DNA from: Promicromonospora thailandica
Lineage (GTDB): Bacteria > Actinomycetota > Actinomycetes > Actinomycetales > Cellulomonadaceae
Length of the DNA stretch: 64,000 bases
Reading direction: 5' to 3'
NCBI RefSeq assembly: GCF_024171955.1
Contig: NZ_JAMTCS010000014.1
Span: forward strand, 62,001-126,000
In this document: one piece after another, positions 1 to 64,000 of the stretch
How positions within the stretch are numbered: the first letter of the stretch is position 1
How the letters are laid out: the number at the start of each line of letters is the position of its first letter
Notes under the pieces: model-generated
The model's database searches: none
What the model was told of the DNA's origin: nothing
The model's input: only the letters and a program-made list of their open reading frames with translations
Translations under genes and position numbers: made by a program

Positions 1-28
1 GTCAGTCATGCGGGCTATGTTGTCAGGC

Positions 29-2746
29 GTGACCTCCACAGCGCCAAGCCACATCCAGGGAACGCCCGCGACGGGCCGCCCCCGCCTCCTGCTGATCGAC
101 GGCCATTCGATGGCCTACCGGGCGTTCTACGCGCTGCCCGACACCCTCGCGACCAGCTCCGGGCAGATCACGAACGCCGTCTACGGGTTCACGTCGATGC
201 TGACGAACCTGCTGCGCGACGAGCAGCCGACGCACCTGGGCGTCGCGTTCGACGCGGGCCGCGTGACCTTCCGCACCGAGCGGTTCCCCGAGTACAAGGG
301 CACGCGGGACGCCACGCCGGACGCGTTCAAGGGGCAGGTGCCCCTCATCAAGGAGGTGCTGGACGCGCTGCGGGTGCCGTTCGTCCAGCTCGAGGGCATC
401 GAGGCTGACGACATCCTGGCCACGCTCGCCACCCAGGCCCGGGCGGCGGGCATGGAGGTGCTCATCTGCTCCGGCGACCGGGACGCCCTGCAGCTCGTCA
501 ACGGCGACGTGACGGTCCTGTACCCGAAGAAGGGCGTCTCCGAGCTCTCCCGCATGGACCCCGAGGCCGTCGAGACCAAGTACGGCGTACCGCCCGAGCG
601 CTACCCCGACCTCGCGGCACTCGTCGGCGAGACCAGCGACAACCTGCCGGGCGTGCCCGGCGTCGGACCGAAGACCGCCGCGAAGTGGATCACCGCGCAC
701 GGCGGCCTCGCCGCCCTGCTCGACGCGGCCGACCAGGTCAAGGGCAAGGCGGGCGAGAACCTGCGCGCGCACCTCGACCAGGTGCGCGTCAACCGGGAGC
801 TCAACGCGCTCCTGACCGACGTCGAGCTGCCGCTCGGCGTCGGCGACCTCGCGCTGGCCGGCTTCGACCGTGAGGCCGTGCACCTCGTGTCCGACACCCT
901 GCAGTTCGGTCAGCTCCGCGACCGGCTCCTCGCCGTCGACCCCGCGGGCGCGAGCGCGCAGGAGGCCCCGGCCGGCGTCGCCGTCGAGCTCGACCTGGCC
1001 GACGTCGCCCCCGGGACCCTCGGCTCCTGGCTCGCCGCCCGCACCGCCCAGGTGGGCGTCGAGGTGGCCGGCAAGTCGGTGCCCGGCGGCGGCGACGCCT
1101 GGGCGGTGGCCGTGGCCGAACCCGGCGGCGAGGCCGCCTACGTCGACCTCACACAGGTGGGCCCCGACGACGAGAAGGCGCTCGCGGACTGGCTCGCCGA
1201 CGGAGCCGCGGCCAAGACGCTGCACGGCGCGAAGGCCGCCTCCCACATGCTGGCGGCCCGCGGCATGGAGCTGGCGGGCGTCGCGTTCGACACCGAGCTC
1301 GCCGCCTACCTGTGCTACCCGGACCAGCGCGGCTACGACCTGGGCGACCTGGCCGTGCGGCACATCGGGCGGGAGCTCAAGGTCGCCGAGCCGGACGGGG
1401 CGCAGGGCGCGCTCGACCTCTCGCTGGAGGGCGAGGCCGAGGGGCAGGCCGAGGCCGTGCGCGCGCAGGGCGTCGCCGAGCTCGCCGCCGCGCTGTCGGG
1501 CGAGCTGGCCGACCGCGACGCCACGGGCCTGCTGACCGACGTCGAGCTGCCGCTCTCGGGTGTGCTGGCGCGCATGGAGCGCACCGGCATCGCCGCCGAC
1601 ACCGAGTACCTGACCGGCCTGGAGAAGCAGTTCGCGCAGGGTGTGGCCGACGCCGCCGCGCAGGCCTACGACGTGATCGGGCGGGAGGTGAACCTGGGCA
1701 GCCCCAAGCAGCTCCAGGAGGTGCTGTTCGACCAGCTCGGCATGCCGAAGACCAAGAAGATCAAGACGGGTTACACCACCGACGCGGCCAGCCTGCAGGA
1801 CCTCTTCGTCAAGACGGAGCACCCGTTCCTGGCGCACCTGCTGGCGCACCGCGACGTGTCGCGGCTGCGCACCACCGTCGAGGGGCTGCTCCGGTCGGTG
1901 GCGCCCGACGGGCGGATCCACACCACGTTCCAGCAGACCATCGCCGCGACCGGCCGCCTGAGCTCGACCGACCCGAACCTGCAGAACATCCCGATCCGCA
2001 CGGAGGCGGGCCGCCAGATCCGCCGGGCGTTCCGCGTGGGCGAGGGTTACGAGTCGCTGCTGACCGCCGACTACAGCCAGATCGAGATGCGGATCATGGC
2101 GCACCTGTCGGGCGACGAGGGCCTGATCGCGGCGTTCGTCTCGGGCGAGGACCTGCACCGCTACGTGGGCTCGCGCGTGTTCGAGGTGGCGCCTGCCGAC
2201 GTGACGGCGGAGATGCGCTCCAAGATCAAGGCCATGTCGTACGGCCTGGCCTACGGCCTGAGCGCCTTCGGCCTGTCGCAGCAGCTCAACATCGCCACCA
2301 GCGAGGCGCAGGCCCTGATGGACGAGTACTTCGAGCGCTTCGGCGGGGTGCGTGACTACCTCGCGGGCGTCGTCGAGGAGGCGCGCGCCACGGGGTACAC
2401 CGCGACCATCCTGGGCCGCCGCCGCTATCTGCCCGACCTGACGAGCGACAACCGGCAGCGCCGGCAGATGGCCGAGCGCATGGCCCTCAACGCGCCCATC
2501 CAGGGCAGCGCGGCCGACATCATCAAGCTCGCCATGCTCCGGGTGCAGAAGGCCATCGACGAGCGCGGCCTGCGCTCGCGGCTGCTGCTCCAGGTGCACG
2601 ACGAGCTCGTGGTCGAGGTGGCGCCGGGGGAGCGGGACGCGGCCGAGGAGGTGCTGCGCACCGAGATGGGCGCGGCCTTCGCGCTGACGGTCCCGCTGGA
2701 CGTCTCGGTCGGCACGGGCCCCACCTGGCACGAGGCGGGCCACTGA
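29..2746 (+). CDS. polA: DNA polymerase I
   Basis: Fills gaps in excision repair and removes RNA primers. From the proposed GTG at 29 the protein is about 905 aa. An N-terminal 5'-3' exonuclease/FEN domain (about 15-300) starts with LLLIDGHSMAYRAFYALP. The middle 3'-5' exonuclease domain (about 310-510) lacks the DEDD acidic residues, so proofreading is probably absent, as in other actinobacterial PolA. The polymerase domain carries motif A DYSQIE (D681), the O-helix KAMSYGLAYG with Tyr738 where E. coli has Phe762, and motif C VHDE (D858). In-frame ATGs at 8 and 17 also exist. I prefer GTG 29 because TATGTT at 16-21 sits 7 nt upstream as a -10 box for a leaderless message. The window begins just upstream, so the promoter is only partly visible. 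Confidence 0.97.
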   Translation: MTSTAPSHIQGTPATGRPRLLLIDGHSMAYRAFYALPDTLATSSGQITNAVYGFTSMLTNLLRDEQPTHLGVAFDAGRVTFRTERFPEYKGTRDATPDAFKGQVPLIKEVLDALRVPFVQLEGIEADDILATLATQARAAGMEVLICSGDRDALQLVNGDVTVLYPKKGVSELSRMDPEAVETKYGVPPERYPDLAALVGETSDNLPGVPGVGPKTAAKWITAHGGLAALLDAADQVKGKAGENLRAHLDQVRVNRELNALLTDVELPLGVGDLALAGFDREAVHLVSDTLQFGQLRDRLLAVDPAGASAQEAPAGVAVELDLADVAPGTLGSWLAARTAQVGVEVAGKSVPGGGDAWAVAVAEPGGEAAYVDLTQVGPDDEKALADWLADGAAAKTLHGAKAASHMLAARGMELAGVAFDTELAAYLCYPDQRGYDLGDLAVRHIGRELKVAEPDGAQGALDLSLEGEAEGQAEAVRAQGVAELAAALSGELADRDATGLLTDVELPLSGVLARMERTGIAADTEYLTGLEKQFAQGVADAAAQAYDVIGREVNLGSPKQLQEVLFDQLGMPKTKKIKTGYTTDAASLQDLFVKTEHPFLAHLLAHRDVSRLRTTVEGLLRSVAPDGRIHTTFQQTIAATGRLSSTDPNLQNIPIRTEAGRQIRRAFRVGEGYESLLTADYSQIEMRIMAHLSGDEGLIAAFVSGEDLHRYVGSRVFEVAPADVTAEMRSKIKAMSYGLAYGLSAFGLSQQLNIATSEAQALMDEYFERFGGVRDYLAGVVEEARATGYTATILGRRRYLPDLTSDNRQRRQMAERMALNAPIQGSAADIIKLAMLRVQKAIDERGLRSRLLLQVHDELVVEVAPGERDAAEEVLRTEMGAAFALTVPLDVSVGTGPTWHEAGH

Positions 2747-2792
2747 AGGGCCGGGCACGACTGGTGCGGGCCCGGGTCGCCCGGCGCCCGCA

Positions 2793-3007
2793 CCGAGATC
2801 TGGTGCTCCGCTGCCGAGATCTGGCGTCCCCGCCGAGATCTGGCAGTGCACCACCAGATCTCGGCGGGGACACCAGATCTCGGCGGCGGAGCACCAGATC
2901 TCAGGGGGCGGTCCCCGGCGGGAGGCCAGATCTCACGGCGGGGTCGCGTGGGGCGGCCAGATGTCGGGGGAGAGGCTCTTCAGGTCTCGCCGGGACACCA
3001 GATGTCA
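2793..3007. repeat. Cluster 1 of AGATCT-centred repeats (polA / DUF559 gene junction)
   Basis: An 11-bp unit CCGAGATCTGG lies in one orientation at 2793, 2814 and 2833, then in the opposite orientation (CCAGATCTCGG) at 2854 and 2873. Decaying variants follow at 2894, 2926, 2957 and 2998. The central pair forms an 18-bp perfect inverted repeat (2826-2843 and 2854-2871; left arm GTCCCCGCCGAGATCTGG) around a 10-nt loop. The last variant contains the stop codon of the minus-strand DUF559 gene. The cluster lies between convergent genes, so it may act as a bidirectional terminator, but one hairpin would suffice for that. A similar cluster lies on the other side of the DUF559 gene. Confidence 0.9.
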
Positions 3008-3940
3008 CGGCTCCGGAAGGTCCAGCCGAGGGTCCAGCCGCGGACGTTGGTGCGCCGGCGTCTCGCGGAGCACCCAGCGCACGATGTCCGACGCCTTGTC
3101 GCGCGCGGTGACCCGGACCAGCGCTCGCCCGGTCGCGCGGATCGCGTCGTCCCTGCGCTTCTCCACGAACCGCGCGGCGTCCGCGTCGTACCCGGGCCGC
3201 AACACCCCGTCCTGATACTTGACGAAGCCGTCGAACTCGATCAGCGGTCCCCATCCGTCCCAGCCGACATCGCAGTGGAAGGTCCCGAGCCGCGTCACGA
3301 CCGGCACCTGGGTCCGCGGCCGCGGGAAACCGGCGCGGAGCAGCACGTAGCGGGTGCGGGTCTCCCACGGAGACTGGGCGCCGCCGTCGGCCAGGTCCAG
3401 GACGAGCCGGGCCTGGCGTCGGTTCCTGCGGTCGCTGCGGTCGGCCAGCGCCGCGAGAAGACCGGCCCGCTCGACGCCGGTGCCGAGCGCCCAGTCGGCG
3501 AGAACCAGGCCGGCGAGCGGCGGCATCGTGCAGACGCAGTCGAGCACGGTCCGTGTCACCGAGGTCACGGGTACGCCGGCGACGGTGACGATCTCGTCGT
3601 CGGCCAGGATGCTCCGGTGGCGCACGATGTCCGGGGCGGAACCGGCATTGGACCCGTAGCGCTGGATCAGGTGCACCCGGCTGGGCATCTCCCACACGGG
3701 TGCGCCGTGGAGCAGCGCCGCGCTCTCGTGACTGACCACGTGGTGCGCGGTGAGCTGCCGGTGCACGGCGACGACCGTCTGCTCGGCCCGACGTCGGGCA
3801 TGCTCTGCGGCGCCGATCGGAGCCGCAGCCGGGTCGACGGCGGTGTAGGCGCCCCGCCGCAGGCGCTCGATGTCACGCGCGGCGAGGGCTCGGCGCAGAA
3901 CCGCGTAGTCGTGGTCGCGGGCCAGCAGGATCTCGGACAT
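3005..3940 (-). CDS. AbiEi-like N-terminal / DUF559 (endonuclease-fold) protein
   Basis: About 311 aa. The N-terminal part has the short winged-helix look of AbiEi-type antitoxin domains (RDIERLRRGAYTAV). The C-terminal third matches DUF559, a family with a Vsr/PD-(D/E)xK-like fold: SPWETRTRYVLLRAGFPRP, then GTFHCDVGWDG, then LIEFDGFVKY, which supplies the E...D...ExD acidic pattern. Such proteins are common and scattered in actinobacterial genomes; their biochemical role is not established, and no cognate toxin gene is adjacent. ATG 3940 has CACGCT 6 nt upstream; a GTG at 3982 with CAGGCT 6 nt upstream would add 14 residues. The stop codon lies inside an AGATCT-type repeat variant. Function is family-level only. 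Confidence 0.8.
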   Translation of the reverse strand: MSEILLARDHDYAVLRRALAARDIERLRRGAYTAVDPAAAPIGAAEHARRRAEQTVVAVHRQLTAHHVVSHESAALLHGAPVWEMPSRVHLIQRYGSNAGSAPDIVRHRSILADDEIVTVAGVPVTSVTRTVLDCVCTMPPLAGLVLADWALGTGVERAGLLAALADRSDRRNRRQARLVLDLADGGAQSPWETRTRYVLLRAGFPRPRTQVPVVTRLGTFHCDVGWDGWGPLIEFDGFVKYQDGVLRPGYDADAARFVEKRRDDAIRATGRALVRVTARDKASDIVRWVLRETPAHQRPRLDPRLDLPEP

Positions 3941-4343
3941 GCGGTCAGCGTGCCGGAACGCCGCCGCGGCCGCCGGACGCACCGAGGCAGCCTGTGCACA
4001 ACCTTCGATCCGGCCGCCCTGTGGTCACACTCCACCGCCTCCTCCGAGATCTAGGGTCTCGCCTGCGGTCGGCGGTGTCCCCCCGGCGAGATCTGTCACC
4101 TGCCACGCTCGTCCGCTGACATCTGGAGCTTCGCCGGTCGCCAGCCGAGCTTCCTCCGCCGAGATCTGGCAGACCGCCATCGAGATCTGGTGGCCGAGCT
4201 GAGATCTGGCAGTGCACTGCCAGATCTCAGCGCGAGCACCAGATCTCGGCGGCGCGGCACCAGATCTCGGCCGCGCGGTCAGCGGCGCGGCACCAGAGGC
4301 CGGCACCCGCGGCGAGGGACCAGATCTCAGTACTCCCGCCGGG
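3941..4343. repeat. Cluster 2 of AGATCT-centred repeats with a 34-bp perfect palindrome
   Basis: This gene-free stretch holds units at 4044 (CCGAGATCTAG), 4086 (variant), 4116 (variant), 4159, 4180 and 4199 in one orientation, then at 4220, 4239, 4260 and 4320 in the other. The orientation switch is a perfect palindrome at 4198-4231 with half-site GCTGAGATCTGGCAGTG. The same GGCAGTGCAC core sits at the switch point in cluster 1 (2842-2851). The cluster fills the space between the 5' end of the DUF559 gene and the 3' end of the methyltransferase gene, which are co-directional, so a convergent-terminator role does not explain it. Confidence 0.9.
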
Positions 4344-5162
4344 TCACGGGCGGGTCGTGACGAAGACCGCCGTGCCCGGGAGGTACCGGCCCCGCTCCGG
4401 GCCCCAGCCGCCCCACACCTGGGTGTTCCACTCGGGCCACTCCGGCTCCACCAGGTCGGTCAGCACCAGCCCCGCGGCCACGACGTCGCGCACGTGGTCC
4501 CCGACCGTGCGGTGGTACTCCGCGTACAGGACGCGGTCGGCGGCGTCGGTCTCGACGTAGGGCCGCCGGTCGAAGTACGACCGGTTGGCCGTCAGGCCGC
4601 GCGACGTCGGGTCGTCCGGGAAGGCCCACCGCAGCGGGTGGGTCACGGAGAACACCCACCGGCCGCCCGGCCGCAGCACCCGGGCGGCCTCGCGGTGCAC
4701 CCGGACGGCGTCGGGCACGAACGGCAGCGCGCCGAACGACGTGAAGACCACGTCGAACGAGCCGTCCGCGAACGGCAGGGCCCGCGCGTCCGCCTGGAGC
4801 CGCGGCACCACGACACCCGTGGCCGCGTCCAGGGTCGCGGCGCCCGCCAGCATGCCCGCCGAGTAGTCGGTGGCGACGGCCCGCGCCCCCTGGCCGGCCA
4901 GCCACCGCGAGCAGTGCGCCGCGCCCGCGCCGACCTCGAGCACGTCCCGCCCGGCGACGTCGCCCAGGAGCCCGGCCTCGGCCTCGGTCAACCCCTCCGG
5001 CCCCCAGCGGAACCCGGCGTCGCCGAGGAAGTCGCGGTGCTCGTCCAGGTACTCGTCCGCGTTGGCGTCCCACCAGCGCCGGGCCGCACGGCCGTCGTCG
5101 GGCACGTCGCGGTAACCGAAGGACACGGGTTCGGGATCGCCCACGGAGCCGGAGTCGTTCAC
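4344..5162 (-). CDS. Class I SAM-dependent methyltransferase
   Basis: About 272 aa with the Methyltransf_11 layout: motif I DVLEVGAGAAHCSRWLA, then the acidic end of beta 2 (ATDYSAGML), motif II around FDVVFTSFGALPFV, and post-motif LRPGGRWVFSVTHPLRWAF. The substrate cannot be told from sequence; relatives act on small molecules. I chose GTG 5162 because the minus strand carries GATGAT followed by exactly 6 nt before it, the leaderless pattern seen throughout this window. An in-frame ATG at 5189 is the alternative. The gene is divergent from the oligopeptide importer and its 3' end abuts repeat cluster 2. Confidence 0.88.
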   Translation of the reverse strand: MNDSGSVGDPEPVSFGYRDVPDDGRAARRWWDANADEYLDEHRDFLGDAGFRWGPEGLTEAEAGLLGDVAGRDVLEVGAGAAHCSRWLAGQGARAVATDYSAGMLAGAATLDAATGVVVPRLQADARALPFADGSFDVVFTSFGALPFVPDAVRVHREAARVLRPGGRWVFSVTHPLRWAFPDDPTSRGLTANRSYFDRRPYVETDAADRVLYAEYHRTVGDHVRDVVAAGLVLTDLVEPEWPEWNTQVWGGWGPERGRYLPGTAVFVTTRP

Positions 5163-5378
5163 GGGGCCATCATCCCGCCCGGTACGCATCCGCACACACC
5201 CGGCGAAGCGGCCGTGAGATAGCACATACACGCCGGTAACAAAAGGATCACGATTGGATTGCGAGTACTGGGGAGAAATACGGAAGCAACGAAAGGGCTC
5301 CTAAGGTCAGGCGCAAACGTCTGCGCGCCGTCGTGCCCGAACCCGGGCCCGCCGGTGCGCTCGAGGAAGGAGAGTGCC

Positions 5379-7031
5379 ATGCGTCGACGCGCTACGCGCC
5401 TTGCGGGCGGCGTCACCCTGGTGACTGCGCTCGCAGTGGCTCTGAGCGGTTGTGTCGCGAGCGAGCGGGACGCCGACGGCGGCGAGGGCGGGGGCAGTGA
5501 CGGCACGTTCGTCTTCGCCGGATCGGCGGAGCCGAGCTCGCTCGACCCGGCGTTCGCCAGCGACGGCGAGACGTTCCGGGTCGCGCGCCAGATCTTCGAG
5601 GGTCTGGTCGGCGTCGAGCCGGGCACCGCGGACCCCGCCCCGCTGCTCGCGGAGAGCTGGGACATCAGCGAGGACGGCCTGACGTACACGTTCAACCTCA
5701 AGGAGGGCGTGACGTTCCACGACGACACGCCGTTCGACGCCGAGGCCGTGTGCGCCAACTTCGACCGCTGGCACGACTGGACCGGCCTGGCCGCCCACGA
5801 GAACCTCTCGTACTACTACAAGGCCGTCTTCGGCGGCACCGGCGAGGACAGCCTGTACGACTCGTGCGAGGCGTCCGACGCGGCGACCGCCGTCGTCACG
5901 CTGAACACGCCGATCCCCGAGCTCATCCCGGCGCTGTCGCTGCCGTCGTTCTCGATGCAGTCGCCCGCGGCGCTGGAGGAGTTCGGCGCGGACGAGGTCG
6001 AGGGCACGGCCGACGCGCCGCAGCTCACCGAGTACGGCCGGGAGCACCCGACCGGTACCGGCCCGTACACCTTCCAGGAGTGGAAGAGCGGCGAGAGCGT
6101 CACGCTGGCCGCCAACGAGAACTACTGGGGCGAGATCGGCGACGTCAAGACCATCGTCTTCACGGTGATCTCCGACGGCACCGCCCGCCGCCAGGCGCTC
6201 GAGGCCGGTGACATCGACGGCTACGACCTGGTCGCGCCCGCCGACGTCGACGCGCTCAAGGAGGCCGGCTACACCATCCTCGACCGCGACGCGTTCAACA
6301 TCCTGTACCTGGGCATGAACCAGGCGGCCAAGCCGCTGGACGACGTCCGCGTGCGCCAGGCGATCGCCCACGCGATCGACAAGGACGCACTGGTCCAGGC
6401 CGCGCTGCCCGAGGGTACGACCCCCGCGACGCAGTTCGTGCCCGAGATCGTCACGGGCTACAGCGACGACGTCACGACCTACGAGTACGACCCCGAGAAG
6501 GCCAAGGACCTCCTGAAGGAGGCCGGCCAGGAGAACCTCGAGCTCGAGTTCAACTACCCGACCGAGGTCTCGCGCCCGTACATGCCGGACCCCGCCGCCA
6601 TCTACGAGGCCGTCTCCGCGGACCTCGAGGAGGTCGGCATCACGGTGACGGCCACGCCGGAGCCCTGGAGCCCGACGTACATCGACACCATCCAGGGTGG
6701 CGAGAACCACGGTCTGCACCTGCTCGGCTGGACGGGTGACTACAACGACACCTACAACTTCATCGGCACGTTCTTCGGGGCGAAGTCGCTGGAGTGGGGC
6801 TTCGACGACCAGGAGGTCTTCGACGCGATCAAGGACGCCCGCAACGCTCCGCTCGAGGAGCAGGAGGCGGCCTACATGAACGCCAACGAGGTGATCATGG
6901 ACGCGCTGCCCGGCGTCCCGCTGGCCAGCCCGGTGCCGTCGCTCGTCGTCGCCCCCGGCGTCGAGGGCTACCCGATCTCGCCGGTGCAGGACGAGGTCTA
7001 CAACGTCATCTCCCTCGGCGGTGGCGAGTAA
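5379..7031 (+). CDS. Oligopeptide/peptide ABC transporter substrate-binding lipoprotein (SBP family 5)
   Basis: About 550 aa extracellular binding protein that captures the substrate for the permeases and ATPase downstream. It has a classical lipoprotein signal: basic start MRRRATR, a hydrophobic core, and lipobox ALSGC with Cys25 as the lipidated residue, followed by an acidic Gly-rich linker. The mature part matches SBP_bac_5 (SSLDPAFASDGETFRVARQIFEGLVG near the start; VRQAIAHAIDKDAL about two thirds in). ATG 5379 has an AAGGAG Shine-Dalgarno 8 nt upstream; upstream in-frame codons would destroy the signal peptide. First gene of the operon, separated from the permeases by 185 bp with two hairpins. 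Confidence 0.93.
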   Translation: MRRRATRLAGGVTLVTALAVALSGCVASERDADGGEGGGSDGTFVFAGSAEPSSLDPAFASDGETFRVARQIFEGLVGVEPGTADPAPLLAESWDISEDGLTYTFNLKEGVTFHDDTPFDAEAVCANFDRWHDWTGLAAHENLSYYYKAVFGGTGEDSLYDSCEASDAATAVVTLNTPIPELIPALSLPSFSMQSPAALEEFGADEVEGTADAPQLTEYGREHPTGTGPYTFQEWKSGESVTLAANENYWGEIGDVKTIVFTVISDGTARRQALEAGDIDGYDLVAPADVDALKEAGYTILDRDAFNILYLGMNQAAKPLDDVRVRQAIAHAIDKDALVQAALPEGTTPATQFVPEIVTGYSDDVTTYEYDPEKAKDLLKEAGQENLELEFNYPTEVSRPYMPDPAAIYEAVSADLEEVGITVTATPEPWSPTYIDTIQGGENHGLHLLGWTGDYNDTYNFIGTFFGAKSLEWGFDDQEVFDAIKDARNAPLEEQEAAYMNANEVIMDALPGVPLASPVPSLVVAPGVEGYPISPVQDEVYNVISLGGGE

Positions 7032-7044
7032 CGGTGACGCACCG

Positions 7045-7139
7045 GGGAGGGAGTAAGGTTCCCTCCCGAACCGCCTGGGGCTCGCGAGCCCTCGGGTGAA
7101 GTACTCAGGTCGGGGCGCGGCTGGTGCCGCGCCCCGACC
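7045..7139 (+). other. Two intercistronic hairpins between binding-protein and permease genes
   Basis: An 8-bp stem (7045-7052 with 7060-7067, GGGAGGGA) is followed by a perfect 14-bp stem with a 4-nt loop (7108-7121 with 7126-7139, arm GGTCGGGGCGCGGC). There is no T-tract. In binding-protein-dependent transport operons such structures typically stabilise the upstream message or attenuate readthrough so that the binding protein outnumbers the membrane parts; that role is inferred here. Confidence 0.75.
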
Positions 7140-7216
7140 CCTGTCCCCAGTCGCCGGGCCCGCCCGCGAGCCGGCCGGACCCGGGCGACCGATCACCGCA
7201 CGTCTGCCGAGGAACG

Positions 7217-8224
7217 ATGCTCAGACTGATCGTGCAGCGCCTGCTGCTCCTGATACCCCTCCTGCTGGGCTTGTCGGTCCTGCTGTTCGGCTGGGTGCGC
7301 GCCCTGCCCGGCGGACCCGTCCAGGCCATGCTCGGCGAGCGGTACACGCCCGAGGCCGCCGCGGAGATCGAGGCCCAGCTCGGCCTCGACCAGCCGCTGA
7401 TCGTGCAGTACGGCAAGTACCTCCTGCGGCTGCTGCAGGGCGACTTCGGCGTCTCGCTGCAGAGCGGCCGGCCCGTGATCGACGAGTTCCTCACGCGGTT
7501 CCCCGCCACGATCGAGCTCACCGTCGTCGCGCTCGTGTTCGCCATCGGCATCGGCATCCCGCTGGGCTACGTCGCCGCCCGCCGCGCCGGCTCGATCGTC
7601 GACCACTCGGCCGTCGTCGTCTCGCTGATCGGCGTCACGGTGCCCGTCTTCTTCCTGGCCTTCATCCTGAAGTACCTCTTCGCCGTGGAGCTGGGCTGGT
7701 TCCCGACCACGGGGCGCCAGAGCGCCACGATGATCGCCACGCACCCGACCAACTTCTACGTCCTGGACGGTCTGCTCACCGCCGAGTGGGACGCGGCCTG
7801 GGACGCGCTGGTGCACCTGATCCTGCCCGGCATCGCGCTCGGCTCGATCCCGCTGGCGATCGTGGCGCGCATGACGCGCGCCGCCGTCTCCGAGGTGCAG
7901 AACGCGGACTACGTGCGCACGGCGCGCGCCAAGGGCATCAAGGCCTCGCGGCTGCGTGGTGACCACATCCTGAAGAACGCCATGCTCCCCGTGGTGACGA
8001 CGATCGGCCTGCAGGTGGGCCTCCTGCTGTCGGGCGCGGTGCTCACCGAGACGGTGTTCGCCTTCAGCGGGATCGGCAGCTTCCTGGCCGACTCGGTGTT
8101 CAACGCCGACTACCCGGTGATGCAGGGCTTCGTGCTCATGATCGCCGTGGTCTACGCCCTCGTGAACCTGCTCGTCGACGTCTCGTACGGGCTGATCGAC
8201 CCCCGGCTGAGGAGGCAGCAGTGA
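7217..8224 (+). CDS. Peptide ABC transporter permease (DppB/OppB type)
   Basis: About 335 aa inner-membrane subunit. It begins with a hydrophobic helix (LRLIVQRLLLLIPLLLGLSV), has a periplasmic-type loop (GERYTPEAAAEIEAQLGLDQP) typical of DppB/OppB, then further membrane segments and the cytoplasmic EAA loop RAAVSEVQNADYVRTARAKG that docks on the ATPase. ATG 7217 is preceded by GAGGAA at a good distance. Its TGA overlaps the GTG of the next permease by 4 bp (GTGA), so the two are translationally coupled. Confidence 0.93.
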   Translation: MLRLIVQRLLLLIPLLLGLSVLLFGWVRALPGGPVQAMLGERYTPEAAAEIEAQLGLDQPLIVQYGKYLLRLLQGDFGVSLQSGRPVIDEFLTRFPATIELTVVALVFAIGIGIPLGYVAARRAGSIVDHSAVVVSLIGVTVPVFFLAFILKYLFAVELGWFPTTGRQSATMIATHPTNFYVLDGLLTAEWDAAWDALVHLILPGIALGSIPLAIVARMTRAAVSEVQNADYVRTARAKGIKASRLRGDHILKNAMLPVVTTIGLQVGLLLSGAVLTETVFAFSGIGSFLADSVFNADYPVMQGFVLMIAVVYALVNLLVDVSYGLIDPRLRRQQ

Positions 8225-9183
8225 GCGCCAACGAGCTTCCTGTGACCGACGGCGCGGCCGCCGCGCCGCTCCACACGAGCATCCACGGCGACGGCCCGGC
8301 CGGCGCCGACCACGGCGGAGAGGGTGTCTGGGCGCGCGCGTGGCGCACCCTGCGCAAGAACCCCGTCGCGATCATCGGCTTCGTCATCGTCGCCGTGTTC
8401 GTCCTGGTGGCCCTCCTGGCGCCGGTGCTCGCGCCGTACGGCGGCACCGAGCTGCCCGGCCGCGCCGACGTGCGGCCCACCATGATCCCCGGCCCGTCGG
8501 CCGAGTTCCCGCTCGGCCTGGACCGCTACGGCGGCGACGTGCTGAGCAAGCTGATCTGGGGTGCGCAGGCCTCGCTGCTCGTCGGCGTGCTGTCCACGCT
8601 GTTCGGCCTCACCGGCGGCCTGCTGCTCGGGCTGCTCGCGGGCTGGTTCGGCAAGTGGGTCGACTTCGCCGTCATGCGCCTGGTGGACCTGATGCTCTCG
8701 GTGCCCTCGCTGCTGCTCGCGGTGTCGATCGCGGCGATCGTCGGCCAGTCGTCGATGGCCGTCATCATCGCCATCGGTGTGGTGCAGGTGCCGATCTTCG
8801 CGCGCCTGCTGCGCGGCTCGATGCTCGCGCAGAAGGGCCAGGACTACGTGCTGGCGGCCTCCGCGCTGGGCCTGACGCGCCGCTCGGTGACCATGAGCCA
8901 CGTGCTGCCGAACAGCGTGGGCCCCGTCATCGTGCAGGCCACCCTGAGCCTGGCCACCGCGGTGATCGAGGCGGCCGCGCTGTCCTTCCTCGGCCTGGGC
9001 GGCGGCGAGCCGTCGACGGCGGAGTGGGGCCGCATGCTGACGGCCGCGCAGCAGGAGCTCGCGGTCGCGCCGCGCCTGGCCATCCTGCCCGGCATCTGCA
9101 TCGCCGTGACGGCTCTCGGCTTCACCCTCGTGGGCGAGAGCCTGCGCGAGGCCCTCGACCCCCGGAACAGGACCCGACGATGA
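8221..9183 (+). CDS. Peptide ABC transporter permease (DppC/OppC type)
   Basis: About 320 aa second permease. After a cytoplasmic N-terminus it carries the OppC_N helix (NPVAIIGFVIVAVFVLVALL), the family hallmark PLGLDRYGGDVLSKLIWGAQ, multiple membrane helices, and an EAA loop (GSMLAQKGQDYVLAASALG). GTG 8221 has AGGAGG just upstream, inside the end of the previous gene. It ends in an ATGA overlap with the ATPase gene. It forms the heterodimeric channel with the preceding product. Confidence 0.93.
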   Translation: MSANELPVTDGAAAAPLHTSIHGDGPAGADHGGEGVWARAWRTLRKNPVAIIGFVIVAVFVLVALLAPVLAPYGGTELPGRADVRPTMIPGPSAEFPLGLDRYGGDVLSKLIWGAQASLLVGVLSTLFGLTGGLLLGLLAGWFGKWVDFAVMRLVDLMLSVPSLLLAVSIAAIVGQSSMAVIIAIGVVQVPIFARLLRGSMLAQKGQDYVLAASALGLTRRSVTMSHVLPNSVGPVIVQATLSLATAVIEAAALSFLGLGGGEPSTAEWGRMLTAAQQELAVAPRLAILPGICIAVTALGFTLVGESLREALDPRNRTRR

Positions 9184-10934
9184 ACGACACCCCAGACAAG
9201 AAGAAGGTCTCGGGCGCGGAGGCCGACGACGTCGTCCTGCGCGTCGAGGACATGTCCGTCGACTTCCGCACCGAGCACGGCGCGGCACGCGCCGTCGCGG
9301 GCGCCAACCTCACGGTGCGCCGCGGCCAGACCGTCGCGATCGTGGGGGAGTCCGGCTCCGGCAAGACCACCCTCGCGATGGCGGTGCTGGGCCTCCTGGC
9401 GAGCAACGGCTCGGTGGCCGAGGGGCACATCTGGTTCAAGGGCGAGGACCTCGGCCACGTCAGCCCGCAGCGGATGGCACAGCTGCGCGGCACCGAGCTG
9501 GGCCTCGTGCCGCAGGACCCGATGACCAACCTGGACCCGATCATGCAGATCGGCCGGCAGATCGACGAGGGCCTGATCGACAACGGCCTGCGGACCCGCC
9601 GGGACGCCCGCGCGCGCACCGTCGAGCTGCTCGACGAGGTGGGCCTGCCGGACGCGCGCCGGCGCGCCTCCCAGTTCCCGCACGAGTTCTCCGGTGGCAT
9701 GCGCCAGCGGGCCCTCATCGCGATGGGGCTCTCGGGCCGTCCGGCGCTCCTGGTGGCGGACGAGCCGACCTCGGCGCTCGACGTGACGGTGCAGCGCGGC
9801 ATCCTCGACCAGCTCACCGGGCTGACCGAGGAGCTGGGCACCGCCGTGCTGCTCATCACGCACGACCTGGGCCTGGCGGCCGAGCGGGCCGACATCGTGG
9901 TGGTCATGTACCGCGGCGACATCGTCGAGCAGGGTCCGGCCCGTCAGGTGCTCACCGCGCCGCAGCACGAGTACACCAAGCGGCTCATGGCGGCGGCGCC
10001 GTCGCTCGCCTCGCGCCGCATCGAGATCGCGCGCGAGCGCGGCCTCGACGACGTGCTGGACGAGGCCCTCCTCGCCCCGGGCGAGGAGCACGGCACGACG
10101 GCGGACGCCGCGGACGCGCCCGCCGCCGAGCCGGCGCCGCTGGTCGAGGTCCGGGACGCGACCAAGGTGTTCTCGATCCGCGGGAACGGGCTGTTCTCCC
10201 GGAGCAAGGACTTCACGGCCGTGGACGGTGTGAGCCTGGACATCCCGCGCGGGTCTACCGTGGCCGTCGTGGGGGAGTCGGGGTCCGGCAAGTCGACCCT
10301 GGCCCGGATGATCCTCGACATCGAGAAGCCCACCTCGGGCACGATCACGTTCGACGGCGCCCCCGTGGGCGCCGGCGGGCACCGGGAGCAGATCGCCTAC
10401 CGGCGCCGCGTCCAGCCGGTGTTCCAGGACCCGTACTCGTCGCTGGACCCGCTGTACTCGGTGTTCCGCGCGATCGAGGAGCCGCTGCGCGCACACGACT
10501 ACGGCGACGCCGCGGCCCGCCGCGCCCGTGTCGAGGAGCTCGCCGAGCAGGTGGCGCTGAGCAAGGGCCAGCTGCAGCGGTTCCCGTCGGAGCTGTCGGG
10601 CGGCCAGCGCCAGCGCGTCGCGATCGCCCGCGCGCTGGCCCTGTCGCCCGAGCTGGTGGTCTGCGACGAGGCGGTGTCGGCGCTCGACGTCGTCGTGCAG
10701 GCGCAGATCCTGCAGCTGCTCGCCGGCCTCCAGGAGGAGCTGGGCCTGACCTACCTGTTCATCACGCACGACCTCGCCGTCGTGCGCCAGATCGCGGACC
10801 GCGTGCTGGTGATGCAGCAGGGACGGATGGTCGAGGAGGGGACGGTCGACGACGTCTTCGACTCGCCGAGCACCGAGTACACGCGGGCGCTGCTCGACGC
10901 GATCCCGGGCCGGGACCTGGAGCTCGCGCTCTGA
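9180..10934 (+). CDS. Fused peptide ABC transporter ATP-binding protein (OppD-OppF type)
   Basis: About 584 aa with two complete ABC domains in one chain, replacing separate OppD and OppF. Domain 1 (about 20-275): Walker A GESGSGKTT, signature SGGMRQRALI, Walker B LLVADEPTSALD. Domain 2 (about 325-575): Walker A GESGSGKST, signature LSGGQRQRVAIARAL, Walker B LVVCDEAVSALD. Each ends with the substrate-family tail (PQHEYTKRLMAA; PSTEYTRALLDAIPG). An acidic/alanine linker (about 285-320) joins them. ATGA overlap with the upstream permease. Such fusions are frequent in actinobacteria. It energises uptake of peptides or, less likely, nickel or sugar oligomers. Confidence 0.94.
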   Translation: MNDTPDKKKVSGAEADDVVLRVEDMSVDFRTEHGAARAVAGANLTVRRGQTVAIVGESGSGKTTLAMAVLGLLASNGSVAEGHIWFKGEDLGHVSPQRMAQLRGTELGLVPQDPMTNLDPIMQIGRQIDEGLIDNGLRTRRDARARTVELLDEVGLPDARRRASQFPHEFSGGMRQRALIAMGLSGRPALLVADEPTSALDVTVQRGILDQLTGLTEELGTAVLLITHDLGLAAERADIVVVMYRGDIVEQGPARQVLTAPQHEYTKRLMAAAPSLASRRIEIARERGLDDVLDEALLAPGEEHGTTADAADAPAAEPAPLVEVRDATKVFSIRGNGLFSRSKDFTAVDGVSLDIPRGSTVAVVGESGSGKSTLARMILDIEKPTSGTITFDGAPVGAGGHREQIAYRRRVQPVFQDPYSSLDPLYSVFRAIEEPLRAHDYGDAAARRARVEELAEQVALSKGQLQRFPSELSGGQRQRVAIARALALSPELVVCDEAVSALDVVVQAQILQLLAGLQEELGLTYLFITHDLAVVRQIADRVLVMQQGRMVEEGTVDDVFDSPSTEYTRALLDAIPGRDLELAL

Positions 10935-10970
10935 CCGCCCGCTCCGGCCTCTCCCGCACGAGGCCTCGCG

Positions 10971-11000
10971 TTGACCATCCCGCTGCGGCGCCACTAGGAT
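10971..11000 (+). promoter_or_regulatory. Predicted rpsA promoter
   Basis: TTGACC at 10971-10976 and TAGGAT at 10995-11000 are separated by 18 bp and fit a housekeeping (sigma A/HrdB-type) promoter. Transcription would start near 11007, giving a leader of about 110 nt before the rpsA ATG. Confidence 0.7.
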
Positions 11001-11118
11001 GACTGGCGGTGCCGTGCGCCCTCCGGCGACCCCGGAAGGCGCTCATCGGGACCACATCAGCAGAGCAACACAGACCCTGTCCGTACTACGCCATGTCCGC
11101 ATCGGAGCATCGAACTCA

Positions 11119-12591
11119 ATGACCATCTCCACCCCTGCGAAGTCCGCACCCCAGGTTGCCGTCAACGACATCGGCACCGAGGAGGACTTCCTTGCTGCCA
11201 TCGACGCCACCATCAAGTACTTCAACGATGGTGACATCGTCGAAGGCACGATCGTCAAGGTGGACCGTGACGAGGTCCTTCTCGACATCGGCTACAAGAC
11301 CGAGGGTGTCATCCCGTCCCGGGAGCTCTCGATCAAGCACGACGTCGACCCTGGCGAGGTCGTCGCCGTCGGCGACGCCGTCGAGGCCCTGGTCCTCCAG
11401 AAGGAGGACAAGGAAGGCCGCCTGATCCTGTCCAAGAAGCGCGCCCAGTACGAGCGCGCCTGGGGCACGATCGAGAAGATCAAGGAAGAGGACGGCGTCG
11501 TCACCGGCACCGTCATCGAGGTCGTCAAGGGTGGTCTCATCCTCGACATCGGCCTGCGCGGCTTCCTCCCCGCCTCCCTGGTGGAGATGCGTCGTGTCCG
11601 CGACCTCCAGCCGTACGTCGGCAAGGAGATCGAGGCCAAGATCATCGAGCTCGACAAGAACCGCAACAACGTCGTGCTCTCGCGTCGTGCGTGGCTCGAG
11701 CAGACGCAGTCCGAGGTCCGCTCCACCTTCCTGCAGACCCTGCAGAAGGGCCAGGTGCGCCCCGGTGTCGTCTCCTCGATCGTCAACTTCGGTGCCTTCG
11801 TGGACCTGGGTGGCGTCGACGGCCTGGTGCACGTCTCCGAGCTGTCCTGGAAGCACATCGACCACCCGTCCGAGGTCGTCGAGGTGGGCCAGGAGGTCAC
11901 CGTCGAGGTGCTCGACGTCGACTTCGACCGCGAGCGTGTCTCCCTGTCGCTGAAGGCGACGCAGGAGGACCCGTGGCAGACCTTCGCCCGCACGCACGCC
12001 ATCGGTCAGGTCGTGCCGGGCAAGGTCACCAAGCTGGTCCCGTTCGGTGCGTTCGTGCGCGTCGAGGACGGCATCGAGGGCCTGGTGCACATCTCGGAGC
12101 TGGCCGTGCGCCACGTCGAGCTGCCGGAGCAGGTCGTCACCGTCGGTGCCGAGGTGTTCGTCAAGGTCATCGACATCGACCTGGAGCGCCGCCGCATCTC
12201 GCTGTCGCTCAAGCAGGCCAACGAGGGCGTGGACCCGGAGTCCGAGGACTTCGACCCCGCGCTGTACGGCATGGCCGCCGAGTACGACGAGGCCGGGAAC
12301 TACAAGTACCCGGACGGCTTCGACCCGGAGACCAACGAGTGGCTCGAGGGCTTCGAGGCGCAGCGCGAGGCGTGGGAGGCGGAGTACGCCAAGGCGCACG
12401 AGCGCTGGACCGCGCACCGCAAGCAGGTCGCCGAGGCGCTGGCCGCGGACACGGACGCGTCGTCGGACGCCCCGGCCTCCGCTCCCGCCGGCAACACCTC
12501 GTACTCCTCGGCCCCGGTCGAGGAGGCCGGTGGCACGCTGGCCTCGGACGAGGCGCTGGCCGCGCTTCGCGAGAAGCTCACGGGCAACTGA
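11119..12591 (+). CDS. rpsA: 30S ribosomal protein S1
   Basis: About 490 aa with four S1/OB-fold domains, the usual number in actinobacteria (E. coli has six): GDIVEGTIVKVDRDEVLLDI (about 36-105), GVVTGTVIEVVKGGLILDI (about 122-190), GQVRPGVVSSIVNFGAFVDL (about 208-277) and GQVVPGKVTKLVPFGAFVRV (about 293-362). It binds mRNA on the 30S subunit. The C-terminal tail is acidic and Ala/Ser rich. ATG 11119 gives the family-typical start MTISTPAKSAPQVAVNDIGT; upstream codons would lie in the leader. Codon use is more biased than in neighbours, as expected for a highly expressed gene. Confidence 0.97.
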   Translation: MTISTPAKSAPQVAVNDIGTEEDFLAAIDATIKYFNDGDIVEGTIVKVDRDEVLLDIGYKTEGVIPSRELSIKHDVDPGEVVAVGDAVEALVLQKEDKEGRLILSKKRAQYERAWGTIEKIKEEDGVVTGTVIEVVKGGLILDIGLRGFLPASLVEMRRVRDLQPYVGKEIEAKIIELDKNRNNVVLSRRAWLEQTQSEVRSTFLQTLQKGQVRPGVVSSIVNFGAFVDLGGVDGLVHVSELSWKHIDHPSEVVEVGQEVTVEVLDVDFDRERVSLSLKATQEDPWQTFARTHAIGQVVPGKVTKLVPFGAFVRVEDGIEGLVHISELAVRHVELPEQVVTVGAEVFVKVIDIDLERRRISLSLKQANEGVDPESEDFDPALYGMAAEYDEAGNYKYPDGFDPETNEWLEGFEAQREAWEAEYAKAHERWTAHRKQVAEALAADTDASSDAPASAPAGNTSYSSAPVEEAGGTLASDEALAALREKLTGN

Positions 12592-12602
12592 CCCGAGCCG
12601 AC

Positions 12603-12651
12603 CGACGGCCCGTCGCCCCCTTCGCTGGGGGCGGCGGGCCGTCGCCGTTTT
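12603..12651 (+). terminator. Rho-independent terminator of rpsA
   Basis: An 18-bp stem (12603-12620 with 12627-12644, one G-T pair), a 6-nt loop TTCGCT, then CCGTTTT. It lies 12 nt after the rpsA stop. Confidence 0.85.
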
Positions 12652-12784
12652 CAGGATGCGGTACGCGGCGCCGCCCGTACCCCGTCACGGCTCGCTGACC
12701 TGCGCTGACACGTTCGCGGACGGCGCACGGCGGTATCACGGGGCCGCTGGCCAGGACCGAGGCGGTGCGGTTGGATTGCTGCTC

Positions 12785-15541
12785 ATGAGCCGACCCGGAC
12801 CCGATGGGACACGGGGCGCGAGCCCTTCTGCCCTGCTCGCGCCCGAGCGTGCGACCGTCCCGTTCACCGGCCGTGCCCGGGAGCTCGCGGAGCTGCGGGC
12901 GTGGGTGCGCTCCCACGACCCGCTGGCGTTGCGCCTGGTGTGCGGTCTGGGTGGCGTGGGCAAGACCCGGCTGGCCCTGGAGCTCGGCCGCAGGCTGCGC
13001 CGCACGGGCTGGACCGTGGTCCACGTGCCGCCGGGCCAGGAGGTGGCCGCCGTCGAACGGGTCGCCGACGTGCGGCGTGCGCTGCTGGTGGTCGACGACG
13101 CCGGGTTCCGGCCCGGCCTGCCCGCGATGCTCGACGCCGCCGGAGCGCCCCGGCGCCGGGGCCGGCTGCGTATCCTGTGCCTGGCCCGGACCGGCGGGCA
13201 GTGGTGGCCCCGCGAGCGGTGGACGGGCAGCCTGTGGGCGGGGCGGACGCCGTCGGTCACCCAGATGGCCCTGGACGCGGCGCTGGAGGGCGGGCCCGAC
13301 GTCGCCTACGATCCCGCCCTCGGGCTGGCCGCCGAGCCGCCGGACGGCGAACGTGCGGTGGTCGAGGCCGCCGCGGCCCGCTTCGCGCGGGTCCTCGGGC
13401 GGCCCGTACCCCGCACGGCGTACGAGTCGGCGCCGGACCGGCGTACGCGCGTGCTCGACCTGCACGCGGCGGCGCTCGTCGGCGTCCTCGACGGCGAGGT
13501 GCCCGACCCTGGGGCCGCGCTCGGGCTGCTGCTCGACCGGGAGCGGGCCGGCTGGGCGGCGTCGGCCGTGGAGGCGGGGCTGGCAGGCGACGCCGAGGCC
13601 GTGCTGACGGCGGCCACGCTCCTGGGCGACACCTCCGACGCCGGTGTGCGCGCGGCGCTGCGCCGGGCCGGGGCGAGCCCGGCTGCCGGGCGCGACGCCG
13701 ACGTCACCGCGTGGGTGCGGCGGCACCTGCCGGCCGTGCCCCGCCTGGGCGAGCTGCTCGTGTCGCGGGTGCTGGCCGCGTCACCCGGGCTGACCGACCG
13801 GTGCACGCGCGACCTGGACGCCGACCAGGCGTTCGCGGTGCTGGGGTTCGCCACCGCCATGGGCCTGGACCGCCCGGCGGCGGACCGCGACGTGACCGGC
13901 GAGCTGACCGAGGCCGTGGCGGCCGCGCTGCCGGCCCGGACGGCCGCCGACCTGCCCGGCCTGCTCCGCGTCACGCGCCGGCTCCCCCGCGCGTCCGCGC
14001 CCCTCGTGGTGCCCGTCCTGGACCGCCTCACCCACCGCGTGGCCGAGCTGGCGCGCACGGAGGGCGACGTGGCCCAGCGCGCGGAGACGCTGGGCGATCT
14101 CGGCGCGGTGCTCATCGCCGAGGGCGAGCCGGACGCCGCGCTGACAGAGCTGGAGGAGTCGGTGCGGCTGTGGCGGGGCCTGTCGGCGCAGGACGCCGAC
14201 CGCTACCGACCCCCGCTGTGCACCGCGCTGAACAACCTCGCGATGGGTTACTGGGCCGTCGGCAGGCACGAGGACGCCCTCGGGGTCCAGGAGGAGGTCG
14301 TCGCCCTCTGCCGGCGGTTCGGGCCGGGCGACGCCCCGTGGGCGGACGCCGAGCACGCGCGCGCCCTGCAGAACGCGGGGGTGTCCTACACCGAGCTCGG
14401 CCGCACGGGCGAGATCGAGGCGGCGCAGCGCGCGTCGCTCGATCTCTACCGCCGGCTCGCGGCCGGCGATCCCGTCCAGTACGAGCCGCGGCTCGCCGCC
14501 GTGCTGGGCAACTTCGAGGCCCTCACCGAGAGCGGGCGACCCGAGGACGCCCTGCCGGCGAACGTCGAGGCCGTCGCGATCCGACGGCGCCTGGCCGCGG
14601 ACCGGCCGGAGCACCTCGGTGAGCTGGCGTGGTCGCTCGGCCAGCTGGGCACCACGCTGGAGGCGCTCGGCCGGTACGAGGAGGCGGGCGTGGTGCTGGT
14701 CGAGGCCCTGGAGATCCAGCGGCGGCTCGCCAAGGAGAACGAGCGCGGGACCCGGCCCGACCTGGCCGGCGCGCTGTCGGCGCTGGGCGCCCTGTACTCG
14801 ACCGTGGGGCGCGCGGACGAGTCCCTGCGCCTGGAGCGGGAGGCGCTGGAGATCCGCCGCGACCTCGCGCGCGAGCACCCGGACAAGTACCTGCACTACC
14901 TGGCGCACTCCCTGTCCAACCTCGGCGTCACCCTCGCCCGGCGCGGCCGGTACGACGAGGCGGTGCTGCTGGAGGAGGAGGCCGTGGCCGTGCGCCGGGG
15001 CCTGGCGCGGCAGAACGCCCGGTCGCTCAAGTACCTCGCGCAGTCCCTGTCGAACCTGGGGGTGCGGTACGCGGACCTCGGCCGGTTCGAGGAGGCCCTG
15101 CGGCCCACGCAGGAGGCCGTCGACATGCTGCGCCGGCTCGTGCGCGAGGAGCCCGAGAAGTACCGCACCGGGCTGGCGGAGGCGCTCGCGAACCTGGGTG
15201 CCACCCTCCTCGACCTGGGCCGCGCGCAGGACGCGCTGCTGCCGATGCGCGAGGCCGTGGTGATGCGCCGGGCACTCGCCCTGGAGAACCCGGACAAGCA
15301 CCGCCCCGACCTGGCGCTGGCCCTGTCCAACCTGGCCAGCGCGCTCGGCGCCGTGGGCGACAACGTGACGGCCCTCGGGCATGCCCGTGAGGCCGTGGAG
15401 ATGCGCCGCCGGCTGGCCGCGGACCTGCCCGAACGCTACCGCGCCGAGCTCGAGCGGTCGCGTGCCGTGCTCAGCCGCATCGACGCCGCGATCCGGAACC
15501 CGCCGCCGCCCGCCGCCGACCCGCGCCCACAGGTCCGCTGA
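12785..15541 (+). CDS. NTPase-TPR protein (STAND-like), paralogue 1
   Basis: About 918 aa. The N-terminal NTPase module has FTGRARELAELRAWV, Walker A GLGGVGKTR (Lys60) and a Walker-B-like strand ALLVVDDAGFRPGL. A middle helical region (about 200-420) is followed by at least seven TPR-like repeats of about 44 residues (425-900), recurring as RRLA..NP..Y...LA.SLSNLG....LGR..EAL....EAV.. . This order resembles STAND-class signalling NTPases, where TPRs sense and the NTPase switches, but no effector domain (nuclease, TIR, protease) is visible at either end. A clear homologue lies at 28917-31712. ATG 12785 lacks a strong Shine-Dalgarno. Function is unknown; involvement in signalling or defence is speculation. 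Confidence 0.85.
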   Translation: MSRPGPDGTRGASPSALLAPERATVPFTGRARELAELRAWVRSHDPLALRLVCGLGGVGKTRLALELGRRLRRTGWTVVHVPPGQEVAAVERVADVRRALLVVDDAGFRPGLPAMLDAAGAPRRRGRLRILCLARTGGQWWPRERWTGSLWAGRTPSVTQMALDAALEGGPDVAYDPALGLAAEPPDGERAVVEAAAARFARVLGRPVPRTAYESAPDRRTRVLDLHAAALVGVLDGEVPDPGAALGLLLDRERAGWAASAVEAGLAGDAEAVLTAATLLGDTSDAGVRAALRRAGASPAAGRDADVTAWVRRHLPAVPRLGELLVSRVLAASPGLTDRCTRDLDADQAFAVLGFATAMGLDRPAADRDVTGELTEAVAAALPARTAADLPGLLRVTRRLPRASAPLVVPVLDRLTHRVAELARTEGDVAQRAETLGDLGAVLIAEGEPDAALTELEESVRLWRGLSAQDADRYRPPLCTALNNLAMGYWAVGRHEDALGVQEEVVALCRRFGPGDAPWADAEHARALQNAGVSYTELGRTGEIEAAQRASLDLYRRLAAGDPVQYEPRLAAVLGNFEALTESGRPEDALPANVEAVAIRRRLAADRPEHLGELAWSLGQLGTTLEALGRYEEAGVVLVEALEIQRRLAKENERGTRPDLAGALSALGALYSTVGRADESLRLEREALEIRRDLAREHPDKYLHYLAHSLSNLGVTLARRGRYDEAVLLEEEAVAVRRGLARQNARSLKYLAQSLSNLGVRYADLGRFEEALRPTQEAVDMLRRLVREEPEKYRTGLAEALANLGATLLDLGRAQDALLPMREAVVMRRALALENPDKHRPDLALALSNLASALGAVGDNVTALGHAREAVEMRRRLAADLPERYRAELERSRAVLSRIDAAIRNPPPPAADPRPQVR

Positions 15542-15592
15542 CGCTCGTCCCGGCGCACAGCTCGTCCCGGCGCACAGCTCGTCCCAGCGCAC
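15542..15592. repeat. Three tandem 17-bp repeats after paralogue 1
   Basis: The unit AGCTCGTCCCGGCGCAC occurs at 15542-15558, 15559-15575 and 15576-15592 with one or two mismatches. It begins immediately after the TGA of the NTPase-TPR gene and lies between that gene and the convergent ABC exporter. Confidence 0.9.
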
Positions 15593-15631
15593 CGTGCGTG
15601 CGTCCCGGCGACGGGCGTACGGCGCACGTGA

Positions 15632-17533
15632 TCAGCGGTCCGCCGTCTCCGCGAACTGGGTGCGGTACAGGTCCGCGTACAGGCCCCCGGCGGCGAGCAG
15701 CTCGGCGTGCGTGCCCGACTCGGCGACGCGCCCGTCGTCGAGCACCACGATCCGGTCCGCCGCGCGCACGGTCGACAGGCGGTGCGCGATGACCAGCGAC
15801 GTCCGCCCCGCCAGGGCCTGGTCGAGCGCCACCTGCACCGCGGCCTCGGACTCCGAGTCGAGGTGCGCCGTCGCCTCGTCGAGCACGACCACGTCGGGGG
15901 CCCGCAGGAGCAGCCGCGCGATCGCGAGCCGCTGCCGCTCGCCGCCCGAGAGCCGGTAGCCCCGGTCGCCCACCACGGTCTCCAGGCCCTCGGGCAGCCG
16001 CTCGACGAGGTCCCACACCCGGGCCTGGCGCAGCACCCGCTCGAGGTCGTCGTCGGACGCCTCCGGGCGCACGAACCGCAGGTTCGCCGCCATCGTGTCG
16101 TGGAACAGGTGCGCGTCCTGCGCGACCACGCCCACCGTGGCCCGCAGGGACGCGAACGTCACGTCCCGCAGGTCGGTGCCGGCGATCCGCACGGCGCCCG
16201 ACGTCGGGTCGTACATGCGGCTGACCAGCTGCGAGACGGTGGTCTTCCCTGCCCCGGACGGCCCCACCAGCGCCACCATCGACCCCGCGGGCACCTCGAA
16301 CGAGACCTCGCGCAGCGTGTCGGCCGTCGGGTCCTTGCGCTGCCCGGCCACGGACTCCAGGGAGGCGAGCGACACCTCGTCGGCGCGCGGGTACCGGAAC
16401 GTCACGGCGTCCAGCGTCACCGACGCGCCGCGTGCCGCGACGGCCGCCCGCAGGTCGGCGGCGTCGGGCCGTTCGGCCACCGACGGCTCCAGGTCCAGCA
16501 CCTCCAGCACCCGCTCGAACGACACGAGCGCCGTCATGACGTCCACCTGGACGTTCGCCATCGCCGTCAGCGGCCCGTACAGGCGGGTGAGGTACGTGGC
16601 CAGAGCCACCACCGTGCCCACCGTGAGCTCGCCCGCGACCGCCTGGAGACCACCCACGCCGTACACGCCCGCCACGGCGAGCGCGGCGATCGTGGACAGG
16701 CCCACCCGGAACCAGGTGCCGAGCAGCGCCGTGCGCACGCCCAGGTCGCGGCGCTCGCGGGCGGGTTCGGCGAACCGCAGCGACTCCGTCTCCGGGTCGC
16801 CGAAGACCTTCACGAGGTGGGCCCCGGCGACGTTGAACCGCTCGTTCATGAGCTGGCCCAGGTCGGCGTCGACCTCCATGCCGCGCCGGGTGAGCACGGC
16901 GAGCCGGCGGCCGAACCAGCGCGCGGGCAGCACGAAGAACGGCACCAGCACGAGAGCGCCGAGCGTGAGCTGCGGCGACATCGCGAACATCGCGCCGAGC
17001 GTGAACACGATGGTCAGCGTGTTGGAGACGACGGTCTGCAGCGTCGAGGTGAAGGCCCGCTGCGCGCCCAGCACGTCGCCGTTGAGGCGTTGCACGAGGG
17101 CGCCGGTGCGGGCCCGGGAGAAGAACGCGAGCGGCATGCGCTGCACGTGGTCGAACACCGCGAGGCGCAGGTCGAGGATGAGTCCCTCGCCCACCTGGGA
17201 GGAGACGAGCCGGTCCGCGACGGACAGCCCGGCGGAGACGACGGCGAGCAGGGCGGCCACCCCCGCCAGCAGCACCACGAGGCGGGTGTCGCCGGCGGTG
17301 ATGCCGTGGTCGATGATGCGCTGGAACAGCAGCGGTGTGGCCGCGCCCGCCGCCGCCTCCAGGGCCAGGATCAGGACGAACAGGGTCAGCCGGCCGCGGT
17401 AGGGCCGGGCGAAGGCCAGGATGCGCCGCAGCGTCTCCCGGCCGAGGCGGCGCCGCGCGACCGAACCGTCCTGCGTGAACGAGCGCATCGCCCGTCCGCC
17501 GCCCATGCTCCCGCCGCCTCCGTGCATGCTCAT
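15632..17533 (-). CDS. ABC exporter, fused permease-ATPase (MsbA/Sav1866-like half transporter)
   Basis: About 633 aa. After a Gly/Met-rich leader, six membrane helices (about 40-330) are followed by a nucleotide-binding domain: Walker A GPSGAGKTT, Q-loop VGVVAQDAHLF, signature LSGGERQR, Walker B VVVLDEATAHLD and the H-loop IAHRLST. Works as a homodimer exporting lipids, drugs or peptides; the substrate is not evident. A Lys-containing insertion (SVAGQRKDPTADTL) precedes the NBD core. ATG 17533 has GACGAT exactly 6 nt upstream on the minus strand, so the message is probably leaderless; an in-frame start at 17557 is less likely. Divergent from the P450 gene. Confidence 0.92.
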   Translation of the reverse strand: MSMHGGGGSMGGGRAMRSFTQDGSVARRRLGRETLRRILAFARPYRGRLTLFVLILALEAAAGAATPLLFQRIIDHGITAGDTRLVVLLAGVAALLAVVSAGLSVADRLVSSQVGEGLILDLRLAVFDHVQRMPLAFFSRARTGALVQRLNGDVLGAQRAFTSTLQTVVSNTLTIVFTLGAMFAMSPQLTLGALVLVPFFVLPARWFGRRLAVLTRRGMEVDADLGQLMNERFNVAGAHLVKVFGDPETESLRFAEPARERRDLGVRTALLGTWFRVGLSTIAALAVAGVYGVGGLQAVAGELTVGTVVALATYLTRLYGPLTAMANVQVDVMTALVSFERVLEVLDLEPSVAERPDAADLRAAVAARGASVTLDAVTFRYPRADEVSLASLESVAGQRKDPTADTLREVSFEVPAGSMVALVGPSGAGKTTVSQLVSRMYDPTSGAVRIAGTDLRDVTFASLRATVGVVAQDAHLFHDTMAANLRFVRPEASDDDLERVLRQARVWDLVERLPEGLETVVGDRGYRLSGGERQRLAIARLLLRAPDVVVLDEATAHLDSESEAAVQVALDQALAGRTSLVIAHRLSTVRAADRIVVLDDGRVAESGTHAELLAAGGLYADLYRTQFAETADR

Positions 17534-17732
17534 CGACGCATCGTCGCACGGCTGCACCGCCGCACGGCGCGCACGGCCGGCCCGACCGTAGCGGGTGAAC
17601 CGGGGGTGACCCGGACCACAGGCGTGCTACCGGTTCCCCGCTGGGCGTGATAGAAACCCTCGATCGGGCGTCTACGCAGGTCGCCCCCATATTTCGATGG
17701 ATGATCCGATGAATGTGGACGGTGGAGGCGCC

Positions 17733-18965
17733 ATGTCCGGCCGGGAACCGCAGCGAGGCGGAGGTCGCGTGGCGCTGGTGGAGCTGACCGGCGCGGAGGA
17801 CATGGTCGCCGAGCTGCGCAGGCTGCAGGACGAGTGGGGCCCCGTGGCGCCCGTGGACCTGGAGCCCGGCGTACCGGGCTGGCTCGTGCTCGGGCACGCC
17901 GAGGTCATGGAGGTGATGCGCACCGAGAGCGTCTTCGCGCGCGACCCGCGGCACTGGAAGGAGCGGCTGCCGCTCGACTCGACGCTGCACGCCATCCTCT
18001 CGCCGGCCGGGCGGCGAGCCCTGTACTACGCGGACGGCGCCGACCACCGCCGGCTGCGGCTGCCGATGGACGAGGCGTTCGCGAGCCTCGACGAGGCGCA
18101 GACGGCGGCCCTGGTGCGCGGCGTGTGCGCCGGCCTGATCGACGCGTTCGCCACGCAGGGCGAGGCGGACCTGATCGGCGAGTACGCCGCGGCGGTCTCG
18201 TTCCTCGCCGTCTCGGGCATGTTCGGGTTCGACGAGCGGCAGGGCATCGCGCTGCTGCGGTGCGCGCACGGCGTGTTCGGGCACGGGGGCGACGCCGTGG
18301 CCGCGCTGGCCGCCATGGACCAGATCGTGCTGGACCAGGTGCTGGCCACGCGGGCGGCGCCCGGCAACAACCTCACGGCCCGCCTGGTGGAGCACCCGAG
18401 CTTCGAGAACGACACGGAGATCGTGCACTCGATGGTGGTGGCGATCTGCGCCGCCAACGAGATGCTCGTGACCTGGATCGCGGCGACCCTGCGCCGCATG
18501 CTCACCGACCCCCGGTACACCGGCCGGATCACCGGCGTGCGCCGCGGCCTGGACGACGCGCTCGACGAGACCCTGTGGAGCGAGCCGCCCGTGGCCAACC
18601 TGCCCGCGCGGTACGCGGTCACGGACTGCACGCTCGGCAAGGTGCGCATCCAGGCGGGCGACGCGATCGTGATGGGTGTCGCCGCCGCGAACAACGACCC
18701 GCGGGTGCGTACCGACGACGACACGTTCGAGGCGAGCAACCGGTCGCACCTGTCGTTCGGCGTCGGGCCGCACGCGTGCCCGGCCCGGCGGCCGGGCCGG
18801 CTCGTGGTCAAGATCGCCGTCGAGAGCCTCATGGAGCGGCTGGACCTGCGCCTGGCCGACCCCGAGGTGACGTGGGCCCCGTCGCCCTGGTCGCGGTACC
18901 CGGCCGTGCTGCCCGTCCGGTTCACGCCCGAGCGGCAGAGCGCGCGGACGCCGGTCCGGGCCTGA
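17733..18965 (+). CDS. Cytochrome P450, CYP157-like (no ExxR motif)
   Basis: About 410 aa. The heme-ligand loop HLSFGVGPHACPA (Cys349) and overall layout are those of bacterial class I P450s. The K-helix, normally ExxR, reads DETLW: Glu279 is present but the arginine is Trp282. The I-helix has ANEML (241-245) where AGxET/T is expected, so the oxygen-activating Thr is missing. Loss of ExxR with ExxLW-type residues is the published hallmark of the CYP157 family of Streptomyces. Streptomyces CYP157 genes often sit in conservons; none of the partner genes (roadblock, small GTPase, CYP154) is seen here. ATG 17733 has GGTGGAGG 4 nt upstream; ATGs at 17697 and 17709 are in frame but lack it. Catalytic activity is uncertain. 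Confidence 0.88.
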   Translation: MSGREPQRGGGRVALVELTGAEDMVAELRRLQDEWGPVAPVDLEPGVPGWLVLGHAEVMEVMRTESVFARDPRHWKERLPLDSTLHAILSPAGRRALYYADGADHRRLRLPMDEAFASLDEAQTAALVRGVCAGLIDAFATQGEADLIGEYAAAVSFLAVSGMFGFDERQGIALLRCAHGVFGHGGDAVAALAAMDQIVLDQVLATRAAPGNNLTARLVEHPSFENDTEIVHSMVVAICAANEMLVTWIAATLRRMLTDPRYTGRITGVRRGLDDALDETLWSEPPVANLPARYAVTDCTLGKVRIQAGDAIVMGVAAANNDPRVRTDDDTFEASNRSHLSFGVGPHACPARRPGRLVVKIAVESLMERLDLRLADPEVTWAPSPWSRYPAVLPVRFTPERQSARTPVRA

Positions 18966-19066
18966 CCCGGGCGGTCCCGGGCAGAGGTCGGGTAGCCTGA
19001 GGACGGCGTCCCGGCGCCGTCGTGCCGCCATGCATGGCTCATCCCCGTCGACCGAGAGCAGGCCGC

Positions 19067-20320
19067 ATGGACGCATCGCCTCTTGTCTGGACCCTGACGG
19101 TCGCGGGGATCTGCGCGCTCCTCGTCTTCGACTACGTGTTCCACGTGCGCAAGGCGCACGTGCCGTCGCTGCGGGAGGCGGCGGTCTGGTCGGCGATCTA
19201 CGTCGGCATCGCCGTGCTCTTCGGCGTCGGCGGGCTCGTCCTGGCGGGACCGGACTGGGGCTCCGAGTACTTCGCCGGGTACATCACCGAGAAGGCGCTG
19301 TCGGTCGACAACCTGTTCGTCTTCCTCATCATCATGACGAGCTTCCGGGTGCCGCGTGAGGACCAGCAGAAGGTCCTGCTGTTCGGCATCACGTTCTCGC
19401 TCGTCGCCCGGACGGGATTCATCTTCCTCGGTTCCGCGCTGATCAACTCGTTCGCGTGGGTCTTCTACTTCTTCGGGCTCGTCCTGCTCCTGACGGCGGG
19501 CAACATGCTCAAGCCGGAGAGCTCCGACTCGAGGTCCGGCGAGAACGTCATGGTGCGGCTGGCGCGCCGGATCTTCCACACCAGCCCGGACTACGACGGT
19601 GACAAGCTGTTCACCGTCCACGACGGCAAGCGCGCGCTGACCCCGATGCTTCTCGTCATGGTGGCGATCGCGGGCACCGACCTGCTGTTCGCGCTCGACT
19701 CCATCCCCGCGATCTTCGGGCTCACCCAGGACGTGTACATCGTCTTCACCGCCACGGCTTTTTCGCTGCTGGGCCTGCGGCAGCTGTACTTCCTCATCGA
19801 CGGGCTGCTCGACCGGCTCATCTACCTCTCGTACGGGCTCTCCGCGATCCTCGCCTTCATCGGGGTCAAGCTGGTGCTCCACGCCTTGCACGAGAACAAC
19901 GTCCCGTTCATCAACGGTGGTGAACCCGTACCGGTCGTCGAGATCAGCACGGGGCTGTCCCTCACGGTCATCGTCGGGGTGCTGCTGATCACGGTGCTCG
20001 TGTCGTTGCTCAGCCCGGCCGGCCGCGCGCAGACCGCCATCGCGAACGCCCGGCGGCACGCGACCGACTACCTGGACCTGGGGTACACCGCGGACCGCGC
20101 GGAACGCGACCGGGTGTACGAGGCCCTGCGGCACGAGGAGGAGATCGTGCGGAGCCTCGGCCCGAAGTACCTGCGGGTCGCCCGGCAGCAGCCCGACCTG
20201 GTGGACCTGCTCAGGAGGGCGCACGCCGAGCGCGACGAGTCCGTGGGCCGAGCCGCGCAGGAGGAGGCCGGCTCGGCACCGGACCAGGAGGCGACGCGGA
20301 GACGGCCTGGAGCCGAGTAG
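19067..20320 (+). CDS. TerC family membrane protein, paralogue 1
   Basis: About 417 aa integral membrane protein, TerC/Alx family, linked to Mn2+ export and tellurite resistance. Family signatures: SVDNLFVFLIIMTSFRVP near helix 3 and GTDLLFALDSIPAIFGLTQD near helix 6, both carrying the conserved membrane Asp residues. About 8 membrane segments, then an acidic/Arg-rich cytoplasmic tail of about 95 residues (from about 320) longer than in paralogue 2. ATG 19067 is preceded by GAGAGCAGG. TAGCCT at about 18992 is a possible -10. Unlike paralogue 2 there is no riboswitch-like leader. Confidence 0.92.
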   Translation: MDASPLVWTLTVAGICALLVFDYVFHVRKAHVPSLREAAVWSAIYVGIAVLFGVGGLVLAGPDWGSEYFAGYITEKALSVDNLFVFLIIMTSFRVPREDQQKVLLFGITFSLVARTGFIFLGSALINSFAWVFYFFGLVLLLTAGNMLKPESSDSRSGENVMVRLARRIFHTSPDYDGDKLFTVHDGKRALTPMLLVMVAIAGTDLLFALDSIPAIFGLTQDVYIVFTATAFSLLGLRQLYFLIDGLLDRLIYLSYGLSAILAFIGVKLVLHALHENNVPFINGGEPVPVVEISTGLSLTVIVGVLLITVLVSLLSPAGRAQTAIANARRHATDYLDLGYTADRAERDRVYEALRHEEEIVRSLGPKYLRVARQQPDLVDLLRRAHAERDESVGRAAQEEAGSAPDQEATRRRPGAE

Positions 20321-20346
20321 GAGGCGAGTAGGAGGCGAGCAGGAGG
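20314..20346. repeat. Three tandem 11-bp repeats at the terC stop codon
   Basis: CGAGTAGGAGG occurs at 20314, 20325 and 20336 (third copy CGAGCAGGAGG). The stop TAG of terC paralogue 1 is inside the first unit. Confidence 0.85.
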
Positions 20347-20480
20347 CGGCGTGCGCCGTCGAGATCGGCGGGAGCGAGGCGGGTAGCCTTGCCGTGCGAC
20401 GTCTCGCGCCGCAGGGCGGGCCTCGCATGCCGCGGCGGACGAGCTCGGCGTCCCGACACATCAGCGAACCGAGGATGGTT

Positions 20481-21110
20481 ATGTTCCGTATCGGCCTCAC
20501 CGGTGGCATCGCGGCGGGCAAGTCGGTGGCGGCGACGCGTCTGGCCGAGCTCGGCGCCGTCGTCGTGGACCATGACCTCCTCGCCCGTGAGGCCGTCGCG
20601 CCGGGGTCCGTCGGGCTGGCCGAGATCGTCGAGGCCTTCGGCCCGGGCGTCGTGGCCGACGACGGCAGCCTCGACCGGCCCGCCCTCGGCGCGCTGGTGT
20701 TCGCCGACGACGCCGCCCGCGCACGCCTCAACGACATCGTGCACCCCGAGGTGCGCCGGCTGTCCGCGGAACGGGAGGCCAAGGCAGGAGCCGCGGACCC
20801 GGCCGCCGTCGTCGTGCACGACATCCCGCTGCTCGTGGAGACCGGGCAGGCCGGGCACTTCCACCTCGTGGTGGTCGTGCACACGCCCGCGGAGCAGCGT
20901 GTGGCCCGCCTCGTCGCGGCCCGCGGGCTGACCGAGGCGGCGGCCCGCGCACGCCTCGCGTCCCAGGCGGGCGACGACGAACGGCTCGCCGCCGCCGATG
21001 TCACCCTCGACGGGTCGGGCAGCGAGGACGACCTGCGCGCCCAGGTCGATACCCTGTGGCAGCGCGTGGCCGCGGAGGTCGCGCAGGAGGCGGAGGCGGA
21101 CTCCGCATGA
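20481..21110 (+). CDS. coaE: Dephospho-CoA kinase
   Basis: About 209 aa; phosphorylates dephospho-CoA in the last step of CoA synthesis. P-loop GLTGGIAAGKS at the N-terminus, DHDLLAREAV in the substrate-binding region, HPEVRRLSAERE and VHDIPLLVETG in the lid/CoA region, all in the expected order for CoaE. Single-domain length, without the GrpB-like fusion found in mycobacteria. ATG 20481 has GAGG 6 nt upstream; codons at 20394 and 20475 are alternatives. The rpsA-coaE-uvrB order is classic for actinobacteria, here interrupted by accessory genes. Confidence 0.95.
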   Translation: MFRIGLTGGIAAGKSVAATRLAELGAVVVDHDLLAREAVAPGSVGLAEIVEAFGPGVVADDGSLDRPALGALVFADDAARARLNDIVHPEVRRLSAEREAKAGAADPAAVVVHDIPLLVETGQAGHFHLVVVVHTPAEQRVARLVAARGLTEAAARARLASQAGDDERLAAADVTLDGSGSEDDLRAQVDTLWQRVAAEVAQEAEADSA

Positions 21111-21151
21111 TCCGGCCGGCACGGTCCGGCCGGTCAGGTGAGGAGCGTGCG

Positions 21152-21838
21152 ATGAAGGTCTTGGTCACGGGGTTCGAACCGTTCGGTGGTGACACCGTCA
21201 ACGCCTCGGCGGACGCGGTGGCGGCGCTCGCGGAGCGCTGGAGCGGGCCGGACGAGCTCGTCACTGCCGTGCTGCCGGTGGAGTTCGACGAGGTGCGCGG
21301 CCCGCACGGGCGGCTCATGCGCCTGCTGGACGAGCACGCGCCCGACGTCGTGGTCGCGACCGGCCTCGCCGACGGTGTCACGCAGGTGCGCGTGGAGCGC
21401 GTGGCGATCAACCTCATGGACGCGCGCATCCCCGACAACGGCGGCGCCCGTCCCGTGGATGCCCCGGTGGCCGACGGCGGACCGGACGCGCGGTTCGCGA
21501 CGCTCCCCGTCAAGGCCGCGGCCGCCGCGGTGCGCGAGGCAGGCATCCCCGCCGGCGTCACCTACAGCGCCGGGACGTACGTCTGCAACGCCACGTTCTA
21601 CGCCCTCCAGCACGCGCTCGCGGAGCGGCCCGGCGTCCTGTCGGGCTTCGTGCACGTGCCGCGCAGCACGGAGGAGGTGGGCGCGCAGGCGTCGGAGTCC
21701 GCCCTGGCCGACGGCGGCGCGGCGCACCTCCCGCTCGACGCGCTGGCGCACGCCCTGGAGATCGTGGTGCGCACGGCACTGAGGGCGGCGCGGGGCGACG
21801 TCGTGGAGCCCGACGCCCCGGCCGGCGCCCTGCACTGA
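21152..21838 (+). CDS. pcp: Pyroglutamyl-peptidase I
   Basis: About 228 aa cytosolic cysteine peptidase that removes N-terminal pyroglutamate. Family motif [15 protein letters not shown] at the start. Catalytic triad visible as Glu82 ([19 protein letters not shown]), Cys145 ([10 protein letters not shown]) and His168 (GFVHVP), matching Glu81/Cys144/His168 of the Bacillus enzyme. Length is normal. ATG 21152 has GTGAGGAG upstream. Lies 41 bp after coaE, probably co-transcribed. Confidence 0.95.
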
Positions 21839-21885
21839 GGCGGGCCGCGCGGGGGAGTGTCAGTGGTCGGTCGTACCGTAGTGGC

Positions 21886-24003
<2,118 letters not shown>

Positions 24004-24063
24004 CGCACGGCGCCCCGGCCCGAGCGTGGGCCGAGGCGCACCGCACGAGAGGGGAGCACGACG

Positions 24064-24492
24064 ATGGCGACGACGTTCCAGGTGACCTTCGACGCGGCGG
24101 ACCCGCGGGCGCTCGGCGACTTCTGGTGCGAGGTGCTCGGGTACGTGCGGGACGCCCCGCCCGAGGGCTTCGCCACGTGGGAGGAGGCGCTGACGGCCTG
24201 GGGGCTGCCCGAGGAGCGGTGGAACGACAAGAACGCCCTGCGCGACCCGGACGGAGCGGGCCCGCGCATCTTCATCCAGAAGGTGCCCGAGCCCAAGACG
24301 GCCAAGAACCGGGTGCACCTGGACGTCAACGTCGGCGCCGGACTGCGCGGCGAGGAGAGGGTGGCCCGGCTCCGGGCCGAGGCGGACCGCGTGGAGTCCC
24401 TGGGCGCGACGCGGGTGACCGAGGGAAGCGAGCTCGGCGACTTCTGGATCGTGATGCGCGACCCCGAGGGCAACGAGTTCTGCCTCCAGTAG
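24064..24492 (+). CDS. VOC (glyoxalase/bleomycin-resistance fold) protein
   Basis: About 142 aa. Matches the small VOC proteins common in actinobacteria: FDAADPRALGDFWCEVLGY at the N-terminus, KNRVHLDVNV in the middle and WIVMRDPEGNEFCLQ at the C-terminus, giving the paired beta-alpha-beta-beta-beta units and candidate metal ligands (His at KNRVHLD, Glu at GNEF). Substrate unknown. ATG 24064 follows GAGAGGGGAG. Stands alone between uvrB and the riboswitch of the next gene. Confidence 0.88.
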   Translation: MATTFQVTFDAADPRALGDFWCEVLGYVRDAPPEGFATWEEALTAWGLPEERWNDKNALRDPDGAGPRIFIQKVPEPKTAKNRVHLDVNVGAGLRGEERVARLRAEADRVESLGATRVTEGSELGDFWIVMRDPEGNEFCLQ

Positions 24493-24578
24493 CGGCGCGC
24501 GGGCCGGGTCCCCACGGCGCGTGGACGTGGCGTGCGTCACGTTCGGGAACAGATCGGGCGTCCCGTATGCTTCCCCCG

Positions 24579-24712
24579 TTGGAGGGGAGTACCTCGTAAC
24601 GGCTTGGTCGTCATCACAGCTGCCGATGACGTCAGCTCGGCCAGGCCGGCTCGTGGTGCATCGTGGTCTGGTTTCGGTCAGGCTGGTGCACGCGCGGGCG
24701 AGGAAGACCTCC
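24579..24712 (+). ncRNA. Probable yybP-ykoY (Mn2+) riboswitch upstream of terC paralogue 2
   Basis: The 5' side has GGAGGGGAGTAC (24581-24592) with the hallmark GGGGAGTA; the 3' side has GAAGACCTCC (24703-24712) with the hallmark AGACC. GGAGG (24581-24585) pairs with CCTCC (24708-24712) to close the P1 stem. Between them a GTCATC/GATGAC hairpin and further stems are possible. TATGCT at 24566-24571 fits a -10 box that would start transcription at about 24579. yybP-ykoY riboswitches sense Mn2+ and commonly control TerC/Alx and MntP exporters, which fits the next gene. A TTCCTCC segment (24755-24761) could pair with the Shine-Dalgarno GGAAGGA (24769-24775), suggesting translational control. Confidence 0.78.
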
Positions 24713-24779
24713 GGTGCCCTGTCGTACACACCGGAGGCTCGATGCGGTCGCGCGTTCCTCCTCGTTCCGGAAGGAAACA

Positions 24780-25838
24780 ATGGTCCACGAACTACCCGTG
24801 ACCTTCGAGATCATCGCGCTCGCGGCGATGGTGGTCCTGCTGGTGGCCGACCTGCTGATCGTCGGTCGACGGCCGCACGTGCCGTCCATGAAGGAGAGCG
24901 CGATCTGGGTCGGCTTCTACGTCGCCCTCGCCCTGATCTTCGGTGGCATCGTCTGGGGCGTTGGTGGCGTCACCCCGGCCGCGGAGTTCTACGCCGGCTG
25001 GCTCATGGAGTACTCCCTGAGCGTCGACAACCTCTTCGTCTTCGTCATCATCATGGCGCGGTTCGCGGTGCCGCGGGAGCAGCAGCAGCGTGTGCTGATG
25101 GTCGGCATCATCATGGCGCTGATCTTCCGTGCGGCGTTCATCCTCGCGGGGGCCGCGCTCATCGAGCAGTTCACGTGGCTCTTCTACCTCTTCGGTGCGT
25201 TCCTCATCTACACGGCGATCCACCAGGCGTTGCCGCAGAGCGAGGAGGACAAGGACGACTACAAGGAGAACGTCCTCATCCGGCAGATGCGCAAGGTCCT
25301 CCCGCTGCACCACCAGTACGACGGCGGGCGGCTCACCACGATGGTCGACCGGCGCCGGCTGTTCACGCCGCTGATCATCGTCTTCCTCGCGATCGGCTCG
25401 ACGGACGTGCTCTTCGCCGTCGACTCCATCCCGGCGATCTTCGGCATCACGCGGGACCCGTTCATCGTGTTCGCGACCAACCTGTTCGCGCTGATGGGCC
25501 TGCGGCAGCTCTACTTCCTGCTGGGCGGCCTGCTCGACCGGCTCGTGTACCTGCCGTACGCGCTCTCGGTGGTGCTCGGCTTCATCGGCATCAAGCTGAT
25601 CCTCGAGGCGCTGCACACCAACTCGCTGTCGTGGATCAACGGAGGCGAGGGCTTCGAGTGGGCGCCCGAGGTGCCCATCTGGCTGTCGCTCACGGTGATC
25701 GTCGTGTCGCTGGCGGTGGGGACCATCGCCAGCCTCGTGAAGTCCGCGCACGACGCGCGCAAGGAGGCGGCGTTCGAGCCCGCGGCGGAGCAGGCGACAG
25801 AGCCGGCGGAGGAGAACGCGTCCGACTCGGCGAAGTAG
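24780..25838 (+). CDS. TerC family membrane protein, paralogue 2 (riboswitch-controlled)
   Basis: About 352 aa, Alx/TerC family, predicted Mn2+ exporter. Signatures: SVDNLFVFVIIMARFAVP and GSTDVLFAVDSIPAIFGITRD with the conserved Asp residues, GLRQLYFLLGGLLDRLVYLPY, about 8 membrane segments, and an Ala/Glu-rich C-terminal tail. ATG 24780 has GGAAGGA 5 nt upstream; longer in-frame starts fall inside the riboswitch. Roughly half-identical to paralogue 1 by eye over the membrane core. The upstream riboswitch implies induction by excess Mn2+. Confidence 0.94.
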   Translation: MVHELPVTFEIIALAAMVVLLVADLLIVGRRPHVPSMKESAIWVGFYVALALIFGGIVWGVGGVTPAAEFYAGWLMEYSLSVDNLFVFVIIMARFAVPREQQQRVLMVGIIMALIFRAAFILAGAALIEQFTWLFYLFGAFLIYTAIHQALPQSEEDKDDYKENVLIRQMRKVLPLHHQYDGGRLTTMVDRRRLFTPLIIVFLAIGSTDVLFAVDSIPAIFGITRDPFIVFATNLFALMGLRQLYFLLGGLLDRLVYLPYALSVVLGFIGIKLILEALHTNSLSWINGGEGFEWAPEVPIWLSLTVIVVSLAVGTIASLVKSAHDARKEAAFEPAAEQATEPAEENASDSAK

Positions 25839-25844
25839 CTCTCC

Positions 25845-25903
25845 CACCACAGGCCGGCGGCCGCACCCCGCGTACGACGGGGTGCAACCGCCGGCCTGTG
25901 GTG
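25845..25903. terminator. Long hairpin between convergent terC and hotdog-like genes
   Basis: CACCACAGGCCGGCGG (25845-25860) pairs perfectly with the segment ending at 25903, with an inner GCACCCC/GGGGTGC stem. No T-tract. It begins 7 nt after the terC stop and probably terminates both convergent genes. Confidence 0.75.
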
Positions 25904-25935
25904 TGCCCGGTGCCCGATGCCCGGGCCGAGGCCGG

Positions 25936-26874
25936 TCACACGACCGTGTAGTCCACCTCGATGGTGAAGACGTCCCGGGAGCCCGACCGGAGCGTGCCCG
26001 TGAACGCCCTGTCGTGCTGCTCGGGCTCGGCCGGTGCGGACGGCGTCACCTCCACGGCGCACGTCCGCCCGGCCGCCGCGAGGTGGTCCGCCCGCAGGCG
26101 GTAGGAGCCGGGCTGCCAGCGGGCGTCGGGCCCGGCCGCCGCCTCCAGCACGTGGTCGAAGAGCGCGAAGGTGGCGTAGCCGGCCACCGAGACGGGCAGG
26201 GCGGGGTGGCCGGTGAAGTGTCCCCGGCACAGCGTGGGCTCCACGGTCAGCTCCGCCGTGCCGCCGCGGGCGCCCGCGGCCACCCCCGTCAGGGGCGCCG
26301 GCGCGGCGAACGGGTTGGCCGGGCCTGCCGCGTCGGGCGCCGTGGCCGGCCCCATCAGCCGCCGGAACACGGGCTCCGACATGACGAGGTATTCCATGTC
26401 GAGCCGCGCGACGAGGCTGCCGCCGGCGTCGCGCAGCTCGGTCTGGGCGACCGCCCGGTTGCGCCCGGACATCCGGGCGGTCGCCGTGCCGTGCAGCACG
26501 CCGGCCGAGCCGGCGGTTCCGGAGCTCGGCGGATACATCCGGCCCACGCCGCGGTGGGCGAGGTAGTAGTGCCGCCCGGGGGCGGGGTTGGTCGAGGCGG
26601 CGGCGCACAGGCCGAGGATGGCGAGGTGCCGCCCGGCCTCCGCGATGTTGATGACGGGTACCTGACGTCCGGTGGGGGTCTGGACCGGGACCGTGGCCAG
26701 GGCCAGCCCGGGGACAGGGACCGTGAGGTCGCCGAGCGCGTAGTAGGGCGGCGTCACGCAGATGCGCGGACCGATCTCCTCGTAGGTTGCCGGAGCGGAG
26801 GTTGCCGGCGAGGAGGTTGCCGGAGCGGAGGTCGCTGTGGTGGTGGTCGCTGCCGGATTCTCGACAGTGGTCAT
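25936..26874 (-). CDS. Hypothetical protein with hotdog-like (FabZ/MaoC-type) features
   Basis: About 312 aa; not a family I can name. The C-terminal half has CRGHFTGHPALPVSVAGYA, resembling the HFPGHPxMPG active-site loop of FabA/FabZ dehydratases and related double-hotdog proteins, followed by YRLRADHLAAAGRTCAVEV typical of hotdog beta strands. The first half (about 40-170) may be a degenerate first hotdog. Residues 13-30 are a Thr/Ser/Ala/Pro repeat encoded by three 15-bp units (26784-26828). ATG 26874 has GGGAGG upstream. No fatty-acid or polyketide genes are nearby. Assignment rests on one motif. Confidence 0.72.
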   Translation of the reverse strand: MTTVENPAATTTTATSAPATSSPATSAPATYEEIGPRICVTPPYYALGDLTVPVPGLALATVPVQTPTGRQVPVINIAEAGRHLAILGLCAAASTNPAPGRHYYLAHRGVGRMYPPSSGTAGSAGVLHGTATARMSGRNRAVAQTELRDAGGSLVARLDMEYLVMSEPVFRRLMGPATAPDAAGPANPFAAPAPLTGVAAGARGGTAELTVEPTLCRGHFTGHPALPVSVAGYATFALFDHVLEAAAGPDARWQPGSYRLRADHLAAAGRTCAVEVTPSAPAEPEQHDRAFTGTLRSGSRDVFTIEVDYTVV

Positions 26875-26996
26875 GCCGTGCCTCCCGGGACGTATGGAGC
26901 AGTGTCCGAAAAGGCATCATGTGCACCATGGCGCGCGCCACGCCAACCGAGAAACCCGACTTGTCGGTAAAACTATTCACATGGCGAAGTATTGGT

Positions 26997-27278
26997 CTAT
27001 TCCGCCAGGCCGCCGATGACGATGTCCCACGCCCGCACGCTGCGCTCGGCGATGACCCCGCGGGTGGCGAAGGGGTCCGCGTCCAGGATCTGGAGCGCCT
27101 CGGGCGCCGAGCCCGCCTCGACGATCACGAGCGCGCCGACGCCGCCGTCGACGGGGCCCGACGCCCGTACGACGCCGTCCGCGTTCAGGGCGCGCAGGAA
27201 GTCGCGGTGGCTCGGGCGGACCTCGTCGCGCGTCGCGACGTCGTCGGTGTACGTGTAGCTCACGGCGTAGATGCTCAT
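26997..27278 (-). CDS. YciI family protein
   Basis: About 93 aa. Matches the ferredoxin-like YciI/YCII fold: MSIYAVSYTYTDD start, RPSHRDFLRALNADGVVRASGP with the conserved His-Asp region, and a C-terminal DPFATRGVIAERSVRAW strand. Proposed active residues in the family are His and Asp (the HRD here). Substrate unknown. On the minus strand CAGGCT lies exactly 6 nt before ATG 27278, the leaderless pattern. Co-directional with the hotdog-like gene 122 bp downstream. Confidence 0.88.
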   Translation of the reverse strand: MSIYAVSYTYTDDVATRDEVRPSHRDFLRALNADGVVRASGPVDGGVGALVIVEAGSAPEALQILDADPFATRGVIAERSVRAWDIVIGGLAE

Positions 27279-27390
27279 GGCGTCAGCCTGCCACCACCGA
27301 GGGCGAGCCGGTCAACTCCCGGCCTGAGCTCCCGGCGCGAGTTTCCGGTCCGGTCTCGTCACGGGGCCGCCGGGGCGCCACACTCGGACC

Positions 27391-28809
27391 ATGGACGCAA
27401 CCGGGAACCACTTCGACCTCGTCGTGATCGGCTCCGGCCCCGGCGGGCAGAAGGCCGCGATCGCGGCCGCCAAGCTCGGCCGCCGGGTCGCGGTGGTCGA
27501 ACGACGCGACCAGGTCGGCGGTGTCAGCCTGCACACCGGCACCATCCCGTCCAAGACCTTGCGCGAGGCCGTGCTGTACCTGACCGGTCTGCAGATGCGC
27601 GACGTGTACGGGTCCAGCTACCGGCTCAAGGAGCACATCACCGTCCAGGACCTGCTGGCCCGCCTGCAGCACGTGATCGGGCGCGAGATCGAGGTGGTCC
27701 GCAACCAGCTCGCCCGCAACCACGTCGAGACCGTGGTGGGCAGCGCCCGGTTCGCCGGCCCGCACGAGGTCGAGGTGACCGACGCCGAGGGTGACGTCGT
27801 GCGCCGGCTGAGCGCGGACAAGATCGTGGTCGCGGTCGGCACCCGCCCCGCGCGGCCGGCTCACGTCGACTTCGACGGCGTCCGCGTGGTCGACTCCGAC
27901 GGCATCCTGGCCATGGCCGACGTGCCCCGCACCATGGTGGTGGTGGGCGCCGGCGTGATCGGCATCGAGTACGCGTCCGTGTTCGCCGCGCTCGGCACGC
28001 GCGTCACCGTGGTCGAGGCCCGCCCGCGGATCCTCGACTTCTGCGACTCCGAGGTGGTCGAGGCGCTCAAGTTCCAGCTCCGCGACCTGTCCGTCACCTT
28101 CCGGCTGGGGGAGACCGTCGAGTCCGTCAGCGCGGGCGACGGCGGCACCGTCACCACCCTCGCGTCCGGCAAGCGGGTACCCGCCGACTGCGTGCTCTAC
28201 TCCGCCGGCCGCCAGGGCGCCACCGACGGCCTCGACCTCGCCGCAGCGGGCCTGGAGGCCGACGCGCGCGGCCGGCTCCAGGTGGACAAGCAGTTCCGCA
28301 CCGACGTGGAGCACATCTACGCCGTCGGCGACGTCATCGGGTTCCCGGCGCTCGCGGCGACGTCGCAGGAGCAGGGGCGGCTGGCCGCGTACCACGCGTT
28401 CGGGGAGCCCGTGTCCTCGGTGCTGGAGCTGCAGCCCATCGGCATCTACACGATCCCCGAGATCTCGTACTGCGGGGACACCGAGGACCAGCTCACGACC
28501 GCGGGCGTGCCGTACGAGGTCGGTGTCGCACGCTACCGCGAGCTCGCCCGCGGGCAGATCCTGGGCGACTCCTACGGCATGCTCAAGCTGCTGGTCTCCA
28601 CCGAGGACCGCAAGATCCTCGGCGTGCACGTCTTCGGGACCGGCGCCACGGAGATCATCCACATCGGCCAGGCGGTCATGACCACCGGCGGGACCGTGGA
28701 CCATCTCGTCGACACCGTGTTCAACTACCCGACCCTGGCCGAGGCCTACAAGGTCGCGGCGCTGGACGTGACCAACAAGATGCGCGACGTCGAGCGCTTC
28801 GGGCTGTGA
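27391..28809 (+). CDS. sthA: Si-specific (soluble) NAD(P)+ transhydrogenase
   Basis: About 472 aa flavoprotein moving reducing equivalents between NADPH and NAD+. FAD site [20 protein letters not shown] near the N-terminus, NAD(P) site [20 protein letters not shown] near 190, second FAD motif [14 protein letters not shown] near 315 and the C-terminal dimerisation domain ([16 protein letters not shown]). At the position of the redox disulfide of lipoamide dehydrogenase it has [13 protein letters not shown] with no cysteines, which separates SthA from disulfide oxidoreductases. ATG 27391 with CACACT 6 nt upstream fits leaderless expression. It could drain NADPH made by zwf in the pentose-phosphate operon of this window. 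Confidence 0.95.
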
Positions 28810-28916
28810 CCTGCGGCGCGTCCGCGACGTCCGGCAACCTTGTTGCATTCAAAGAATGAACCAGTCCTGCCCGCCCTCTTGCAGGCCCCTCGGTTCGTCC
28901 GGTTGACTTTGTTCTC

Positions 28917-31712
28917 GTGGTGGTCTCGGAGCTGTCGACCCGGCTGGCCGCTGCGGTCCGGGCCGCCCGCACCGCGGCAGGCCGCGGCCTGCTCCAGCCT
29001 GCGGTCCAGGACGGGCCGCTCGACGCCGTCGCGTCCCCCACGGCCCTGCTCGACCCGGCGCGTGCCGTCGTGCCGTTCGTGGGCCGCGAGCGGGAGCTCG
29101 CCGAGCTGAGCGCCTGGGCGGGGAGCGACGCGCCGGTCAGCCTCCGGCTCGTGGTCGCGCCGGCAGGCTTCGGCAAGACGCGGCTCGCGCAGGAGCTCGG
29201 GGCGCGGATGACCGCCGCCGGCTGGACCGTCGTCCCCGTGCCGCGGGGCCGGGAGGCCGCCACGGTCCGTGCCCGCCCGCCCGGCGACGTCCTGTTCGTC
29301 GTCGACCACGCGGCCACCCGGCTCGGCCTGGACACGATGCTCGACGCGCTCGCCCGGCCCGCGCGCGGCCGCACCCGCGTGCTCATGCTCGCCCGGGTCG
29401 CCGGCGAGTGGCTGCGGCGGCTGCGCTGGAGCTCGGCGCTGTGGGAGCGGCTCGAGCGCGACGACGCCACGCAGGTCGCGCTCGACATGCGGCTGGGTCC
29501 CGCGCTGCCCGACGCGGTAGTGCTGGACGGCGCCGTCGAGGCGTTCGCCGCCCACCTGGGTGTGCCCAGTCCCGGCGTCGCCGCCGTGCGGCTGCTGGAC
29601 CCCGCGGGCGGCGCCCGCGTCTCCGACCTGCACGCGGGCGCCGCGCTGGCCGCCCTCGCCGCCGCCGGGGTGCGCGTGCCGGACGACGAGCCCAGCCCCG
29701 TGCGCGGCCTGCTCGCGGTGGCCGCGGACGCGTGGGCGCGCTCGGCGCACGCGGCCGGGCTGGACCTGGACCTCGACGAGGTCCAGGACGTGGTCGCGGC
29801 GGCCTGCCTCCTCGGGGTGGAGGACGCCGCGGGCGCGCGCGACGTGCTGCGCCGCGTGGTGCCCGGCCTGCCGGGACGCGCCGGTGCGCGCTGGCTGCTC
29901 GGACTGCCCACCACCGCGGCCGAGCTCGGGCCCGCCCCGGCCGGCCCGGACCGCCTCGGCGACCTGCTCGTGGTCGACCGCCTCGGCCGCTCGGTCGCGC
30001 TCGTCGGGTCGTGCACGTGGGGACTGTCGCGGAAGGTCGCGCTGCGTGTCGTGCGCGTCGCGCGGCGGCTCGAGGTCGAGCTGTCGGAGGTGCCGGGCGC
30101 CGCCGCGCTGGCCGCTGAGCTCCTGCGCCGCGCCACCGACTCCTACGGCGACGACCCGCGCGCGCTGCGCACGGCCTTCCTGCTCAAGCCGCGCTCGGTC
30201 GCCGACGCGTCGCCCGACGACGTGGACCGCGGTGAACGGTCGGTGGCCGCCGCGAAGGACGCCGTGGGCCGCGCCGAGGCGCTCGTCGACCTCGGCTCGT
30301 CGCTGCGGGACGTGGCCCGCCTGACCGAGGCGCTCGACGTGCTGGAGACGGGCGTGGCCGCCTGGCGCAAGATCGCGGCGGGGGACCCGGACCGGTACCG
30401 CACCGCGCTGGTCTCGGCGATCAACTCCTACGGGTCGGCGCACTGGCGCGCGGGGCACGCCCGCGAGGCGCTGGTCGCGCAGCGCGAGGCGGTCGAGCTG
30501 TGCCGGTCGGCACCCGAGCGCGACACGGGGTGGTGCCAGGCCGAGATGGCGCGCGTGCTGATCAGCCTGAACGTGGTGCTCAACGACGTCGGGACGCCCC
30601 AGGAGGAGGACGCCACCTTCGCGGAGCTGCTGCCCATCCTGCGCACCCTGGTGGACCGTGACCCACGGCAGTGGGCCACGTTCCTGACCACCGCGCTGTC
30701 CAACCGGTCGGTGACGCTGACCGAGAGTCGCCCGGAGGAGGCCCCGCCGTTCGCGCTGGAGGCCGTCGAGCTCAGCCGGCGCATGGTGCTCATGGCGCCC
30801 GAGCGGCACCGGTTCGAGCTGGGCTTCGCGCTGACCAACCTCGCCAACGCCTATGCCGCCCTCGGCCGGGACCGGGAGGCGATCGAGCCGCTCGGGGAGG
30901 CCGTCGCGCTGCGCCGCGAGCTGGCCCGGGAGAACCCCGCGGCGCACACCTGGACCCTCGCCTACAGCCTCGCCTCGCTGGGCGCCGTCCGGTCGCGGCT
31001 CGGCGACCTGGACGAGGCCGTCGCGCTGGAGCGCGAGGCCGTGCTGCTGCGCCGCACGCTCGCCCGCGAGCACCCGGCGCGGTACCGGCGGATGCTGGCG
31101 GCGTCCCTGTCGAACCTCGCCGTCACGCACTCGCGGGCGGGCGAGCCGGAGGAGGCCCTGCCCCTGGAGCGGGAAGCGGTGGCGATCCGGCGCAGCCTGG
31201 CCGAGGAGGGCCAGCCGGGGGAGGAGTACCTCGCGAGCTCGCTGTCCAACCTGGGGGTGCTGTACTCCGAGCTGGGCCGCCCCGCGGACGCGGTGGCGCC
31301 CACCGAGGAGGCCGTGGGCCAGCTGCGCCTGCTGGCGCGCCGCGACCCGGACCGGTTCGAGCCCGACCTCGCCGACGCGCTCCTGAACCTGGGCGCCGCC
31401 CTCCTGGACGCACGCCGTCCGCGCGAGAGCGTGCGGCCGACGGCGGAGGCCGTGCGGGTGCGCCGGGACCTCGCACGCCGCAGCCCCGACCGGCACCTGC
31501 CGGGCCTCGCGGCGGCCCTGTCCAACCTCGTCTCGGTGCACCTCGACCTCGAGGAGTGGGACGCGGCGGCGGAGCACGCGCAGGAGGTCGTGGACGTCCG
31601 CCGCCGGCTCGTCGACGGCTCCTACGCGCACGAGCAGGACCTGCTGCGCGCCCTTGACCTGCAGTCCCAGGTGCGCCGCTCCCGGATGTCGGGCGGTCGC
31701 GCGGTGCGGTGA
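28917..31712 (+). CDS. NTPase-TPR protein (STAND-like), paralogue 2
   Basis: About 931 aa, same architecture as the protein at 12785-15541: FVGRERELAELSAWA, Walker A APAGFGKTR (Lys87; the first Gly is Ala), Walker-B-like VLFVVDHAATRLGLD, then a helical region and about eight TPR-like repeats (roughly 440-900; for example LAREHPARYRRMLAASLSNL). No effector domain is recognised. It has about 45 extra N-terminal residues before the NTPase. GTG 28917 has GACTTT 6 nt upstream. A strong TTGACT at 28903-28908 overlaps the same spot. The gene lies 107 bp after sthA in the same direction and ends 105 bp before uvrA. Confidence 0.85.
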   Translation: MVVSELSTRLAAAVRAARTAAGRGLLQPAVQDGPLDAVASPTALLDPARAVVPFVGRERELAELSAWAGSDAPVSLRLVVAPAGFGKTRLAQELGARMTAAGWTVVPVPRGREAATVRARPPGDVLFVVDHAATRLGLDTMLDALARPARGRTRVLMLARVAGEWLRRLRWSSALWERLERDDATQVALDMRLGPALPDAVVLDGAVEAFAAHLGVPSPGVAAVRLLDPAGGARVSDLHAGAALAALAAAGVRVPDDEPSPVRGLLAVAADAWARSAHAAGLDLDLDEVQDVVAAACLLGVEDAAGARDVLRRVVPGLPGRAGARWLLGLPTTAAELGPAPAGPDRLGDLLVVDRLGRSVALVGSCTWGLSRKVALRVVRVARRLEVELSEVPGAAALAAELLRRATDSYGDDPRALRTAFLLKPRSVADASPDDVDRGERSVAAAKDAVGRAEALVDLGSSLRDVARLTEALDVLETGVAAWRKIAAGDPDRYRTALVSAINSYGSAHWRAGHAREALVAQREAVELCRSAPERDTGWCQAEMARVLISLNVVLNDVGTPQEEDATFAELLPILRTLVDRDPRQWATFLTTALSNRSVTLTESRPEEAPPFALEAVELSRRMVLMAPERHRFELGFALTNLANAYAALGRDREAIEPLGEAVALRRELARENPAAHTWTLAYSLASLGAVRSRLGDLDEAVALEREAVLLRRTLAREHPARYRRMLAASLSNLAVTHSRAGEPEEALPLEREAVAIRRSLAEEGQPGEEYLASSLSNLGVLYSELGRPADAVAPTEEAVGQLRLLARRDPDRFEPDLADALLNLGAALLDARRPRESVRPTAEAVRVRRDLARRSPDRHLPGLAAALSNLVSVHLDLEEWDAAAEHAQEVVDVRRRLVDGSYAHEQDLLRALDLQSQVRRSRMSGGRAVR

Positions 31713-31772
31713 CGCGGCGCCACGGCCGCGCCGGCGGCCGGACGACTGTGATGCGTCAGTCAGAATCAGTGA

Positions 31773-31788
31773 TAGAACAGGCGTGCGA
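31773..31788 (+). promoter_or_regulatory. LexA (SOS) box upstream of uvrA
   Basis: TAGAACAGGCGTGCGA matches 14 of 16 positions of the actinobacterial LexA consensus TCGAACRNRYGTTCGA (mismatches at positions 2 and 13). It overlaps the -35 region of the uvrA promoter whose -10 is TAGGAT at 31806-31811, so LexA binding would block initiation. Confidence 0.8.
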
Positions 31789-31805
31789 ATGTCAGTGGGC
31801 CGCCC

Positions 31806-31817
31806 TAGGATGCCTCT

Positions 31818-31820
<3 letters not shown>
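31806..31820 (+). promoter_or_regulatory. uvrA -10 box with leaderless start
   Basis: TAGGAT (31806-31811), 6 nt, then GTG 31818. Spacing puts the transcription start at the first base of the start codon. No Shine-Dalgarno is present. Confidence 0.7.
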
Positions 31821-34772
<2,952 letters not shown>

Positions 34773-34857
34773 CCCGGGCGGCAGGGTCACGCGCCGGTCA
34801 GCCGCCGGCACCGCGGCAGGCGTGGCTTCCGGGGCAGGGGGCACCTAGGGTGTTCCC

Positions 34858-35343
34858 ATGAGCGGAGCCACGCATGACTACGCCGTGACCGTGCGCTGGA
34901 CGGGCGCCGGGGAGACGGGCACCTCGTCGTACACGTCCTACTCCCGGGACCACGAGATCGACCTGCCGCACAAGCCGCCGCTGCCCGGTTCGGCCGACCC
35001 GGCGTTCCGTGGCGACCCGGCACGCAACAGCCCTGAGGAGCTCTTCGTGGCGAGCCTGAGCCAGTGCCACATGCTGTGGTTCCTGCACCTGGCGGCGGAG
35101 TCGGGCCTGGTCGTGCGCGAGTACACGGACGCGGCGACCGGCACCATGCGCGTGGAGTCGCGCGGCGAGGGCGCCTTCACGGACGTGACCCTGCACCCGA
35201 AGGTCGCCGTGGACGCCGGCGAGCTCGCCACCGACGAGCACCTGGCGGCACTGCACCACAAGGCCCACGCGATGTGCTTCATCGCGCGCTCCGTGAACTT
35301 CCCGGTCCGGGTCGAGCCCACGCCGCTGCACGTCGTCGCCTGA
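34858..35343 (+). CDS. OsmC/Ohr family peroxiredoxin-like protein
   Basis: About 161 aa. OsmC fold with the two conserved cysteines in LFVASLSQCHMLWFLHLA (about residue 71) and HKAHAMCFIARSVNFPV (about 141), and the N-terminal half ending in NSPEELFVASLSQC as in the YhfA/OsmC-like subgroup. The pair reduces organic hydroperoxides using a thiol donor. TAGGGT at 34846-34851 lies exactly 6 nt before ATG 34858, so leaderless. Sits between uvrA and uvrC; the link to oxidative DNA damage is contextual only. Confidence 0.92.
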   Translation: MSGATHDYAVTVRWTGAGETGTSSYTSYSRDHEIDLPHKPPLPGSADPAFRGDPARNSPEELFVASLSQCHMLWFLHLAAESGLVVREYTDAATGTMRVESRGEGAFTDVTLHPKVAVDAGELATDEHLAALHHKAHAMCFIARSVNFPVRVEPTPLHVVA

Positions 35344-35406
35344 CCCGCTGGTGCCGCCCCCGCCGGGCGGCACCGGCATGTCAGTGGCAGCGCTTAGGTT
35401 GGTGCC

Positions 35407-37383
35407 ATGGCGGATCCAGCTACCTACAGGCCCAAGGCGGGAGAGGTCCCGACGTCGCCCGGTGTCTACCGGTTCCGCGACGAGCACGGCCGCGTCATCT
35501 ACGTGGGCAAGGCCAAGAACCTGCGCCAGCGTCTGGCGAACTACTTCCAGGACGTGGCGCACCTGCACGAGCGCACGCAGCGGATGGTGACCACCGCCGC
35601 GTCGGTCGAGTGGACGGTGGTGGGCACCGAGGTCGAGGCGCTCGCGCTGGAGTTCACCTGGATCCAGCAGTACGACCCGCGGTTCAACGTGAAGTACCGG
35701 GACGACAAGTCGTACCCGTACCTGGCGGTGACCCTGGGGGAGGAGGTCCCGCGCGCCCAGGTGATGCGCGGAGCCAAGCGCAAGGGCACGCGCTACTTCG
35801 GGCCGTACGGGCACGCGTGGGCGATCCGCGAGACTCTCGACCTGCTGCTGCGGGTGTTCCCCATCCGTACCTGCTCGGCGGGCGTCTACAAGCGGGCGGG
35901 CCAGTCCGGCCGGCCGTGCCTGCTCGGGTACATCGACAAGTGCTCGGCACCGTGCGTCGGCCGGATCAGCGTCGAGGACCACCGGGCGCTCGTGCTCGAC
36001 TTCTGCGACTTCATGGCGGGCGACACGGCCAAGTTCGAGCGCCGCCTCACCAAGCGCATGCAGGAGGCGGCCGCCGAGATGGAGTACGAGCAGGCCGCCC
36101 GCCTGCGCGACGACATCGAGGCGCTGCGCCGCGCCACCGAGAAGAACGCCGTGGTGCTCGGCGACGCCACCGACGCCGACGTGTTCGCGCTCGTGGGTGA
36201 CGAGCTCGAGGCCGCGGTCCAGGTGTTCCACGTGCGCGGCGGGCGCATCCGCGGCCAGCGCGGCTGGGTGGTCGAGAAGGTCGAGGACATCAGCGACGCC
36301 GAGCTCGTCGAGCACCTGCTGCAGCAGGTGTACGGGTCGGCCGAGGAGACCGAGGGAGCCGAGGCGCGCGACGCCGTGCCGCGCGAGGTCCTCGTGCCCG
36401 TGCTCCCGCCCGACCTGGACCAGGTGGGCGCCTGGCTCAGCGGCCTGCGCGGCGCCCGCGTGGACGTGCGCGTGCCGCAGCGCGGCGACAAGAAGGAGCT
36501 TGCGGCCACGGTCCGCAAGAACGCCGAGCACGCGCTCATGCTGCACCGCACCCGGCGGGCAGGCGACCTCACCACGCGCAGCCAGGCGCTGCGCGAGATC
36601 CAGGAGGCGCTCGACCTGGAGTCGGCGCCGCTGCGCATCGAGTGCTACGACATCTCGCACACCCAGGGCACCTACCAGTCCGCGTCCATGGTCGTCTTCG
36701 AGGACGGGCTGCCGCGCAAGAGCGAGTACCGGTCGTTCAGCATCCGCGGCGCGGACGGCGACGGCGCCCGCGACGACACGGAGGCGATGCACGAGGTCAT
36801 CACGCGCCGGTTCCGGCGCTACCTGGCCGACCGGCTGCGGTCCAACGACGTCGAGATCTCGGCGGGCGACGACGGCGAGGACGACCCGGCCGGCACGCTG
36901 CCCGGCGGGGAGGTCGCCGCCGACGCCCCCCAGGAGAAGGGGCGGTTCGCCTACCCGCCGAGCCTCGTGGTCGTCGACGGCGGGCCGCCGCAGGTCGCCG
37001 CCGCGAAGCGCGCCATGGAGGAGCTCGGCATCACCGACGTGGCGCTGTGCGGCCTGGCCAAGCGGCTGGAGGAGGTGTGGGTCCCGGGGGAGGAGTACCC
37101 GGTGATCCTGCAGCGTTCCAGCGAGGGCCTGTACCTGCTGCAGCGCGTCCGCGACGAGGCGCACCGGTTCGCGATCACGCAGCACCGCAGGCGCCGCAGC
37201 AAGGGCATGACGGCCTCGGTGCTCGACGACGTGCCGGGGCTCGGCCCGGCCCGCAAGAAGATGCTCCTGACCCACTTCGGCTCGCTCAAGCGGCTGCGTG
37301 CGGCGAGCGTCGAGGAGATCGCGAGCGTGCGCGGGATGGGGGACAAGACGGCGCAGGCCGTCGTCGCCGCCCTGAACGCCTGA
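35407..37383 (+). CDS. uvrC: UvrABC system protein C (dual-incision nuclease)
   Basis: About 658 aa. N-terminal GIY-YIG nuclease for the 3' cut ([20 protein letters not shown]), a Cys-rich region ([30 protein letters not shown]), UVR domain [20 protein letters not shown] (about 225), RNase-H-like nuclease for the 5' cut ([34 protein letters not shown]) and C-terminal tandem HhH ([18 protein letters not shown]). TAGGTT at 35395-35400 stands 6 nt before ATG 35407; no Shine-Dalgarno. Confidence 0.98.
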
Positions 37384-37401
37384 CGCTGGCATGCTGGTGC
37401 C

Positions 37402-38340
37402 ATGAGCAACACCGAGCCGTCACCGACCACCGCACCCGAGGGGATCGCCGAGGTGGACGCCGCCACGCACGGACCCGACCACAGCGAGCCGCAGGTGCTG
37501 GTGATCACCGGGATGTCAGGGGCCGGGCGCACGCGCGCCGCCGCCGTCCTGGAGGACCTCGACTGGTACGTGGTGGACAACCTGCCGCCCATGATGCTGG
37601 TGCCGCTGGTCGATCTCATGGCCAAGGGGTCGAGCATCGAGCGGGTCGCGGTCGTCGTGGACGTGCGCGGACGGGAGTTCTTCTCCGAGCTCGACAAGGT
37701 GCTCGTGCACATGACGGAGGCCGGCGTGGCCTACCGCATCCTGTTCCTGGACGCGAGCGACGAGGTGCTGGTGCGCCGCTTCGAGCAGGTGCGCCGCCCC
37801 CACCCGCTGCAGGGCGACGGGCGCATCCTCGACGGCATCGCCGAGGAACGGTCCGTGGTGGCCACCCTCGCCGCACGCGCCGACCTGCGCATCGACACGT
37901 CCGACCTGTCCGTGCACGACCTCTCGCGGGAGATCCGGACCTGGCTCGCGCACGACGGCGAGCAGCAGCTGCGCATCAACGTGATCTCGTTCGGGTTCAA
38001 GTACGGCATCCCTCTGGACGCGGACCACGTGGTGGACGTACGGTTCCTGGCCAACCCGTACTGGATCACCGAGCTGCGGCACCTGACCGGGCGTGACCAG
38101 CCGGTACGCGACTACGTCCTCGCCCGTCCGGGCGCCGTCGAGTTCGTGGACCGCTACGTCGACGCCCTGGCCCCGGTGCTCGCCGGCTACCTCAACGAGG
38201 AGAAGCGTTACGTGACCATCGCCGTGGGATGCACGGGCGGCAAGCACCGGTCCGTCGCCATATCGGACGCCATCGCGCAGCGGCTGCGCGCCCGCGGGCA
38301 GCTCGTCTCCGTCTCGGCACGCGACCTGGGCCGCGAATGA
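37402..38340 (+). CDS. rapZ: RNase adapter/nucleotide-binding protein RapZ (YvcJ)
   Basis: About 312 aa P-loop protein. N-terminal Walker A GMSGAGRTRAAAVLEDL (Arg in place of the usual Lys, as in actinobacterial members with GAGRS/T), Walker-B-like ERVAVVVDVRGREF, and C-terminal signature VTIAVGCTGGKHRSVAIS that binds RNA or UDP-GlcNAc in E. coli RapZ. In actinobacteria its targets are not settled. CATGCT at 37390-37395, 6 nt, ATG 37402: leaderless pattern. Followed by yvcK with ATGA overlap; rapZ-yvcK-whiA is a conserved Gram-positive trio. Confidence 0.96.
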   Translation: MSNTEPSPTTAPEGIAEVDAATHGPDHSEPQVLVITGMSGAGRTRAAAVLEDLDWYVVDNLPPMMLVPLVDLMAKGSSIERVAVVVDVRGREFFSELDKVLVHMTEAGVAYRILFLDASDEVLVRRFEQVRRPHPLQGDGRILDGIAEERSVVATLAARADLRIDTSDLSVHDLSREIRTWLAHDGEQQLRINVISFGFKYGIPLDADHVVDVRFLANPYWITELRHLTGRDQPVRDYVLARPGAVEFVDRYVDALAPVLAGYLNEEKRYVTIAVGCTGGKHRSVAISDAIAQRLRARGQLVSVSARDLGRE

Positions 38341-39347
38341 TCCCGCACCCGCCGGGAGCACCCGACGTCCCCGCCCCGGAGTGGAGCAAGAACCCGTCGG
38401 TCGTCGCGCTCGGCGGCGGGCACGGGCTGTCGGCCAGCCTGTCCGCGCTGCGCCTCATGTCGGACCGCCTCACCGCGGTCGTGACGGTGGCTGACGACGG
38501 CGGCTCCTCCGGCCGGCTGCGCGACGAGCTCGACGTGCTGCCCCCCGGTGACCTGCGGATGGCGCTCGCGGCGCTGTGCGACGACTCCGAGTGGGGCCGG
38601 ACGTGGAGCGCCATGCTGCAGCACCGGTTCTCGTCGTCGGGCGAGCTGGACAACCACGCCATGGGCAACCTGCTCATCGTGGCGCTGTGGGAGCTGCTGG
38701 GCGACCCGGTCGAGGGCCTGGACTGGGTGGGCCGCCTGCTCGGCGCCCGGGGCCGTGTGCTGCCCATGGCGTCGGTGCCCCTCGTGGTCGAGGCGGACGT
38801 GCGCCACGCCGTGGAGCCGGGGCAGCCCGAGCGGCCGCTGGAGACCGTGGTCGGGCAGAGCAGGGTGGCGGTCACGGAGGGGCGGATCGAGCAGCTGCGG
38901 CTGCTCCCCGCCGACCCGCCCGCCTCCCCGGAGGCGGTGCAGGCCGTGCTCGATGCCGACTGGGTGGTGCTGGGGCCGGGGTCCTGGTACTCGTCCGTGC
39001 TGGTGCACCTGCTCGTGCCCGAGCTCGCCGAGGCCCTGCACGCCACCAAGGCGCGCCGCTGCGTCACGCTGAACCTGTCCGCCGAGAACGGCGAGACCGC
39101 GGGCCTGACCGCCGTCGACCACCTGGAGGCGCTGCACAAGCATGCGCCCGGGCTGCGGATCGACGCCGTGCTGGCCGACCCGTCCGCCGTCGAGGACGTG
39201 GCCGCGCTGGAGGCCGCGGCCGCGTCCATGGGCGCGCGCGTCATCATGCGTCAGGTCCGCCGGGGCGACGACACCGCCCGGCACGACGGGCTGCGCCTCG
39301 CCGCTGCCTACCGCGACGTGTTCGAGGGCGTCTACGGCGACGTCTGA
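38337..39347 (+). CDS. yvcK: Gluconeogenesis/morphology factor YvcK (CofD-like)
   Basis: About 336 aa UDP-sugar binding protein of the CofD/YvcK family, needed for growth on gluconeogenic carbon and for cell-wall homeostasis in Bacillus and mycobacteria (CuvA). Nucleotide loop VVALGGGHGLSASLSALRL, metal region VTVADDGGSSGRLRDELDVL with PPGDLRMALAAL, SGELDNHAMGNLLIVAL, and VVLGPGSWYSSVLVHLLV. ATG 38337 overlaps the rapZ stop (ATGA), so it is translationally coupled. Confidence 0.96.
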   Translation: MIPHPPGAPDVPAPEWSKNPSVVALGGGHGLSASLSALRLMSDRLTAVVTVADDGGSSGRLRDELDVLPPGDLRMALAALCDDSEWGRTWSAMLQHRFSSSGELDNHAMGNLLIVALWELLGDPVEGLDWVGRLLGARGRVLPMASVPLVVEADVRHAVEPGQPERPLETVVGQSRVAVTEGRIEQLRLLPADPPASPEAVQAVLDADWVVLGPGSWYSSVLVHLLVPELAEALHATKARRCVTLNLSAENGETAGLTAVDHLEALHKHAPGLRIDAVLADPSAVEDVAALEAAAASMGARVIMRQVRRGDDTARHDGLRLAAAYRDVFEGVYGDV

Positions 39348-39380
39348 CCGTCCGCGATGCGAGACCTGGCCTCAGGACCG

Positions 39381-39409
39381 TTGACAGGCTCTGCCCCCGG
39401 CCGTAGTTT
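39381..39409 (+). promoter_or_regulatory. Near-consensus sigma-70-type promoter
   Basis: TTGACA (39381-39386), 17-bp spacer, TAGTTT (39404-39409). This is the best housekeeping-type promoter in the window and drives the small ORF, DUF1684 and flavin reductase genes. Confidence 0.8.
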
Positions 39410-39420
39410 TCCGCGCACCC

Positions 39421-39445
39421 AATTCCGATCAATCCGATCGGAATT
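39421..39445. promoter_or_regulatory. 25-bp palindromic operator candidate
   Basis: AATTCCGATC (39421-39430) is repeated perfectly inverted as GATCGGAATT (39436-39445) around AATCC. It starts about 5 nt after the predicted transcription start, the usual place for a repressor site (for example MarR/TetR/GntR type). It is strikingly AT-richer than its surroundings. Confidence 0.75.
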
Positions 39446-39465
39446 AGATCCGGAGGGAGGGCGGC

Positions 39466-39630
39466 ATGGCTCGAGCGAGGGGCCTCGTGACGCGAGCGGG
39501 CATGCGGACGAGCGCCACGACGGGGGTCTGGCACAGCCGGCCCCGGCGTCGGGGCCAGTGGTGCGGTCCAACAAATAGTGTGCCAAGCGCGCCGCGCCCA
39601 GCCCACGTCCACGGCAAGGACCGGACATGA
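39466..39630 (+). CDS. Possible 54-aa leader peptide / small ORF
   Basis: ATG 39466 is preceded by a strong GGAGGGAGGG (39452-39461), and the TGA overlaps the ATG of the DUF1684 gene (ATGA), so ribosomes finishing here could re-initiate there. The product is basic (MARARGLVTRAGMRTSATTG at the start; RPRRRG and one Cys inside) and matches no family I know. It has neither the Cys cluster of cysteine-attenuation leader peptides nor a membrane segment. It could be a coupling leader or chance. Confidence 0.4.
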   Translation: MARARGLVTRAGMRTSATTGVWHSRPRRRGQWCGPTNSVPSAPRPAHVHGKDRT

Positions 39631-40550
39631 CCGAGGCCCGCGCCACCGCCGACACCACCACCGACACCACCACCGACATCGCAACCACCGACGGCACGAC
39701 CCCAGCACCTGAGCCGATCGCACCGGAGCCGATCGCACCGGAGCCGCCCGAGCGCGAGCACGCCGCGTGGCGCGCCGCGCGCGAGCGTGAGCTTCGTGAG
39801 CCCCACGGCTGGCTCAGCCCGACGGCGCTCCTGTGGCCGACGGCGGAGCCCCGCCGCCTGCCCGGCGTCCCGGGGCAGTGGTGGGTCGCGGACGGGCGGC
39901 TGTACACGCGCCCGGTGCCGGGCGACACGAGCGTCCTGGCCGGCGGCCTGGTCGTGCGCGGCGGTCCGACCTCCGTCTCCGTGGCCGAGGGGCGCGGCCT
40001 GGTCCTCGGCACCTTCCTGCCGCCCGAGCGGTCCGGCGCGGCCGGCCCCGCCGAGCAGGAGGTGGCCGTCGAGGTGGTGCGGCGCACGGGCCGGTACGCG
40101 GTGCGCCTGCGGGACCCGCAGGCCCCGACGCGCACGGGCTTCACGGGGGTGCCGACGTTCGCGTACGACCCGGCCTGGGTGCTGGACGCGCCCGTGCGCT
40201 GGTACGACCGGCCCGTGCCCCTGACCGTCGGGGCCGCGCAGCCGCGCCTGGTGCACCGTGTCGAGGCCGTCGGCGAGGTGGAGGTGCGCCACGACCACGT
40301 GCTGCTCCTGACCGGCAGCCTCCTGGCCCCGCGGCTCCTGTTCACGGACGAGGCGGAGGGCGTGGCGCCGTGGCGGGTCGTGCGCGCCGGGGTGCCGGGC
40401 GAGATGCCGGCGGCGTCGGACACGCTGCGGCTCGATCTCAACCGGGCGACGAACCAGCCGTTCGTGTTCACGGCGTTCGGCACCTGCCCCGCGCCGGTGG
40501 CCGGCAACCATCTGCCGTTCCCCGTGACCGCGGGCGAGAGGCTGCCGTGA
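39627..40550 (+). CDS. DUF1684 domain-containing protein
   Basis: About 307 aa. After a low-complexity N-terminus (Thr/Asp repeats, then two copies of EPIAP, both from short DNA repeats) it has the DUF1684 core: REREHAAWRAARERELREPHGWLS-like start, WLSPTALLW, and the diagnostic end LRLDLNRATNQPFVFTAFG with CPAPVAGNHLPFPVTAGERL. The family is widespread and uncharacterised. Overlaps the flavin reductase gene by 4 bp (GTGA). The shared promoter and operator suggest an inducible two-gene unit. Confidence 0.85.
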   Translation: MTEARATADTTTDTTTDIATTDGTTPAPEPIAPEPIAPEPPEREHAAWRAARERELREPHGWLSPTALLWPTAEPRRLPGVPGQWWVADGRLYTRPVPGDTSVLAGGLVVRGGPTSVSVAEGRGLVLGTFLPPERSGAAGPAEQEVAVEVVRRTGRYAVRLRDPQAPTRTGFTGVPTFAYDPAWVLDAPVRWYDRPVPLTVGAAQPRLVHRVEAVGEVEVRHDHVLLLTGSLLAPRLLFTDEAEGVAPWRVVRAGVPGEMPAASDTLRLDLNRATNQPFVFTAFGTCPAPVAGNHLPFPVTAGERLP

Positions 40551-41086
40551 CCGCCGGAACGGCGGACCGCGGGCCGTCCGGCGGCCTCGTGGTGGTCAGC
40601 GGCAACCCGCGCGCCGGCTCCCGCACCCTGGGCGTCGCCGAGGCCGTGGCCCGGCGGCTGGCGCCGGCCCTGGGCCTGCCCGGAGACGCGGGGGAGACGG
40701 TCGATCTCGCGTCGCTGGCGCCGGAGGTGCTCACCGGGTCGGCGGCGGTGACCGCCGCCCGGGACCGGGTCGCGGGGGCGCGCGTCGTCGTCGTGGCCAC
40801 GCCCGTCTACAAGGCGTCCTACACGGGCCTGCTCAAGGCGTTCCTCGACGGGTACGGGCCGGACGCGCTGGCGGACGTCGTGGTCGTGCCCGTCGTGGTC
40901 TCCGCCGGCCCCGCGCATGCGCTGGCCGGCGAGGTGCACCTGCGTCCCGTGCTCGTCGAGCTCGGTGCGGTGGTGCCCGCCCGCACGTTCGCGGTCACCG
41001 AGGCACAGCTCGCCGACCTCGGGCCGGTGCTCGACGCGTGGGTCGACCGCTGGTCCGCGACCGTCGCCCGGGCGACCCCCGGGTGA
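40547..41086 (+). CDS. NADPH-dependent FMN reductase (SsuE/MsuE-like)
   Basis: About 179 aa flavodoxin-fold reductase. Phosphate-binding loop VVVSGNPRAGSRTLGVAEAV at the N-terminus and VVVATPVYKASYTGLLKAFLDGYG, the conserved TPVYKxSYTGxLK motif of SsuE/MsuE-type FMN reductases. These supply FMNH2 to two-component monooxygenases, often for sulfonate use, but no monooxygenase is in this window. GTG 40547 is within the DUF1684 stop (GTGA overlap). Confidence 0.9.
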   Translation: MTAGTADRGPSGGLVVVSGNPRAGSRTLGVAEAVARRLAPALGLPGDAGETVDLASLAPEVLTGSAAVTAARDRVAGARVVVVATPVYKASYTGLLKAFLDGYGPDALADVVVVPVVVSAGPAHALAGEVHLRPVLVELGAVVPARTFAVTEAQLADLGPVLDAWVDRWSATVARATPG

Positions 41087-41170
41087 TCCCTGCGACACGC
41101 CGGGACAAATACCCCGAGTTTCCGCGATTCCACCCGGTTGGTCGGGCGCTGACCATGGCAGGATGACGCC

Positions 41171-42151
41171 ATGGCGCTCACGGGACAGGTCAAGGAGGAG
41201 CTCGCTCGGGTGAGGGTCGCGAAGACGTCGTGCCGCAAGGCCGAGGTCTCCGCGACACTGCGGTTCTCCGGCGGTCTCCACATCATCTCCGGTCGGGTGG
41301 TGATCGAGGCCGAGCTCGACACCGAGTCGGCGGCGACGCGGCTGCGGCACGCGATCCACGACCTGTACGGCCACACCAGCGAGCTCATCGTGGTCCAGGC
41401 CGGCGGACTGCGGAAGAGCAGCCGGTTCGTGGTGCGGGTGGTGCGCGAGGGCGAGTCGCTGGCCCGCCAGACCGGCCTGCTCGACGCGCGCGGCCGCCCG
41501 GTGCGCGGCCTGGCCCCCGAGGTCGTCTCCGCCGGGGTGCAGGAGGCCGAGGCCGTCTGGCGCGGCGCGTTCCTCGCCCACGGGTCCCTCACCGAACCCG
41601 GCCGCTCCATGGCGCTGGAGGTGACCAGCCCGGGCCCGGAGGCGGCGCTCGCGCTCGTCGGGGCCGCCCGCCGGCTCGGCGTCGCCGCGAAGTCGCGCGA
41701 GGTGCGCGGCATCGACCGCGTCGTGATCCGCGACGGCGACTCCATCGGGCGCATGCTGGAGCGCATCGGCGCACCCGAGACGCTCAAGGTCTGGGAGGAG
41801 CGCCGCGAGCGCCGCGAGGTGCGCGGCACGGCCAACCGGCTGGCGAACTTCGACGACGCGAACCTGCGCCGGTCGGCGCGGGCCGCGGTGGCGGCGGGTG
41901 CGCGGGTGCAGCGGGCGTTCGAGATCCTGGGGGACGAGCTGCCGGAGCACCTGCGCCAGGCGGGCGAGCTGCGGCTGGCGCACAAGCAGGCGTCGCTGGA
42001 GGAGCTGGGCCGGCTGGCGGACCCGCCGCTGTCCAAGGACGCCGTGGCGGGCCGGATCCGGCGGTTGTTGTCGACGGCGGACAAGCGTGCGCTGGAGCTC
42101 GGCATCCCGGACACGGAGGCGGGCCTGCCCGCTGACCTGCTGGATCTCTGA
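41171..42151 (+). CDS. whiA: Sporulation/cell-division regulator WhiA
   Basis: About 326 aa DNA-binding protein: N-terminal WhiA_N ([38 protein letters not shown]), a degenerate LAGLIDADG homing-endonuclease-like core ([17 protein letters not shown]...LEVTSP) and a C-terminal HTH ([20 protein letters not shown]). Controls differentiation in Streptomyces and division in non-sporulators. CAGGAT at 41159-41164 and 6 nt precede ATG 41171. The flavin reductase pair separates it from yvcK, an unusual break in a normally tight trio. Confidence 0.96.
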
Positions 42152-43504
<1,353 letters not shown>

Positions 43505-43529
43505 CGGCTCTCGTCCCGGCGTGAACCCC

Positions 43530-43571
43530 GACGTCCGCGTGCGCATCGGCCTGCCGGCGCACGCGGACGTC
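43530..43571 (+). other. Intercistronic 15-bp hairpin between gap and pgk
   Basis: GACGTCCGCGTGCGC (43530-43544) pairs perfectly with 43557-43571 around a 12-nt loop; no T-tract. Likely an mRNA-processing or stability element that lets gap outnumber pgk and tpiA. Confidence 0.75.
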
Positions 43572-43629
43572 GTCATGTGACGGAACCTCGACCGGCCGCG
43601 CGGCGGCCGGTCCCCGACCTGGAGTGCTC

Positions 43630-44829
43630 ATGAAGACCATCGACTCCCTCGGCGACCTGCGCGGCAAGCGCGTCCTGGTCCGCTCGGACTTCAACGTCCC
43701 GCTCGACGGGAAGACCATCACCGACGACGGCCGCATCCGCGCCGCGCTGCCCACGCTGAAGCGCCTGACCGACGCCGGTGCGCGCGTCGTCGTCACGGCC
43801 CACCTGGGCCGCCCGAAGGGCACGCCGGACCCGCAGTACTCGCTGGCCCCCGTCGCCGCCCGCCTGGGCGAGCTGCTGGGCCAGGACGTGGCGCTGGCCG
43901 AGGACCTCGTCGGCGAGTCCGCGAAGGCCACGGTGGAGGGCCTGGCCGACGGCCAGGTCGCCCTGCTGGAGAACGTCCGCTTCGACGCGCGCGAGACCTC
44001 GAAGGTCGACGCGGAGCGCGCCGAGCTCGCGGGTGAGCTCGCGCAGCTCGCGGACGCGTTCGTCTCGGACGGCTTCGGCGTGGTGCACCGCAAGCAGGCG
44101 TCGGTGTACGACGTCGCGCAGGTGCTGCCCGCCGCCGCAGGCGACCTGGTGCTGAACGAGGTCGAGTCGCTGTCGAAGGCCACCGGCGACCCGGAGCGCC
44201 CCTACGCCGTGGTGCTCGGCGGGTCGAAGGTGTCGGACAAGCTCGGCGTCATCGCGAACCTGCTGACCAAGGCCGACCGCCTGCTCATCGGCGGCGGCAT
44301 GGTGTTCACGTTCCTCGCCGCCAAGGGCCTGTCGGTGGGCAACAGCCTCCTGGAGTCCGACCAGGTCGACACCGTCAAGGGCTACCTCGCCACCGCCGAG
44401 GAGAACGGCGTGGAGATCGTGCTGCCGGTCGACGTCGTCGCGGCCGACTCGTTCGCCGCCGACGCGCCGCACCGCGTGGTCGCGGCGGACGCGATCCCCG
44501 AGGGCACCATGGGCCTGGACATCGGCCCCGAGTCCGGCAAGCTCTTCGCGGGCAAGCTGGCCGACGCGCGGACCATCGCCTGGAACGGCCCCATGGGCGT
44601 GTTCGAGTTCGAGGCGTTCGCGGACGGCACGAAGACCGTGGCGCAGGGCATCGTCGAGGCGACGGCAGCCGGCGCGTTCTCCATCGTGGGTGGCGGTGAC
44701 TCCGCCGCGGCCGTGCGGGCCCTGGGCTTCGACGAGGCCGGGTTCAGCCACATCTCCACGGGCGGCGGCGCCAGCCTGGAGCTGCTGGAGGGCAAGGAGC
44801 TGCCCGGCCTCACGGTCCTCGCCGACTGA
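43630..44829 (+). CDS. pgk: Phosphoglycerate kinase
   Basis: About 399 aa. N-terminal signature [34 protein letters not shown], basic-patch [43 protein letters not shown] and the nucleotide site [11 protein letters not shown]. Normal length. ATG 43630 has GGAG 5 nt upstream; GTG 43624 would add two residues but overlaps the Shine-Dalgarno spacing. Confidence 0.98.
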
Positions 44830-44859
44830 CCTGCCCCACCCAGAAGAAGGAAGAAGCAC

Positions 44860-45654
44860 GTGGCAACCACCCGCACGCCCCTGATGGCGGGCAACTGGAA
44901 GATGAACCTGGACCACCAGCAGGCGATCAGCACGGTCCAGAAGCTCGCCTGGTCCCTCAAGGACGCCAAGCACGACTACGCCGCGGTCGAGGTGGCGGTG
45001 CTTCCGCCGTTCACCGACCTGCGCTCGGTGCAGACGCTCGTGGACGGCGACAAGCTGGAGCTCGTCTACGGCGCGCAGGACCTGTCGCGGCACGAGTCCG
45101 GCGCCTACACCGGCGAGATCTCGGGCACGATGCTCGCGAAGCTCGGCTGCACCTACGTGGCCGTGGGCCACTCGGAGCGCCGCGAGTACCACGCCGAGAC
45201 GGACGACGTCGTCAACGACAAGGTCCGGGCCGCGTTCGCGCACGGCCTGACCCCCATCCTGTGCGTCGGCGAGGGGCTGGAGATCCGCAAGGCGGGCGAC
45301 CAGGTGTCGTACACGCTCCGGCAGGTCGAGGCCGCGCTGGCCGACGTCCCGGCCGAGCAGGTCGCACAGGTCGTCATCGCGTACGAGCCCGTCTGGGCCA
45401 TCGGCACCGGCGAGGTCGCGACCCCTGAGGACGCGCAGGAGGTGTGCGGCGCGATCCGTCGCGTCCTGGGCGAGCTGTACGACCAGACGGTCGCCGACGG
45501 CATCCGGGTCCTGTACGGCGGCTCGGTGAAGTCGGGCAACGTCGCGCAGATCATGGCGCAGCCCGACGTGGACGGCGCCCTCGTGGGCGGTGCGAGCCTC
45601 GACCCCGAGGAGTTCGCGAAGATCGCCCGCTACCAGTCGCACGTCACCGCCTGA
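44860..45654 (+). CDS. tpiA: Triosephosphate isomerase
   Basis: About 264 aa TIM barrel. Lys in [10 protein letters not shown], His in [12 protein letters not shown], catalytic Glu in [13 protein letters not shown], phosphate loop YGGSVKSGN and [12 protein letters not shown] 44860 after AGAAGGAAGAAG. 30 bp behind pgk; last gene of the glycolytic operon. Confidence 0.98.
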
Positions 45655-45662
45655 CCCCTCGC

Positions 45663-45710
45663 ACGTGTCAGACGTACGGGCCGCCCGCGCGGCCCGTACG
45701 TCTGACACGT
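45663..45710 (+). terminator. 22-bp perfect hairpin after tpiA
   Basis: Arms 45663-45684 and 45689-45710 are perfect reverse complements around a 4-nt loop, starting 9 nt after the tpiA stop. No T-run follows, so it may need Rho or act as a stabiliser. Confidence 0.8.
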
Positions 45711-45864
45711 CTCGGCGTCGCTCTGGGGTACTCTCACTCAGCGTGATGTTCCAGGTGCGCCGCTGATCAGGGGGTTAGCACTGTGAGGTACGTCTCGCTT
45801 ACTCTTGACCGGACATCGCCGCCGGGTTCGCACCCGGCACACCTACAACCGAGGACGTGAACCC

Positions 45865-46107
45865 GTGGACGTGCTCCGCATCATCCTGGAAGTACTGCTG
45901 GTCCTGACCAGCGGCTTCCTCACCATGCTCATCCTGCTCCACAAGGGCAAGGGTGGCGGGCTGTCCGACATGTTCGGTGGCGGTATCTCGATGGGCGCCG
46001 GCTCGTCCGGCGTGGCCGAGCGAAACCTCAACCGCATCACCATCGCCTTCGCCCTCGTGTGGGCCGTGGTGATCGTCCTGCTCGGCCTCATCCAGAAGGT
46101 CAGCTGA
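45865..46107 (+). CDS. secG: Preprotein translocase subunit SecG
   Basis: About 80 aa, two membrane helices (VLRIILEVLLVLTSGFLTML and ITIAFALVWAVVIVLLGLI) joined by the conserved loop LLHKGKGGGLSDMFGGG, diagnostic of SecG. GTG 45865 has GAGGACG upstream and gives the normal family length; a longer in-frame start would add 20 polar residues. TACTCT at 45728 and 45792 (approximate) are possible -10 boxes. Confidence 0.96.
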   Translation: MDVLRIILEVLLVLTSGFLTMLILLHKGKGGGLSDMFGGGISMGAGSSGVAERNLNRITIAFALVWAVVIVLLGLIQKVS

Positions 46108-46161
46108 CCCGGTCGCCAAGCGCCTAGCAGCTGACGGCCACACACAGAGGGGACGACAGAC

Positions 46162-46524
46162 GTGGCATCAGGCGGTCATGCGATTCGGGGGAGCCGGGTA
46201 GGCGCCGGCCCTCTCGGGGAGACGGAGCGGGGCGACACGGCCCCGCGCGTCCGAGTTTCTTACTGGTGTGCCAACGGGCACGAGACGGCGCCGAGCTTCT
46301 CGGTGGGTGAGGACGTCGAGGCCCCCGCACAGTGGGACTGCCCGCGGTGCGGCTTCCCCGCCGGGATGGACCCGGTCAACCCGCCGGCCCCCGTGCGGAA
46401 CGAGCCGTACAAGACGCACCTCGCCTACGTGAAGGAACGCCGGTCCGACGAGGACGGCGCAGCCCTCCTGGAGGAGGCGCTGGAGGCCCTGCGCGTCCGC
46501 CGCAACGGGCGAGTCCCGGGCTAA
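46162..46524 (+). CDS. rbpA: RNA polymerase-binding protein RbpA
   Basis: About 120 aa, actinobacteria-specific activator of sigma A holoenzyme. N-terminal tail with HAIRGSRVGAGPLGE, core with a zinc-type Cys set YWCANGHE...WDCPRCGFPAG, and C-terminal sigma-interaction helix (PYKTHLAYVKERRSDEDGAA). GTG 46162 follows GAGGGGACGACAG. This gene is the firmest phylum marker in the window. Confidence 0.96.
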   Translation: MASGGHAIRGSRVGAGPLGETERGDTAPRVRVSYWCANGHETAPSFSVGEDVEAPAQWDCPRCGFPAGMDPVNPPAPVRNEPYKTHLAYVKERRSDEDGAALLEEALEALRVRRNGRVPG

Positions 46525-46537
46525 GAGTTTTCCCACC

Positions 46538-46652
46538 CTGGCGAAGTAGAACCCTGGCGAAGTAGAACTGGAGCGGGACGAACCTGATGGTTCGTCCCGC
46601 TCCAGTTCTACTTCGCCGGCGTTCTACTTCGCCAGCGTTCTACTTCGCCGGC
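46538..46652. repeat. 16-bp repeat array and 30-bp inverted repeat between rbpA and pgl
   Basis: GGCGAAGTAGAAC-type units appear twice in one direction (46538-46552, 46554-46568) and three times inverted (46605-46620, 46621-46636, 46637-46652; GTTCTACTTCGCCGGC). The arms 46554-46583 and 46590-46619 form a 30-bp stem (one G-T mismatch) with a 6-nt loop. The unit nearest pgl contains the pgl stop codon, so the array appears to be made of copies of the pgl 3' end. Probably a bidirectional terminator in function. Confidence 0.9.
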
Positions 46653-47434
46653 GCCGGGGTCGGGGCCGCGGCCTCCGTGTCCAGGAGCCACAGCGTCCGG
46701 GCCTGGCCGACGGCGCCCGCCGCGGGCACCTCCGCGACCGGGTCACCCGCCAGCGCGGCCGCGACCCGCTCCGCCTTCTCGGCGCCGGCCGCCACGACCC
46801 ACACCTCGCGGGCCGCCCGGATGGCGTCGAACGTGAGCGAGACGCGCTCCGGCGGGGGCTTGGGCGAGCCGTGCACGCCCGTCGTGGTGCCCTGCGCGGA
46901 CAGCCCCTCGTGGCCCGGGAACAGGGACGCGACGTGACCGTCCGGCCCCATGCCGAGCAGCAGCACGTCGAACGCCGGCACCCCGACCCCGCCGTCCGAG
47001 GACCCCGCGTGCTCCGCCAGCACGGCCGCGTAGGCCGCCGCACCCTCCTCGGGCGTGGCGACCGACGACGGGCCGGGCATCGGGTGCACGTTGGCCTCGG
47101 GCAGGCCGTGCTCCGCGACGAGGACGTCGAGGAGCGCCTCGCGCGCCTGCGTCTCGTTGCGGTCGGGGTCGCCGTCCGGCAGGAACCGCTCGTCGCCCCA
47201 CCACAGGTGCACGCCCGACCAGTCGACGGCCGGCACCAGCGGGCTCGCGGCGACCGCCGCGAGCGTCGCGATGCCGACCGTGCCGCCCGTGAGCACCACG
47301 TGCACGGGGGAGCGCACCGACTGGACGTCGAGCACGCGCGTGAGCAGCCGGGCGGCCGCCGCCTGCGCGAGCACCTCCTTGTCGGGGTGCACCACCACGA
47401 GCCGCACGCCCTGGGCGGGTGCTGCCTGGGACAT
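46640..47434 (-). CDS. pgl: 6-phosphogluconolactonase
   Basis: About 264 aa; hydrolyses 6-phosphogluconolactone in the oxidative pentose phosphate path. GlcN6P-isomerase-like fold with VHVVLTGGTVGIATLAAV, WSGVHLWWGDERFLPDGDPD (catalytic region), and FDVLLLGMGPDGHVASLFPGH. Ends in an Ala/Pro-rich tail and a TAG that lies in a repeated 16-bp unit. ATG 47434 shares one base with the opcA stop (TGATG). Last gene of tkt-tal-zwf-opcA-pgl. Confidence 0.96.
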   Translation of the reverse strand: MSQAAPAQGVRLVVVHPDKEVLAQAAAARLLTRVLDVQSVRSPVHVVLTGGTVGIATLAAVAASPLVPAVDWSGVHLWWGDERFLPDGDPDRNETQAREALLDVLVAEHGLPEANVHPMPGPSSVATPEEGAAAYAAVLAEHAGSSDGGVGVPAFDVLLLGMGPDGHVASLFPGHEGLSAQGTTTGVHGSPKPPPERVSLTFDAIRAAREVWVVAAGAEKAERVAAALAGDPVAEVPAAGAVGQARTLWLLDTEAAAPTPAPAK

Positions 47435-48363
47435 CAGGCCGCCGTCCGGACGGTGACGTTCCCCAGGCCCCGGATGAGGGCCTCCTCGAAGATCTCGTCC
47501 GGGTCGAGCCGGCGGAGCTCCTCGATCAGGGCCTCGTTCAGCGCCCGGATCGGCAGGGCGATCCGGCGGGGCGGCTTGCCGGGCTGCGTGATCGTCACGG
47601 TGCGGCCGTCGGGCCGGTCCAGGACGATCGGGCCGCTCTTGCGCTCGAGCGTGACACGGGTGATCGCGTCGTCGCTCTCGGTGCGCAGCACCTCGGCCGG
47701 GGCGTTCAGCCGGGCGCCGAGCCAGGCCGCGAGCAGGTCGAGCGACGTGTGCCGCTTCTGGCCCTCCACGGTCACGCGCAGCACCGGCTCGAACGGCGGC
47801 TGGTCGACGGCCGCCGCGATGAGCGCCCGCCACAGCGTGACGCGCGCCCACGCGAGGTCGGTGTCCCCGGGCGCGTAGGCGCCCGCGAGGGTCTTGAGCA
47901 GCTCCGACGGGTTCTTCGCCACGGTGCTGTCGATGATCCGGCGGGTCGCCATGGCGCCCACCGGGTCCTGCGACGGCACCGCCGGCGCCTCCCGCGGCCA
48001 CCAGGCCACGATCGGCGCGTCGGGCAGCAGCAGCGGCATGACGAGCGTGTCGGCGCGCTCCAGCAGCTCGCCCGACGCCCGCAGCACCACCACCTCGGAG
48101 GCGCCCGCGTCACCGCCCACGCGGATCTGCGCGTCGACGCGGCCCTCGGTCCCGCCGGAGGACGGCGCGACCACGATCACGCGGCACGGGTGCTCCCGGC
48201 TCGCGTCGTTCGCGGCCTCGACCGACTCCTCGACGTCGCTCTCGTCGGCCAGCACCACGAGGGTGAGCACGCGGCCCAGGGCCACGGCACCGCCCTCGTC
48301 GCGCAGGCGCACGAGGCGCTTGTTGACCTGGTTGGTCGTGGTGTCCGGCATGTCGATGATCAT
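47434..48363 (-). CDS. opcA: Glucose-6-phosphate dehydrogenase assembly protein OpcA
   Basis: About 309 aa. Matches actinobacterial/cyanobacterial OpcA, which activates Zwf: [20 protein letters not shown] at the start, VIVVAPSSGGTEGRVDAQIR, LLLPDAPIVAWWPREAP in the middle, and ALIEELRRLDPDEIFEEAL at the end. ATG 48363 shares one base with the zwf stop (TGATG) and has GGAGG upstream, so it is translationally coupled to zwf. Confidence 0.96.
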   Translation of the reverse strand: MIIDMPDTTTNQVNKRLVRLRDEGGAVALGRVLTLVVLADESDVEESVEAANDASREHPCRVIVVAPSSGGTEGRVDAQIRVGGDAGASEVVVLRASGELLERADTLVMPLLLPDAPIVAWWPREAPAVPSQDPVGAMATRRIIDSTVAKNPSELLKTLAGAYAPGDTDLAWARVTLWRALIAAAVDQPPFEPVLRVTVEGQKRHTSLDLLAAWLGARLNAPAEVLRTESDDAITRVTLERKSGPIVLDRPDGRTVTITQPGKPPRRIALPIRALNEALIEELRRLDPDEIFEEALIRGLGNVTVRTAA

Positions 48364-49925
48364 CAGGGACGCCTCCAGGTCCGGCCGTCGCGCTCCATCA
48401 TGGCGTCCGCCGAGGCGGGGCCCCACGTGCCCGACGCGTACGGCTCGGGCTTGCCCTTGCGGGCCCAGTACGACGTGATCGGGTCGAGGATCTTCCAGGA
48501 GAGCTCGACCTCCTCCCGCGTCGGGAACAGCGGCGGGTCACCCAGCAGCACGTCCAGGATGAGACGCTCGTAGGCCTCGGGGGACGACTCTGTGAACGAG
48601 TGCCCGTACCCGAAGTCCATGGTCACGTCGCGCACCTGCATGGCCGTGCCCGGCACCTTGGCGCCGAACCTCATGGTGACGCCCTCGTCGGGCTGCACAC
48701 GGATGACCAGCGCGTTGTTGCCGAGCTCCGAGGTCAGGGACGACTCGAACGGCAGGTGCGGCGCCTTCTTGAAGACGACGGCCACCTCGGTGACACGGCG
48801 GCCCAGCCGCTTGCCGTGCCGCAGGTAGAACGGGACGCCCGCCCAGCGGCGGTTGTCGACGTCCACCCGGATCGCGGCGAAGGTCTCCGTGGTGGAGTCC
48901 TTCGCGATGCCGTCCTCCTCCAGGAAGCCCTGCACCTGCTCGCCACCCTGCCACCCGGCCTCGTACTGGCCGCGGGCGGTGTGCTTGCCGAGATCGCGCG
49001 GCAGCCGCACCGACGAGAGCACCTTGATCTTCTCGGCGCGCAGCTCGGCGGCGTCGAAGTTGACGGGCTCCTCCATCGCCACCAGTGCCAGGAGCTGGAT
49101 CAGGTGGTTCTGGATGACGTCGCGCGCGGCGCCGATCCCGTCGTAGTACCCCGCGCGGCCGCCGATGCCGATGTCCTCGGCCATCGTGATCTGCACGTGG
49201 TCCACGTAGTTCGAGTTCCAGATGGGCTCGAACATCGTGTTCGCGAAGCGCAGCGCCAGCAGGTTCTGGACGGTCTCCTTGCCCAGGTAGTGGTCGATGC
49301 GGAACACCGACTCCGGGTCGAAGACCTTCGACACCACCGCGTCGAGCTCCTTGGCGCTGGCCAGGTCGTGCCCGAACGGCTTCTCGATGACCACGCGACG
49401 CCAGGCGTGCACGCCGTCACCGTCGGCGTCGTCGTCGGGCCGCGACAGCCCGTGCTTGGACAGCTGCTCGCACACCACCGGGAACGCCGACGGCGGGACC
49501 GACAGGTAGAACGCGTGGTTGCCGCCCGTGCCGCGCTCCCGGTCCAGGGTCTCGACGGTCTCCCGGAGGCGCTCGAACGCCTCGTCGTCGTCGAAGGAGC
49601 CCTGCACGAAGCGGATGCCCTCGGCGAGCTGGCGCCACGTCGCCTCCCGGAAGGGGGTGCGGGCGTGCTCCTTGACGGCGTCGTGCACCACCTGCGCGAA
49701 GTCCTGGTCCTCCCAGTCGCGCCGGGCGAAGCCGGTGAGCGCGAAGCCGGGCGGCAGCAGGCCGCGGTTGGCGAGGTCGTAGACGGCCGGCATGAGCTTC
49801 TTGCGCGACAGGTCACCCGTCACGCCGAAGATCACGAGGCCGCTCGGACCGGCGATGCGGGGCAGCCGCAGGTCGAGGGGGTCACGCAGGGGGTTGACCC
49901 CCTGCGCGATCTTGGCAGGCCTCAC
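48363..49925 (-). CDS. zwf: Glucose-6-phosphate 1-dehydrogenase
   Basis: About 520 aa, first enzyme of the oxidative pentose phosphate path and main NADPH source. Coenzyme loop [20 protein letters not shown], substrate site [20 protein letters not shown] (catalytic His region), [19 protein letters not shown] 49925 overlaps the tal stop by 4 bp (GTGA). Coupled to tal and opcA. Confidence 0.98.
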
Positions 49926-51067
49926 CGCTCACCGGCCTTCGCCTCGTCGAGCCCGTTCTTGGTCGTGGTCAGGAGCTCGTCCCAGCTCACCTCGAACTTG
50001 GCCAGCCCCTCCTCCTCGAGCTGCACGGTCACCTCGTTGATGGAGATGCCCTGCGCCTCGAGGGCGGCGATGGTCGCGGAGGCCTGCTCGCTCGAGCCGG
50101 TCACCGTGTCGGCGAGCACGATGCCGTGGTCGGCGAAGGCGTCGAGCGTCTTCTCCGGCATCGTGTTGACCACGCCGGCCACGACCAGCTCGTCCACGTA
50201 CATCGTGTCGCGGTAGGCCGGGTCCTTGACACCCGTGGACGCCCACAGCGGGCGCTGCGGCTGGGCGCCCGCGGCCGCGAGGGCCTGCCAGCGCTCGCCG
50301 GAGAACACCTCGTCGTACGCGGCGTAGGCCAGGCGGGCGTTCGCGATGGCGGCCTGGCCGCGCAGCGCGAGCGCCTCGTCCGTGCCGACGGCGGCCAGGC
50401 GCTTGTCGACCTCGGCGTCCACGCGGGACACGAAGAACGACGCGACCGAGCCGATCACCGACAGGTCGTGACCCGCCTCCTTGGCCTGCTCCAGGCCGGC
50501 CAGGAAGGCGTCCATGACGGCGCGGTAGCGCTCGATGGAGAAGATCAGCGTCACGTTCACGCTGATGCCCTTGGCGAGGGTCGACGTGATGGCCGGCAGG
50601 CCCTCGACCGTCGCGGGGATCTTGATCATCACGTTCGGCCGGTCGACGGTCTCCCACAGCCGTACGGCCATGGCCTCCGTCGCCGCCGTGTCGCGGGCCA
50701 GCCGCGGGTCCACCTCGATGGACACCCGGCCGTCCACGCCCGACGTGGCGTCGTAGACGGGCCGCAGCACGTCCGCGGCGTCCCGGACGTCGTCGGTCGT
50801 GATGCGCTCGACGGCGGCCTCCACGTCGGACCCGGCCAGCTCGGCCAGGATCCCGTCGTACGCGTCGCCCTGCGCGAGGGCCGCCGCGAAGATGGTCGGG
50901 TTCGTTGTGACCCCGACGACGTTCTTCGTGGCGACCAGCTCGGCCAGGTTGCCGCTGCGCAGCCGCTCGCGGGACAGGTCGTCCAGCCAGATGGCGACAC
51001 CTGCCTCGGACAACCGCTGGGTGGGGCTGACGGTCTCGCCTGCGCTGTCGCTGGTGCTGTCAGTCAT
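49922..51067 (-). CDS. tal: Transaldolase
   Basis: About 381 aa, the longer actinobacterial/TalAB-type form. ISTP-like N-terminus [32 protein letters not shown], Schiff-base Lys in [17 protein letters not shown], and [20 protein letters not shown]. The C-terminal [20 protein letters not shown] is typical. ATG 51067 follows GAGAGGAAGG on the minus strand. 41 bp after tkt. Confidence 0.97.
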
Positions 51068-51108
51068 CGTGCCCTTCCTCTCTCGTGCCCGTTCGATCCG
51101 TCAGCGGT

Positions 51109-53214
51109 TCAGGACGCCGCCGCGATCGACTCCTTGGCGGCCTGGGCGACAGCCTCGGCCGTGATGCCGTACTCGGCGTAGAGCGTCTTGTAGTCCGCCG
51201 AGGCGCCGTAGTGGTCGAGCGACACGATGCGGCCGGCGTCGCCGACCACCTCGCGCCAGCCCTGCGCCACGCCCGCCTCGACCGAGACGCGTGCCTTCAC
51301 GCCGGACGGGATGACCGACTCGCGGTAGGCGTCGTCCTGCTTGTCGAACCACTCGCGGGACGGCATCGAGACCACGCGGGCGCTGACGCCGTCGGCCGCG
51401 AGGAGCTCGCGCGCCTCGACGGCGAGCTGCACCTCGGAACCGGTGCCCACGAGGACGACGTCGGGCGTGCCCTCGGTGTCGAGCAGCACGTAGCCGCCCT
51501 TGAGCGTGCCCTCGGCGCCGGCGAAGCCGTCGGTGCCGCGCGGGTAGGTGGGCACGTTCTGCCGGGTCAGCACGATGCCTGCCGGGTTCTTCGTGTTCTC
51601 GAGGATGCCGCGCCAGGCCCAGGCCGTCTCGTTCGCGTCGGCGGGGCGCACGACGTCGAGGTTCGGGATGGCCCGCAGCGCCGCCAGGTGCTCCACCGGC
51701 TGGTGGGTCGGGCCGTCCTCGCCGAGGCCGATCGAGTCGTGCGTCCACACGAACGTGGTCGGGATGCCCATCAGCGCGGCGAGCCGCACCGACGCCCGCA
51801 TGTAGTCGGCGAACTGCAGGAACGTGCCGCCGTAGGGACGGGTCAGGCCGTGCAGCACGATGCCGTTGAGGATCGAGCCCATGCCGTGCTCACGGATGCC
51901 GAAGTGCAGGGTGCGGCCGTACGGGTCGCCCGGGAACTTCTTGGTCGCGTGCTCGGTCGGCACGAACGACGGCACGCCGTCCATGGTCGTGTTGTTCGAG
52001 CCCGCGAGGTCGGCCGAGCCGCCCCACAGCTCGGGCAGGACGTCCTTGAGGGCCGTCAGCACCTTGCCCGACGCCGCACGGGTCGCCACGCCCTTCTCGC
52101 TCGCCTCGAACTCCGGCAGGGCGTCGGTCCAGCCCTCGGGCAGCTCGCGCGAGCGCAGGCGCTCCAGGAGGGCCGCCTGCTGGGGGTTGGCGTCCTTCCA
52201 CGCGGCGAACGCGGACTCCCACGCCGTGCGCTGGTCGGCCTGGCGCTCGGCGACGGACCGCGTGTACGCGAGCACCTCGTCGTCGATGGCGAACGACTTC
52301 TCCGGGTCGAGGCCGAGGGCCGTCTTGAGGCCCGTGATCTCCTCGGCGCCCATGGCGGAGCCGTGGATGCCGCCCGTGTTCTGCTTGGTGGGGGCGGGCC
52401 AGCCGATGATGGTGCGCAGCGCGATGATCGACGGCTTGCCGGTCTCCGCCTTCGCGGCGTCCAGGGCCGCGGCCAGCGCGTCGGTGTCCTCGGCGTAGCC
52501 GCCGTCGCCCGCGGTCCAGTCCACGCGCTGGGTGTGCCAGCCGTAGGCCTCGTAGCGCGCCAGGACGTCCTCGGTGAACGCGATGTTCGTGTCGTCCTCG
52601 ATCGAGATCTTGTTGTCGTCCCAGATCACGACGAGGTTGCCGAGCTGCTGGTGGCCCGCGAGCGAGGAGGCCTCGGAGGTGACGCCCTCCTGCAGGTCGC
52701 CGTCGGAGGCGATCACGTACACGTGGTGGTCGAACGGCGACTCGCCGGGGGCGGCGGCCGGGTCGAGCAGGCCCCGCTCGCGGCGGGACGCGAACGCCAT
52801 GCCGACGGCGGAGGCGAGGCCCTGGCCGAGCGGGCCGGTGGTGATCTCGACGCCGGCGGTGTGGCCGTACTCCGGGTGGCCCGGGGTCTTCGAGCCCCAG
52901 GTGCGCAGCGCGGCGATGTCGTCCATCTCCAGGCCGTAGCCCGCGAGGAAGAGCTGCAGGTAGATCGTCAGGGACGAGTGGCCGGCGCTCAGCACGAACC
53001 GGTCGCGGCCCAGCCAGGCGGGGTCGGCCGGGTCGTGGCGCATGGTCTTCTGGAAGAGGAGGTACGCGGCCGGCGCGAGCGAGATCGCGGTGCCGGGGTG
53101 TCCGTTGCCCACCTTCTCGACGGCGTCGGCAGCCAGCGCCTTGATGGCCTTGACCGCCCGCTCGTCGAGCTCCGACCACTCCAGGGGCTTCAGCACGGGG
53201 TCGAAAGCGTTCAC
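51109..53214 (-). CDS. tkt: Transketolase
   Basis: About 701 aa thiamine-diphosphate enzyme. DAVEKVGNGHPGTAISLAP, ThDP motif ASDGDLQEGVTSEASSLAG...WDDNKISIE, catalytic Glu in LHFGIREHGMGSILNG, and THDSIGLGEDGPTHQPVEHL. GTG 53214 has GAGGACT 1-7 nt upstream and starts NAFDPVLKPLEWSELDERAV, the actinobacterial norm; the open frame runs further upstream but without a plausible start. Heads the pentose-phosphate operon. Confidence 0.98.
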   Translation of the reverse strand: MNAFDPVLKPLEWSELDERAVKAIKALAADAVEKVGNGHPGTAISLAPAAYLLFQKTMRHDPADPAWLGRDRFVLSAGHSSLTIYLQLFLAGYGLEMDDIAALRTWGSKTPGHPEYGHTAGVEITTGPLGQGLASAVGMAFASRRERGLLDPAAAPGESPFDHHVYVIASDGDLQEGVTSEASSLAGHQQLGNLVVIWDDNKISIEDDTNIAFTEDVLARYEAYGWHTQRVDWTAGDGGYAEDTDALAAALDAAKAETGKPSIIALRTIIGWPAPTKQNTGGIHGSAMGAEEITGLKTALGLDPEKSFAIDDEVLAYTRSVAERQADQRTAWESAFAAWKDANPQQAALLERLRSRELPEGWTDALPEFEASEKGVATRAASGKVLTALKDVLPELWGGSADLAGSNNTTMDGVPSFVPTEHATKKFPGDPYGRTLHFGIREHGMGSILNGIVLHGLTRPYGGTFLQFADYMRASVRLAALMGIPTTFVWTHDSIGLGEDGPTHQPVEHLAALRAIPNLDVVRPADANETAWAWRGILENTKNPAGIVLTRQNVPTYPRGTDGFAGAEGTLKGGYVLLDTEGTPDVVLVGTGSEVQLAVEARELLAADGVSARVVSMPSREWFDKQDDAYRESVIPSGVKARVSVEAGVAQGWREVVGDAGRIVSLDHYGASADYKTLYAEYGITAEAVAQAAKESIAAAS

Positions 53215-53570
53215 GAGTCCTCTTTCTCTCCGCCGTCGACCCTCGTCCGGACCCGGAGACGGGCCCCGGAGAGCCGCGCAGCGTGCGTGCGGCGGCGGCG
53301 GGAATGCCGGCCGCCCTTCGTTCGATGGCGTCAACAACCCTATACGCGCGGATCATCCACCGCGCAGGCGTGTCCAGGGACCGTCAGTCCTCGGTAGACG
53401 CGGACAAATCTCACACCTCGGTCCGGGAATGCGGTGCGCGGTCGGGTGACGGCTCGACGTACCATGGGCTCGCACCCGGCCGTCGACAGCGCCTGCCAGG
53501 TGCGACACGGACGTGAGCCCCCGTACAGCCCCCCGATCGACCGCCTCTCCCGAACGGAACCACGACGCGC
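53215..53570. promoter_or_regulatory. Divergent promoter region of tkt and ctaB
   Basis: No gene is seen. On the minus strand TATAGG (53339-53344) could be the tkt -10, giving a leader of about 115 nt. On the plus strand TACCAT (53460-53465) could be a ctaB -10, giving a leader of about 100 nt. No good -35 hexamers are visible, so these are weak calls. Confidence 0.4.
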
Positions 53571-54551
53571 GTGAGAACGAGCCAGACGACGAACGGCCAG
53601 ACCGCGCGTCCCCAGACGTCCAGCGCCGGACAGCCCGCAGCCGCCGTCGAGCCGCGGCCCGGGGGGTGGTTCATGCGCCGCGCGGGTGCCTACGTCGCCC
53701 TCACCAAGCCGCGCGTGATCGAGCTGCTGCTCGTCACGACGGTGCCCACCATGATCCTCGCGGCCGACGGCCTGCCGAGCTTCTGGCTGATCGTCGCGAC
53801 GCTGATCGGCGGCGCCGGCGCCGCGGGCAGCGCCAACGCGTTCAACATGTGGTGGGACCGCGACATCGACCAGGTGATGAACCGGACCAAGAAGCGTCCG
53901 CTCGCCACGGGGGAGATCACCCCCACCGCGGGCGTCGTGTTCGCGTCCATCCTCGGCCTGCTGTCGCTGGCCTGGTTCGCGCTGGTCATCAACTGGGCGG
54001 CGATGTGGCTCGCGCTGGCCGCCATCGTGATCTACGTGGTCGGCTACACGATGATCCTCAAGCGCCGCACGCCGCAGAACATCGTGTGGGGCGGCATCGC
54101 GGGCTGCATGCCCGTGTTCATCGGCTGGGCCTCCGTCACGGGCGGGCTGAGCTGGGCCGCGCTCGCGCTGTTCGGCATCATCTTCTTCTGGACGCCGCCG
54201 CACTACTGGCCGCTGTCGATCAAGTTCAAGAAGGACTACGCGAACGCCAAGGTGCCGATGCTGCCCGTGGTCAGCGACGACAAGCGCGTCGCCGCCGAGA
54301 TGGTGGGCTACACGTTGGCGATGATCGCCTGCTCGCTCCTGCTGACGCCGCTCGCGGGCATGTCCTGGGTCTACACGGCCGTCGCCGCCGTGCTCGGCGG
54401 CTGGTTCCTGTGGTCCACGATCGCGATGCTGCGGCGGGCGCAGGGCCGTGCGAGCGGCAAGCTGGGCGCCATGAAGGTGTTCCACGGCTCGATCACCTAC
54501 CTGTCGCTGCTGTTCGTCGCCGTCGCGGTGGACGTCTTCCTGCCGTTCTGA
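53571..54551 (+). CDS. ctaB: Protoheme IX farnesyltransferase (heme o synthase)
   Basis: About 326 aa UbiA-family membrane prenyltransferase making heme o for cytochrome oxidase. Prenyl-diphosphate site [20 protein letters not shown] (DxxxD pattern), [10 protein letters not shown], second loop [27 protein letters not shown], and about nine membrane helices. The N-terminal 35 residues are polar and low in complexity. GTG 53571 chosen as the only upstream start; an internal ATG at about 53673 ([15 protein letters not shown]) is possible. Divergent from tkt, as in many actinobacteria. Confidence 0.95.
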
Positions 54552-54624
54552 GGGTCGCGCCAGACCTCGGCATAGGGGCGGTCATGATTCGGCCTGGTCC
54601 GACGCCGCCGCCTAGGCTTGGCGC

Positions 54625-55578
54625 GTGACCGAGACCCCTGCCGATCGAACCACCCCGTCCGCCGACCAGCCGGGGAGCTACTCCTCGGGCCTGCCCGCGG
54701 CGTTCGCCGTCACCCCCGAGAGCGACCTCACCGCGCGCCGTGCCGCGCGCGAGAAGTCGCGCGTCGCCCCGGACTACGCGCGGGCCTGGCTCCTGCTCTC
54801 CGCGATGCGCACCGAGCTCTTCGACAAGGCGCAGCTCTCCCGTGCGGACCAGGTGATCCTCGACTGCGAGGACGCCATCGACGACTCCCTCAAGGACGAG
54901 GCGCGCGAGAACGTCATCCGGTGGATCAAGAGCGGCGGCTGCGCGTGGGTGCGGATCAACGACCGGACGGCGCCGTCCTGGGCCGACGACGTCGCCTACC
55001 TCCGGGGTCTCGACGGGCTCAACGGCGTCATGCTCGCCAAGACGGAGAGCGCCGACGACGTGATCGACACCGCGCAGCGGCTCGGCGGCGACGTGCCCGT
55101 GATCCCGCTGGTCGAGTCGGCCCTCGGCATCGAGGAGGCCGTGCACATCGCCAAGGCGCGGGGCGCGTTCCGCCTCGCGTTCGGGTCGGGCGACTACCGC
55201 CGCGACACCGGCGCCGCGAACGAGCCGATGGCCATGGCCTACCCGCGCACACGGCTCGTGCTGGCCAGCCGCATCGGAGGCCTGCCGGGCCCGGTCGACG
55301 GGCCGACGGTCGGCTCCTCGCACGCGCTGCTGCGGGAGCAGTCCGCCGACGCCGTGAACCTCGGCATGACGGGCAAGCTCTGCCTGGACTTCGAGCAGTC
55401 GGGCGTGATCAACGAGTCCTTCGCCCCCAGCCCGTCCGACGTGGCCTGGGCCGTCGACTTCTTCGCCGAGTTCGAGGCGGCCGGCTCGGTCATCCGCGAC
55501 GGCAGCGACAAGCCGCGCCTCGCCCGCGCCCAGGTGATCCGCTCGCGCGCGGAGCTGTTCGGCATCAACCCGGCCTGA
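54625..55578 (+). CDS. HpcH/HpaI aldolase / citrate-lyase beta-like (CitE family) protein
   Basis: About 317 aa. Family features: LLLSAMRTELFDKAQLSRAD, metal/acid site VILDCEDAIDDSLKDEAREN, VRINDRTA with the conserved Arg, MLAKTES, VIPLVESALGIEEAVHIA, and FGSGDYRRDTG, a variant of the usual GxxDL..D loop. CitE-like stand-alone proteins cleave or hydrolyse acyl-CoA thioesters (for example citramalyl- or malyl-CoA); the substrate here is unknown. TAGGCT (54613-54618), 6 nt, GTG 54625: leaderless pattern. Confidence 0.9.
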   Translation: MTETPADRTTPSADQPGSYSSGLPAAFAVTPESDLTARRAAREKSRVAPDYARAWLLLSAMRTELFDKAQLSRADQVILDCEDAIDDSLKDEARENVIRWIKSGGCAWVRINDRTAPSWADDVAYLRGLDGLNGVMLAKTESADDVIDTAQRLGGDVPVIPLVESALGIEEAVHIAKARGAFRLAFGSGDYRRDTGAANEPMAMAYPRTRLVLASRIGGLPGPVDGPTVGSSHALLREQSADAVNLGMTGKLCLDFEQSGVINESFAPSPSDVAWAVDFFAEFEAAGSVIRDGSDKPRLARAQVIRSRAELFGINPA

Positions 55579-55641
55579 CGACCCGGTGCCCCTCCGGCGT
55601 GGCCTGCTCGCGCGGCGGGCCACGCTCGGCATGATGGGGCG

Positions 55642-56610
55642 GTGCCCATCGCCTCGGTCCACCTGCCGTCGTCCCGCCCGGCCACCAGGGCGGACGACGG
55701 GCTCGACCGTGCGCTGCGCGACTACCTCGCGCACCTGAGCGTCGAGCGCGGCCTGTCGGCCAACACGGTGGCCGCCTACCGGCGCGACCTCGTGCGGTAC
55801 CTGGCGTACGTCGACGCGGCCGGGCACCGGAGCCTGGGCGGGGTCACCGAGACCGACGTGACGGGCTTCGTCGAGGCGGTGCGGCAGGGGACGGACGGCG
55901 GGCGCCCGCTGTCGGCGTCGTCCACGGCGCGCGCCCTGGCCGCCGTCCGCGGCTGGCACCGGTTCGCCCAGGCCGAGGGCCTCACCGTGGACGACCCGTC
56001 CGCCGACGTGCGCGCGCCCACCCAGCTGCGCCGCCTGCCGCACGCGCTGTCCGTGGACGACGTCGCCGCTCTGCTCGACGCCGCGGGCACCGGCGACGGG
56101 CCCCTGCCGCTGCGGGACCGGGCGCTGCTGGAGCTGCTGTACGCCACCGGGGCGCGGATCTCGGAGATCGTCGGGCTCGACGTCGACGGCGTGATCGACG
56201 CCGCCGCCGTGCGGCTGCTCGGCAAGGGGTCCAAGGAGCGGGTGGTGCCCGTCGGCTCGTTCGCCCGCGAGGCGCTGGAGGCGTACCTGGTCCGGGCCCG
56301 CCCGGCGCTGGCCGCCGCCGGACGGGGCACGGCCGCGCTGTTCCTCAACACGCGCGGCGCGCGCATGTCCCGGCAGACCGCGTGGGCGGCGCTGCAGTCG
56401 GCGGCGGCACGCGCCGGCCTCACCGAGCACGTCTCACCGCACACCCTGCGGCACTCGTTCGCCACGCACCTGCTGTCCGGCGGCGCGGACGTGCGCGTGG
56501 TCCAGGAGCTGCTGGGGCACGCGTCCGTCACGACGACGCAGATCTACACCATGGTCACGCCCGACGCGCTGCGCGAGGTCTACGCGGCCGCCCACCCCCG
56601 CGCCCGCTGA
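55642..56610 (+). CDS. xerD: Site-specific tyrosine recombinase XerD
   Basis: About 322 aa; with XerC resolves chromosome dimers at dif. N-terminal SAM-like domain ([20 protein letters not shown]) and catalytic domain with Arg172 ([10 protein letters not shown]), Lys in [13 protein letters not shown], HxxR in [12 protein letters not shown], His in [11 protein letters not shown], and nucleophile Tyr302 ([14 protein letters not shown]). Followed by parA and scpAB, the usual chromosome-maintenance context that distinguishes XerD from phage integrases. CATGAT (55630-55635), 6 nt, GTG 55642. Confidence 0.95.
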
Positions 56611-56706
56611 AGGACGCCACGCCGGGGCTTGACCCCGGTCGTGCCCACACTCTGGTATAGCGTGGCGGGCGTGAGCGAGGCACCCAGCCAGGAGGGAGCG
56701 AGCACG

Positions 56707-57603
56707 ATGACCGACATGCTTCTCGGGAAGACGGTCGTCGGCGCACCCGAGGACTCGGAGACCGTGCGCGACGTCGTCGGGCGGGTCATGCCCGACCTGC
56801 CCGAACCCGCGCCGCTGACGAGCCACGGCCCGGCCCGCATCATCGCGATGTGCAACCAGAAGGGCGGCGTCGGCAAGACGACGACCACGATCAACCTCGG
56901 CGCGTGCCTCGCGGAGTACGGGCGCAAGGTGCTCCTGGTCGACTTCGACCCCCAGGGCGCCGCGTCGGTGGGCATCGGCGTCAACCCGCACGAGCTCGAC
57001 CTGACCGTCTACAACCTGCTCATGGAGCGGGGCGTGGACATCCAGGACGTGCTCATCCCGTCCGGGATCGACAACCTCGACGTGCTGCCCGCCAACATCG
57101 ACCTGTCCGCCGCGGAGGTGCAGCTCGTGGGTGAGGTCGCCCGGGAGTCGGTGCTGGCCCGCGCGCTGCGTCCGGTGATGGACGACTACGACGTGATCCT
57201 CATCGACTGCCAGCCGAGCCTCGGCCTGCTGACGGTCAACGCCCTGACGGCGGCGCACGGCGTGCTCATCCCGCTGGAGTGCGAGTTCTTCGCGCTGCGC
57301 GGCGTCGCGCTGCTGGTGGAGACCATCGAGAAGGTGCGCGACCGGCTCAACCCGGCCCTCGAGATCGACGGTATCCTCCCCACCATGTACGACTCGCGCA
57401 CCCTCCACTCCCGGGAGGTCGTGGCCCGGGTGCACGAGGCGTTCGGCGACACCCTGCTGCACTCGGTCATCGGCCGCACCGTGAAGTTCCCCGACGCCAC
57501 GGTCGCGGCCGAGCCGATCACGGCGTACGCGCCGGGGCACCCGGGGGCCGCCGCGTACCGTCAGCTCGCCCGGGAGCTCGTGGCCCGTGGCGACGCTGCC
57601 TGA
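56707..57603 (+). CDS. parA: ParA family (Soj-type) ATPase
   Basis: About 298 aa. Deviant Walker A CNQKGGVGKTTTTINLGACL (signature Lys52, P-loop Lys57), Walker A' VLLVDFDPQGAASVGIGVNP, Walker B VILIDCQPSLGLLTVNAL. It is the ParA paralogue linked to scpAB, not the parAB operon near oriC, and no parB follows. ATG 56707 has GGAGGGAG; an in-frame GTG at 56671 with TAGCGT 7 nt upstream could give a leaderless form 12 residues longer. TATAGCGT at about 56656 is the likely -10 either way. The stop lies inside a 41-bp direct repeat. Confidence 0.94.
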   Translation: MTDMLLGKTVVGAPEDSETVRDVVGRVMPDLPEPAPLTSHGPARIIAMCNQKGGVGKTTTTINLGACLAEYGRKVLLVDFDPQGAASVGIGVNPHELDLTVYNLLMERGVDIQDVLIPSGIDNLDVLPANIDLSAAEVQLVGEVARESVLARALRPVMDDYDVILIDCQPSLGLLTVNALTAAHGVLIPLECEFFALRGVALLVETIEKVRDRLNPALEIDGILPTMYDSRTLHSREVVARVHEAFGDTLLHSVIGRTVKFPDATVAAEPITAYAPGHPGAAAYRQLARELVARGDAA

Positions 57604-58627
57604 GGCGGAGGCGCCGCAGAGGGTGGGGGCCGAGGAACGAGGCACCCGCACGGCGCAGAGCCGCAGCCTCGGGCAGCAGACGGTCCTGCCTGAGGCGGAG
57701 GCGCCGCAGAGGGTGGGGGCCGAGGATCCCGCCGAGGAGCGCCGGTCGTCCCGCACGTTCCAGGTGCGGCTGCACAACTTCGAGGGCCCGTTCGACCTGC
57801 TGCTCTCGCTCATCGCGAAGCACAAGATGGACGTCACCGAGGTGGCGCTCGCGGTCGTGACGGACGAGTTCGTGGCGCACATCCGCGAGGCCGAGCGCGC
57901 GTCGCGCGAGGCCGCGGCGCGCGGCGAGGTCCACGAGTCGTGGGACCTGGGCGTGGCCAGCGAGTTCCTGGTGATTGCGGCGACCCTGCTCGACCTCAAG
58001 GCCGCGCGCCTGCTGCCGGGCGTCGTGGACGAGGACGCCGAGGACCTGGAGCTGCTCGAGGCCCGCGACCTGCTGTTCGCGCGGCTCCTGCAGTACCGCG
58101 CCTACAAGGAGGTCTCCCGGCTCGTCGCGGAGCGCCTCGCCGCGGGTGGACGCCGCGTGCCGCGCCTGGCGCCGCTGGAGCCGCACCTCGCCGCGATCCT
58201 GCCCGAGCTGGTCTGGGACACGACGGGGGAGCAGCTCGCCGAGCTCGCCGCCAAGGTGCTCGCGCCGAAGCCGCCGCCCGTGGTGGGGCTGGCGCACCTG
58301 CACGGCTCGGCGGTGAGCGTGCGCGAGGAGGCGGGCGTCATCGTGCGACGCCTGCGCACCGAGCGCTCGGTGACGTTCCGCTCGCTGACGGCGGGCACCG
58401 AGCGGCTGGTCACCGTGGCCCGGTTCCTGGCGCTGCTGGAGCTGTTCCGGGATGCGCTGGTGGGCTTCGAGCAGGTCAGCCCGCTGGGGGAGCTCACCGT
58501 GCGGTGGACGGCAGGGCCCGACGACGGTGCGAAGTACCTCGACCCGGATGCCGGGCCGAGCGAGTTCGACGAGGGCGACCCGGGGGAGCCCGAGCCCGCA
58601 GCAGCCGGAACGGAGGCAACCGTATGA
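57587..58627 (+). CDS. scpA: Segregation and condensation protein A
   Basis: About 346 aa kleisin that binds SMC and ScpB. The core starts near residue 58 with FQVRLHNFEGPFDLLLSLIA and runs through ASEFLVIAATLLDLKAARLL to the C-terminal winged helix (TVARFLALLELFRDALVGFE). The N-terminal 55 residues are not part of the family and contain LPEAEAPQRVGAE twice, from a 41-bp DNA repeat. GTG 57587 overlaps the parA 3' end by 17 bp; GTG 57713 would start just before the core and is an equally credible start. Ends with ATGA overlap into scpB. Confidence 0.92.
   Translation: MATLPEAEAPQRVGAEERGTRTAQSRSLGQQTVLPEAEAPQRVGAEDPAEERRSSRTFQVRLHNFEGPFDLLLSLIAKHKMDVTEVALAVVTDEFVAHIREAERASREAAARGEVHESWDLGVASEFLVIAATLLDLKAARLLPGVVDEDAEDLELLEARDLLFARLLQYRAYKEVSRLVAERLAAGGRRVPRLAPLEPHLAAILPELVWDTTGEQLAELAAKVLAPKPPPVVGLAHLHGSAVSVREEAGVIVRRLRTERSVTFRSLTAGTERLVTVARFLALLELFRDALVGFEQVSPLGELTVRWTAGPDDGAKYLDPDAGPSEFDEGDPGEPEPAAAGTEATV
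57596..57726. repeat. 41-bp perfect direct repeat across the parA/scpA junction
   Basis: 57596-57636 and 57686-57726 are identical (both begin CTGCCTGAGGCGGAGGCG), with a 90-bp period, so the scpA frame is kept. The first copy contains the real parA stop codon; the second repeats that TGA out of frame for scpA. Looks like a recent duplication. Confidence 0.95.
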
Positions 58628-59286
58628 CCGTCGAGGAGCAGACCCTGCAGGCCACGGAGGCGGAGGCCGACGCGCCCGCGAAGGCGACGCCGGACGAGCC
58701 GGTCCAGGTCGACGTGCACACCCTGCCGGGCGGCGCGCACGCCGCGGTGGAGGCCGTGCTCATGGTGGCCGACGCCCCGATCGGCGCGGACCGCATCGCC
58801 GCCGCGCTCAACCTGACGCAGGACGAGACCGACGACATCCTGCACGAGCTCGCCGACGAGTACGCGGGCCACCTCGGCGGCCGGCCGCGCGGTTTCGAGC
58901 TGCGCCGGACCGTGGACGGCTGGCGCATCTACTCGTCCGCGGCGCACGCCGACCCGGTGGGGCGGTTCGTGCTCGACGGCCAGTCGGCGAAGCTGAGCCA
59001 GGCCGCCCTGGAGACCCTCGCGGTCGTCGCGTACCGCCAGCCCGTGACGCGAGGCCAGGTCAGCGCGGTGCGCGGCGTCAACGTCGACGGCGTCGTGCGG
59101 ACGCTGCTGACCCGCGGGCTGATCGCCGAGATCGGCCAGGACCCCAGCTCGGGTGCGGTGCTGTTCGGAACCACGGGATACTTCTTGGAGCGGATGGACC
59201 TCTCGTCGCTCGACGAGCTGCCTCCGCTGGCGCCCCACCTGCCCGACCTCGACTCGCTCGAAGGCCTCGACGGGCTGGACTCCTAG
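58624..59286 (+). CDS. scpB: Segregation and condensation protein B
   Basis: About 220 aa, two winged-helix domains. GAHAAVEAVLMVADAPIGAD opens the first; SQAALETLAVVAYRQPVTRG with RGVNVDGVVRTLLTRGLIAE is the diagnostic second. The first 35 residues are an acidic extension. ATG 58624 overlaps the scpA TGA (ATGA) behind GGAGG, so scpA and scpB are made in step. Confidence 0.95.
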   Translation: MTVEEQTLQATEAEADAPAKATPDEPVQVDVHTLPGGAHAAVEAVLMVADAPIGADRIAAALNLTQDETDDILHELADEYAGHLGGRPRGFELRRTVDGWRIYSSAAHADPVGRFVLDGQSAKLSQAALETLAVVAYRQPVTRGQVSAVRGVNVDGVVRTLLTRGLIAEIGQDPSSGAVLFGTTGYFLERMDLSSLDELPPLAPHLPDLDSLEGLDGLDS

Positions 59287-59338
59287 CCCCTCGCGGGCCC
59301 GGGGGCGCGCCTCTTCCCGAATCGACGAGAGACGAATC

Positions 59339-60253
59339 ATGAGCAACGAACGCCGCGGCGGGAGCCGCCGCGAGTCCGGTGGCGGCCAGCAGCCCCGCCG
59401 TGCCGACCACTCCGGCAAGGGTGGTACGAACTTCCGGGGCGGCAGCTCCGCCAAGAGCCGGGCGCAGGCGAACGCGCCGCGCCGGCGGCCCGCCAAGCCC
59501 GCGGAGCAGGGCCGTGACGTGCACGTCGAGGGTGGCGTGCGCCTGCAGAAGGTGCTCGCCCAGGCCGGGCTGGGTTCCCGCCGGGCGAGCGAGGAGCTGA
59601 TCGCGAACGGCCGCGTGGAGGTGGACGGCCAGATCGTCACCGAGCTCGGCGTGCGCATCGACCCGGCGACCGCCGTCGTGCACGTGGACGGGCTGCGCAT
59701 CCAGCTCGACCAGGCCAAGGTGACGATCGCGCTGAACAAGCCGCTGGGCGTCGTCTCCACCATGGACGACCCGAAGGGGCGGCCCACGGTCGCCGACCTG
59801 ATCAAGAACCGCGAGGAGCGGCTCTTCCACGTGGGCCGGCTCGACGCCGACAGCGAGGGCCTGCTGCTCCTGACGAACGACGGCGAGCTCGCCAACCGCC
59901 TGTCGCACCCGAAGTACGGCATCGCCAAGACGTACCTCGTGACGGTCGAGGGCGAGGTCTACCCGCGGGTCGGCCGCGAGCTGCTGAAGGGTGTGGAGCT
60001 CGAGGACGGCGTCGCGAAGATGGACGCGGTGCACGTGCTCCAGCAGATCGACGGCTTCGCGATGCTCGAGGTGGTGCTGCACGAGGGCCGCAACCGGATC
60101 GTGCGCCGCATGTTCGACGCCGTGGGGCACCCCGTGACGCGCCTCGTGCGCACCCGCATCGGCCCCATCCCGCTGGGCGACCTCAAGCCCGGCCGCACCC
60201 GCGTCCTGGGGCGCACGGAGCTCGGCACGCTGATGAACGCCGTAGACCTGTAA
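59339..60253 (+). CDS. rluB: 23S rRNA pseudouridine synthase (RluB/RsuA family)
   Basis: About 304 aa. A basic Gly/Arg/Ser-rich N-terminal tail (1-65), an S4 RNA-binding domain (VRLQKVLAQAGLGSRRASEE; VDGQIVTELG), and the catalytic domain with FHVGRLDADSEGLLLLTNDG (Asp nucleophile in RLD) and GRNRIVRRMFDAVGHPVTRL. Modifies 23S rRNA near position 2605 in E. coli RluB; the exact target here is inferred. Same strand, 52 bp after scpB. Confidence 0.95.
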   Translation: MSNERRGGSRRESGGGQQPRRADHSGKGGTNFRGGSSAKSRAQANAPRRRPAKPAEQGRDVHVEGGVRLQKVLAQAGLGSRRASEELIANGRVEVDGQIVTELGVRIDPATAVVHVDGLRIQLDQAKVTIALNKPLGVVSTMDDPKGRPTVADLIKNREERLFHVGRLDADSEGLLLLTNDGELANRLSHPKYGIAKTYLVTVEGEVYPRVGRELLKGVELEDGVAKMDAVHVLQQIDGFAMLEVVLHEGRNRIVRRMFDAVGHPVTRLVRTRIGPIPLGDLKPGRTRVLGRTELGTLMNAVDL

Positions 60254-60264
60254 CCTCGTCCGCT

Positions 60265-60319
60265 GAGTGCTGGGTATTCGCCCCTGAGCACGCACTCGAA
60301 CGGCAGATACCCAGCACTC
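60265..60319 (+). promoter_or_regulatory. 13-bp inverted repeat just upstream of cmk
   Basis: GAGTGCTGGGTAT (60265-60277) pairs perfectly with ATACCCAGCACTC (60307-60319) around a 29-nt loop; the right arm ends 6 nt before the cmk ATG and covers the place where a ribosome site should be. Could be a protein-binding site, or an mRNA hairpin limiting cmk translation. Confidence 0.75.
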
Positions 60320-60325
60320 GACGAA

Positions 60326-61063
60326 ATGAGCGAACCTGTGACCAGCTCCGTAGTGATCGCCATCGACGGGCCGTCGGGCTCCGGCAAGTCGAGCGTGTCC
60401 AAGGCGGTCGCCGCGCGGCTCGGCCTGGCCTACCTCGACACGGGCGCGATGTACCGGGCGGCCACCGTCTGGAGCATGGAGACGGCGGACCTGGACGACG
60501 CCGCGTCGGTCACCACGGCCGTGCGGGCCATGCCGCTGGTCATGGGCCTCGACCCGGCGGCGCCCGGCGTCGAGCTGGACGGGCGGGACGTCGCGGTGAC
60601 GATCCGCACCACCGAGGTCACCACGAACGTGTCGAAGGTGGCGTCCAACCTCGACGTGCGGGCCGAGCTCAAGCGGCTCCAGCGCGCGATCATCGAGCAG
60701 GAGTCCACGGCCGCGCAGGCCGCGCAGTCCGGCGGCCGGGGGATCGTGGCCGAGGGGCGCGACATCACCACCGTCGTGGCGCCCGACGCCGACGTCCGCG
60801 TGCTGCTCACCGCCTCGGAGGAGGCACGGCTGCGGCGCCGGTCCCTGGAGGTGCACGGCGCCGCCGACGCGAGCGCGGTGGAGGCCACCAAGGACCAGGT
60901 GCTGCGCCGCGACCAGGACGACGCGAAGGTGACGCAGTTCCAGGTCGCCGCCGACGGCGTGGTCACCGTCGACTCCAGCGACCTCGACTTCGAGCAGACC
61001 GTGGACGCCGTCCTGGCGGTCGTCGCGCAGGTGACGGGCCGCGAGGTCGCGCCCTCCGCGTGA
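60326..61063 (+). CDS. cmk: Cytidylate kinase
   Basis: About 245 aa, phosphorylates CMP and dCMP. P-loop VIAIDGPSGSGKSSVSKAV, LGLAYLDTGAMYRAAT, VAEGRDITTVVAPDADVRVL, EARLRRRSLE and DQVLRRDQDDA lid region. In most actinobacteria cmk is followed by der (EngA GTPase); here the next gene is on the opposite strand and der is absent from the window. ATG 60326 has no clear Shine-Dalgarno, because the inverted repeat occupies its place. Confidence 0.96.
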   Translation: MSEPVTSSVVIAIDGPSGSGKSSVSKAVAARLGLAYLDTGAMYRAATVWSMETADLDDAASVTTAVRAMPLVMGLDPAAPGVELDGRDVAVTIRTTEVTTNVSKVASNLDVRAELKRLQRAIIEQESTAAQAAQSGGRGIVAEGRDITTVVAPDADVRVLLTASEEARLRRRSLEVHGAADASAVEATKDQVLRRDQDDAKVTQFQVAADGVVTVDSSDLDFEQTVDAVLAVVAQVTGREVAPSA

Positions 61064-61076
61064 GCCGCGCCCGGGC

Positions 61077-62963
61077 TCAGTCCCGGGCGGCCGTGCGGGC
61101 GCCGGCGACGGCGGCCGCGACGACCACGACGACGCAGGCGACGGCGATCCCGGTGAGCGGCAGCCACGGGATCGTCAGGGGTGCGTCGGGGACCTCGCGC
61201 ACCACCGCCTGGCGCACCAGCCACCCCACGTAGGCGGTGATCGCGCCGCCCACGAGCAGCGCCGCGGCGCCGGTGAAGCCGGTCTCCCAGACGGCCGCGC
61301 GGCGCACCTGCGCGGGTGTGGCGCCGAGGAGGCGTGCGGTCCGCAGCTGGCGCCGGCGCTGCGTGGAGCCGATCAGGACCGCGTTCACGGCGCCGATCGC
61401 CGCGTAGCCGCCCGCGGGCCCGAGCATCACCCACAGCACGAGCGTGTTCATCTGCCGGTCCTCGTCGGCCACCCGGCGCACCCACGCGTCGGCGGTCTCC
61501 ACCTCGGCGCCCGTCCCGCGGAGCGCGGTGGTCACGGCGGTGACGTCCGCGTCGTCGTCGGGCACCACGAACACGGTGCCCGTGGGGCGCGCCGCCGCGG
61601 CGGCGCCGGGCAGGTCGTCGGGGACCAGCACGTCGGCCCACAGGTCGGGCGCGTCGGGGACGACGGCGGCGATGGTCACCTTGGTGCTCGTGCCGCCGAG
61701 GTGCAGCGTCCGGGTGTCGCCGACCCGCGCGCCGACGTCCGACACGAAGGCCTCGGTCACCGCCACGGCCGGGCCGCGCAGGTCGTCGAGCGAGCCCCGC
61801 AGGGCCCGGAGGCTGCGTGTGCCGGTGACGGTGGCGACGTCGACCACCTCCGCCTCGACGCGTCCGCTGCGCCCGAGCTGCGCGGGCACGGCGCGCCGTG
61901 CGTCGGCGGTGGCCACGCCGGGGACGTCGGCCGCACGGGCCGCACCGGCGGCCCGTGCGGCGCCCGGGCCGGACGGCACCTGCGCCACGAGCGGTGCCGT
62001 CAGCGCCGCCCGGTCGGCGCCCTCCGTCCAGTCCGCGGTGGCGCCCACCGCCAGGAGCATGGACCCCGCGAGGGCCGAGATCGCCACGACGGGCGCGGCC
62101 ACCGCGGTGGTCATCCGTACCGACGTGCGGACGTGGTCGCGGGCGAGCCGTGCCGCGGGGTCCCGCTCCGCGACGCCGCGCCCGACCAGCCCGGCGAGGG
62201 CCGGGTAGACCAGCCCGCCCACGGCGTTGAGGCCGATCACGGCGAGGACGGGCAGCAGCATCCCCGTCAGCAGGGCGGAGAGCAGCGTCATCTGGGTGGC
62301 GCTCACCGCCGAGCCGACCAGAGCCGCGAGCGCGGTGAGCGCCACGAGCGCCTGGACCACGCCCGGGCGGCGCCGTTCCAGCACCGCGGCACGGAAGGCC
62401 TCGGCGGGCTGGGTGCGGCCGGCCCGGCCGCCAGCCCGCCATGCGCCGAGCAGCGCGACGCCGCCGCCGAGGGACCCGGCGACTGCCCAGGCCGCCTCCG
62501 GCCCGGGCACGGTCAGCACGACGGGTGCCAGCCCGATGCCGTGCAGCACGGCGAACGCCACGGGTGTGAGGACCGTGGCCAGGGCCATGCCGCTGACGGT
62601 GCCGGCCACGGCGACGACGGCCGCCTCGCCGAGCAGGAGCATCCGTACCTGCCACGGCGTGGCGCCGATCAGGCGCAGGAGGCCGAGCTCGCGGCGGCGC
62701 GTCGCCACGACGAACCCGAACGTGCCGGCCACCACGAACATCGCCATGAACAGGGAGATGCCCGCCACGAACCCGAAGATCGAGCCCAGGTCGTCCACCT
62801 GGGCGCGGACCTGGGCGGTGACCCCGTCGGCGGTCGCGTCGAGCGCCCCCAGCAGGTTCACGGCCAGGCCGATGAGGGCCGTGCCGCCCGCCAGGGCCAC
62901 CACGGCGCCGGCGTACGCCCGCCACGAGTCGCGGAACGTCTTGAGGCTGTGCGTGAGGATCAT
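61077..62963 (-). CDS. FtsX-like (MacB-type) ABC transporter permease
   Basis: About 628 aa. Two FtsX-type units: membrane helices near 20, 55-80, 105-130 and 160 with ATRRRELGLLRLIGATPWQV, then a second set at the C-terminus with GSTQRRRQLRTARLLGATPAQV, and a large extracytoplasmic domain (about 310-500) between them. Such permeases work mechanically with the ATPase, often in antimicrobial-peptide resistance or lipoprotein handling. ATG 62963 overlaps the ATPase stop (ATGA). Confidence 0.93.
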   Translation of the reverse strand: MILTHSLKTFRDSWRAYAGAVVALAGGTALIGLAVNLLGALDATADGVTAQVRAQVDDLGSIFGFVAGISLFMAMFVVAGTFGFVVATRRRELGLLRLIGATPWQVRMLLLGEAAVVAVAGTVSGMALATVLTPVAFAVLHGIGLAPVVLTVPGPEAAWAVAGSLGGGVALLGAWRAGGRAGRTQPAEAFRAAVLERRRPGVVQALVALTALAALVGSAVSATQMTLLSALLTGMLLPVLAVIGLNAVGGLVYPALAGLVGRGVAERDPAARLARDHVRTSVRMTTAVAAPVVAISALAGSMLLAVGATADWTEGADRAALTAPLVAQVPSGPGAARAAGAARAADVPGVATADARRAVPAQLGRSGRVEAEVVDVATVTGTRSLRALRGSLDDLRGPAVAVTEAFVSDVGARVGDTRTLHLGGTSTKVTIAAVVPDAPDLWADVLVPDDLPGAAAAARPTGTVFVVPDDDADVTAVTTALRGTGAEVETADAWVRRVADEDRQMNTLVLWVMLGPAGGYAAIGAVNAVLIGSTQRRRQLRTARLLGATPAQVRRAAVWETGFTGAAALLVGGAITAYVGWLVRQAVVREVPDAPLTIPWLPLTGIAVACVVVVVAAAVAGARTAARD

Positions 62964-63700
62964 CGTTCGAGCTCCGTCATCCGTGCCGCGATCTGCGTGG
63001 CGTCACCGTGGCGCATCTGCCCCACCACGAGACCGTCGGCGAGGAACAGCACCGCATCGGCGTACGAGGCCGCCAGCGGGTCGTGGGTGACCATGACCAC
63101 GGTCTGGCCGCCGTCCGCCAGGTTCCGCAGCAGCGCGAGCACGTCGCGCCCCGTGGACCGGTCCAGCGCGCCCGTGGGCTCGTCGGCGAACAGGACGGCG
63201 GGACGGGTGTGCAGGGCCCGGGCGATCGCGACCCGCTGCTGCTGCCCGCCGGACATCTCCGGCGGTCGGCGCCGGGCCAGGTCGCGCAGTCCCACCCGGT
63301 CCAGGGCGTCGTGCACCGCCGCGCGGTGCACCCGCTGCCCGGCGAGCCGGGCGGGCAGCGCCACGTTGTCGAACGCGGTCAGGGCGTCCAGCAGGTTGTA
63401 CTGCTGGAACACGAAGCCCATGGTCGTGCGGCGCAGCTTCGTCAGCCGGGTCCGGTCGAGGCGTCCGAGCGGTGTGCCGGCGATCGTCACCCCGCCGCCG
63501 TCCGGCCGGTCCAGACCGGCCGCGATCTGCATCAAGGTGGACTTGCCCGAGCCGGACGGGCCCATGACGGCCGTGAACGTGCCGGCCGGGAACACGTGGG
63601 TGACGCCCCGCAGGGCGTCGACGGTCCCTGAGCGGGACCGGTAGGTGCGGGTGATGCCGTCGAGCACGACGGCCGGCTCGGTGGCTGTGCTGGTGGTCAT
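62960..63700 (-). CDS. ABC transporter ATP-binding protein (MacB/LolD type)
   Basis: About 246 aa. Walker [20 protein letters not shown]-loop GFVFQQYNLLDALTAFDNV, signature MSGGQQQRVAIARAL, Walker B AVLFADEPTGALD, H-loop VMVTHDPLAASYAD. LolD/MacB subgroup by the FQQYNLL loop. ATG 63700 gives the normal start; the frame opens earlier. Divergent from a sensor kinase gene, the usual layout of kinase-regulated FtsX transporters in actinobacteria. Confidence 0.94.
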   Translation of the reverse strand: MTTSTATEPAVVLDGITRTYRSRSGTVDALRGVTHVFPAGTFTAVMGPSGSGKSTLMQIAAGLDRPDGGGVTIAGTPLGRLDRTRLTKLRRTTMGFVFQQYNLLDALTAFDNVALPARLAGQRVHRAAVHDALDRVGLRDLARRRPPEMSGGQQQRVAIARALHTRPAVLFADEPTGALDRSTGRDVLALLRNLADGGQTVVMVTHDPLAASYADAVLFLADGLVVGQMRHGDATQIAARMTELER

Positions 63701-63753
63701 GCCCCCAGCGAACCGCTCGGGGGAGCGCGGGACACGGGCCCGCACGCCACACC

Positions 63754-63775
63754 GGGGTAGCGCGTGCGCTACCCC
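63754..63775. promoter_or_regulatory. 22-bp perfect palindrome in the divergent ABC / kinase promoter region
   Basis: GGGGTAGCGC (63754-63763), GT, GCGCTACCCC (63766-63775). It lies between the two divergent start codons and overlaps the expected -35 of the kinase promoter. Candidate binding site for the cognate response regulator. Confidence 0.8.
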
Positions 63776-63806
63776 ACGGCGGGGCGCGGGCGCCTAGTGT
63801 CGTCCC

Positions 63807-64000
63807 GTGACCTCACCGCCCGACGTGTGGGCCGCCCTGCGCGGGCGCCCCTGGCGCTTCCTCTGCTCGTCCTGGCCGTGGCGGGCGCTCGCCTACCTGG
63901 CCGGCACGGTGCCCGTGGCACTGGTCGTCGCGGTGGCGCTCTTCGTCACGGTGGGCGTCGGTGTGCTGACCGCTGTGCTCGTGGTCGGTCTGCTCGTGCT
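63807..64000 (+). CDS. Sensor histidine kinase, N-terminal part (cut by window edge)
   Basis: Only the first 64 codons are present. They encode RPWRFLCSSWPWRALAYLAG, then hydrophobic segments (VALVVAVALFVTVGVGVLTA), matching the N-terminal membrane sensor domain of NarL/DesK-type actinobacterial histidine kinases. The kinase core is outside the window, so the call rests on this start and on the divergent FtsX transporter. TAGTGT (63795-63800), 6 nt, GTG 63807: leaderless pattern. Confidence 0.7.
   Translation, partial: MTSPPDVWAALRGRPWRFLCSSWPWRALAYLAGTVPVALVVAVALFVTVGVGVLTAVLVVGLLV

Follow-up and report, generated by a model that had tools for sequence, protein, structure and literature searches.

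A nuclease-like gene and its flanking four-box palindromes as a candidate two-part, REPIN/RAYT-like system in Promicromonospora

In this work, we describe a Promicromonospora gene bracketed by two clusters of AGATCT repeats and conclude, with somewhat more confidence than doubt, that gene and repeat make up a two-part system in which an AbiEi-nuclease protein is paired with a four-box palindrome of ~68 bp, an arrangement that would have evolved independently of the REPIN/RAYT systems it resembles. We observed the architecture of the locus, the pairing of gene with palindrome type, their co-divergence, the dispersal of the palindromes, their presence or absence in relatives, the inversion of the gene in place, and the conservation of the nuclease residues. 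The initial annotation had raised the idea of a nuclease-fold gene paired with palindromes in a REP/RAYT-like manner through an unrelated enzyme, and this idea is supported by the flanking of 58 of 122 homologs, the co-divergence, the dispersal, and the lack of RAYT genes in all 13 genus genomes.

The window analyzed is a stretch of 64,000 nucleotides from the source genome (G000; 5.38 Mb, 24 contigs, 99.8% complete). Within it, CCGAGATCTGG occurred 21 times at up to one mismatch, compared with a shuffle mean of 1.79, and 15 of these matches fell in 2793-2967 and 4044-4330. Both clusters are arrays inverted about a GTGCAC switch at their center; the orientation changes at GGCAGTGCAC (2842-2851 and 4208-4217), with inverted units beyond. 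Cluster 1 (2793..3007, unstranded) lies on the downstream side of the gene, in the gap to the convergent polA (DNA polymerase I, 8..2746, plus strand). It consists of three CCGAGATCTGG units, the switch at 2848/2849, and decaying inverted units; its arms (2795-2848 and 2849-2902) are 93% complementary, and its inverted core, GAGATCTGG-N10-CCAGATCTC, is at 2835..2862 (C14:64835-64862). The outer units of the clusters are decayed, and the last one of cluster 1, a decayed CCAGATGTCA (2998-3007), holds the stop codon of the gene (3005-3007). Cluster 2 (4044..4330, unstranded; switch at 4214/4215) lies on the upstream side, its arms (4158-4214 and 4215-4271) are 82% complementary, and its inverted core is a perfect palindrome (4201..4228, C14:66201-66228). 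It is flanked by two minus-strand genes, the second being a class I methyltransferase on the other side of the insertion point (4344..5231, minus strand; an inner start at 5162 is possible), and it ends at 4330, 13 bp past the methyltransferase stop (4344).

The initial annotation had described two AGATCT clusters with matching architecture, with units that decay outward and one that contains the stop codon of the gene, and the enrichment over shuffles, the shared switch, the inverted arms, and the position of CCAGATGTCA bear this out. It was also correct that cluster 2 separates co-directional genes, but its argument that terminators cannot explain the cluster fails because cluster 2 ends so close to the methyltransferase stop, and the clusters do hug 3′ ends. 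Elsewhere in the window, an inverted array of GGCGAAGTAGAAC units (46535-46649), with 50-nt arms that are 94% complementary and unlike AGATCT, may be another palindrome family, and a perfect 22-bp inverted repeat, ACGTGTCAGACG... (45663-45710), looks by eye like the polA-gap palindrome of two other genus genomes, G193 and G188.

Both AGATCT clusters are expanded copies of a ~68-bp four-box palindrome, which we call type A. Genome-wide, CNGAGATCTGG gave 165 matches against 0 for the reversed control, and inverted cores at up to two mismatches numbered 26 against 0; ten of the 12 isolated units examined fall within called genes. Among the 221 genomes of the family, Cellulomonadaceae, five carry the exact core, and these belong to a single genus; a search of named genomes for the core with a GC center returned 24 loci, all from Promicromonospora, from which the window's own records were possibly excluded. 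An alignment of 57 copies (26 from G000, 23 from P. citrea, 4 from AC04, 3 from G192, and 1 from MEB111) gave as its consensus a 68-bp palindrome, CGAGATCTGGTGTTCGCGnCGAGATCTGGTnGTGCACnACCAGATCTCGGCGCGAACACCAGATCTCG, each arm of which has two boxes at a distance of 19 bp, making four boxes in all. The boxes are near-invariant, and the spacers are variable yet tend toward arm-to-arm complementarity. Two-sided (compensatory) arm changes occupied 92 cells compared with 40.5 ± 6.2 after shuffling, a signal weakened by the fact that the number of stem pairs carrying such changes, 10, was matched in 38 of 500 shuffles. While copies in P. citrea, AC04, MEB111, and G192 are mostly the bare core, the arms in G000 are extended by extra units at 19, 21, 32, and 42 bp. 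Helical phasing of the outer units (spacings 19, 20, 21, 32, and 42) was considered and rejected, as the best resultant (0.67, at a period of 10.0 bp) comes mostly from the spacings 32 and 42, and arrays formed by nested insertion at the palindrome center were discarded because the outer spacings do not fit. In the alignment (A1), the variation in columns 1, 20, 30, and 33 and their partners, at the loop and box edge, is nearly always between C and T (G and A in the opposite arm), a pattern that would fit decay of CpG to TpG.

The gene itself (3005..3982, minus strand), called from its ORF and codon usage, encodes 325 aa; its start is uncertain, and an inner start at 3940 is possible. The protein is predicted to combine a DNA-binding domain of the AbiEi type with a nuclease domain resembling Vsr/EDxHD. 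Searching Pfam with the 325-aa protein alone returned no confident match. Among 21 homologs, the PADLOC AbiEi profiles matched all 21 at E<=1 (the protein's own best E is 1.3e-12) and Pfam AbiEi_4 matched 20, while the Pfam DUF559 profile (PF04480) matched none at the same cutoff. The AlphaFold model (mean pLDDT 84.5) resembles AbiEi (6y8q, Z 8.9), and its residues 204-313 resemble the catalytic domain of the I-Bth0305I homing endonuclease (3r3p, which we take to be a member of the EDxHD family; Z 9.5, rmsd 2.6 over 92 residues); the comparison also matched Vsr (1cw0, Z 7.8) and TnsA (5.8), and a fold's absence from its matches carries no weight. Pfam thus did not confirm the DUF559 label of the initial annotation; the structure comparison points to a nuclease-like fold of the Vsr kind. 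Residues E207, D238, E249, and K255 are each present in at least 121 of the 122 homologs. No AbiEii nucleotidyltransferase toxin gene lies beside the gene at this locus, where the neighbors are polA and the methyltransferase. Plasmid and phage collections queried with this one protein returned no relative, and none of the 28 pattern matches in a scan of viral contigs was one.

The source genome encodes four paralogs (E <=1.8e-4). No AGATCT clusters were found in the 13-kb stretches around them, yet the two closest paralogs are each bracketed on both sides by a palindrome of another type. Taken literally, the expectation that the clusters track the gene does not hold in this genome, where 24 of 26 type-A cores are distant from it and the paralogs are without AGATCT, but the two closest paralogs have palindrome types of their own; clusters away from the gene are not decisive because a RAYT-like system shows the same. 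At a pair-similarity threshold of 25, chosen after viewing the initial flank results, a matched palindrome pair was present at 58 of 122 homologs (19 of the 27 loci in the genus and 39 of the 95 from other genera), excluding the two cut loci L194 and L205, with which the count becomes 59/124. The genus loci are 27 of 33 matches, leaving out the two pieces of a frame-broken G185 gene, G000:C1, G190:C12, G191:C31, and G195:C1:501901. The sample from other genera is non-random: its 97 loci (95 after exclusions) comprise 18 retrieved loci and 79 chosen among the matches listed, strongest first with some passed over. Matched pairs were far rarer in the controls, with 1 of 246 other genes, drawn from G000 only (p about 6e-32), and 1 of 29 distant homologs, whose loci depend on a home-made gene caller trained on G000 (p about 3e-6); any palindrome on both sides was seen at 13 of the 246. 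The sole control gene with a matched pair (L047, 2496-3479) looks by eye like a WYL-type regulator, and its palindrome (GCTTCGAGACCGAGG...) is of another kind.

Palindromes flanking the same gene are alike, with a pair similarity of 47.7 within loci compared with 11.8 across them, and the best match of the left palindrome is its own right partner in 42 of 58 cases. Their median length is 66 bp, and their arms repeat themselves at a 19-bp lag: this lag scores 0.68, a value unchanged when type A is left out, and none of the other lags between 8 and 23 exceeds 0.34. No matched pair was detected at 64 of the 122 homologs, where the nuclease residues are equally conserved, so the nuclease has another role too or the palindromes are easily lost. 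On a tree of the 122 proteins, the flanked label changes 25 times compared with a shuffled mean of 41; flanking is thus clustered, yet often gained, lost, or missed.

Palindrome sequence follows the protein clade and not the genome. Similar palindromes were found in 40 of 42 pairs with at least 70% protein identity versus 13 of 1556 below 60%, and palindrome and protein show a modest rank correlation of 0.26 (0/1000 permutations). Within the genus, all 12 pairs of same-genome paralogs have dissimilar palindromes (scores 8-20), and nine such pairs outside it scored 10-28, with two above 25 (26 and 28). C-type and E-type genes occupy a common locus with differing palindromes, left and right still matching, and close orthologs mostly retain both locus and flanks.

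Two or more of the palindrome types are scattered through genomes of the genus. B/C-like cores number 3-58 per genus genome, compared with 0-3 for the control. The TTCGGCAG core, the type of several genes from other genera, is present in 14 of 220 genomes, with nine copies each in G141 and G213; in G135, the two copies are the two flanks of the gene, and at least one of the 14 genomes, G220, has the core with no homolog at the search cutoff. Genomes with a type-A gene contain 21, 23, and 3 exact type-A cores, while those without it contain 3 (G192), 1 (G191), and eight zeros (p 0.003), a link that rests on few events because G000 and P. citrea, with 93% identity in polA, are closely related. 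The copy-number test for type B (p 0.011) is muddied because the search pattern also catches type C; G188 and G189 have 30 and 21 B/C-like cores, and the search detected no B- or C-type gene in either genome. In AC04, the type-A gene is intact, yet there are only 4 type-A copies; a broken gene was considered as the cause of this low number and rejected, as the in-frame TAG is just two residues before the end.

The initial annotation had asked for empty sites in relatives, and they were found. The unit of palindrome, gene, and palindrome lies between polA and the methyltransferase in G000, P. citrea, and AC04, and the gap is without it in 10 of 13 genus genomes, one of which (G195) has another small insert; here, at L126, a small ORF pair after polA looks to us like a DUF433/PIN-type toxin-antitoxin pair. 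In G192, an apparent half-unit remains in the gap by eye. Among gaps without the gene, different palindromes are visible by eye in G188/G193, G194, G185/G186, and G187 (L124-L134). The 23 cluster sites of G000 include three in common with the known element sites of P. citrea (both gene flanks and one other). We queried 19 of the remaining 20 in P. citrea, and where the flanking genes are neighbors there (14 sites), 13 are empty and 1 is occupied; at one of the 13, L052, the element is present in G192. The gene can also be turned around in place: type-B genes are flipped, with outer flanks matching on the opposite strand, in L100 versus L117/L118, L101 versus L110, and L107 versus L111. L219 is flipped relative to L235 in the same way, and L231 versus L235 shows mixed strands. 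In L101 (G192), the type-B palindrome is nested centrally in a 128-bp palindrome (2639-2766) with related outer ends.

From these observations, we infer three steps, namely binding, cutting, and copying. The AbiEi domain would bind the boxes of its own palindrome, the nuclease would nick or cut in or near it, and repair or strand transfer would copy palindromes elsewhere and maintain the likeness of the two flanking ones, a role comparable to that of RAYT for REPINs. By analogy, recognition of its own palindrome by the protein is quite probable, since AbiEi-type proteins bind sets of two or four inverted repeats (AbiEi and Rv2827c, in an excerpt of PMC7319586), which fits the four boxes per palindrome. 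Spread of the palindromes driven by the nuclease is plausible, and we would give it an even chance. The fullest version, an HUH-free, convergent counterpart of REPIN-RAYT in which domesticated AbiEi-nuclease fusions of this actinobacterial family each recognize and spread their own four-box palindrome by DNA cutting and repair, is a serious possibility that we place slightly below even; if true, each genome would hold several independent populations of replicating palindromes.

The main alternative is a regulator and its regulon, in which the AbiEi domain represses its own gene through the upstream palindrome, the dispersed copies are operators, and the nuclease fold is a coincidence or serves to sense phage. 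The same excerpt of PMC7319586 describes AbiEi and Rv2827c binding two and four inverted repeats, respectively, at their own promoters, and in flanked loci a median of 146 bp separates the upstream palindrome from the boundary of the protein match. However, the 3′ side of the gene has a matching palindrome as well, at a median of 52 bp, the nuclease residues are near-invariant, and 13 of 14 comparable sites are empty in the near relative P. citrea. The placement of type-A copies also argues against operators: 26 lie in convergent, 27 in co-directional, and only 3 in divergent gaps, while 150 background gaps that lack a cluster and measure 100 bp or more, for which the window and L061 partly overlap, divide into 13, 80, and 57, respectively. 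One of the 57 copies has no gene on one side, leaving 56, and these are not fully independent because several occupy one gap. Altogether, we consider the regulator unlikely.

The same placement gives some credit to passive 3′-end hairpins, that is, bidirectional terminators or stabilizers of mRNA 3′ ends that spread by unknown means, with the gene as a bystander. Type-A copies are mainly intergenic (one G000 cluster, L055, lies within a called ORF) and hug stop codons and convergent gaps, with a median distance from core to 3′ end of 10 bp in AC04, MEB111, and G192 pooled, 44 bp in P. citrea, and 106 bp in G000; six copies fold as very stable hairpins (z -8.5 to -14.1), and the same polA gap holds different palindromes in several other species. 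Yet passive hairpins leave unexplained why one gene family is flanked at 58 of 122 loci against 1 of 246, and likewise the co-divergence with the protein, so a reading as terminators only is insufficient. Among 27 co-directional copies, no T-run was seen by eye in the 30 bases past the element, and the sense strand showed no RNA-strand bias (G-U 54 versus A-C 57), which leaves selection at the RNA level unsupported. We therefore regard this explanation as improbable. Equally hard to sustain is a defense or toxin-antitoxin cassette with palindromes as recombination ends for flip or exchange and dispersed copies as scars of past cassettes, which would fit the in-place inversions, the AbiEi matches in a defense library (PADLOC), and the 10 of 13 genomes whose polA locus is without the whole unit, but not the solo copies, up to tens per genome and far outnumbering cassettes, nor orthologs that mostly keep their locus, nor the lack of a toxin gene adjoining this gene and of relatives on the plasmids, phages, or viral contigs searched.

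Our preferred reading, a protein paired with its own palindrome, has its nearest analogue in the REPIN-RAYT systems, also termed REPtrons (excerpts of PMC3116915, PMC8049555, and PMC8266576), which in excerpts of the first two consist of a single-copy gene with its own repeat type beside it, mostly vertical in inheritance and not on plasmids. As far as those excerpts go, the likeness is close: a chromosomal gene lies beside its own palindrome type, an inverted doublet, with dispersed extragenic copies, and a genome holds several types, each paired with a single-copy gene of its own, mostly vertical and not on plasmids. The differences are that the enzyme here is an AbiEi domain with a Vsr-like nuclease, where RAYT is a Y1 HUH protein, that the palindromes here, found in one actinobacterial family, measure ~66 bp and have four boxes spaced by 19 bp, and that copying would be an inferred step here. 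RAYT itself (PF01797) was found in 0 of 13 genus genomes by a search that was positive in 5 of 14 control genomes. A GTAG-type tag adjoins REPIN palindromes in an excerpt of PMC3733652, and the consensus of type A, the one type examined, has no conserved GTAG. The system is not a REPIN-RAYT member because the defining enzyme is missing, although it would work like one, and we rate it as categorically new because no part of it is homologous to the parts of this nearest analogue. Among the matches listed in open-access literature, titles and the beginnings of abstracts held no description of this pairing of gene and palindrome.

Two other families share parts with the protein. With the AbiEi/COG5340 antitoxins, it shares the N-terminal domain by profile and predicted fold, and known members bind sets of inverted repeats (excerpt of PMC7319586); it differs from them in its nuclease-fold C-terminal half, in having no AbiEii toxin as neighbor, and in repeats that lie on both sides and are scattered. 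With Vsr and the EDxHD nucleases (I-Bth0305I 3r3p and Vsr 1cw0), it shows a likeness in the predicted fold of residues about 200-313, while here the nuclease domain is fused to AbiEi in a free-standing gene. As regards homing-type systems, empty polA-methyltransferase sites do exist among the genus genomes. REPINs are the known case of palindromes living with a domesticated transposase, and if the reading proposed here is true, a second, unrelated enzyme has arrived at the same arrangement, which would make gene-palindrome partnerships a general outcome. It would also provide dozens of ready-made pairs of protein and DNA specificity, with clade-specific palindromes at a constant 19-bp spacing, and would account for some of the palindromes that have so far had no explanation at the gene ends of these GC-rich bacteria.
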